36,420 nucleotides of DNA from Clostridia bacterium (lineage in GTDB: Bacteria > Bacillota > Clostridia > Oscillospirales > Acutalibacteraceae). Position numbers and translations under genes: made by a program. Location: assembly GCA_017537245.1 (NCBI GenBank), contig JAFYLD010000019.1, positions 1 through 36,420 of the forward strand, given 5' to 3'. The notes beneath the pieces were generated by a model. The model saw only the letters and a program-made list of their open reading frames with translations. It did not search any database and was not told the DNA's origin. Positions 1-36,420 of the stretch are shown one piece after another (position 1 is the first letter of the stretch; each line of letters begins with the position of its first letter).

Positions 1-51
1 ATATTATATTATACATATTTATATATAAATTTTCAAGTAGATAAAAAACAC

Positions 52-80
52 TTTATTTTTCATTGTTAGAGTAGTATAAT
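52..80 (+). promoter_or_regulatory. Probable promoter of the two-HTH regulator
   Basis: A TATAAT -10 box lies at 75-80, with a weak -35 box (TTTATT, 52-57) at 17-bp spacing. The region upstream is very AT-rich. The next start codon is at 110, preceded by GGGG at 95-98 and AGGTGA at 100-105. The -10 is perfect and the -35 is poor, so regulated or activator-dependent expression is possible. Confidence 0.5.
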
Positions 81-109
81 ACAATTAATTAAAAGGGGCA
101 GGTGAGATA

Positions 110-1288
110 ATGACGTTTGAAACCGTATCGCAAGCAGCGGCAAGATTAAACGTTACCGCAAGGGCAGTTCAAAAATGGGCCAAAGAGGGAAAAATCGAAG
201 GCGCGCAAAAGGTTGGTCGTGACTGGATGATACCGGTTGAGGCAAAAATATCTAAAAAAACCAGTATGGCTACAGGTATTCAAAAACTAACCGGCGTACC
301 GTTTCCAATGTTTCAAATACCTGATATTTTAGGTGAAGCAATTGAAGAAATAAATAAAATAGAAGATGAAGACGAGCGTAATATTGCGCTTGGCGAGTAT
401 TATTATTTTAAAGGCGAACTTCAAAAGGCGTCTGAAATTGCTGAATTATATCTCAATTCGCCTAATCTTTGTTGGAGAATGTCGGCGGCGCTTTTTTATA
501 CCTTTGCAAATCTTAATGCAGAGCACATGCAAAAGGCCAAATTTTCTTCCGATATTTTGAGAAGAGAGTTAGAAAGAATTGATTTAAACGATAAAGCCAG
601 CGCCAAAGAAAATGCTCTTATTATATTCTCTACTGTATGTCTTAAAACACAATTACAAATTCCTTTTGATAACACACCGCCAATAGAAGAACACATTAAA
701 TATATGGGCGATGGTATGAAGGCAATTTCGTGCTATCTATCGGCTTATAAGGCGTATTTAGCAAAGGATTATTCTCGCTCTTTGGGTATTGCGCAAACCG
801 CGATTAGTTGCGCATCGATGAACTTTCCAATAGCGATGATATATTTAAAGATTATGTGCGCTATTGATTGCGTTAACTTAATGCAAACCGAGAAGGCGAT
901 AGAATATATTAAGAAAGCTTGGGAAATTGCTAAACTTTATGAATTGTATATGCCATTTGTAGAGCATTATAATTTGCTTCAAGGTTTGCTTGAGAATGCA
1001 ATTAAAGCGACGTATCCACAAGCGTATGATAAAATTATTTCGCTTGCGCGTATTTATAACACAGGCTGGTACGAAGTTTATAATCGCAGAAATAACGGTG
1101 TTATTTCAAGCGAACTTACACCAACAGAATTTACAATTGCCATGCTTTATTCGAGAAATTGGCGCGCCAAAGAAATTGCGGCGCACATGCACATGTCGGA
1201 TCGTACGGTTACTAACTATATCCAGGTTATATACGAAAAACTCAATATAAACGGCCGTAAGGATTTGGAAAAATATTTGCTTAAATAA
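110..1288 (+). CDS. Transcriptional regulator with N-terminal excisionase/MerR-like HTH and C-terminal LuxR-type HTH
   Basis: This 392-residue protein has two DNA-binding modules. Residues about 1-50 match the excisionase/MerR-like helix-turn-helix (AAARLNVTARAVQKWAKEG, then the GRDWMIP wing). Residues about 335-392 match a LuxR/GerE helix-turn-helix (LTPTEFTIAMLYSRNWRAKEIA, here abbreviated, followed by MSDRTVTNYI and YEKLNI). The middle (about 80-320) is helical and looks like TPR-type repeats, which often serve as sensor or interaction regions; that reading is inferred from composition. No receiver domain or membrane segment is seen. The start is the ATG at 110, with AGGTGA 4 bases upstream. 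Three palindromes lie directly downstream, before the surface-protein operon, so control of that operon or autoregulation is plausible but not shown. DNA binding is fairly certain; target and signal are unknown. Confidence 0.85.
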   Translation: MTFETVSQAAARLNVTARAVQKWAKEGKIEGAQKVGRDWMIPVEAKISKKTSMATGIQKLTGVPFPMFQIPDILGEAIEEINKIEDEDERNIALGEYYYFKGELQKASEIAELYLNSPNLCWRMSAALFYTFANLNAEHMQKAKFSSDILRRELERIDLNDKASAKENALIIFSTVCLKTQLQIPFDNTPPIEEHIKYMGDGMKAISCYLSAYKAYLAKDYSRSLGIAQTAISCASMNFPIAMIYLKIMCAIDCVNLMQTEKAIEYIKKAWEIAKLYELYMPFVEHYNLLQGLLENAIKATYPQAYDKIISLARIYNTGWYEVYNRRNNGVISSELTPTEFTIAMLYSRNWRAKEIAAHMHMSDRTVTNYIQVIYEKLNINGRKDLEKYLLK

Positions 1289-1297
1289 CAATAAATT

Positions 1298-1327
1298 CAA
1301 ACCCGTTCGTCTAAACGAACGGGTTTG
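1298..1327. terminator. Perfect 13-bp hairpin after the regulator gene (contains palindrome 1)
   Basis: Two 13-base arms (CAAACCCGTTCGT and ACGAACGGGTTTG) enclose a CTAA loop ten bases after the regulator stop. The following bases are only mildly T-rich, so termination may be weak. The centre is the first of three related palindromes, so the element may be an operator as much as a terminator. Confidence 0.5.
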
Positions 1328-1385
1328 TTGCATTCTGTTCGTTTAGACGAACAAAACGAATATACTTTTGTTCGCTTAGACGAAC
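1305..1385. repeat. Three phased 16-bp palindromes, GTTCG-N6-CGAAC
   Basis: Sites lie at 1305-1320 (GTTCGTCTAAACGAAC), 1337-1352 (GTTCGTTTAGACGAAC) and 1370-1385 (GTTCGCTTAGACGAAC). Site 2 is the exact reverse complement of site 1, and site 3 differs from site 2 by one base. Start-to-start distances are 32 and 33 bp, about three helical turns, so a protein bound to each would sit on the same DNA face. They lie between a two-HTH regulator and the Cys-rich/adhesin operon. I read them as operators; a chain of RNA hairpins is the alternative. Confidence 0.75.
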
Positions 1386-1460
1386 GAAAAACCAGTAAAA
1401 AAGGCTCTTTATTCAATTTTTTATTTAAATTTCTTCAGGTTTTGATATAAGTTTTACTGT

Positions 1461-1501
1461 AAAAAGTTTTCGCGATTTTACGCGTAAACTTTTTATTTTT
1501 T
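1461..1501 (+). terminator. Rho-independent terminator before the Cys-rich/adhesin operon
   Basis: The arms at 1461-1474 and 1481-1494 (AAAAAGTTTTCGCG and CGCGTAAACTTTTT) pair with one T-T mismatch around a 6-base loop. A T-rich tail runs to 1502. It ends transcripts from the regulator gene, or from within the palindrome region, just before the next promoter. Confidence 0.7.
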
Positions 1502-1507
1502 TGCTCA

Positions 1508-1535
1508 TTACTTTTGTTTGCTGCGATATTATAAT
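1508..1535 (+). promoter_or_regulatory. Probable promoter of the Cys-rich/adhesin operon
   Basis: A perfect TATAAT at 1530-1535 has a weak -35 (TTACTT, 1508-1513) at 16-bp spacing. It lies after the terminator and about 120 bp downstream of the last palindrome. The weak -35 would suit activator dependence. Confidence 0.5.
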
Positions 1536-1569
1536 TTGCTTGTAAAACAAACCAATAAGGAGAATACCT

Positions 1570-1857
1570 ATGGCAAAGACAATGAAACGAAGGTTTTGTT
1601 TATATGGCGATAGCGTTGAGGTTGTATTTAAGTTTGATGATACAACTAATCGATATTTTGGCGAATATCCAGATTTTGATTTATCGCCGCGAAGTACACC
1701 CTGTGGCAAGCAATGGGTTAATGCAACCAAGGATGATTGCGAGTTTGCGGATAGTAAATATAACGATTGCGGATCGTGTCAATATTATAAGTGTGAATGT
1801 GACGGCGATTTGATTGGTGTTTGTGAAAACGCACAACTAAGAAAGGATGTTAAGTAA
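1570..1857 (+). CDS. Small Cys-rich protein of unknown function, coupled to the adhesin gene
   Basis: This 95-residue protein starts at the ATG at 1570, with TAAGGAGA 7 bases upstream. I do not recognise the family. It has no signal peptide or membrane segment. The C-terminal half carries a cluster of cysteines (DDCEF, NDCGSCQYYKCECDGD, GVCEN), which looks like a zinc- or iron-sulfur-binding knuckle; that is inferred from spacing only. Its TAA is directly followed by the ATG of the 1695-residue surface protein, so the two are almost certainly co-translated from one mRNA. This suggests a link to the surface protein (regulation, folding or metal status), but nothing shows which. Base composition resembles the neighbours. 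Confidence 0.75.
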   Translation: MAKTMKRRFCLYGDSVEVVFKFDDTTNRYFGEYPDFDLSPRSTPCGKQWVNATKDDCEFADSKYNDCGSCQYYKCECDGDLIGVCENAQLRKDVK

Positions 1858-4800
1858 ATGAAAAATACTAAGAAGAGAGTAAATAAGATTTTATCAATAA
1901 TTTTGGCGTTGACTATAGTTGTGTCAACCTTTGCGGGACTTAGTCTTGTAAGCGCGGCAGGTAATCCAAATTTTAATAAGGTTGCCGACAACGCTACACT
2001 TGACGGCTGGAAAGAATTTTTTGGTACGTCAACCGCATCAACCAAAAATGCAGGTGGTGTTTGGACCGATAAATCGGTATTTGTTGATAACAACCACGAA
2101 GTTTTTCAAAATCTTACCGACGCTTACGGCAACAGTATTAAGCCTACCGTATCGGACGATAGTTTTTTGGTAGCTCTATCGGCGATAGCGTCAAATAAAT
2201 CAATCGTTGGTTATTCACACATACCAACCGACACCATACTTGTGCTTGACGTATCAAGCTCAATGGGTCCCGGTAACCAATCACACAATAACGATGCAAT
2301 TGCCGAGTTAGTTGCGGCGGCAAACTCTGCTATGACCGAACTTTTAGCTATTAACAAAAACAACCGTATCGGCGTTGTTTTGTACTGGGGAAGTACAACC
2401 ACCTTTTTGCCAATAGACCGTTACACAACTACCAATAAGGTTACTGGCACCGATACGCTAAAGTTTTTTGAAACAAATTCTTCAAGAAATCAGGTTACAA
2501 TTTCATCCGGTGTAAAAGACGGACAGGGAAAATCGGTTCAAGCAAAAACACAAAAAGTTCAGTCAGGCACATATATACAAGGTGGACTTGGTCTTGCGGC
2601 TGATATGTTTAAGGCAAAGAGTGACGCGAATGACACCATTATTAGTGGAGACGGCTTTCAAGCAGGAACCCAGCGCAAACCAGTTGTTGTTCTTATGACC
2701 GATGGCGCGCCTTCTTATGGTACTACTGCTTATGCTGACCCTGGTAATTCTACACTCGGCTTAAATGCTACTTCAAGCAATAATTTTGCATTTCTAACTC
2801 AACTTACCGCAGCAGCAGTTAAAAAAGATATAACAGGCTACTATAACGGTAGCGAAACAATGTTTTACACGTTGGGCTTTAAGATTGGTAGTGACGCTAC
2901 TGCAAGAAGCGTAGTTGATCCTAGAAATTCTACCTCTACTATTACAAATTTTTGGAATACGTATAAGGCGGCTAGTGTTGGTTCAAACGTAACTATTCGT
3001 GACGGCAACCAAACAGTAACCATTAAAAAGAGCGGCAAGGTTGACGATATTGTTTATAACGATGCTTATTACTCGGCCGATTCAAACGACGACCTTGAAG
3101 CAGCGTTTAACAAGATGATAAACGAAATTATCATTCAGTCACTCTATAGACCGACTTTGGTTGAAAACAACAATGCCAATATGGAAGGCTTTATCGAGTT
3201 TATTGATGATATAGGCGACTATATGAAGGTTCAAGAAATTGAAGGCATTATGGTTGGCGACAAGCTCTTTACAGGCGAAAAACTTTCTGAAAACTTCCGT
3301 ACGGATGGCGGCGATCTTGGAACGGTTGATAATCCTAACGATATGGGTAACGTTTTGGTTAGCGCAGTTCGTGAAAGACTTCAAATCGACAGTATTGCTG
3401 AAGCTCGCGAACTTATCACAAACGCATATACTCACGGTCAGTTAAGTTATAGCAAGCAGGGCTCAAAGGTTACTTTTTCTAACTATATTGGTTGGTATGC
3501 CGATGAAAACGGCAAGTATCTTGGCTTTTGGTGCGATAAACACACCTATAAAGACGTGCCAAACGGCGCTAAATACATAAACAAGTCTTACGGTATGTTG
3601 GGCGAAATATCTGACAAATATACCGAAAGTGATCTTATGTATACTTCAATTCAGGTTCACACCGAAATTGTTCCACAAGATAGATTTAATTCTAAGGATA
3701 CCGACAATGTAGTAGCGGGTCACGCGCAGCTCATCTTCCGCGTTCCGGCGGCTCTTATTCCTGTTGTAACCTACGACGTTGAACTTGAAGGCACAGGATA
3801 CGAAGATGCTAAAAATATTACAATGAACATCAGCGATGCCGAGCCTATCAGACTTTTGTTTGAGGTTGGACTTCGTGATGACGTTAATGAATATAACATT
3901 GAGGCGGCTCTAGGCAACAATCACAGAAACGCTAACGGCGAGTACGTGTTCTATACAAACCAGTGGAGCGTAGAACAGTTTGACACAATAATTGATCCTA
4001 ATAATAGCGAATACATAGCTCCTACCGAGTCGATTAATACCATCGCTTATTTTGAACCAAATTATGAAAACGAGCGTTATTATTATAACGAATTGACTCC
4101 AATCTACGTTAAGCAGGGTAGCAGTTACGTTAAATATTCTTCGGCTACAAAGCCTACTGCTAATGATGGAAATGAATATTATCGTCAAATAAATTCATTC
4201 GAACTTACCGGCAACGGCAATGAAGCGGTGCTTAAAAAGAGTTATGAAAGAATTTCTAACGCTGCTATTGCACGTATAGAAAAGAGCGATACAAACAACG
4301 GTTGGAACATAATAAAAGAAACCGTTCATCGTGTATATGATGAAATCCAGACTCCAAAGAATTCTAATTTAACCAATACCATCGGTTACTCATATTACCC
4401 AACGGTTGAACATATCGAAGGCACTCATTACTATGCCGACGCTATTCTTGGTAACAATGGTGTTCTTACAGTAACGCCTGCTACCGGTATTAGCATTACA
4501 AAGACGGTTGATGCATCTCTTGAAGGCAATACTGATGAATATACCTTTAACGTAAAAATCGGCGATGATGCGGCAAGATATAGCGTAATTCGTAAAGATG
4601 ACAAAGGTATGTTCGCGGACTTTGGCGAAAAGATAGAACTCGATTCAGAAGGCAACGGCACCATCAAATTAGTTCCGGGCGAAACTGTGCTTATCGTTGG
4701 TATTCCTGCTGGCGTTAGCTACACTGTAAGCGAAGATGTGCCATCAGGCGCTAATTACGAGGTATCAAAGAGCAGCGGTACTTTGGGCGTTATCGAGCAA

Positions 4801-6945
4801 TATCATTTATCAGCGGCAAAATTTGAAAACGCTATTCGTCAAAGCGGTAATCTTATAATTTCAAAACGTGTTGCTCATCCGTTTGGTACTACTCCTGATA
4901 GTATTTACAACCACGTATTTAAGTTTGACGCAACACTTAGTGCTAGTGGCGCTATCTATCCTGACGCTACGGTTAGTGCTTACTATTCAACTGCGCCTGA
5001 CGCTAAATTTGATCTTAACGTTGTAAACAATAAGATCGAGGGTATTGAGCTTAAGGGTAATCAGTCGATAATAATTAAGATTAAAGACGGTTGGACTACT
5101 AACGTCACCGAGCAAAGCAATATGCCTAGCGGATTTACACTTACCGATACTAACGTTTCGACAAACAAGACCGTAACAGTTGACACAAACGTTGAATACG
5201 TGTTCACAAACACCTATGCTCCAAAGAGTGTTAACGCAGACGTTGTTATCGATGCGTCTAAAGTGTTAAACGGCAGACCTTGGAATAACGACGAATTTAC
5301 CTTTGCGCTTTATCGTTACAACAAGAGTGCGGCGCAGTATGAGGAAATTGGTCGCGAAACAGTAAACAAGTCAGGTGACTTTGGCGCAAGTTTGACAAAC
5401 GCTATCAAGTCAGAGGTATTTACCGAGGTTGGTGAATATCACTACATGGTACGTGAACTTGTTCCAAACGAAACCAAGGGTGTTACCTACGATTCGAATT
5501 ATCGCATTTTCACAGTTGTTGTAACCGATAACGACACCGACGGCAAACTTGAAATTGCCGAGGTAGAGGCAGAAAACGCAGTATCAGTTGCGGCAAACGG
5601 CAACGCATACATAGTTGTGGCTAATGATTTTGTAAACGTTTACAAAGCAGAGGGTATTGCCGAAGTTACAATTGAAATTAACAAAATGGTTAATACTCCA
5701 AGCGGCATTACCTATAGCCCGGAAGGTTTTGAATTTGGCGTATATGATAACACAGGCAAACTAATAACCCCAATTCACGAAACCGATGCAAACGGTAAAA
5801 CACAGTTTACCTTTACTTATGACGCAACGGGTGTTGATTATCAAAACAACAAGGTTTATAACTACGTAATCAAGGAAAATAACACCGGTCTTGGCGGTAT
5901 AACCTATGCCGATGATATTCCGTTTACCGTAACTATAAAGGACAACCTTGACGGTACAATTAGCGCGACAACCAATATTGCCAATAAAAATGGTGACGTT
6001 TCGATTGTTGACGTTATAAACGTTTATAGCACAAAGGATATTTCCGTATCAATAGAGGCTACAAAAAAATTAAACGGTCGCGAACTTGTAGCCGGCGAAT
6101 TTGAGTTTGCACTTTCTGACTCTAACGGCAACGTTATAGCTAACGCAACAAACGATGCAAACGGCCGTGTAGTATTTGAAAGCTTAACGTTTGACAAGGT
6201 TGGTACGTACAATTACGTTGTATATGAAAACGAAACCGACGGCAAGGGTGTTACTGTAGATACTACTAAGTACGCAGTACAGGTTGTTGTAACCGATAAT
6301 AGTGTTGGCAATCTTATAGCAACCGTTAAAGTTAACGGCACTGTAGTTAACGGCTCTACCGCAAGTGCAATAGTGTTTGAAAATAGCTATAAGGCGGCAA
6401 AAACCGATATAGTTGTTTTGGCTCAAAAGGTGCTAGAAGGTCGCACGTTGTGTGACGGCGAATTTGAGTTTGAACTTTATTATGGCGACACTCTTATCGC
6501 AACTGCAAAGAACGACGTTGACGGAAACGTTAAGTTCGAGAATATTGTTGTTGAGGATGCGGGCGAGTACGAATTTACTGTAAAAGAGGTTAAAGGTAAC
6601 GACGAGAACGTTGCCTATGACGAAACGGTTTATACAGTAACAGTTACTGTTACCGATAATCTTGACGGTACTCTTAGCTTGGATTACGTATATGCAAACG
6701 GTGAAGAAGAGGTAGAGGAAATAGTGTTTAACAACAAATATATTGAACCTACTCCCGATCCTGAACCAATGCCAGATCCAGAGCCTACTCCAGAACCTAA
6801 ACCACAACCAGAACCTACACCTCAACCCGAATCACCAAAAACCGGTGATGGAGTTAACCTTGCAGGTTGGTTAGCGGTAATGTTCTCAAGCGGTGCAATA
6901 CTTTTTGCAACGGGCAAAAAACTTAAAAAGGTTAAAAATTCATAA
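1858..6945 (+). CDS. Giant VWA-domain surface protein with pilin-type isopeptide domains and sorting signal
   Basis: The 1695-residue product is exported and wall-anchored. Residues 1-33 are a signal peptide (KR-rich start, hydrophobic core, then SAAG). A von Willebrand factor A domain has the MIDAS motif DVSSS at 131-135 and TDG at 281-283. A Cna-B-like middle region follows (about 870-1120). Then come domains like the streptococcal pilin isopeptide linker (Spy0128 type) at about 1124-1260, 1265-1385, 1393-1510 and 1515-1628. Three of these open with K-x-L-x-G-R (Lys 1135, 1403, 1524); the last two close with FENSY or FNNKY, the expected Lys-Asn crosslink partners. A Pro-rich spacer (1630-1658), SPKTG sorting motif (1659-1663), hydrophobic helix and KKLKKVKNS tail end the protein. 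No sortase gene is in the window. Likely role: adhesion or a pilus-tip-like stalk. AAAGGA precedes the start, and a strong terminator follows. Confidence 0.9.
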   Translation: MKNTKKRVNKILSIILALTIVVSTFAGLSLVSAAGNPNFNKVADNATLDGWKEFFGTSTASTKNAGGVWTDKSVFVDNNHEVFQNLTDAYGNSIKPTVSDDSFLVALSAIASNKSIVGYSHIPTDTILVLDVSSSMGPGNQSHNNDAIAELVAAANSAMTELLAINKNNRIGVVLYWGSTTTFLPIDRYTTTNKVTGTDTLKFFETNSSRNQVTISSGVKDGQGKSVQAKTQKVQSGTYIQGGLGLAADMFKAKSDANDTIISGDGFQAGTQRKPVVVLMTDGAPSYGTTAYADPGNSTLGLNATSSNNFAFLTQLTAAAVKKDITGYYNGSETMFYTLGFKIGSDATARSVVDPRNSTSTITNFWNTYKAASVGSNVTIRDGNQTVTIKKSGKVDDIVYNDAYYSADSNDDLEAAFNKMINEIIIQSLYRPTLVENNNANMEGFIEFIDDIGDYMKVQEIEGIMVGDKLFTGEKLSENFRTDGGDLGTVDNPNDMGNVLVSAVRERLQIDSIAEARELITNAYTHGQLSYSKQGSKVTFSNYIGWYADENGKYLGFWCDKHTYKDVPNGAKYINKSYGMLGEISDKYTESDLMYTSIQVHTEIVPQDRFNSKDTDNVVAGHAQLIFRVPAALIPVVTYDVELEGTGYEDAKNITMNISDAEPIRLLFEVGLRDDVNEYNIEAALGNNHRNANGEYVFYTNQWSVEQFDTIIDPNNSEYIAPTESINTIAYFEPNYENERYYYNELTPIYVKQGSSYVKYSSATKPTANDGNEYYRQINSFELTGNGNEAVLKKSYERISNAAIARIEKSDTNNGWNIIKETVHRVYDEIQTPKNSNLTNTIGYSYYPTVEHIEGTHYYADAILGNNGVLTVTPATGISITKTVDASLEGNTDEYTFNVKIGDDAARYSVIRKDDKGMFADFGEKIELDSEGNGTIKLVPGETVLIVGIPAGVSYTVSEDVPSGANYEVSKSSGTLGVIEQYHLSAAKFENAIRQSGNLIISKRVAHPFGTTPDSIYNHVFKFDATLSASGAIYPDATVSAYYSTAPDAKFDLNVVNNKIEGIELKGNQSIIIKIKDGWTTNVTEQSNMPSGFTLTDTNVSTNKTVTVDTNVEYVFTNTYAPKSVNADVVIDASKVLNGRPWNNDEFTFALYRYNKSAAQYEEIGRETVNKSGDFGASLTNAIKSEVFTEVGEYHYMVRELVPNETKGVTYDSNYRIFTVVVTDNDTDGKLEIAEVEAENAVSVAANGNAYIVVANDFVNVYKAEGIAEVTIEINKMVNTPSGITYSPEGFEFGVYDNTGKLITPIHETDANGKTQFTFTYDATGVDYQNNKVYNYVIKENNTGLGGITYADDIPFTVTIKDNLDGTISATTNIANKNGDVSIVDVINVYSTKDISVSIEATKKLNGRELVAGEFEFALSDSNGNVIANATNDANGRVVFESLTFDKVGTYNYVVYENETDGKGVTVDTTKYAVQVVVTDNSVGNLIATVKVNGTVVNGSTASAIVFENSYKAAKTDIVVLAQKVLEGRTLCDGEFEFELYYGDTLIATAKNDVDGNVKFENIVVEDAGEYEFTVKEVKGNDENVAYDETVYTVTVTVTDNLDGTLSLDYVYANGEEEVEEIVFNNKYIEPTPDPEPMPDPEPTPEPKPQPEPTPQPESPKTGDGVNLAGWLAVMFSSGAILFATGKKLKKVKNS

Positions 6946-6950
6946 AACAA

Positions 6951-6990
6951 AAACCCCTTAGATTAAACTCTAAGGGGTTTAGTTTTTTTT
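6951..6990. terminator. Bidirectional terminator between the adhesin and ABC permease genes
   Basis: The 12-bp arms AAACCCCTTAGA (6951-6962) and TCTAAGGGGTTT (6969-6980) enclose a 6-base loop. T8 follows on the plus strand and A-rich sequence lies on the other side. It can serve both converging genes, and the stop codon of the minus-strand permease overlaps the T-run. Confidence 0.9.
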
Positions 6991-7720
6991 AATGCTTTTT
7001 CATTTGTCGAAGAAAGAGTAATACCGCAAGGGTAAGTAGTACAAACGCATAGCCTAGCACCCACCAAACGTGTGGGAATATGCCGCTAAAATTGCCCGAC
7101 AGTATAGCGCGTTGCATTTCTACCGCGTGCACAAATGGGAGCGCGTAGGCAATCTTTTTAAAAGCGCCGCCAACTAGCTCTAGGTCAAACCAAACGCCCG
7201 ACAACCATGCCGAAAGGTTGGTAAGCAATGCGCCGCAAACACCACCGACTTGCTTGTCGGTAAGTACGCTGCCGCATAGTAATCCGAGCGCGATATATAA
7301 TATCGAAACGGGGATTATAAAGATTATCGCGTATAAGATATTAACGGTAATCTCTAATCCTAAAACAATTGCCGCAATATAACAAATAACACTTTGCGCT
7401 ATAGATAGCGGTATTATTGGTAGCGTGTAGCCCAGTATAAAATCAACAGGGGAAAGCGGGGTTGTGTAAAGACGTACTAAAAAAGAGCTGTTTCGGTCTT
7501 TTGAGATTAACGTTGCCGAAAAGAGTGACATAAACGCAAGACCAAACACCGTAATGCCTGGAGCGAGTTGCTCAATTTTGAAAAGCTCTACCGGTATGTT
7601 TGCCTGTATTGCGCTAAGCAGCAGTATGAGCACTAACGGAAAACCCAGTCCAAAGGCGAGTGTCAAAGGGTCGCGCAGCATTTCTTTTGTGTTGCGAGTG
7701 GCAAAGGTTATTGTCCTCAT
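6989..7720 (-). CDS. ABC-2 type transporter permease
   Basis: This 243-residue integral membrane protein has about six hydrophobic helices, beginning near residue 20 (LTLAFGLGFPLVLILLLS). It is typical of ABC-2 permeases that pair with a separate ATPase for drug, lipid or polysaccharide export. The start overlaps the end of the ATPase gene by 4 bases (ATGA, 7717-7720), so the two are translationally coupled. The substrate cannot be told from sequence. The TetR gene at the head of the operon favours export of a toxic compound that is also the inducer; this is inference. Confidence 0.88.
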   Translation of the reverse strand: MRTITFATRNTKEMLRDPLTLAFGLGFPLVLILLLSAIQANIPVELFKIEQLAPGITVFGLAFMSLFSATLISKDRNSSFLVRLYTTPLSPVDFILGYTLPIIPLSIAQSVICYIAAIVLGLEITVNILYAIIFIIPVSILYIALGLLCGSVLTDKQVGGVCGALLTNLSAWLSGVWFDLELVGGAFKKIAYALPFVHAVEMQRAILSGNFSGIFPHVWWVLGYAFVLLTLAVLLFLRQMKKH

Positions 7721-8445
7721 TTTGCTACCCCCTTAACAATGTTTATAAACGCCTGCTCAAAGTTGTCGGTACCGGCTATCTTTTTAATGTTTTCGGCCGT
7801 GTCGCAAATAAGCAGTTTACCGTCTTTCATAATACCAATTCGGTCAGATAGCGCCTCGGCTTCTTCCATATAATGTGTGGTGAGTATAATGGTGATTTTG
7901 CCTTTAAGCGCGCGTATAATGTCCCACAAATCGCTTCGTGCTAACACGTCAAGTCCAAGGGTTGGTTCGTCTAAAAACAGTATTTTTGGCTCGCAAATAA
8001 GCGCCATAGCAATACTTAATTTTCTTTGGTATCCGCCCGATAGTTTGCCGGCCTTTTTACCGATTACGTCTTTAAGTCCCAAAAGCGCAGTAAGTTCGGC
8101 TATTTTTTGACGAGTGATTTCTTTGCCGAAACCGTAAATGCCGCACATTAACTCTAAGTTTTCTTTTACCGACAGGGCGGGAGCTACAGCGGTTTCTTGT
8201 GGGGAAATGGCAATTATATTTTTAACGGCTGGGGTGTTTGTGATAATACTGTTGCCGTTTAAAAATGCATCACCACTAGTGGGAGCAGTTAGACCGCAAA
8301 GCATTTTTATAGTGGTGGTTTTACCCGCACCGTTAACACCCAGTAGCGAAAACAACTCGCCGCTAGTAATATCAAGGCAAAGGTTATCTACCGCGACCAC
8401 GTCTTTATATTTTTTGGTTAAATTCTTAATTTCGATAGCGTTCAT
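7717..8445 (-). CDS. ABC transporter ATP-binding protein
   Basis: This 242-residue ATPase subunit has all core motifs: Walker A GVNGAGKTTTIK (about 36-47), Q-loop SPQE, signature LSGGYQRK, Walker B ILFLDEPT with D-loop GLD, and the switch histidine in LTTHYMEEAE. It resembles the CcmA/DrrA-like group that energises ABC-2 permeases, here the permease gene just downstream with a 4-base overlap. The ATG at 8445 is 3 bases after the TetR stop, so all three genes form one operon. It acts on the cytoplasmic face of the membrane as a dimer. Confidence 0.95.
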   Translation of the reverse strand: MNAIEIKNLTKKYKDVVAVDNLCLDITSGELFSLLGVNGAGKTTTIKMLCGLTAPTSGDAFLNGNSIITNTPAVKNIIAISPQETAVAPALSVKENLELMCGIYGFGKEITRQKIAELTALLGLKDVIGKKAGKLSGGYQRKLSIAMALICEPKILFLDEPTLGLDVLARSDLWDIIRALKGKITIILTTHYMEEAEALSDRIGIMKDGKLLICDTAENIKKIAGTDNFEQAFINIVKGVAK

Positions 8446-8448
8446 GCC

Positions 8449-9003
8449 TTACTCCAATCCGTACTGCTTGCGCACGCCTTGATAGGTGTCGGTTATCGTT
8501 TTACTAATAATGTCCCAATCAAGCTCGAAATACCCCGTTGCAAGCATTGTAGCTATGCCGTGAACACAAGTCCACATTCTAAAGTGAAATAGGCTTGCCT
8601 CATCGCCGCTAAGACCTGTGGCATTTTCAACTAGGTTTGCCACAAATTTATCTAGTGGTAAGGCATAATTTTCATTGGTGCGGTCACGCATAAAAAGCAG
8701 TTTGAACAGTTCTTTTTCTTCGCGCGCAAAACGAATATATGCAATACCACTCGCTTTATAAGCGGGGTATTTTTGTTCGTATATTTCGCGGGTGAGATAG
8801 TTGTTATATAACTCGTCGGCCTTGTTTATTACCGCAAGGCGCAATTCGTCCATATTAGCAAAGTTTGAAAAAATCGGTTGAGTAGAGCAGTCAAGATATG
8901 ACGCAAGACTACGCGCATTCAGCGAATCGGCGCCACTTTGTCGCACCATATCAAGTGATGCCGAAATAATATCTTCTTTAGTAATTTTTACCTTTGGTGG
9001 CAT
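8449..9003 (-). CDS. TetR/AcrR-family repressor of the ABC exporter operon
   Basis: The 184-residue protein has an N-terminal TetR helix-turn-helix (about 8-55: IISASLDMVRQSGADSLNAR, then LASYLDCSTQPIFSNFANMD) and a helical ligand-binding C-terminal domain without a recognised ligand motif. The start is the ATG at 9003, with the near-perfect Shine-Dalgarno AAGGAGG (9010-9016 on the plus strand). It is the first gene of the operon and has a tandem palindromic site at its own promoter. The expected model is repression of itself and the two ABC genes until a transported ligand binds. Confidence 0.9.
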   Translation of the reverse strand: MPPKVKITKEDIISASLDMVRQSGADSLNARSLASYLDCSTQPIFSNFANMDELRLAVINKADELYNNYLTREIYEQKYPAYKASGIAYIRFAREEKELFKLLFMRDRTNENYALPLDKFVANLVENATGLSGDEASLFHFRMWTCVHGIATMLATGYFELDWDIISKTITDTYQGVRKQYGLE

Positions 9004-9019
9004 ATTATACCTCCTTAAA

Positions 9020-9047
9020 ATAACAAGTGTTATATATCAAATGTTAT
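9020..9047. promoter_or_regulatory. Tandem operator, probable TetR binding site
   Basis: Two abutting 14-bp elements are seen: ATAACAAGTGTTAT (9020-9033, arms ATAACA/TGTTAT perfect) and ATATCAAATGTTAT (9034-9047, one arm imperfect). The second touches the -10 box of the minus-strand promoter and the first covers the initial transcribed region. Occupancy would block transcription. Binding by the adjacent TetR protein is inferred from position. Confidence 0.65.
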
Positions 9048-9074
9048 TTTATCATAGCGAGGATTTAAAGTCAA
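9046..9074 (-). promoter_or_regulatory. Promoter of the TetR-ABC operon
   Basis: Read on the minus strand, -35 TTGACT (9069-9074) and -10 TAAAAT (9046-9051) are separated by exactly 17 bp. The -10 overlaps the last two bases of the tandem operator. Confidence 0.8.
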
Positions 9075-9076
9075 TA

Positions 9077-9119
9077 TAAAAAGAAAAATTCCCATCCACT
9101 TATGTGAAAGGGGTGGGAA
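9077..9119 (-). terminator. Possible second terminator downstream of tRNA-Leu
   Basis: On the minus strand, TTCCCACCC pairs with GGATGGGAA with one C-A mismatch, followed by TTTTTCTTTTT. It would insulate the TetR promoter from transcription leaving the tRNA gene. The stem is modest, hence the low confidence. Confidence 0.4.
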
Positions 9120-9132
9120 ATAGGTAAGAAGT

Positions 9133-9168
9133 AAAAATCCCTTGAACTGTTAAGTTCAAGGGATTTTT
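9133..9168. terminator. Strong bidirectional terminator at the 3' end of tRNA-Leu
   Basis: Arms of 16 bases (9133-9148 and 9153-9168) are perfectly complementary around a 4-base loop, with A5 and T5 ends. The hairpin begins at the last base of the tRNA CCA end. Confidence 0.88.
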
Positions 9169-9254
9169 GGTGCCGGTGGCCGGACTCGAACCGGCACGGT
9201 ATCGCTACCGGTGGATTTTGAGTCCACTACGTCTGCCAATTCCATCACACCGGC
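9168..9254 (-). tRNA. tRNA-Leu (anticodon CAA)
   Basis: The 87-base gene folds with acceptor stem GCCGGTG/CACCGGC, discriminator A and an encoded CCA. The T-arm is GCCGGTTCGAGTCCGGC. The anticodon stem GTGGA/TCCAC closes a CTCAAAA loop, giving anticodon CAA (reads UUG). The long variable arm (CGGTAGCGATACCG) is that of a class II tRNA and fits leucine. It has its own promoter and terminator. Confidence 0.97.
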
Positions 9255-9274
9255 AAATTTATGGTGCGAAGGTT

Positions 9275-9303
9275 ATTATACAACAATTGCTTTATAAAAT
9301 CAA
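9275..9303 (-). promoter_or_regulatory. Promoter of tRNA-Leu
   Basis: On the minus strand, -35 TTGATT (9298-9303) and -10 TATAAT (9275-9280) are 17 bp apart. The -10 is about 20 bases before the mature 5' end. Confidence 0.82.
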
Positions 9304-9323
9304 GTACTAATTTTATAAAATTT

Positions 9324-9350
9324 TAGTCCCCTTAAAATTTAAGGGGACTA
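9324..9350 (-). terminator. Hairpin ending the YhaO/YhaN-like operon
   Basis: TAGTCCCCTTAAA and TTTAAGGGGACTA form a perfect 13-bp inverted repeat with a one-base centre, directly after the ATPase stop. The T-tract on the minus strand is short and interrupted, so efficiency is uncertain. Confidence 0.6.
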
Positions 9351-9356
9351 GTGGGT

Positions 9357-11699
9357 TTAGTTATATGGTTTTTTAATTTCTACGTCATATTTTTGCGCCA
9401 AATCGCAAACCGCGTTATGACAGGTAAAGAGTATTCCTTGACCATCTTCGCAAAACTCTTTTAAGAACTTGATAGCCGTTTCTGTACGGGTATCGTCATA
9501 TTGCGAGAGCGAATCATCAAGGAAGATAGGTAATGATTCGTCACCACCGATAAGGGTTGTTATTGCAAGACGTAGGCTTAAATACGCTTGGTGTGTAGCG
9601 CCAAGACTTAGGTGAAGTAGGTCGTGCATACCAAAACTATCGGTCTCTTCTACAGAAAGTTCTAGTTTGTCGGTTACGTTTACGGTCTTGTACTTGCCGT
9701 CGGTAAGGCGAGAGAAGATAGCGTGGGTTGCTTTTTCAAGCTCGCTACCGTAACCGCGACGAAGCTCGTAAAAGCTTTCTTCCAAAACGCTTACTGCAAG
9801 GTCGGCAGCATCGCAAAATGCCTGTTTAGCATTGATTTTTTCTTGAAGATCTGCAATTTCGCGCTTGATTTCTTCGGGGTTTTCGCTATGTCTAAACGAG
9901 GTTTTAATTTTGGTTGCGATTTCGGTAATATCGTTTTTGATATTAGATATTTGTTCGCTGAGTGCTTCGTACTCGGCCTTAACCGCGTCAAAGTCAACGT
10001 CGTCGCCATTTTCAGCATTTAGCGCCTCAAGTTTTTTAGCTGCATCGTCATAGTCAATATTACCCAAATACTGACTAGCGGTTTTAAGTTGCAATTTTAT
10101 CTCTTTAAGTTCATTGGTCTTTTGCTTTAGCTCTTGTAGCTTTTCTTCGATAGACTCTATTGTGTCGATAGAATCAAAGCCTGATAAGTACCCAAATAAT
10201 TCATCCTTTGCGGCCGTTGCTTTTTCTTGCTCGGTTTGCAAAAGTTCTTGCTTTTTAGCAAGGTCGTCAAGACGTTGTTGCTTGATGGTAGCGTCGGCCT
10301 GTAAAACTGAATTTAGGGTGTTGATGCTAGCCGTTACGTTATTTATTTGTTCTTGCGCGGTGTTTTTTGACGCCTTGATTTCGGCAAGAGAATTATTGGC
10401 GTCGGCAAGTTTGTTTTGTGCGCTGGCAATGCCTGACGCATTTGTTGGTTTGATAATAAATGATAGCACAAGCAATACTGCCGCTACGCCAATTGCCGCC
10501 GCTGCAGCAATAACGTTAACAAATGCCGCGCAAGCGCCACCTGCGGCTGCTAGCACGATAGCAAGGACTAATAGCGCAGGATTTACCGCAGATTTTTTGT
10601 TTTGCGCCAACTCGAGTTCGGATTTAAGCTCTTCTACACGAGAGGTGAGGGTTGATTCTTCTGCTAGGTATTTTTCTTTTTTCTCTTCAAGCGCTTTTAC
10701 CTCGGTCTTGAGGTTTTCGATTTGTTCTTTTGCACTTTCGGGCGAAGCGTTCTGTAGCGCTATTGCCTCGTTAATGCGAGCGATATCTTGGTTAATATTG
10801 TCGCATCTATCAAGAGCAGATTTATACTTATTAAGACCAAATTCTATTTTGCCGGTAAGGTTCTCGTTGATTACGGTACCGTCTGCTAGTGTAAGAGATG
10901 CGGCAAGTTCGTCTAGACGAGCCTTTGTGTCTAAAAAGTCGATTAGTTTTTCGCGGTTTTTAATGTCTTGTTCCTTATCAACAATTACCTTTAGTTCGCG
11001 AGACTTTTTGTTAAGACGTTCATACTCGGCAAGTTTTACGGTAGCCTCATCGTTAAGTTGTGACTTTAGTTTGGCGTCGTTTTCGGCGTTTGTAAGACGA
11101 GTGTTAAGAGAAGAAAGAGTTTCTAAATCTTCGGCACAAGAACCGCTTCTGCCACTTTTTGAAATAAGCTTGTGACGTGTTGCCAAAATGTTTTCTTCTA
11201 TCTTTTTATAAGAAACGTCTTCACTACCCGTAAGAGCAACGTTAGAGAGCTTACCGTTAATTTCGCCTGCGGCAGCATCGTCTTTTATAAAGTCGCCGTT
11301 ACCGATAAATAGACTGCGCTCAAACGCGGAAGAAGAAAGACCAAAAAAGTCTTGTCCTAGATTTTTGCTGGTGTTAATTTTTTCACCGCTATCTAAATCG
11401 GTAAGGGTTAATTTGTCGGTCGAGTCGCTGGTGCGAAAGATTTTTTCGATTTGATAACGTTTGCCATTATGCTCGAAATCGATTCTACCGCCCATAACGC
11501 TACCGTCCCAAGGGGTGTATTTTTGACGGATTTTGGTGCTGGCGCTACCTGTACCGTAGAACATTGTTTTAATAAAGGTTGCAACGGTGCTTTTGCCGTC
11601 TTCATTTTGACCATAGATAACGTTAAGGCCATCACTGAGGTCTAGGGTAAAGTCTTTTAAACCGCCAAAAGCGGAGATATAAATTTTATTAAGTTTCAT
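9357..11699 (-). CDS. SbcC/Rad50-related AAA ATPase, YhaN-like, with two central membrane helices
   Basis: This 780-residue protein has the ABC-type ATPase head of SMC/Rad50 proteins split between its ends: Walker A GQNEDGKST (30-38), and near the C-terminus the signature LSLGATHQ and Walker B LPIFLDDSLSQYDD. The middle is long coiled coil (about 180-370 and 420-690). It is broken by a strongly hydrophobic Ala/Leu/Val stretch at about 376-416 that looks like a pair of membrane helices. No CxxC zinc hook is visible, unlike SbcC/Rad50; YhaN of Bacillus is the better comparison. The start is the ATG at 11699 after GGAGGAG, overlapping the upstream nuclease gene by 11 bases. The two products very likely form a nuclease-ATPase complex in DNA break processing, here perhaps held at the membrane. 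The membrane idea rests on hydrophobicity alone. Confidence 0.85.
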   Translation of the reverse strand: MKLNKIYISAFGGLKDFTLDLSDGLNVIYGQNEDGKSTVATFIKTMFYGTGSASTKIRQKYTPWDGSVMGGRIDFEHNGKRYQIEKIFRTSDSTDKLTLTDLDSGEKINTSKNLGQDFFGLSSSAFERSLFIGNGDFIKDDAAAGEINGKLSNVALTGSEDVSYKKIEENILATRHKLISKSGRSGSCAEDLETLSSLNTRLTNAENDAKLKSQLNDEATVKLAEYERLNKKSRELKVIVDKEQDIKNREKLIDFLDTKARLDELAASLTLADGTVINENLTGKIEFGLNKYKSALDRCDNINQDIARINEAIALQNASPESAKEQIENLKTEVKALEEKKEKYLAEESTLTSRVEELKSELELAQNKKSAVNPALLVLAIVLAAAGGACAAFVNVIAAAAAIGVAAVLLVLSFIIKPTNASGIASAQNKLADANNSLAEIKASKNTAQEQINNVTASINTLNSVLQADATIKQQRLDDLAKKQELLQTEQEKATAAKDELFGYLSGFDSIDTIESIEEKLQELKQKTNELKEIKLQLKTASQYLGNIDYDDAAKKLEALNAENGDDVDFDAVKAEYEALSEQISNIKNDITEIATKIKTSFRHSENPEEIKREIADLQEKINAKQAFCDAADLAVSVLEESFYELRRGYGSELEKATHAIFSRLTDGKYKTVNVTDKLELSVEETDSFGMHDLLHLSLGATHQAYLSLRLAITTLIGGDESLPIFLDDSLSQYDDTRTETAIKFLKEFCEDGQGILFTCHNAVCDLAQKYDVEIKKPYN

Positions 11700-12819
11700 C
11701 GTAGTTTACTCCTCCGCTAAATGCTTTAATACCAATGTTAAGCGCGTATAGTAGTTTTGCTTTTTCACAACTTTCGGCGCTTTCAATTTTTGTGAGCATC
11801 TTTTTAACAAAAATACCTTTTAGGGTGTTTTCTTTTGATAGTGATTCATAGTCGATTTTAAACTCGGTGTTGTCGCGTAGTTTTACAAAATAAACCGAGT
11901 CGGCAACGCGGGTGGTAATTTCGGCAAGTGAAAGTTTTATGCCGTCGTCAATACCACCGGTGAGTATAATTTTGTATAGGTTGTCGGCAAAACTGTCGGG
12001 GTATTTGTCTTTTATAAACTGCAATACTTTATCAGCGATTTCGTTTGAGGTTGCAAGATCGGTAATATCAACGTTTTCGGTCAGATGCATTCTTTTGCAA
12101 ACGGGAACAAAATCTAGTTTGCAATCGCCCATTGACACTTCACCTAGGTAAACACCCTTTTCGCCAAGCTCGTCAAAGCCTTGTCCTTCGGGACAACCGC
12201 AGTAGGCGATGAAAGAGTCGCCAATTTTGCCGATATCGGTGCGTTTGTGAACGTGACCTAGCGCGATATAGTCCATACCCGATGATTTGATAAAATCACT
12301 GGTAATAGAGTTGTAATCAGAGCCCAAATCACTGCGCAAATCGCCGTGAATACACATAAGATTTATAAAACTGTTATCGGTTGAAAGCGAGAAACTCTCA
12401 CTACCTGCCATATACGTTTCTTTAAACGATTTACCATACACGCGAGTGTTAAGCTCACTAAACTCTATACAGTCGTCACTAGTCTTTAACACGTAAAGGT
12501 TAGAGGGAAGGGTGTGCTTTGTGAATGGAGAGTCGGCATTAAGAGGGTCGTGATTACCCGCCGCATACACGATTTTTATATCGGGAATAGAAGAAAGACA
12601 TTCAAAAACTCTAGTAACAAAAGAATCTTCGATATTGTTTGAGTTAAACAAATCGCCCGCGATAAGCAAAATATCTACGCTAGAATCTTTAGCTAGTTTT
12701 ACAATGTTTTCAAAGGTGATAAGTGTTTCTGCGCGACGACTATCTGCTAGAGTGCCTAGCGAGCTTTCGGCAGCGCCGATATGTAGGTCCGCGCAATGTA
12801 AAATTTTAACTGAACTCAT
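11689..12819 (-). CDS. SbcD/Mre11-related metallophosphoesterase, YhaO-like DNA exonuclease
   Basis: The 376-residue protein carries the calcineurin-like phosphoesterase motifs in order: CADLHIG (Asp11, His13), IAGDLFNSN, AAGNHDPL and ALGHVHKR. These ligate two metal ions in SbcD, Mre11 and YhaO. Residues after about 230 form the capping and partner-binding region. The start is the ATG at 12819, with AGAAGG 8 bases upstream. Its stop lies inside the first codons of the ATPase gene, so the pair is coupled. It is expected to trim DNA ends together with the ATPase. YhaO-like is preferred over SbcD because its partner is YhaN-like. Confidence 0.88.
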   Translation of the reverse strand: MSSVKILHCADLHIGAAESSLGTLADSRRAETLITFENIVKLAKDSSVDILLIAGDLFNSNNIEDSFVTRVFECLSSIPDIKIVYAAGNHDPLNADSPFTKHTLPSNLYVLKTSDDCIEFSELNTRVYGKSFKETYMAGSESFSLSTDNSFINLMCIHGDLRSDLGSDYNSITSDFIKSSGMDYIALGHVHKRTDIGKIGDSFIAYCGCPEGQGFDELGEKGVYLGEVSMGDCKLDFVPVCKRMHLTENVDITDLATSNEIADKVLQFIKDKYPDSFADNLYKIILTGGIDDGIKLSLAEITTRVADSVYFVKLRDNTEFKIDYESLSKENTLKGIFVKKMLTKIESAESCEKAKLLYALNIGIKAFSGGVNYDET

Positions 12820-12853
12820 AAGATAACCTTCTTAAATATATAAGATATATTAC

Positions 12854-12882
12854 AGTATAACACCTTTTTCGACATAATTAAA
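12854..12882 (-). promoter_or_regulatory. Probable promoter of the YhaO/YhaN-like operon
   Basis: On the minus strand there is an extended -10 (TGT-TATACT, 12854-12862) with a weak -35 TTTAAT (12877-12882) at 17 bp. It is back to back with the deacetylase promoter. Confidence 0.55.
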
Positions 12883-12919
12883 GTATTATTTAAATTTATT
12901 AAAAAATAATATAAATTTG

Positions 12920-12948
12920 TGGACTTTTGTCGTAAGTTATGATATAAT
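12920..12948 (+). promoter_or_regulatory. Promoter of the deacetylase-dppA-ispE operon
   Basis: -35 TGGACT (12920-12925) and a perfect -10 TATAAT (12943-12948) are separated by 17 bp. An untranslated leader of about 25 bases contains a small imperfect CTCGGTG/CACGAG stem just before the Shine-Dalgarno. Confidence 0.75.
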
Positions 12949-12978
12949 CTCGGTGCATTACACGAGAGGATAAAATTG

Positions 12979-14013
12979 ATGGGAATTTTTAAACGAAAAA
13001 GTAATATAGTGTTTTTGTTTATTATATTTTTGCTTGTAGCGGCGCTTGCTGGCGTGTCGTATTTTGCTTATTTAAAGAATAACGATTATAAAGCTGCTTC
13101 AAAAGAACTTACCACTATACAAGAAGAAAACGAGAGCGAACTTGCAAAAGTAGAAAAACGAATTGAAGAACTTGAAAGTGAGATTGCCGAGTTGGAAACC
13201 AATTCTGATATAAGCGAGCAAGAAAAAGCCGAGCTTAACTCACAGTTGCAGTCAGCATTGGAAGAAAAAGCAAGACTTGAGAAAGAAAACAGTAGCCTAA
13301 AGTCAGAAAACTCGCTACTGCTTCGCAGAAAGGCGTTGCAAGACGCTATTAGATTAAACGCCGTTAAACAGTCAGACACCGCAAAAAGTGGTGTCTGTTA
13401 TCTTACTTTTGATGATGGTCCATCAGATAACACACTTAAAATTTTAGATATTCTAGATACGTATAACGCAAAGGCGACTTTTTTTGTAGTGGGTACTGCC
13501 AAAACACAGTATTTGCCAAAAATTGCTGCCAAAGGTCACGCAATTGGATTACACTCAACAAGCCATAAGTATAACGTTATTTACGATGATATTGAAAGTT
13601 ATCTTACCGACGTTCAGGGAATATCTGACATAGTGTATAAAAAAACCGGTATTCGCAGTAATTTGCTTCGTTTTCCGGGTGGTAGTAGCAACGTTATAAG
13701 CAAGAATTATTGCGAGGGTCTTATGACCGATTTGACCAAGCGTATGCCAAATTTAGGTTACGCTTATTTTGACTGGAACGTTGTATCGGGTGATGCCGAT
13801 GCAGCAAGCGTGCCTGCGGCAACTATTGCAAACAACGTTTTAACCAGAGCAAAGGGCAAAAAGAGTATTTGTGTGCTAATGCACGATACGTCGGCAAAAA
13901 ACACTACGGTCGAGGCTCTGCCCGCAATTTTAGAGGGGCTTAGCAAAATGGGTTTTCGCTTTGAAAAACTAACTGCCGAAACGTTTGGCTTTCATCAAAA
14001 TTTAAATAACTAA
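12979..14013 (+). CDS. Membrane-anchored polysaccharide (peptidoglycan) deacetylase
   Basis: The 344-residue enzyme has an N-terminal membrane anchor (about 8-32), a charged coiled coil (about 40-115) and a NodB-type carbohydrate esterase 4 domain (about 138-340). Catalytic motifs are present: TFDDGP with Asp145/Asp146, metal ligands His192 and His196 in HSTSH, RFPGG, the FDWN motif, and LMHDT with the late histidine. These enzymes remove acetyl groups from GlcNAc or MurNAc in the wall, often giving lysozyme resistance or acting in the spore cortex; which applies here is open. An in-frame TTG at 12976 directly precedes the ATG at 12979; the ATG has better spacing from GAGAGGA. It heads an operon with dppA-like and ispE genes. 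Confidence 0.9.
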   Translation: MGIFKRKSNIVFLFIIFLLVAALAGVSYFAYLKNNDYKAASKELTTIQEENESELAKVEKRIEELESEIAELETNSDISEQEKAELNSQLQSALEEKARLEKENSSLKSENSLLLRRKALQDAIRLNAVKQSDTAKSGVCYLTFDDGPSDNTLKILDILDTYNAKATFFVVGTAKTQYLPKIAAKGHAIGLHSTSHKYNVIYDDIESYLTDVQGISDIVYKKTGIRSNLLRFPGGSSNVISKNYCEGLMTDLTKRMPNLGYAYFDWNVVSGDADAASVPAATIANNVLTRAKGKKSICVLMHDTSAKNTTVEALPAILEGLSKMGFRFEKLTAETFGFHQNLNN

Positions 14014-14034
14014 CAAAATCATTTGGAGGATATT

Positions 14035-14847
14035 ATGGAATATTTAATAGCTTGTGATTTAGAGGGTATTCATGGAGTAGTAGGCGAGCCTAACAAGGGG
14101 CTTTTGACCGATATTCCCGATTATAAGGTTGCAACCGCAAATGCCGAAAAGGAAATCAACACAGTTGCAAAGGCGCTTTTTGACAGCGGCGCTACAAAGG
14201 TTGTTTTATGGGATAATCATGGTGCTTTGGTAAACGTTAATCGAGATAACATTGATAGTCGCGTAATACATATAGACGTAAACGCTATTAAGGGTAAGCC
14301 TCGTTATGATTTTGTAAGGGAACATAACTTTGCGGGCATTGTTTTTGTTGGTTATCATTCACGCGAGGGTACGCTAAACGGCGTTTTGGCGCACACCTTT
14401 AGTTCGGTTGCTATTCAGTATATGAAGATTAACGGCAAGGCAGTAGGCGAGTTGGAAATAGATAGTTATATCTGCGCAAAACACGGCATTGCCCCTATAT
14501 TCTTTTCTAGTGATGATATTTGCGTTGCACAGTTTAAGCAAACTGCACCTAATATAACTAGTGTTATTACAAAATATGCAAAGGGTAGAAATGCCGCTGA
14601 TTTTATTGACGAAGATAAAGTGCTACAAGATATGTACAACGGTGTGTGTGAAGCGGTTAAAAAAGATAATCCACTTATACCAATGACTACACCGCTTGAA
14701 CTTGAGGTAAGATATACTAGAATGGAGCGCGCCGCAGACAAGGTTAAGCTTGCGCAAGAAAAGAATATACCTGTAAGATACGGCGAGGACGCACATATCT
14801 TGTTCTTAGAAATCGATAAAATCGACGATATACCATTCTTTAGCTAA
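14035..14847 (+). CDS. dppA: M55-family D-aminopeptidase, DppA-like
   Basis: The 270-residue product matches the zinc D-aminopeptidase family M55. Metal ligands are in place: Asp8 and Glu10 (CDLEG), His62 (DNHG), His108 (GYHS) and Glu139 (GELEID), with the likely catalytic His120 (LAHTF). DppA of Bacillus releases N-terminal D-Ala from D-amino-acid peptides of the cell wall as a decameric ring. The start is the ATG at 14035; the in-frame TTG at 14023 is part of the Shine-Dalgarno TTGGAGGA itself. The gene follows the deacetylase by 21 bases, which fits a shared wall-turnover or wall-recycling role. No dipeptide ABC transporter genes follow, unlike the Bacillus dpp operon. Confidence 0.9.
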   Translation: MEYLIACDLEGIHGVVGEPNKGLLTDIPDYKVATANAEKEINTVAKALFDSGATKVVLWDNHGALVNVNRDNIDSRVIHIDVNAIKGKPRYDFVREHNFAGIVFVGYHSREGTLNGVLAHTFSSVAIQYMKINGKAVGELEIDSYICAKHGIAPIFFSSDDICVAQFKQTAPNITSVITKYAKGRNAADFIDEDKVLQDMYNGVCEAVKKDNPLIPMTTPLELEVRYTRMERAADKVKLAQEKNIPVRYGEDAHILFLEIDKIDDIPFFS

Positions 14848-14868
14848 AATATATTTTTGGTGAAAATA

Positions 14869-15708
14869 ATGAAACTTAAAGCTAATGCAAAAATTAATTT
14901 AACCCTTGACGTTTTAGGCAAGCGTGAAGACGGCTATCATCTTATAGATTCGGTCTTTCAATCGGTGTCGCTTGGCGATATTGTTGAAGTAACTGTTGCC
15001 AATAGCATTGTTGTTTTTTGCAGTGACAGTTCAATATGCGACGAGTCTAACATTGCTTATAAAGCGGCTAAAAAGTTTTTTGAGTACAATGGTATTCAAG
15101 GCGGTGCTAACGTAAAAATCGAAAAGCATATACCACTAGCGTCGGGTGTGGGTGGCGGTAGCGCCGATGCGGCTGCGGTTATAGTAGCGCTTGATAGATT
15201 GTATAACACAAATCTATCACAAGACGCTTTGTGCGAGATTGGTTTGTCGGTTGGCGCCGACGTGCCGTTTTGTATTGTGGGTGGTACCGCTCGCGTTGGT
15301 GGTATTGGTGAAAGGATGGAAAGACTATCTAATATACCAGAGTGCGCAATACTACTTATAAAACACGGTCAAAAACTTTCTACCGCCGATATGTACAGGC
15401 AGGTTGACGCTTTCCCTCAAGAAAGTTTTTATACCGATAAAATGGTAGATGGTATAAGTAACGGCAATTTAAACACCATTTGCCAAAACGTATTTAACGC
15501 GTTTGATAGCGTGTGCGATAACGAAAGTTTGGTAAATAATATTAAAACGACCAAACCTTTGGCGGTATCGTTGTCGGGTAGCGGTCCTACCGTTTTTGCA
15601 ATTTATGATAGTTTAGATAAAGCAAACGTGGCAAAAACTATATTGACCTCAAAAGGTTATAGCCCGTATATTGCAACTCCGTCTAAAAGCGGCATAGAAA
15701 TTGAATAA
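14869..15708 (+). CDS. ispE: 4-diphosphocytidyl-2-C-methyl-D-erythritol kinase
   Basis: The 279-residue GHMP-family kinase phosphorylates CDP-methylerythritol in the MEP route to isoprenoid precursors. Seen are the N-terminal AKINLTLDVLGKREDGYH motif, the ATP loop ASGVGGGSADAA, GADVPFC with the catalytic Asp, and SGSGPTVFAI. Length is normal for IspE. The start is taken as the ATG at 14869, with GGTGA at 14859-14863 as ribosome site; in-frame TTG and GTG codons just upstream overlap that site. It sits 21 bases after the dppA-like gene in the same operon. Isoprenoids supply the undecaprenyl carrier for wall synthesis, a loose link to its neighbours. Confidence 0.96.
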   Translation: MKLKANAKINLTLDVLGKREDGYHLIDSVFQSVSLGDIVEVTVANSIVVFCSDSSICDESNIAYKAAKKFFEYNGIQGGANVKIEKHIPLASGVGGGSADAAAVIVALDRLYNTNLSQDALCEIGLSVGADVPFCIVGGTARVGGIGERMERLSNIPECAILLIKHGQKLSTADMYRQVDAFPQESFYTDKMVDGISNGNLNTICQNVFNAFDSVCDNESLVNNIKTTKPLAVSLSGSGPTVFAIYDSLDKANVAKTILTSKGYSPYIATPSKSGIEIE

Positions 15709-15716
15709 AAACTTTT

Positions 15717-15762
15717 ACTCCTGTCAATATTGCTTTTAGGAAAAATTTGACAGGAGTATTTT
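15717..15762 (+). terminator. Hairpin after ispE that also contains the spoIIR ribosome site
   Basis: ACTCCTGTCAA (15717-15727) and TTGACAGGAGT (15747-15757) form a perfect 11-bp stem with a 19-base loop, followed by ATTTTT. This is a terminator form, yet AGGAG in the 3' arm (15752-15756) is the only good Shine-Dalgarno for the spoIIR ATG at 15764. The hairpin could end ispE transcripts, mask spoIIR translation, or both. Confidence 0.7.
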
Positions 15763-15763
15763 T

Positions 15764-16378
15764 ATGAAAACAAAGATTAGAAAAAACATTGAACTAGGAG
15801 TTTTGTTTGGACTTATTTGCGCTGTTACGTTAAGTTTTGCTCGTTTTGAAACACGGTGTGACGAACTGCGCGAGGGTGTATTAAGACTGCATATAATTGC
15901 AAATTCCGATAGCGAGAGCGATCAACAACTAAAACTTGCGGTGCGCGATGAAATACTTAAAAATTCTACCGATATATTTGCAACTTGCGCTACCGTCGAG
16001 GATGCAATAATTACGGCGGAAAGTAAAATAGACGATATAAATAAAATCGCCAACAACGTATTAGAGCAAAGCGGTTTTGACTACGAGGCTCGTGTATCTG
16101 TAGGTGACAAGTATTTTGACACGCGAGAGTATGATGACTTTACCTTGCCCGCAGGTACTTATAAATCTCTTGTTGTTGATTTAGGGGATGCCAAGGGCAA
16201 AAATTGGTGGTGCGTGGTGTTTCCGTGTATATGCGTGCCTAGCGCTAGCGATAATAAACTGTCTGATAGTGTATCAAACGAGGCAGCAAAAACGGCTGAA
16301 AACGCGCCAAAATACAAAATAAAATTCAAAAGTATGGAAATTTACGAGAAAATCAAAAAAATATTTTCAAAAAACTGA
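15764..16378 (+). CDS. spoIIR: Stage II sporulation protein R
   Basis: The 204-residue protein has an N-terminal hydrophobic segment (about 12-26), then the conserved core LRLHIIANSDSESDQQLK, followed by VRDEIL, and later LPAGTYKSL and WWCVVFP. These are hallmarks of SpoIIR. In the Bacillus model it is made in the forespore under sigma F, exported to the intermembrane space, and activates SpoIIGA to process pro-sigma E in the mother cell. It is therefore the clearest sign that this organism forms, or once formed, endospores. Shine-Dalgarno AGGAG lies 7 bases before the ATG, inside a stable hairpin. I found no convincing sigma F promoter in the 100 bases upstream. Confidence 0.95.
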   Translation: MKTKIRKNIELGVLFGLICAVTLSFARFETRCDELREGVLRLHIIANSDSESDQQLKLAVRDEILKNSTDIFATCATVEDAIITAESKIDDINKIANNVLEQSGFDYEARVSVGDKYFDTREYDDFTLPAGTYKSLVVDLGDAKGKNWWCVVFPCICVPSASDNKLSDSVSNEAAKTAENAPKYKIKFKSMEIYEKIKKIFSKN

Positions 16379-16397
16379 TAATTTTTTAAAATAATAC

Positions 16398-16426
16398 TTG
16401 CATTTTTGAAAGTTATGTGGTAGAAT
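16398..16426 (+). promoter_or_regulatory. Promoter of rpmE
   Basis: -35 TTGCAT (16398-16403) and -10 TAGAAT (16421-16426) are separated by 17 bp, about 35 bases before the rpmE start codon. Confidence 0.75.
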
Positions 16427-16460
16427 TCCAATGTTACAACGAAAGAAAGGGGTGACAAGG

Positions 16461-16667
16461 ATGAAAGAAGGAATACATCCTAACTACGAGAAGGTAACAA
16501 TTAAATGTGCTTGTGGTGCCGAATTCGAGACACGCTCAACAAAGAATGATATCCGTTTAGATATATGTTCTAAATGTCATCCGTTTTTCACTGGTAAGCA
16601 GAAGTTGGTAGATACCGGCGGACGTGTTGACAGATTTAAGAAGCGTTTCGGTATGGAAGATAAATAA
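16461..16667 (+). CDS. rpmE: 50S ribosomal protein L31, zinc-binding form
   Basis: The 68-residue protein has the L31 pattern [37 protein letters not shown] and [10 protein letters not shown]. The CxC plus CxxC cysteines mark the zinc-binding form rather than the zinc-free paralogue made under zinc limitation. The start is the ATG at 16461 after AAAGGGGTGA; an in-frame ATG at 16431 would add residues unlike L31. It has its own promoter and a terminator, and belongs to the large ribosomal subunit. Confidence 0.96.
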
Positions 16668-16681
16668 TTATTACCGCAATT

Positions 16682-16715
16682 CCGCAATCGGCCTAAGGGT
16701 TGATTGCGGCTTTTT
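16682..16715 (+). terminator. rpmE terminator
   Basis: CCGCAATC (16682-16689) pairs with GATTGCGG (16702-16709) around a 12-base loop, followed by CTTTTTG. It lies 14 bases after the rpmE stop. Confidence 0.82.
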
Positions 16716-16746
16716 GTTTTAAAAAAATATTTTTAGGAGGGATTAC

Positions 16747-17370
16747 GTGCAGGAGTATATTACAATAAACGGCGACTTTACCGCTGAATATGAAGAAAAA
16801 CACTCGCGTTTTATCGCTACTTGTTTTCATTGTGAAACCGAGCAAGAAGCAAGCGAGATAATAGCCTCTCAAAAGAGTAAATACTGGGATGCAAGGCATA
16901 ACGTATATGCCTATATATTACAAAACGGTACTGCGCGTTTTTCTGACGATGGCGAGCCACACGGTACTGCCGGCATGCCCATGCTTGACGTTATAAAAGG
17001 TAGCGGTATAACCAACGTTTTGGTGGTGGTTACTCGTTATTTTGGCGGTATTTTGTTGGGGACTGGCGGTCTTGTAAGGGCGTATAGCACTAGCACGCGC
17101 GACGCACTATCAGGCGCGCAAAAGGTTTTGATGTGTGAGTGCCAAGAATTTGTTATAGATTGTGATTACGGTAACTATGACCGCTTGACTCGTTTGCTTT
17201 CTGACACAGGCGGTATGGTTAAAAATACCGATTTTACCGACAAGGTAACGGTAAGCGTTATGTATAAAAAGTTAGACAGCGAGCCGTTTTTAGACAAACT
17301 TTGCGAGACTTTTGCATCAAAAATTACCGCCAAACTAGAAAATGAAATATTTTTTCCATTTAATTTGTAA
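16747..17370 (+). CDS. yigZ: YigZ/IMPACT family protein
   Basis: The 207-residue protein begins with a GTG at 16747, 6 bases after AGGAGGG. The N-terminal domain (about 1-120) shows the UPF0029/IMPACT signature: KHSRFIA, the ARHNVYAY segment, FSDDGEPHGTAG and TRYFGGILLGTGGLVRAY. A ferredoxin-like C-terminal domain follows (about 130-207). YigZ-like proteins are linked to translation control by relation to eukaryotic IMPACT, but their bacterial biochemistry is poorly fixed. It lies between rpmE and the dgt-dnaG-rpoD cluster, 58 bases before dgt. No clear own promoter was seen, so read-through from rpmE is possible. Confidence 0.88.
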   Translation: MQEYITINGDFTAEYEEKHSRFIATCFHCETEQEASEIIASQKSKYWDARHNVYAYILQNGTARFSDDGEPHGTAGMPMLDVIKGSGITNVLVVVTRYFGGILLGTGGLVRAYSTSTRDALSGAQKVLMCECQEFVIDCDYGNYDRLTRLLSDTGGMVKNTDFTDKVTVSVMYKKLDSEPFLDKLCETFASKITAKLENEIFFPFNL

Positions 17371-17428
17371 AAAATAGAGGAATTTTCAATTTTTTTGATA
17401 ATATATAATATGAAAGGGTGAAGTGTTT

Positions 17429-18430
17429 ATGGATTGTATTAGACTTATTACCGAAAATATAGAAAAAGAAAATCTATCGCCTTACGCTACGTTAAGTACC
17501 GAGTCCGTAGGACGCGAGCGACCAGAAGAAAAGTGCGAGTTGCGTACTGATTTTCAGCGAGACCGCGACAGAATAATTCACTGCAAGGCTTTTAGACGTC
17601 TAAAACACAAAACGCAGGTATTTTTATCCCCAGAGTCCGATCATTACCGCACACGTCTTACCCATACGCTAGAGGTAGCTCAAATTGCGCGTACAATTGC
17701 AAGAGCGCTTCGTTTTAACGAAGATTTGGCAGAGGCCATAGCATTAGCGCACGACTTGGGTCACACACCATTTGGTCATGCGGGTGAGCGCGCTTTGGCA
17801 AATATATATCCTGGTGGTTTTACTCACTTTGCTCAAAGTGTTAGAGTTTGCCGAGTTATAGAAAAAAACGGCAAGGGACTTAATCTTACCCACGAGGTTC
17901 TTGACGGTGTTATGAACCATACGCGCGGCGAGTGGCCACACACACCAGAAGGCAAGATAGTTCGTTTTAGCGACCGTATTGCCTACATAAATCACGATAT
18001 CGACGATGCGATTACCGCAGGCGTATTTAGTGAAGATATTATTCCTATCGAGCTTAGAGAGGTTTTAGGCTTTAAAAAGAGCGAGAGAATCAACACTCTT
18101 GTAAAATCTATTGTAAAAAATACCGAAAAAGACGACGTTAAGATGGATGAGCGCACTTTAAACGCTTATGAAACGTTACATAAATTTATGTACGACACAG
18201 TATATCTTAACCCCGTTGTTAAGTTTGAAGAAACCAAGGTTGACGGTATTGTAAGCGGTCTATATGACTATTTGCTTAAAAATCCTGACAAGCTTGACGA
18301 TGAATACAAAATAATTCGCGAACGCGAGGGTGTTGAACGCGCAGCGGTGGATTATATTTCGGGCATGACAGACCATTATGCCGTTACAATGTATTCAGAT
18401 ATTTATATTCCAAAAGAGTGGAAAATCTAA
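17429..18430 (+). CDS. dgt: dGTP triphosphohydrolase-like HD-domain protein
   Basis: The 333-residue HD-superfamily enzyme shows RDRDRIIHCKAFRRLKHKTQ near the N-terminus, the first metal histidine in RLTHTLEVAQ, and the HD motif AHDLGHTPFGHAGE. A later NHDIDDA segment supplies the last ligand. The family cuts dNTPs to nucleosides and triphosphate and may tune dNTP pools for replication, which fits its position before dnaG. The start is the ATG at 17429, 7 bases after AAAGGGTGA; the in-frame GTG at 17423 is too close to that site. A TATAAT at 17404-17409 may be a -10 box, but no -35 stands out. Confidence 0.9.
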   Translation: MDCIRLITENIEKENLSPYATLSTESVGRERPEEKCELRTDFQRDRDRIIHCKAFRRLKHKTQVFLSPESDHYRTRLTHTLEVAQIARTIARALRFNEDLAEAIALAHDLGHTPFGHAGERALANIYPGGFTHFAQSVRVCRVIEKNGKGLNLTHEVLDGVMNHTRGEWPHTPEGKIVRFSDRIAYINHDIDDAITAGVFSEDIIPIELREVLGFKKSERINTLVKSIVKNTEKDDVKMDERTLNAYETLHKFMYDTVYLNPVVKFEETKVDGIVSGLYDYLLKNPDKLDDEYKIIREREGVERAAVDYISGMTDHYAVTMYSDIYIPKEWKI

Positions 18431-18455
18431 TGTGCTATTTTTGGTGCATTTGATA

Positions 18456-18464
18456 TGATATAAT
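18456..18464 (+). promoter_or_regulatory. Extended -10 promoter before dnaG
   Basis: TGA-TATAAT (18456-18464) is a full extended -10 element about 27 bases before the dnaG start. No good -35 is present, as expected for extended -10 promoters. It lies after the dgt stop and can drive dnaG-rpoD apart from dgt. Confidence 0.6.
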
Positions 18465-18490
18465 ACCAATTGATGAAAGGAGAGTGCAAT

Positions 18491-20281
18491 ATGGCGATAC
18501 CTGAAGAAATTATAAACGAGATAAAATATCGTAATGATATAGAAACGGTTATAGCGCCATACGTTAATTTAAAAAGACAGGGCAAAAATTTAAAAGGTCT
18601 TTGTCCGTTCCACAACGAAAAAACACCCTCCTTTACAGTATATCCCGAAAATGGGTCGTTCTATTGTTTTGGTTGCGGTGTTGGTGGTGACGTTTTTAGT
18701 TTTGTGCGTCAGATAGAAAATCTAGATTATATAGATGCTGTAAAACTTCTTGCAGAGCGCAGTGGCGTAACCTTGCCGCAAGATGGTTATGACGACTCGA
18801 TGCAAAAATTAAAAAATACTATATTTGAGATAAATCATAAGGCAGGAAAGTTCTATCACCAATATCTCTTGTCACCAGAGGGTAAATGGGCGCTAGATTA
18901 TTTAACAGGTAGAGGCTTATCGATAGCTACTATCAAGCATTTTGGTCTGGGCGCTGCTCCTGACGGTTGGGACAACCTTATCAAGCATCTAAAAAGCAAG
19001 GGTTATAGTATAGCCGATATGATACAAGCCAACGTTGTAGGTAAAAGCCAACGTGGTACATATTACGATCGTTTCCGTAAACGAGTAATGTTCCCGATAA
19101 TAAACATTCGCGGCAAGGTAATCGGATTTAGTGGTCGAGCAATGCCGGGCGATGACAAAGCAGGTGGCAAGTACGTTAACACGTCTGATACTCCCGTTTA
19201 TAAAAAGAGTGAAAATCTATTTGCGATGAATTTTGCTAAAAATCATTGTGATGAACGCGTAATTTTGGTAGAAGGCAATATGGACGTTATCTCGCTACAT
19301 CAAGCAGGATTTCAAAATACGGTAGCAGCTTTGGGTACGGCATTTACCGATGAGCAGGCAAAACTGCTTTCGCGTTATACGAAAGAGATTGTTCTTATAA
19401 TGGACTCTGACGCGGCCGGTCAAAAGGCGGTGCGTAGAGCAGGCGAAATATTGCAAAACACAGGTCTTGAAATACGAGTGGTTGTACTACCTGACGGCAA
19501 GGACCCTGATGAGTATATCAAAAAGAACGGTGCTGCGCGTTTTAAGGCTTTGCTTGAGGGAGCGGCTAGTGAGATAGAATATAAACTGCTAACTGCGGTT
19601 GATGGTATCGACGTAACGCAGGACGATGGCAAGCTTAAATATCTAGCGCATGCTGCAGAAATTATAGCCGAGTCTAACGACGTTATGACACGCGACCTAT
19701 ATATTGGCAGGCTTTCTGATAAATATGGTGTTTCGCGCACTGCGCTTGAAACAAAGGTCAACGACCTAAGAAAAAGAAAAATCAAGCAATATGAAAAAAA
19801 GGTATTTGACGAAGTTACTAGACCCAAGATAGATAAAAGTGACGTTAATCCCGAAAAACGAATCTATCCTGCGGCGGTAGCGGCAGAAGAAACGGTCCTT
19901 GCGGTGCTTTTGCAACATCCTGATTTTTATAAAATTGCAGCAGAGCAACTTAAGGTCGAAGACGTGATTAGTACGGTAAATCGCCGCATATACAAAGCGC
20001 TTTGCGAGTGTATAGAATTGGGTAGAAATCCTGATTTATCATATTTTGGCGAGATGCTATCGGCCGCAGAGATGGGCTATCTAGCATCGCTTGCAAATAG
20101 CGAAAAGGGCGATAAAAATCCTCTTGTGGTATTAAAGGATTGCATAAAGGTAATATTAGATGAGGGTGTCAAAATTAAAACAAAAGATGTAAAGAGTATG
20201 ACGGTTGACGACTGGGCAGAAAATTTACAACAGATAATAAATTCAAAGAAAAAAGGGGAAAATTATAATGGCAGAAAATAA
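18491..20281 (+). CDS. dnaG: DNA primase
   Basis: The 596-residue primase makes RNA primers for lagging-strand synthesis. The N-terminal zinc ribbon has Cys38, His41, Cys59 and Cys62 ([12 protein letters not shown], then FYCFGCG). The Toprim domain holds VEGNMD (Glu261) and MDSDAAG (Asp305, Asp307) for metal binding. The C-terminal helicase-binding region (about 440-596) is more divergent. The start is the ATG at 18491 after AAAGGAGAG; in-frame codons upstream overlap that site. The last codons overlap the start of rpoD by 14 bases. Confidence 0.97.
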
Positions 20282-21365
20282 AACAAAAAAGCTAACTCAA
20301 GAAGAACTAGAAAAGGAAGCAGATGCTTTTTTAGAGGCTGCTGACAAAAAGAATTCGCTAGACGATCTAGACAATATTCCTGACGAAGAGCCTACCGAGG
20401 CCGATCTTAAATTAGAAGAAGATAATCTTTTAGACCCAGATATTCTAGAACGTGATTATGACGACGAACCTACCGAAGACGAGTTAAAGCTTGAAGAAGT
20501 TGACGTTGATAATCTAGACGATGACTCAGCGCTTGAGAATATGTCGCTCGATGACCCGGTTAGGGTATATCTTCGTGAGATTGGTCGCGTGCCACTCCTT
20601 TCTTCTGAAGAAGAAAAAGATCTTGCTATAAAGATTAAAGAGGGCGACGAATACGCTAAAAAGCGCCTTACCGAAGCAAATCTTCGTCTTGTTGTAAGTA
20701 TTGCTAAAAAATACGTTGGTCGCGGTATGTATTTCCTTGACCTTATTCAAGAGGGTAACGTTGGTCTTATAAAAGCGGTAGAAAAATTCGACTATACCAA
20801 AGGCTTTAAGTTCTCTACTTATGCTACTTGGTGGATCAGACAGGCTATTACTCGTGCTATTGCCGACCAAGCAAGAACTATTCGTATCCCGGTTCACATG
20901 GTTGAAACAATAAATAAGCTTAAGAAAATACAAACTCAGCTTTTGCATGAAAACGGCTATGAACCAAGTGAAGAACTCATTGCCAAAGAGATGAATTGCC
21001 CTGTTGAACGTGTGCGCGAGATTATGCGTGTAGCTCAAGAGCCTGTATCTATGGAAACACCAATCGGTCCTGAGGAAGATTCACGTCTTATGGACTTTAT
21101 CCGTGATGAAGACGCTCTAGCACCAGACGATGCTGCGCTTAAAACAATTACTAATGAAGATATTGATGCAGTTCTTCGTACACTTTCTCCACGTGAAGAG
21201 GCTGTTATTCGTTTGCGTTTTGGTCTTAAAGATGGTCGTTGCCACACTCTCGAAGAGGTTGGTACCGAGTTTAACGTAACACGTGAGCGTATTCGTCAGA
21301 TTGAGGCAAAGGCGCTTCGTAAGCTTCGCCATCCAGTAAGAAGTAATAAATTTAAAGATAGATAA
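20268..21365 (+). CDS. rpoD: Primary RNA polymerase sigma factor (sigma A/RpoD)
   Basis: The 365-residue sigma-70 factor opens with an acidic segment (about 1-90, many Asp/Glu), then region 1.2 ([17 protein letters not shown]), region 2 ([49 protein letters not shown]), region 3 and region 4 with the helix-turn-helix [20 protein letters not shown]. Size and the dnaG neighbour fit sigma A of Firmicutes. The many TTGACA/TATAAT-like promoters in this window agree with its known specificity. The ATG at 20268 lies within the last codons of dnaG, with AGGGGAA just upstream. Confidence 0.97.
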
Positions 21366-21379
21366 GAGGCATAACTTTA

Positions 21380-21631
21380 ATGAAATTCACATATAAAACT
21401 AATGGGGTTTGTTCTCGCAGTATTGATATCGAGATAGAAGATAACGTTCTAAAGAGCGTATCTTTTATGGGCGGTTGCAACGGTAATCTTAAGGGTATTG
21501 GTGCACTCGTTGCTGGTATGAATATTGATGACGTTATCGAGCGACTAGAGGATATTAAATGCGGATTTAAAAATACGTCTTGTCCGGCTCAATTAGCCGA
21601 GGCTTTAAAAAGCTATAAAAACGGACAGTAA
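21380..21631 (+). CDS. TSCPD-domain protein, four-Cys type (TIGR03905-like)
   Basis: The 83-residue protein has four cysteines (NGVCSRS, GGCNGN, IKCGF and NTSCPAQL), the pattern of the small stand-alone TSCPD family. A related domain sits at the C-terminus of adenosylcobalamin-dependent ribonucleotide reductases, but the role of the stand-alone form is not known to me. Metal binding is a fair guess from the cysteines. It follows rpoD by 14 bases and is probably transcribed with it. Confidence 0.85.
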   Translation: MKFTYKTNGVCSRSIDIEIEDNVLKSVSFMGGCNGNLKGIGALVAGMNIDDVIERLEDIKCGFKNTSCPAQLAEALKSYKNGQ

Positions 21632-21647
21632 GAAAAAGGTGATTTAA

Positions 21648-22190
21648 GTGCTAACAGATGATTTGGATGTGAAGATTGCGGGCGATAAGCCGTCAGAGGA
21701 CGTTCGTCGCAATAAGAATAATCCTGTGCAGAATTCGTCTGTGAGTTCTGAACAGATTAAGGCTGCTAAAGCGATAGGTAAAGCTGTTGCAAACAGCTTT
21801 ATTCGTGATGCCGAAACCGAGGTTGACGAAGAATTTCGCGACTTTGATATGATAGTACAAAGAAGATTGCTACTATCATTTACTGCTACCGCCGGATTTG
21901 AAAAGTACATTGGTAACGATACGCTTGACGGTATCGCGCAAAAGAGTTTTCTTGATACTATAAATAAGCATAGTACAGAACTATATAAAACCTCTAGCGA
22001 TACGGGCGCGTTTTCGTTTTATTATCTTGCTTTTCGTAGAGGTAGCGAGGTTGAGCGCCGCATAGGTCAAACCTTTGCAATGCTTTGTTCACACGATGGC
22101 GACCCGATTTTTCAAGAACTTGGCGAAGCATTATATTGCTGGTTCTTGTCGGTAGTTCGCAAGGCAGTAGCCGAATATTTAAACGCTTAA
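21648..22190 (+). CDS. Unknown soluble protein at the end of the rpoD operon
   Basis: I do not recognise this 180-residue protein. It starts with GTG at 21648, 5 bases after AAAAAGGTGA. Residues 1-35 are polar and probably disordered (SVSSEQ, NKNNP). The rest appears alpha-helical, with AAKAIGKAVANSFI, a basic RRLLLSF stretch, YYLAFRRGSEVERRIGQTFAML and a C-terminal WFLSVVRKAVAEYL helix. There is no signal peptide, membrane segment or catalytic motif. It is the last gene before a strong terminator, 16 bases after the TSCPD gene, so it is likely read with dnaG-rpoD. Confidence 0.75.
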   Translation: MLTDDLDVKIAGDKPSEDVRRNKNNPVQNSSVSSEQIKAAKAIGKAVANSFIRDAETEVDEEFRDFDMIVQRRLLLSFTATAGFEKYIGNDTLDGIAQKSFLDTINKHSTELYKTSSDTGAFSFYYLAFRRGSEVERRIGQTFAMLCSHDGDPIFQELGEALYCWFLSVVRKAVAEYLNA

Positions 22191-22200
22191 TTTAAATGCA

Positions 22201-22236
22201 AAAAAGGAAGGCTTTACGCCTTCCTTTTTATTTTTT
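22201..22236. terminator. Strong bidirectional terminator between converging operons
   Basis: A perfect 12-bp stem (22201-22212 with 22218-22229) surrounds the loop TTTAC. It is flanked by A5 on one side and TTTTTATTTTTT on the other. It ends the rpoD operon on the plus strand and the tatD/Asn-Lys ORF transcript on the minus strand. Confidence 0.92.
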
Positions 22237-22296
22237 ATTATCGTTTTTCTTGTTGTCGTTTTTGTTTTGGTTATTCTTATTTTTGTTTTCGTTCAC
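22228..22296 (-). CDS. Possible 22-codon Asn/Lys-rich micropeptide
   Basis: A GTG at 22296 opens 22 codons ending in TAA at 22230-22228. The product is almost only Asn, Lys, Asp, Gln and Glu (VNENKNKNNQNKNDNKKNDN, then KK). Shine-Dalgarno GAGGTGA lies 5 bases upstream, and the stop touches the next terminator, so the frame exactly fills the gap between two hairpins. The sequence would be intrinsically disordered and basic. I know no function. AT-rich sequence could give such a string by chance, so the ribosome site and position are the main support. Confidence 0.45.
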   Translation of the reverse strand: MNENKNKNNQNKNDNKKNDNKK

Positions 22297-22345
22297 AAAA
22301 ATCACCTCGCTTTCAGCAATAGTTTTTGCTTTGAGCGGGGTGATT
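22297..22345 (-). terminator. Hairpin after tatD whose 3' arm carries a ribosome site
   Basis: On the minus strand, AATCACCCCGCT (22334-22345) pairs with AGCGAGGTGATT (22300-22311), with one C-A mismatch; an inner AGCAA/TTGCT pair extends the stem. TTTTTG follows. The form suits a tatD terminator, but GAGGTGA in the 3' arm is the ribosome site of the Asn/Lys-rich ORF. Confidence 0.6.
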
Positions 22346-22350
22346 ATTCT

Positions 22351-23133
22351 TTATTTTACGTTATATAAAATTTTAGCATTTTTTGCGGTGAGGGTTAGTA
22401 TTTGCTCGGGGGTTTTACCACGTATCTCGGCGATTTTTTCGGCGGTGTATTTTATTAGTCCCGAGTGACACAACTTGCCGCGATATGGCTCGGGGGCAAG
22501 GTAGGGGCAATCGGTTTCTACCAGTAATAACTCGTCGGGAATCATTTTGACTACGTCGGGTAACTTTTTGGCGTTTTTAAAGGTGATAACACCACCAACA
22601 CCAATATATAACCCAAGTTTTATTAGTTCTTCTGCCATTTCGACACTGCCCGAGTAACAATGCACAACACCCTTTGGTTTGTGCTTTTTTAGTATTTCAA
22701 GAGTGTCACCATGCGCATCGCGATCGTGGATGATAATTGGCAAATCAAGTTCTTTGGCAATGGCGATTTGCTTTTCAAAGATTTCGATTTGTTTTTCTTT
22801 GTTATCACTTACCCAGTAATAATCAAGACCAATTTCACCAATTGCAACACATTTGGGGTGTTGCGCGAGCTCGCGTATTTGCTCGGGTGTTGTGCCGCTA
22901 TCTATACTACCTGGGTGAATACCCACCGCCGCATAGACAAAGTCATAATCCTCGGCCATTTTGATAGCCGCTTTAGATGAATTTTGGTCACAACCACAGG
23001 TTACTATGCCGCAAACACCGTTTTGGTGCATTTCGCGAAAGAGCTCGTCACGTATTGGGTCAAAACGCTCGTCCTCGTAGTGACAGTGTGTGTCAAAAAT
23101 AGGGTAGGAGTTTTTTAAATCTTCGCTATACAT
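22351..23133 (-). CDS. tatD: TatD-family metal-dependent hydrolase (nuclease)
   Basis: The 260-residue TIM-barrel hydrolase has FDTHCHYED (first metal histidines), the glutamate in GEIGLDYYW, IIHDRDAHGD, HCYSGS and ETDCPYLAPEP. These are the TatD/YcfH motifs. TatD proteins are DNases with 3'-5' exonuclease activity and a possible D-aminoacyl-tRNA deacylase role in some lineages; the neighbour metG is a common partner in Firmicutes. The start is taken as the ATG at 23133, which overlaps the metG stop in TAATG, pointing to translational coupling. An in-frame TTG at 23148 has no room for a ribosome site. Confidence 0.93.
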   Translation of the reverse strand: MYSEDLKNSYPIFDTHCHYEDERFDPIRDELFREMHQNGVCGIVTCGCDQNSSKAAIKMAEDYDFVYAAVGIHPGSIDSGTTPEQIRELAQHPKCVAIGEIGLDYYWVSDNKEKQIEIFEKQIAIAKELDLPIIIHDRDAHGDTLEILKKHKPKGVVHCYSGSVEMAEELIKLGLYIGVGGVITFKNAKKLPDVVKMIPDELLLVETDCPYLAPEPYRGKLCHSGLIKYTAEKIAEIRGKTPEQILTLTAKNAKILYNVK

Positions 23134-25058
23134 TATCTGATTTTGCAACCTTCTGGAATATCGTCAACAAATATTACCTTAACGTCGTCGTTAGGGCAGT
23201 CTGCCGCTAGTATCATACCGCTTGACTCAACACCGCAAAGTGTGGCAGGCTTTAGGTTAGACACAACGATTACGTTGCGACCGATAAGCTCGTCAGGGGT
23301 ATAGTATTTAGCGATACCAGACGCTACTGTACGTGGCTTGCCGCTACCATCGTTAAGGGTGAGTTTTAATAGCTTTTTAGCCTTTGGAATTGGCTCGCAA
23401 GCCATTATTTTTGCGGTAGTAAGTTCTACCTTTGCAAAATCGTCGATAGAGATTTCAGGTAGTTTTACTATATTTTCGGCTTTTGCTGCTTCTTCGGCTT
23501 TTTTAGCCTGTTCTGCGGCGATTTCTTCTAGTACCTTTGGCATATCGATACGCGCAAAGAGTGGTGTAGCCTCGCCAACGGTAAATTCGCCTACTTTACC
23601 AAATGAAAGCTCGGTGTTGTCGCTATTGATTTGTGCGGCAATACTCTTGCAGCTTGATGGAATAACAGGGGTAAGCATAATACCAAGAAGTCTAATGCCT
23701 TCGAGTAGGTTGTAAAGAACTGCGTTAAGACGTGGTAGAGTAGCCTCGTCCTTGGCAAGAATCCAAGGGGTTGTTTCGTCGATATATTTGTTTAATCGTT
23801 TTGCAAAGTTCATAACGCACTCGCAAGCGTCTGCGTTGCGATAAGCGTCCATAAGCTTGTAGTATTTGTCGATTGTTTCTTTAGCGGTTGCGATAAGTTC
23901 GTTATCAAGGTCCTCGTTAGCGGTAGGCGCAGTTACCTTGCCACCAAAATACTTGTTTGTCATAGCAACGGTACGATTAACGAGGTTGCCAAGGGTGTTT
24001 GCTAGGTCGGAATTAAACTTGGTAATAAAGCTCTCGTAAGTGATGGTACCATCGTTTGTAAATGGAATTTCACTAAGCAAGTAGTAACGAACAGCATCAA
24101 TGCCAAATCGAGCGGCAAGCTCGTCAGCATAGATTACGTTGCCCTTTGACTTAGACATTTTGTCCTCGCCTACTAGCACCCATGGGTGACCTAGAACCTG
24201 TTTTGGTAGTGGTTCACCAAGTGCCATAAGTATAATTGGCCAGTAAATGGTATGGAAACGAACGATATCTTTACCAATAACGTGCAAATCAGCAGGCCAA
24301 AGTTTTGCGTACTGGTCGCTGCTGCCGTCTGGGTTGTAACCAACGCCTGTGATATAGTTTGATAGAGCGTCGATCCAAACGTAGATAACGTGTTTGTCGT
24401 CAAAACTTACAGGCACGCCCCATTTGAATGAAGAACGTGAAACGCAAAGGTCTTGAAGACCGGGTTTGATAAAGTTGTTGAGCATTTCGTTTTTGCGAGA
24501 AACAGGCTGAATGAAGTCTGGATTTTGCTCAAAATACTCTACAAGTCTGTCTTGATATTTTGAAAGACGTAGGAAATATGCCTCTTCTTTAGAGTCGATA
24601 ACCTCGCGACCACAGTCAGGGCATTTGCCGTCTATAAGCTGACTTTCGGTATAGAAAGATTCGCAAGGAACGCAGTATTTGCCCTCGTAGGTGCTCTTGT
24701 AGATATCGCCTTGTTCATAAAGCTTTTTAAATATCTTTTGAACAGCGTCTTCGTGATAATCGTCGGTGGTACGAATGAACTTGTCATAGCAAGTGTCTAG
24801 AGAGTCCCAAACTGCCTTGATATTAGCGGCAGCATTGTCGACAAATTCTTTTGGTGAAATGCCGTCTGCCTTTGCATATTCTTCTATCTTTTGACCGTGT
24901 TCGTCTGAACCTGTCATTAGATATACGTCAAAGCCCATCATCTTTTTGTAGCGGGCAATCATATCTGCAAGTACAATGTCATAAGCGTTGCCTATGTGTG
25001 GTTTGCGCGATGCGTAGGCAATCGCAGTTGTGATGTAAAATTTTTGTTTGTTTTCCAT
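23133..25058 (-). CDS. metG: Methionyl-tRNA synthetase
   Basis: The 641-residue class I synthetase charges tRNA-Met. HIGN at 21-24 is the HIGH motif and KMSKS lies at 300-304. The zinc knuckle CVPCESFY...CPDCG sits between about 125 and 150. After the anticodon-binding helices, residues about 540-641 form the EMAP/Arc1-like tRNA-binding domain (FAKVELTTAKI to the C-terminus), found in long dimeric bacterial MetRS. The start is the ATG at 25058 after AGGAGG, 12 bases from the stop of the 913-residue gene, so it belongs to the rlmB operon. Confidence 0.97.
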   Translation of the reverse strand: MENKQKFYITTAIAYASRKPHIGNAYDIVLADMIARYKKMMGFDVYLMTGSDEHGQKIEEYAKADGISPKEFVDNAAANIKAVWDSLDTCYDKFIRTTDDYHEDAVQKIFKKLYEQGDIYKSTYEGKYCVPCESFYTESQLIDGKCPDCGREVIDSKEEAYFLRLSKYQDRLVEYFEQNPDFIQPVSRKNEMLNNFIKPGLQDLCVSRSSFKWGVPVSFDDKHVIYVWIDALSNYITGVGYNPDGSSDQYAKLWPADLHVIGKDIVRFHTIYWPIILMALGEPLPKQVLGHPWVLVGEDKMSKSKGNVIYADELAARFGIDAVRYYLLSEIPFTNDGTITYESFITKFNSDLANTLGNLVNRTVAMTNKYFGGKVTAPTANEDLDNELIATAKETIDKYYKLMDAYRNADACECVMNFAKRLNKYIDETTPWILAKDEATLPRLNAVLYNLLEGIRLLGIMLTPVIPSSCKSIAAQINSDNTELSFGKVGEFTVGEATPLFARIDMPKVLEEIAAEQAKKAEEAAKAENIVKLPEISIDDFAKVELTTAKIMACEPIPKAKKLLKLTLNDGSGKPRTVASGIAKYYTPDELIGRNVIVVSNLKPATLCGVESSGMILAADCPNDDVKVIFVDDIPEGCKIR

Positions 25059-25070
25059 TTTGTATTCCTC

Positions 25071-27812
25071 CTACGGTTTTCGAATGAGAAAACCGATTAT
25101 TGATAAAACAGTTGTGCCTAAAGCGTATAGCGAAATTAGTTCTGCATCCGGCATGGATTTAGCGCCGGAGAAAGCCGCGTACACAAAGTAAAGCGCGCCA
25201 AATATTGCAAATATAGAATAAAGCACAGTAAGAATTCGATTGCACTTATTTATGTTGGTAGCGCAGTTTACTATTTTTATAAAATTAAGACCGGTTCCGC
25301 GGAAAATAGCGGGGGATGAGCAACTTTGTGTGTCGGGTACTGCGTTTTTGTACATGTGCAGACCTGCGTTTGACATAACTTTAACCGAGTCTTCATATAG
25401 GTCAAAGTAGTCGCACAACATTGCTTCATTTACGTTTGGATCGCAGTTTTCGACAAGTAACAAAACACCGAGGTCGGTAATTTTGTGTAGTTCTTTTGCA
25501 ACTGCGGCATCAACGTCGTATTGTATGATTATAAGCGCGCAGGCGGTGTTTGACGTAGCAACGTAAACGGGGAAGTAGCCTTGACGTAAAATCTTTTTGT
25601 CAACCTCAAGACTAGGTATTTCGATACCGTGCGCTTGCATTAGTGAACGGTTGCCTATAAACATAGGCTCGTTATCTACCCAACCCGATATACCAAGATT
25701 TTTTTCATATTTAACGGTGTCAGAGTCTGGGATAGAGTAAGAGGTATTTGTGCCGGCGATTTCTTCAAAAATTGGATTTAGCGGACTGCCAACCGCTTTT
25801 GTAAGAGAAGCGGCGCGTAGCAAAATCGCATCGATATTATTGTTTGACAAAACTTTCATATCGTGTAGGGTTATTGTGCCTTTTGGGAAAATATCGTTTA
25901 CGTTTATGACTGCGGCGTTTGCGTTTTCGATTTTTTCGGCGGCGTAAATACCTGCTATCATAGCGCCCTTGCCGTTTAACTTTTTAGCGGCGGAAGATAA
26001 CGGTAGGTTGTCGATAAGAAATGCTGTAGGAATAGCTGCTATACTTACAACACTTGTTGCGGCAACCATAGCGTTATATATATCATTTTCTAAAAAGAAG
26101 GTAATCATACCGCACGTTAATGCTAAAGCGAGCGTTACGTAAAAAACGATAGAAACCTTACCCGCCATAGTAGCGTGATAATCATAGTGTTTCATAAAAT
26201 TCTCGACAAAACGAGTCTTTTTGTGCGCCGCTACCAAAATATCGCCCTCGATAGCGTGCTTTGCCATAGCAAAGGTGGTGGCAGGGTCGTTTATAAGTGT
26301 TACGGCATTTTTGGGATTATCGTTTACTATTTTTTTAAGACTAGCGTGCTTTGCCGACGTTGCTCTAAACTTGAATAGCGCGCGTACAAAAAGCATGATA
26401 GCGCATAAAAACATGAGTAAAAACGAGTCGTGGCTTGTAAATGCAGATACAAGACCGAGTGATAACGCGAGTAGTGAGTATAAAGCGGCTATAATATCAA
26501 AACTAGCGCGTTTGGTTGTTAGATTTTTAAAATCTACAAACATATTAGCGTTTGATAAAACCGATATAAACAAAAATGCGGTACAGGTTATCATTGCGCT
26601 TTGAGAATTGTATAATCTTAAGTTGCGCATTGAAGGTATAAAGAATGCAGAGAGAGCAATTATTACAAGAAAAGAGAAAATGGCGCCTAAAAAACAAGAG
26701 CGCTTTTTCTTTGCGAGTGATAAAAGTATTTTTTTGCCGCTTTGGTTATCGATATATTCGTTTTGTGGTTCAAAGTCGTCAAAATCAGTATGCTCTAGTT
26801 GAGGAGCAGAGTGGCTTGAAATATCCTCGGGTACGTTATCGCCAAGGTCAATGTGTTTGGTTACGCTGCTTATCGTTATATGGTCGGTATTGCCTTTGTG
26901 GTCTTTTACTGGTGTAAAACGAATTGTAGCGGTGTTTGAAATAGGTGGCTCGTTAGAAATACCAACCTCTTTTGTGTCGATATCCGAGATATCGGGCACG
27001 CTGATATCGGGCATTTCTTTTGGCTTTTCTTGTTGAAATAGGTTCTCGTAAAGCTTGCGATTTTCGCGAGCTTCGGCGTCGTTTACCATCTGTTCAAACG
27101 CAGGGGTAGGTGTGACGTTTGTCATATTTTTAGGCGGTATAAACTCTGCCTTTTTTTCTTCTACCACAGGTGGCGCAGGAGTTTGGTTTTTGCCTAAATC
27201 TTCTACAACAAAATCAAGACCGTATTTTTTTGAAAGGTTTTTCATAGCGTTTTCGCTATTGTTTTTTAGTATTTCGGCAACGCTTTCAAGTTCGTAAAGA
27301 GGTTTTTGCGTTTCGGTAACGTTATGTCCTTGTTCATCGATGGTGTATCGTTTAACCTTTTCGACAAGCGATTTTTTTGGAATAACGATAGCAGGAGCAA
27401 CCTTTGTGGGTTGTTCTTCTGGATTTTTTGCGATAACGTTGTCGGTTTTGACTTCGTTCTTGATTTCAGGCTTTACTTCGGCTTTTGTTTCAACCGTTTC
27501 TTCTATTTTTTCTTTTGTATCAGTTTCAGGTTTAAGATAGACCTTCGTTGTTTCTGCCTTTACTTTATCGTTTGCTTTATTGGTATCGTTTTTAGAAGTT
27601 TCGGGTGCGCTCATGCGCTTTTTTAGCGCATCAAGAGCGTTGTTGTTTTGGTATTGTTGGTTCTCGTCATTAAATACCCAAAGACCTGAAACCTCATCGG
27701 CTGTAAAGGCGTGAGGCGCTAGATTTTTGTCGCCCGTTATTTTAATGGGTTCATCATCGGTATTGATGATAAAACCATTGTTTTCTTCTTTTCTTTTAGA
27801 GAAAAATCCCAT
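25071..27812 (-). CDS. P1B-type ATPase-like membrane protein lacking the catalytic Asp (pseudo-ATPase)
   Basis: This 913-residue protein has a polar, probably disordered N-terminal region (1-370), then a layout like a heavy-metal P-type ATPase. Four membrane helices (about 374-480) are followed by an actuator-like region (about 490-560), two helices with IPT at 594-596 where metal pumps have CPx, a large cytosolic part (615-850), and two last helices (855-910). The cytosolic part keeps N-domain features: GISGWVD (707-713), FIGNRSLM, and SPL (676) in place of HPL. The phosphorylation loop DKTGT is absent; the aligned stretch reads NDIFPKGTITL (Asp640 to about 649). The TGD and GDGIND hinge motifs are also missing, with DPN (791-793) nearby. 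Pumping by the usual cycle is therefore unlikely. It lies between rlmB and metG in one operon. The P-type relation is my reading; role unknown. Confidence 0.7.
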   Translation of the reverse strand: MGFFSKRKEENNGFIINTDDEPIKITGDKNLAPHAFTADEVSGLWVFNDENQQYQNNNALDALKKRMSAPETSKNDTNKANDKVKAETTKVYLKPETDTKEKIEETVETKAEVKPEIKNEVKTDNVIAKNPEEQPTKVAPAIVIPKKSLVEKVKRYTIDEQGHNVTETQKPLYELESVAEILKNNSENAMKNLSKKYGLDFVVEDLGKNQTPAPPVVEEKKAEFIPPKNMTNVTPTPAFEQMVNDAEARENRKLYENLFQQEKPKEMPDISVPDISDIDTKEVGISNEPPISNTATIRFTPVKDHKGNTDHITISSVTKHIDLGDNVPEDISSHSAPQLEHTDFDDFEPQNEYIDNQSGKKILLSLAKKKRSCFLGAIFSFLVIIALSAFFIPSMRNLRLYNSQSAMITCTAFLFISVLSNANMFVDFKNLTTKRASFDIIAALYSLLALSLGLVSAFTSHDSFLLMFLCAIMLFVRALFKFRATSAKHASLKKIVNDNPKNAVTLINDPATTFAMAKHAIEGDILVAAHKKTRFVENFMKHYDYHATMAGKVSIVFYVTLALALTCGMITFFLENDIYNAMVAATSVVSIAAIPTAFLIDNLPLSSAAKKLNGKGAMIAGIYAAEKIENANAAVINVNDIFPKGTITLHDMKVLSNNNIDAILLRAASLTKAVGSPLNPIFEEIAGTNTSYSIPDSDTVKYEKNLGISGWVDNEPMFIGNRSLMQAHGIEIPSLEVDKKILRQGYFPVYVATSNTACALIIIQYDVDAAVAKELHKITDLGVLLLVENCDPNVNEAMLCDYFDLYEDSVKVMSNAGLHMYKNAVPDTQSCSSPAIFRGTGLNFIKIVNCATNINKCNRILTVLYSIFAIFGALYFVYAAFSGAKSMPDAELISLYALGTTVLSIIGFLIRKP

Positions 27813-27834
27813 TTATTTTCCCACCAATTTTAAA

Positions 27835-28614
27835 TTAGTTTTTTCTTTTTCTTACAACTTCGTACATAAGTACGCCTGCGGCAACCGAAGCGTTGAGTGA
27901 GTTGATTTTGCCGCACATAGGAAGAGATATAATGCCGTCGCATTTTTTAGCAACCAAAGTACCGATGCCCTTGCCCTCGTTACCAATAACGATAGCGCAG
28001 GGGATATCGTAGTCGGTTTGTGTATAAGGAGCGCCGTCCATATCTGCGCCAAACACCCAAATGCCTTTTTCTTTAAGCTCGTCAATGGTGTTTGAAATGT
28101 TGGTAACGCGAGCAACCTTCATATAAGCGAGCGCGCCGGCTGAAGTTTTTTCAACAGTAGCGTTAAGCGATGCCGAGCGACGCTTTGGAATAATGATACC
28201 ATGCACACCACAAGCCTCGGCTGTACGAATAATTGCGCCTAGGTTATGTGGGTCTTCGATTTCGTCACAAATTACGATGAATGGTTTTTCATTTCGTTCT
28301 TCGGCGGTTTTTAGTATTTCCTCAACGGTAGAATACTCTTGACTTGCGATCATAACCGCAACGCCCTGGTGGTTAGCGCCACCGCAGTAGTAATCTAGTT
28401 TTTGAGGACTGATTTCTTTAATTAGTATTCCGCGAGCGGCACACTTTGCGCGAATAGCGGTAACCGAGCCGCCTGTTACGCCGTGTGCAATAAGAAGTCG
28501 GTCGATTTCGCGACCCGAACGCAAAGCCTCCATAACAGGATTACGGCCGTATATAATATTGCCTTGTTTTGAATCAAGGTTTTCTCTGTTGTTTTCTTTA
28601 GTATTAAAATCCAT
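27835..28614 (-). CDS. rlmB: 23S rRNA 2'-O-methyltransferase, RlmB/SpoU family
   Basis: The 259-residue protein has an N-terminal substrate-binding domain (YGRNPVMEALRSG, about 22-95) and a SpoU domain with a knotted SAM site. SpoU motifs seen: DEIEDPHNLGAIIRTAEACG, VIGNEGKGI and SLPMCGKINSLNASVAAGV. In Escherichia coli RlmB methylates G2251 of 23S rRNA; other SpoU relatives act on tRNA, so the target is likely rather than certain. The start is the ATG at 28614, 5 bases after GGGTGA; longer in-frame starts run through AT-rich leader sequence with the extended -10 element. It is first in the operon with the pseudo-ATPase, metG and tatD. Confidence 0.92.
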   Translation of the reverse strand: MDFNTKENNRENLDSKQGNIIYGRNPVMEALRSGREIDRLLIAHGVTGGSVTAIRAKCAARGILIKEISPQKLDYYCGGANHQGVAVMIASQEYSTVEEILKTAEERNEKPFIVICDEIEDPHNLGAIIRTAEACGVHGIIIPKRRSASLNATVEKTSAGALAYMKVARVTNISNTIDELKEKGIWVFGADMDGAPYTQTDYDIPCAIVIGNEGKGIGTLVAKKCDGIISLPMCGKINSLNASVAAGVLMYEVVRKRKN

Positions 28615-28642
28615 AAAATCACCCATAAATTTATATATATAA

Positions 28643-29944
<1,302 letters not shown>

Positions 29945-29954
29945 TAACTGTTTG

Positions 29955-29983
29955 TTGACTTTTTTAAAAATTTACTGTAAAAT
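29955..29983 (+). promoter_or_regulatory. Promoter ahead of the GtrA-like gene
   Basis: -35 TTGACT (29955-29960) and -10 TAAAAT (29978-29983) have exact 17-bp spacing. It begins ten bases after the enolase stop and lies just before a terminator-like hairpin. Confidence 0.75.
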
Positions 29984-29996
29984 GGATAAGCAGTAG

Positions 29997-30031
29997 GGGC
30001 TGCAACCAATTTCGGTTTGCGGCCCATTTTT
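29997..30031 (+). terminator. Terminator or attenuator between eno and the GtrA-like gene
   Basis: GGGCTGCAACC (29997-30007) pairs with GGTTTGCGGCCC (30014-30025) with one bulged T and one G-T pair, followed by ATTTTTG. It can end eno transcripts. Because the promoter lies upstream, it would also act on the leader of the GtrA-like mRNA about 10 bases after initiation. Confidence 0.65.
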
Positions 30032-30055
30032 GTTGTGATGGAGTGATGTTTTGTT

Positions 30056-30481
30056 ATGTCTGATAACAGACTGATTAATGCGTGTAAAAAACATCGTGAA
30101 ATAATTGCTTATATTATATGTGGCGCGGCTACAACGCTTGTAAGTCTTGTAACTTATTACTTGTTTGCAAAGTTTATTTTTGACGTAAATAATGCTTTTG
30201 AGTTACAAATTACAAACGTGCTTTCGTGGATAATTAGCGTTGCGTTTGCCTTTGTTACAAATAGAATTTTTGTGTTCAAAAGTAAGGCGTCGCCACTAAA
30301 AGAATGCGTTAAGTTTTATATTGCAAGAATTGGCACTTTGCTTATAGATATGCTTTTGATGTATCTGTTTGTAACTATCTGTAAGTTTGACGATATGATT
30401 GTTAAGACTATCGTTCAAGTAGTTGTTATAGTGCTAAATTACGTTTTTGGTAAATTATTGGTATTTAAGGGGGAAAACTAA
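30056..30481 (+). CDS. GtrA-family membrane protein
   Basis: The 141-residue protein has four membrane helices: about 17-37 (AYIICGAATTLVSLVTYYLF), 48-69, 86-105 and 113-134. The NRIFVFKSK motif after helix 2 and KLLVFKGEN at the end are typical of GtrA proteins. The family moves or assists lipid-linked sugars across the membrane for wall or O-antigen glycosylation; the exact substrate here is unknown. The start is the ATG at 30056 with GGAG further upstream than usual (about 12 bases). The stop is directly followed by the ATG of the FAD oxidoreductase. Confidence 0.88.
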   Translation: MSDNRLINACKKHREIIAYIICGAATTLVSLVTYYLFAKFIFDVNNAFELQITNVLSWIISVAFAFVTNRIFVFKSKASPLKECVKFYIARIGTLLIDMLLMYLFVTICKFDDMIVKTIVQVVVIVLNYVFGKLLVFKGEN

Positions 30482-31855
30482 ATGAAAAAGTTTGATACAG
30501 TTATAATCGGCGGCGGTATAGGCGGTCTTATGGCGGCTTATCGTTTGCGTCAAAAATCTCCTGATATGACAATAATCGTTACCGAGCGTGGTAATGAGCT
30601 TAACCGCCGAGTTTGTCCCGCAAGCAAAAACAACACCTGTGTTCACTGTAAAGTTTGTAGTATTACAAGCGGTTTTGCGGGGGCCGGCGCATTTAGTGAC
30701 GGTAAGTTTAATCTAGGTACGGCTTACGGCGGTACTTTGGGCGAAGAACTTGGCGACGACGTAGCAAACCTATACATAAACGAGGTTGACAAAATACTTG
30801 TTGAATACTGTACTTCGGGTGTGCCAAAGGTGTATGAGTCTAACGATGAATTGCGCCTTAAATGTATTCAAAACAACCTTCGTTTGCTTGATATGAACGT
30901 TAAGCATTTGGGTACCGATAATAACTACGTTACAATGCAAAATCTTATAAATGCAATTCGCGAGTCGGGTACCGAGCTTTGTAGTTTTTACGACTGCGAA
31001 AAGATAGAAAAATCGGGCGACGGTTACGTGGCTTATTACACAAATGGCGAAGCGATAGAGTGCAAAAACGTTATAATCGCAACCGGTCGCTCGGGCGCTA
31101 ATTTTGTGTCGAGTTTTTGTCGCGCAAACGACGTTAAAATGCGTTCAAATCATATTGATATTGGTGTGCGCGTAGAGATGAAAGATATTATTTGGCGCGA
31201 GTTTTCATCAAAAATTTACGAACCTAAAATTCTTTATAAAACCAAGACTTTTGAAGACAGATGCCGTATGTTTTGCTTTAATCAAGGTGGTCTTGTGTCG
31301 GCAGAAAATAATCACGGTATAATTACCGCGAACGGTCATTCTTATGCTCAACCCGAGAAAAAGACTGACAACTGCAACTTTGCAATTCTTTCAAGCATTC
31401 GTTTTACCGAGCCGTTTAATCAGCCTACCGAGTATGCCGAAAATATTTCTCGACTTGCTAATATGATAGGCAAAAACAACGTGCTTGTGCAACGTTTTGG
31501 CGACCTTATTAGAGGACGTCGCACCAACGAGCATCGTCTTTCACAAAACACGGTTATTCCTACTTTAAAGGCTACCGCGGGCGATATTTCGCTAGTGTTA
31601 CCACACCGCATACTTACCAATATTATCGAAACAATTTATGCGCTAGATAAGGTAGCTCCCGGTACTGCAAATGACGACACCTTGCTTTACGGCTGCGAGA
31701 GTAAGTATTATTCAATTCGTCCTGAATTTATGAACAAAAACTTTGAACTTATTGATAACGTTTATATCATAGGTGACGGCAGTGGTATTTGCCGTGGTCT
31801 GTCGCAATCGGGCGCCATGGGTATATACGTAGCTGACTGTATAGCACAAAAATAG
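30482..31855 (+). CDS. FAD-dependent oxidoreductase, COG2509-like
   Basis: The 457-residue flavoprotein opens with the dinucleotide-binding motif IIGGGIGGLMAAYRL (8-22). A cysteine group follows (VCPASKNNTCVHCKVC, about 44-60), then GFAGAGAFSDGKFNLG. A second nucleotide motif is NVIIATGRSGA, and the C-terminal FAD motif is YIIGDGSGICRGLSQSGAMG. This order fits the uncharacterised FAD-dependent dehydrogenases of COG2509. The substrate is unknown; the cysteines near the flavin could be redox-active or bind metal. It starts immediately after the GtrA stop, so the two form an operon ending in a clear terminator. Confidence 0.85.
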   Translation: MKKFDTVIIGGGIGGLMAAYRLRQKSPDMTIIVTERGNELNRRVCPASKNNTCVHCKVCSITSGFAGAGAFSDGKFNLGTAYGGTLGEELGDDVANLYINEVDKILVEYCTSGVPKVYESNDELRLKCIQNNLRLLDMNVKHLGTDNNYVTMQNLINAIRESGTELCSFYDCEKIEKSGDGYVAYYTNGEAIECKNVIIATGRSGANFVSSFCRANDVKMRSNHIDIGVRVEMKDIIWREFSSKIYEPKILYKTKTFEDRCRMFCFNQGGLVSAENNHGIITANGHSYAQPEKKTDNCNFAILSSIRFTEPFNQPTEYAENISRLANMIGKNNVLVQRFGDLIRGRRTNEHRLSQNTVIPTLKATAGDISLVLPHRILTNIIETIYALDKVAPGTANDDTLLYGCESKYYSIRPEFMNKNFELIDNVYIIGDGSGICRGLSQSGAMGIYVADCIAQK

Positions 31856-31861
31856 AATGAT

Positions 31862-31893
31862 AAAAACTGGTTGCTTTTGCAATCAGTTTTTTC
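31862..31893 (+). terminator. Terminator after the FAD oxidoreductase
   Basis: AAAAACTGGTTGC (31862-31874) pairs with GCAATCAGTTTTT (31879-31891) with one G-T pair, loop TTTT, then a T-rich tail. It lies 6 bases after the stop. Confidence 0.85.
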
Positions 31894-31895
31894 TT

Positions 31896-31924
31896 TTGAC
31901 TTTATAAATAAAGTATGTTATATT
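31896..31924 (+). promoter_or_regulatory. Promoter of the glycosyltransferase gene
   Basis: -35 TTGACT (31896-31901) and -10 TATATT (31919-31924) are 17 bp apart. The -35 starts in the tail of the preceding terminator. Confidence 0.8.
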
Positions 31925-31961
31925 ATATAAGTAAAATTGTGTTTTATTAGGGGGATGCATA

Positions 31962-34400
31962 ATGGCATTTGATAAAAACAATAGCATTAATGAAATTATC
32001 ATCTTGTTTGATAAGGGAAATGGTTTTGATGGTGAAAGTGTTTTAACACACACTATCGGTAAGATATCAGAAAACATAGTTATACCACTTGAACTTGAAA
32101 GCGATGCTAAAGCGGTTAGACTTGAATTTTCGGGTATGAATTGTTGTGTGTTAAAGAATTTTTATATCACTGCAAACAATGAAATGATCGAATATAAGGG
32201 CAATTTTATTAACAATGCGAGCGAAAGCGACTTGTTATTTTTTAATTGTGAGCCGTTCGTAGAATTTAATGCTAGTCCAGAGCAAAATATCCTTAAAATC
32301 TCATTTAAATACGTATCGGTTATTTTGGGCGATGAAAGTGATGCAACTGTTAAAACTGCTAATAGCATGTTGTACTCCAATAATTCTCTTGAAGGAAAAA
32401 GTAACGAAGAACTAATAGAAATTATCAATTCCCAAAACAAAACCTTAATACAAAAAAACACAGTTCTAAAAAATAAGGATGCTCTTATCGCAGACCTTAA
32501 TAAGAAGAATATTAACCTCAACAAAATATACGCAGAGGTAATACACAGTTTTTATTGGCGATTAACCTATCTTCCACGCAAAACTACATCCTTTATTAAG
32601 CGCGTTATGAAAAAAATACCATTTTTGATGACAACTTTGGTATTTACAAAGGGATTCTTGCGCGGAGGTTTTTACGAGGGTAAAAAGCGTGTGTTAAATT
32701 ATAAGATAGCGACAGGCAAAATAAAGATAAATCCGCTTAAAATTCCAAAAGAGCAACGCAAAACAGAGGAAAGACATAGTTTTAGAAAAAGTCCTAAGTT
32801 TAGTATTCTAGTACCGCTTTACAATACGGCTGATATTTTCTTAAAAGAAATGATCGAGTCCGTACAGGGACAAACCTACAAAAATTGGGAACTTTGCCTT
32901 GCTGACGGTAGTGACGACGCTCACAGTGAGGTTGGTAAGTATTGCGTTTCGCTTGCCGAAAAAGATGAAAGAATCAAGTACGTTAAACTTGATGAAAACA
33001 AGGGTATTTCCGAGAATACAAACGAATGTCTAAAAATGGCAACAGGTGATTATATAGCGTTGTTTGATCACGACGATATATTACATCCTTCTGCATTGTT
33101 TGAATATGTAAAGGTTATAAACGATAAAAAAGCTGATTTTATATACTGTGACGAAGCAACATTTGTACGTGAAGAAAAAGACCCGTACAAGATTGTGTTT
33201 AAGCATCATAAACCAGAGTTTTCACCAGATACTTTGCGCAGCTATAACTACATTTGTCACTTTACTTGCTTTGCAAGAAATCTTTATGAAATGGTAGGCG
33301 GCTTTAACAAAGACTGTGACGGTAGCCAAGATTATGATTTAATCTTGCGACTTACCGAAAAGGCAAAGAGCATTGTCAGAATACCAAAACTTCTTTATTT
33401 TTGGCGTTCACACGCATTGTCTGTGGCTTCTGACGTTTCGGCAAAACCATACGTTGTTGACGCTGCAAAAAAAGCACTGTCTGCGCATCTTGACCGCGTA
33501 GGTTTAAAGGGCGAGGTAAAGGATGCGTATGCGCCTACAACCTATAGAATAAAGTATGAAATAAACAATAATCCAAAGGTTTCTATCATTATTCCAAACA
33601 AGGATCATATAGACGACCTTGAAAATTGTATAAATTCTATTTTGGCATTATCTACCTACAAAAATTATGAAATAATTGTTGTAGAAAATAATAGTACTGA
33701 AGATCAAACCTTTAGCTACTATGAACGCATTCAAAAAGAAAGTAGTAACGTAAAGGTTGTAACGTGGGATCAAAAGGGCTTTAACTATTCGGCAATTAAT
33801 AATTTTGGCGCTAAATTTGCAACCGGTGAGTACGTATTGTTGCTTAATAACGATATTGAGATTATTACACCCGAGTGGATAGAAGAAATGCTTATGTTTG
33901 CGCAACGTAATGACGTTGGCGCGGTAGGTGCAAAGCTTTATTTCCCAGACGATACTATTCAACATGCCGGTGTTATCTTGGGTATTGGTGGCGTTGCGGG
34001 ACATGCTCATAAAAACTATGACAGAAACGATTACGGATACGTATCACGTGCAGTAATTTCCCAAAACCTTACCGCTTGTACTGCCGCGTGCTTGCTTATT
34101 AGAAAAGACGTATTTGATAAAGTTAACGGTTTGGACGAGGGCTTTGCCGTTGCGTTTAACGACGTTGATTTGTGTATGAAGATAAGAAAAGCGGGCTATC
34201 TAATTGTGTTTACACCATTTGCTGAATTCTATCATTACGAGTCAAAGAGCCGTGGTATAGAAGATTCGCCCGAAAAGGTGGCAAGATTTAACGGAGAAAT
34301 TAACCGTTTCTTGAAAAAGTGGGGTAATGAACTAGAGGCGGGCGACCCTTATTATAACCCGAATTTAACGCTTGATCGCGAAGATTTTTCGCTTAAATAA
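31962..34400 (+). CDS. Large protein with two family 2 glycosyltransferase domains
   Basis: The 812-residue protein has an N-terminal beta-rich region (about 1-125) of unknown type, a short coiled coil (about 150-190), and two GT-A fold domains. The first starts at Pro278 (KFSILVPLYNT) with LFDHDD as its metal motif. The second starts at Pro538 (KVSIIIPNKD) with LLNNDIEI, then GAVGAKLYFPDDTIQHAGV and FNDVDLCMKIRKAG. The second is like rhamnosyl- and other glycosyltransferases of surface polysaccharide synthesis. There is no signal peptide, so it acts at the inner face of the membrane. The start is the ATG at 31962 after AGGGGG. It is a single gene with its own promoter and terminator; sugars and acceptor cannot be named. 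Confidence 0.9.
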   Translation: MAFDKNNSINEIIILFDKGNGFDGESVLTHTIGKISENIVIPLELESDAKAVRLEFSGMNCCVLKNFYITANNEMIEYKGNFINNASESDLLFFNCEPFVEFNASPEQNILKISFKYVSVILGDESDATVKTANSMLYSNNSLEGKSNEELIEIINSQNKTLIQKNTVLKNKDALIADLNKKNINLNKIYAEVIHSFYWRLTYLPRKTTSFIKRVMKKIPFLMTTLVFTKGFLRGGFYEGKKRVLNYKIATGKIKINPLKIPKEQRKTEERHSFRKSPKFSILVPLYNTADIFLKEMIESVQGQTYKNWELCLADGSDDAHSEVGKYCVSLAEKDERIKYVKLDENKGISENTNECLKMATGDYIALFDHDDILHPSALFEYVKVINDKKADFIYCDEATFVREEKDPYKIVFKHHKPEFSPDTLRSYNYICHFTCFARNLYEMVGGFNKDCDGSQDYDLILRLTEKAKSIVRIPKLLYFWRSHALSVASDVSAKPYVVDAAKKALSAHLDRVGLKGEVKDAYAPTTYRIKYEINNNPKVSIIIPNKDHIDDLENCINSILALSTYKNYEIIVVENNSTEDQTFSYYERIQKESSNVKVVTWDQKGFNYSAINNFGAKFATGEYVLLLNNDIEIITPEWIEEMLMFAQRNDVGAVGAKLYFPDDTIQHAGVILGIGGVAGHAHKNYDRNDYGYVSRAVISQNLTACTAACLLIRKDVFDKVNGLDEGFAVAFNDVDLCMKIRKAGYLIVFTPFAEFYHYESKSRGIEDSPEKVARFNGEINRFLKKWGNELEAGDPYYNPNLTLDREDFSLK

Positions 34401-34414
34401 CAACGCAAAACATA

Positions 34415-34461
34415 AAAATGACGATTTTTGGAAACTTTGTTGAAAAATCGTCATTTTTTTA
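34415..34461 (+). terminator. Strong terminator after the glycosyltransferase gene
   Basis: A 16-bp perfect stem (34415-34430 with 34444-34459) surrounds a 13-base loop and is followed by a T-run. It directly abuts the nifJ promoter. Confidence 0.9.
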
Positions 34462-34462
34462 T

Positions 34463-34491
34463 TTACTTTTTAGATTAAAAGTGTTATTATA
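34463..34491 (+). promoter_or_regulatory. Promoter of nifJ
   Basis: -35 TTTACT (34463-34468) and -10 TATTAT (34486-34491) are 17 bp apart, with an extended TGT before the -10. A leader of about 58 bases follows, with no clear structured element. Confidence 0.7.
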
Positions 34492-34555
34492 TATTCGTAT
34501 GAGACTGTTTAAAATATTCAGCCTCTCGAATTAAAATTTTTGGAGGAATTTAAAC

Positions 34556-36420
34556 ATGGCAAGAAAGTTTAAAACCATGGATGGTAACAACGCTGCGGCT
34601 CACGTGTCTTATGCGTTTACCGAAGTAGCAGGTATCTATCCTATTACACCATCCAGCCCAATGGCAGACTATGTTGACCAATGGTCAGCACAAGGCCTCA
34701 AGAACATTTTTGGAACAAAGGTTAACGTTGTAGAAATGCAGTCAGAAGCAGGCGCTGCAGGTACAGTTCACGGCTCACTCGCAGCTGGTGCTCTTACCAC
34801 AACATTTACCGCTTCTCAGGGTCTTCTTTTGATGATCCCAAATATGTACAAAATCGCAGGCGAATTGTTGCCTTCAGTTTTCCACGTATCAGCTCGTTGC
34901 GTAGCTAGCCACGCTCTTAACATCTTTGGCGACCACTCTGACGTTTATGCATGCCGTCAGACAGGTTTTGCAATGCTTGCTGAATCAAATACTCAGGAAG
35001 TTATGGACCTTGGCGCAGTTGCTCACTTGGCAGCTATCAAGGGTCGCGTACCTTTCATCAACTTCTTTGACGGTTTCCGTACTTCTCACGAACTTCAGAA
35101 GATCGAAATCTGGGATTACGAAGATCTTAAAGAAATGTGCGATATGGATGCAGTTGCTGCGTTCCGTAAGCGTGCTCTTAACCCAGAGCGTCCTGTAATG
35201 CGTGGTTCACACCAGAACGACGATATCTTCTTCCAGAACAGAGAAGCTTGCAACAAGTACTATGAAGCACTTCCTGCAATCGTTGAAGAATACATGGACA
35301 AGGTTAATGCTAAACTTGGCACAGACTACAAACTCTTTAACTACTATGGTGCACCTGATGCAGAACGCGTAATCATCGCTATGGGTTCATTCTGCGACGT
35401 AGCTGAAGAAGTTATCGACTATATGACAGCTGCTGGCGAAAAGGTTGGTCTTATCAAGGTAAGACTTTATCGTCCTTTCGCTGCTGACAAGTTTGTTGAG
35501 GCTATTCCTGCAACTTGTAAGAAGATTGCAGTTCTCGACAGAACAAAAGAGCCTGGTTCACTTGGCGAACCACTTTACATGGACGTTATCAGCGCACTTG
35601 CACAAACAGGTCGCAAGATTGACACTGTTATCGGTGGTCGTTACGGTCTTGGTTCAAAAGATACTCCTCCTTCAAGCGTATTCGCTGTATATAAGGAACT
35701 AGCAAGTGACGCTCCACGTCACAACTTCACAATCGGTATCGTAGACGACGTTACCAACCTTTCACTCGCTGAAGAAGAAGCTCCAAACACCGCTGCAGAA
35801 GGCACAATCGAGTGCAAGTTCTGGGGTCTTGGTGGTGACGGTACTGTTGGTGCTAACAAAGACTCTATCAAGATTATCGGTGACCACACTGATAAATACG
35901 TTCAAGCTTACTTCCAGTATGACTCTAAGAAGACCGGTGGTATCACAATTTCTCACCTCCGTTTCGGCGACAAGCCAATCAAGAGCCCATACTACATCAA
36001 CAAGGCTGACTTCGTTGCTTGTCACAACCCATCATACGTAATCAAGGGTTACAAGATGGTTAACGACGTTAAACCAGGCGGTGTATACCTCATTAACTGC
36101 CAGTGGACTCCTGAAGAGCTCAACGAGCATATGCCTGCTGATGCTAAGCGTTATATTGCTAACAACAATATTCAGCTTTACACTGTAAACGCTATTGATA
36201 TGGCTGCCCAAATTGGTCTTGGTAAGCGTACAAACACTGTTCTTCAATCTGCATTCTTTGCTCTTTCTAACGTTCGTCCACGCGAAGAAGCAATCGGTTA
36301 TATGAAAGAAAAAGCACAGAAGTTTATGAAGAAGGGTAAAGAAATCGTTGAAATGAACGAGAAGGCAATCGACGCAGGCGCTAACGCTTACGTTAAGATT
36401 GACGTTCCGGCTGACTGGGC
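34556..36420 (+). CDS. nifJ: Pyruvate:ferredoxin (flavodoxin) oxidoreductase, 5' part
   Basis: The reading frame from the ATG at 34556 (GGAGGAA 8 bases upstream) stays open to the window edge, giving the first 621 codons of an enzyme usually near 1180 residues. It turns pyruvate and CoA into acetyl-CoA, CO2 and reduced ferredoxin in anaerobes. Residues matching the well-studied Desulfovibrio enzyme are in the same numbered places: Thr31 (YPITPSSP), Glu64 (VVEMQSEAGAAG) and Arg114 (VSARC), which contact pyruvate or thiamine diphosphate. The CoA-binding middle domain and the start of the gamma-like domain (FWGLGGDGTVGANK) are present; the 4Fe-4S domains lie outside. Codon use is richer in C-ending optimal codons than in neighbouring genes, as expected for a very highly expressed gene. 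Confidence 0.97.
   Translation, partial: MARKFKTMDGNNAAAHVSYAFTEVAGIYPITPSSPMADYVDQWSAQGLKNIFGTKVNVVEMQSEAGAAGTVHGSLAAGALTTTFTASQGLLLMIPNMYKIAGELLPSVFHVSARCVASHALNIFGDHSDVYACRQTGFAMLAESNTQEVMDLGAVAHLAAIKGRVPFINFFDGFRTSHELQKIEIWDYEDLKEMCDMDAVAAFRKRALNPERPVMRGSHQNDDIFFQNREACNKYYEALPAIVEEYMDKVNAKLGTDYKLFNYYGAPDAERVIIAMGSFCDVAEEVIDYMTAAGEKVGLIKVRLYRPFAADKFVEAIPATCKKIAVLDRTKEPGSLGEPLYMDVISALAQTGRKIDTVIGGRYGLGSKDTPPSSVFAVYKELASDAPRHNFTIGIVDDVTNLSLAEEEAPNTAAEGTIECKFWGLGGDGTVGANKDSIKIIGDHTDKYVQAYFQYDSKKTGGITISHLRFGDKPIKSPYYINKADFVACHNPSYVIKGYKMVNDVKPGGVYLINCQWTPEELNEHMPADAKRYIANNNIQLYTVNAIDMAAQIGLGKRTNTVLQSAFFALSNVRPREEAIGYMKEKAQKFMKKGKEIVEMNEKAIDAGANAYVKIDVPADW

Follow-up and report, generated by a model that had tools for sequence, protein, structure and literature searches.

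The window, i.e., the whole analyzed stretch of 36,420 nucleotides, carries on its minus strand a gene for a protein of 913 amino acids, which had been predicted to be a degenerate P1B-type ATPase encoded between rlmB and metG. The coordinates of the open reading frame and the annotation of the neighbors agreed with this placement, and the gene contains no internal stop codon. The gene and its neighbors are:

25071..27812, minus strand: pseudo-P1B-ATPase gene, 913 aa, identified by a CopA profile match and alignment to intact pumps
27835..28689, minus strand: rlmB (SpoU-family rRNA methylase), the upstream neighbor, separated by a gap of 22 bases; conserved
23133..25058, minus strand: metG, the downstream neighbor, in the genus only
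22351..23148, minus strand: gene for a tatD-family DNase, the next downstream gene on the same strand, in the genus only

A Pfam search with the 913-aa protein returned no model at its cut-off, and a match to Yeast-kill-tox (E 0.084, below the cut-off) was taken as chance. Likewise, only weak Pfam matches were obtained with the C-terminal parts of the 37 proteins in alignment A1, the best with an E value of 0.0033. Searches of defense and phage libraries yielded no match.

The relationship to P-type ATPases was recovered in searches with profiles. The NCBIfam CopA model NF007952 matched residues 548–791 with an E value of 1.9e-12, which is far below the model's own curated cut-off, and a CopA match at E ≤ 0.01 was found for 28 of the 37 A1 members. 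CopA from Legionella (3rfu) was matched with an E value of 7.7e-6 when the single window protein was the query, and with 6.5e-34 when the family profile was used. The family profile was also aligned by hhalign with a profile of four intact P1B pumps from the same order, which gave 99.8% and an E value of 6.4e-29 (515 columns). Two deletions stand out in this alignment: the actuator has lost its TGES half, and the P domain its GDGxND part. Judged by these comparisons, the homology of the window protein to P1B ATPases exceeds chance, and the profile searches together with the profile-profile alignment indicate common descent and colinear domains.

The original prediction had listed eight hydrophobic segments in P1B order, and the family-mean hydropathy indeed gave eight. 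In the topology predicted from hydropathy, two cytosolic regions interrupt them, as in P1B pumps. The following parts of the protein were assigned, in the order of the polypeptide:

26367..26705, minus strand: hydrophobic segments 1–4 (P1B MA, MB, M1, M2), residues ~370–482, from hydropathy and alignment; constraint is lowest here in both pairs compared
26166..26366, minus strand: remnant of the actuator, shortened and lacking the TGES loop, from alignment and span lengths
25977..26165, minus strand: hydrophobic segments 5–6 (M3, M4), residues ~550–612, from hydropathy and alignment
26025..26033, minus strand: IPT (594–596) at the CPx position within M4; in the window protein, the helix-breaking Pro is kept and the Cys is lost
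25878..25904, minus strand: NVNDIFPKG (637–645) replacing DKTGTxTxG, with Asn637 at the phosphorylated Asp, from alignment
25578..25832, minus strand: N-domain, residues ~661–745, with SPL (676–678) for HPL, GISG (707–710) and GNR (720–722)
25434..25442, minus strand: DPN (791–793) at the TGDN position
25083..25247, minus strand: hydrophobic segments 7–8 (M5, M6), residues ~856–910, preceded by the GDGxND deletion

The lengths of the spans between these parts are not uniformly affected. The span from M2 to M3 has a median of 73 aa (range 60–84, n = 98), compared to 138 aa in all four intact P1B pumps, and the distance from TGD to M5 is 71 aa instead of 103 aa. The distance from the P site to TGD is 149 aa versus 145–150 aa in intact pumps. 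Therefore, the N domain has kept its full length, and catalytic parts have been cut out.

P-type ATPases are textbook pumps with a cycle that depends on one Asp. The state of this and the other motifs was quantified in 98 members, i.e., the window protein, 15 proteins of its genus, 22 order representatives, and 60 further order members, which were aligned together with the four intact pumps as motif reference. In the window protein, the phosphorylated Asp is replaced by Asn637. The whole DKTGT motif was present in none of the 98 members; the Asp column still contained Asp in 29 of them, but Lys never followed and was absent from its column throughout (0/98). The Gly column never contained Gly, but Asp (63) or Glu (28) instead. 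Next to these columns, a new Phe (84/98) and a new Pro (81/98) are shared by most members. Neither the 76 named relatives nor 30 further order members, mostly low scorers, had DKTGT at the P site (0/76 and 0/30), and thus no case of the kind set against the original prediction, a homologue with an intact DKTGT, turned up in any of the three sets. A DKTGS found once, in the member L165, lies at residue 199 in the N-terminal arm, away from the P site.

The other catalytic motifs were lost to different extents. TGES was absent from all 98 members, with gaps in the Glu column in 93 and in the Ser column in 97. GDGxND was likewise never present (0/98); the first Gly and the Asp were gapped in 98 of 98, and the second Gly column was gapped in 57 and never contained Gly. 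The TGD motif was partly retained, with Asp in 94, Thr in 52, and Gly in none of the 98 members, so that it was nowhere found as a whole. In the window protein, its Asp is D791 within CDPN, and the Thr and Gly are gone. The original claim that neither TGD nor GDGIND is present thus held for GDGxND and has to be corrected in part for TGD. The remaining details of that prediction, i.e., IPT at 594–596, the GISGWVD...FIGNRSLM stretch, SPL, and NDIFPKGTITL, were all at their places in the sequence and the alignment, and its description as a P1B-type protein without phosphorylation site agrees with Asn637 at the P site and the profile homology to intact pumps. Since the Asp, the Lys, TGES, and GDGxND are absent, established knowledge of the family leads us to expect no P-type cycle.

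In comparison with CopA (the P1B-1 Cu+ ATPase; 3rfu, NF007952, TIGR01525), the pseudo-ATPase thus shares the domain order, the eight hydrophobic segments, the N-domain core, the GN turn, the Asp of TGD, and the M4 proline, whereas the window protein lacks the phosphorylated Asp, TGES, GDGxND, CPC, and the His of HP. Furthermore, CopA has metal-binding domains, and the pseudo-ATPase has a long polar N-terminal arm in their place.

The gene is under purifying selection. Against two relatives of the genus, dN/dS was 0.095 and 0.106 overall, 0.216 and 0.183 for the first four membrane segments, and 0.022 and 0.041 for the P/N part, where pN was also lowest; in these two pairs, synonymous sites are near saturation, and beyond it for M3–4 in one pair. 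For a pair of relatives without saturation, the overall dN/dS was 0.166. Most of the 70 best-conserved positions fall in the headpiece. None of the charged residues among them is inside a hydrophobic segment, and R/K376 and D/E439 are at segment edges. The cytosolic P/N headpiece is therefore the most constrained part of the protein.

A match to the window protein was found in 57 of 60 relatives. The 76 named relatives are mostly metagenome-assembled genomes from gut, feces, and rumen with the titles Clostridia, Oscillospiraceae, or Ruminococcaceae bacterium. The order was then represented by 197 genomes, each at least 90% complete except the window's own genome; we presume that this order corresponds to Oscillospirales in GTDB. 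In 192 of the 197 genomes, the profile of the degenerate form matched at E ≤ 1e-49. The other five gave only matches of 1e-20 to 1e-29 that carry an intact DKTGT and are intact P1B genes. The degenerate form was seen in 24 of 25 family codes, two of which (f12 and f24) were counted from a separate search, and the remaining code (f5) is one 55%-complete genome. Reading at the sequence level covered 111 of the 192 matches, i.e., the window, 20 representatives, 60 others chosen for spread, and 30 more that were mostly the weakest scorers, so that neither of the two latter sets is random.

Outside of the order, the degenerate form was not found in the samples. In a class sample, in which up to five candidates were scored per genome, all 12 matches at E ≤ 1e-40 were within the order, and 231 genomes had none; the 20 of these 231 that were listed are all outside of the order. 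A phylum sample of 199 genomes included two order members, and only two of the other 197 reached 1e-35 (8.2e-36), both with intact pumps. Two side observations concern particular genomes of the order. The five order genomes without the pseudo-ATPase include both sampled genomes of genus code g57 (G092 and G150), which have intact P1B genes, a possible natural loss. In L047 (4124–6557), a single in-frame TGA splits the frame between two long open pieces, which could be due to recoding, a genuine split, or an error in the sequence.

P1B genes above the TIGR01525 cut-off coexist with the degenerate form in 38 of 40 relatives, while the window's own genome, which is 79.6% complete, gave no TIGR01525 match at E ≤ 1e-40. 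One clean split was obtained in a tree built from 36 degenerate and 21 intact sequences (support 0.815/1.0 on either side of the root), and the intact pumps, which are separate genes, are all opposite to the degenerate sequences. This split would fit a single origin of the degenerate form, for which it is weak evidence because the branches are long. The degenerate form was probably fixed once early in the order and has been retained since.

The original prediction had also placed the gene in a housekeeping operon. The neighborhood is conserved for rlmB, which immediately precedes the gene in 97 of 98 loci, but not for metG. A script had found rlmB in 95 of the 98, and inspection of the three misses showed that rlmB precedes the TGA-split copy in L047 and overlaps an apparent wrong start in L219, so that both were counted as linked, whereas in L067 an obgE-like gene takes its place. 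The L067 gene is also downstream of rplU- and rpmA-like genes, as named by a look at the sequences. Among the 30 further loci, rlmB was found in 24, that is, in 24 of 24 with more than 204 upstream bases; the remaining six have at most 204. On the downstream side, metG and tatD follow the gene in the window and in all 15 genus loci, but in none of 22 other families, and metG was therefore rejected as conserved context. Outside of the genus, the downstream genes vary by family and include EF-G-like, Era, Lon, GuaA, and other genes, named by a look at the sequences only.

The distances between RlmB proteins and between pseudo-ATPases were correlated, with a Mantel r of 0.774 (97 loci; 0 of 999 permutations) and of 0.632 when the genus was left out (81 loci; 0 of 999 permutations). 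Joint inheritance of the pair would produce such a correlation, but so would the common ancestry of the genomes by itself. The linkage may also reflect a shared promoter only, or an old neighborhood that was left undisturbed. The link to RlmB is real as gene order and a candidate only as function.

The predicted polar N-terminal extension of 370 residues is real in the window protein and includes the following conserved blocks:

26703..27812, minus strand: polar N-terminal extension, residues 1–370, containing conserved blocks that the 15 genus sequences of A2 share
27195..27374, minus strand: block 147–206 (Y.DE.G...PLY.LESVAEIL...KY), conserved in the genus
26976..26990, minus strand: ISDID block (275–279), in 15 of 15 rows of A2 and in only 53 of the 76 named relatives
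26847..26927, minus strand: T.RFTPV...ISS.T..ID block (296–322), conserved in A2

Across the order, the arm varies from almost none, in proteins of about 550 aa, to more than 900 aa. It is nearly absent in ten members of family code f10 with 541–555 aa (L055 and nine further loci), and therefore it cannot be needed everywhere. A short acidic-hydrophobic motif resembling [FY]-S-[ILV]-[DE]-[DE]-I-L-x-E was found in the arm of 15 of 79 order loci outside of the genus (shuffles: mean 0.03, maximum 1), and a looser form of it in 26 of the 79 (shuffles: mean 1.5, maximum 6). The window's own pseudo-ATPase does not contain the motif.

Whole-genome scans with this pattern did not reveal a partner. In 23 genomes, there were five matches, three of them in the pseudo-ATPase gene by position, and the two others were chance-like upon inspection. 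In 30 genomes, 12 of 20 matches were in the pseudo-ATPase gene by position, compared to two matches in a reversed control; ten of the 20 were inspected and comprised two in the pseudo-ATPase, seven chance-like matches, and one ABC-2 permease. In 197 genomes, 30 matches were obtained (control: 1), of which 21 were in the pseudo-ATPase gene by position, two could not be placed, and seven were elsewhere, including that of L244. As most of the inspected matches elsewhere were chance-like and the window gene is devoid of the motif, no common partner sharing it can be inferred. The L244 gene (228–1538, minus strand), from another genome of the order, was named by a look at the sequence as an ABC-2 polysaccharide-export-like permease, with an N-terminal FSIDDILAE peptide and a polar arm.

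By the usual definition, an enzyme homologue that has lost its catalytic residues and is nevertheless conserved, the protein is, on the sequence evidence, a pseudoenzyme. That it represents a conserved, non-pumping P1B pseudoenzyme can be proposed with high confidence. The parts for pumping have been lost, yet the gene is nearly universal in the order and is adjacent to rlmB, and therefore it probably serves another purpose. The conserved non-pumping role of the original prediction fits these results, because DKTGT was absent from the P site in all three sets of members and the intact pumps are separate genes; the ligand sensing or scaffolding that it named as examples is a candidate reading.

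Because the constraint is concentrated in the cytosolic headpiece, we infer that the headpiece may bind something and that the membrane part would anchor it. The eight-segment membrane part would then mainly serve as an anchor, and the headpiece, with a wall formed by G-x-S/A-G...GN, a D-h-F-P-x-G turn, and an x-D-P-N turn, would be the working surface, to which a partner protein or a nucleotide-like ligand could bind. The N-terminal arm, where present, might add a docking peptide. Given the adjacent rlmB, the partner could be part of translation or of ribosome maturation; this is the weakest step of the proposal. Overall, a P1B-derived, non-pumping pseudoenzyme with the headpiece as binding surface appears to be the best explanation and is somewhat favored. 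For the headpiece acting specifically as a membrane-anchored binding or scaffold module, the chances seem about even. Cooperation with RlmB or in ribosome maturation is doubtful. It is quite unlikely that the protein is an order-defining membrane hub, coexpressed with RlmB and derived from a dead copper pump, that would tie ribosome maturation or translation to the membrane with the former ATP-binding head as sensor and the N-terminal peptide as docking arm.

A related possibility, tentative and rather unlikely, is a sensor for nucleotides or metabolites in which the N domain would weakly bind ATP, ADP, or a relative and signal via the headpiece. This would be consistent with the retained N-domain length (149 aa from the P site to TGD), the strongest constraint in the P/N part, and the conservation of the second Gly of GxG (95/98) and the Gly of GN (98/98). 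However, the His of the HP dipeptide, whose Pro is kept in 57 of 98 members, and the Glu with which it is paired in the P1B nucleotide site are both missing in all (0/98).

A passive or regulated channel for ions or metals derived from the pump would make the membrane part the working part. The eight segments in P1B order are indeed retained, the helix-breaking Pro of M4 is present in 63 of 98 members, and P604 is conserved at 82% (weighted). This reading is nevertheless improbable, as segments 1–4 are the least constrained part, the first and the second Cys of the CPx site are each found in only two of 98 members (CP together in one), and none of the 70 most conserved positions holds a charged residue inside a segment.

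If the protein were a HAD-type enzyme that is still active and uses a shifted D-x-D/E nucleophile at the DIFP turn, this could account for the acid at the +3 position (91/98), D-x-D/E at the turn (52/98), the Thr at the TGD position in 52 members, and the weak match of the Pfam HAD hydrolase model in two of the 37 A1 members (best E 0.012). Yet GDGxND, the segment that contributes the second Mg-binding acids, is gone in 98 of 98, and the first acid is missing in the window protein (V638) and likewise in most genus rows of A1, which makes such an enzyme very unlikely. A solitary CopA copy, or one in recent decay towards a pseudogene, would explain the lost catalytic motifs, but the same loss across 24 family codes, the stop-free window gene, the purifying selection, and the conserved new motifs leave it hardly any probability, and the order-wide conservation of the sequences already refutes it.

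Excerpts of PMC12134183 describe a human protein, TMEM94/ERMA, with a P-type-like architecture that, like the pseudo-ATPase, has no TGES, and whether it can run a P-type cycle is disputed there; in excerpts of PMC13322241, it is argued to be a Mg2+ ATPase. Unlike the pseudo-ATPase, it is described in the former as having ten helices and a proposed phosphorylation site, D417, and the likeness is one of architecture. Bacterial pseudokinases and other pseudoenzymes, as far as partial texts describe them, have likewise kept a catalytic fold for binding or regulation after catalysis was lost, but their folds differ from that of the P1B-type pseudo-ATPase. Among the matches listed in the open-licence literature, there was no description of a bacterial P-type pseudoenzyme or pseudo-ATPase.

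Almost all sampled members of this order of gut bacteria retain a P-type version without the Asp site, TGES, and GDGxND, which in most relatives sits beside intact pumps. Therefore, the P-type fold can apparently be reused stably for another purpose, and the family offers a natural test of which P-type parts serve binding and which serve catalysis. At the same time, a near-universal membrane protein of the order that is outside of every Pfam family is named as a target for genetics.

Two further genes of the window were observed. A 180-aa open reading frame (21648–22190, plus strand) follows a sigma-70 gene and has no Pfam or PHROGs match, and the region 1858–6945 (plus strand) encodes a protein of 1695 aa with FctA isopeptide, DUF7601, and VWA domains, which is probably a surface protein.
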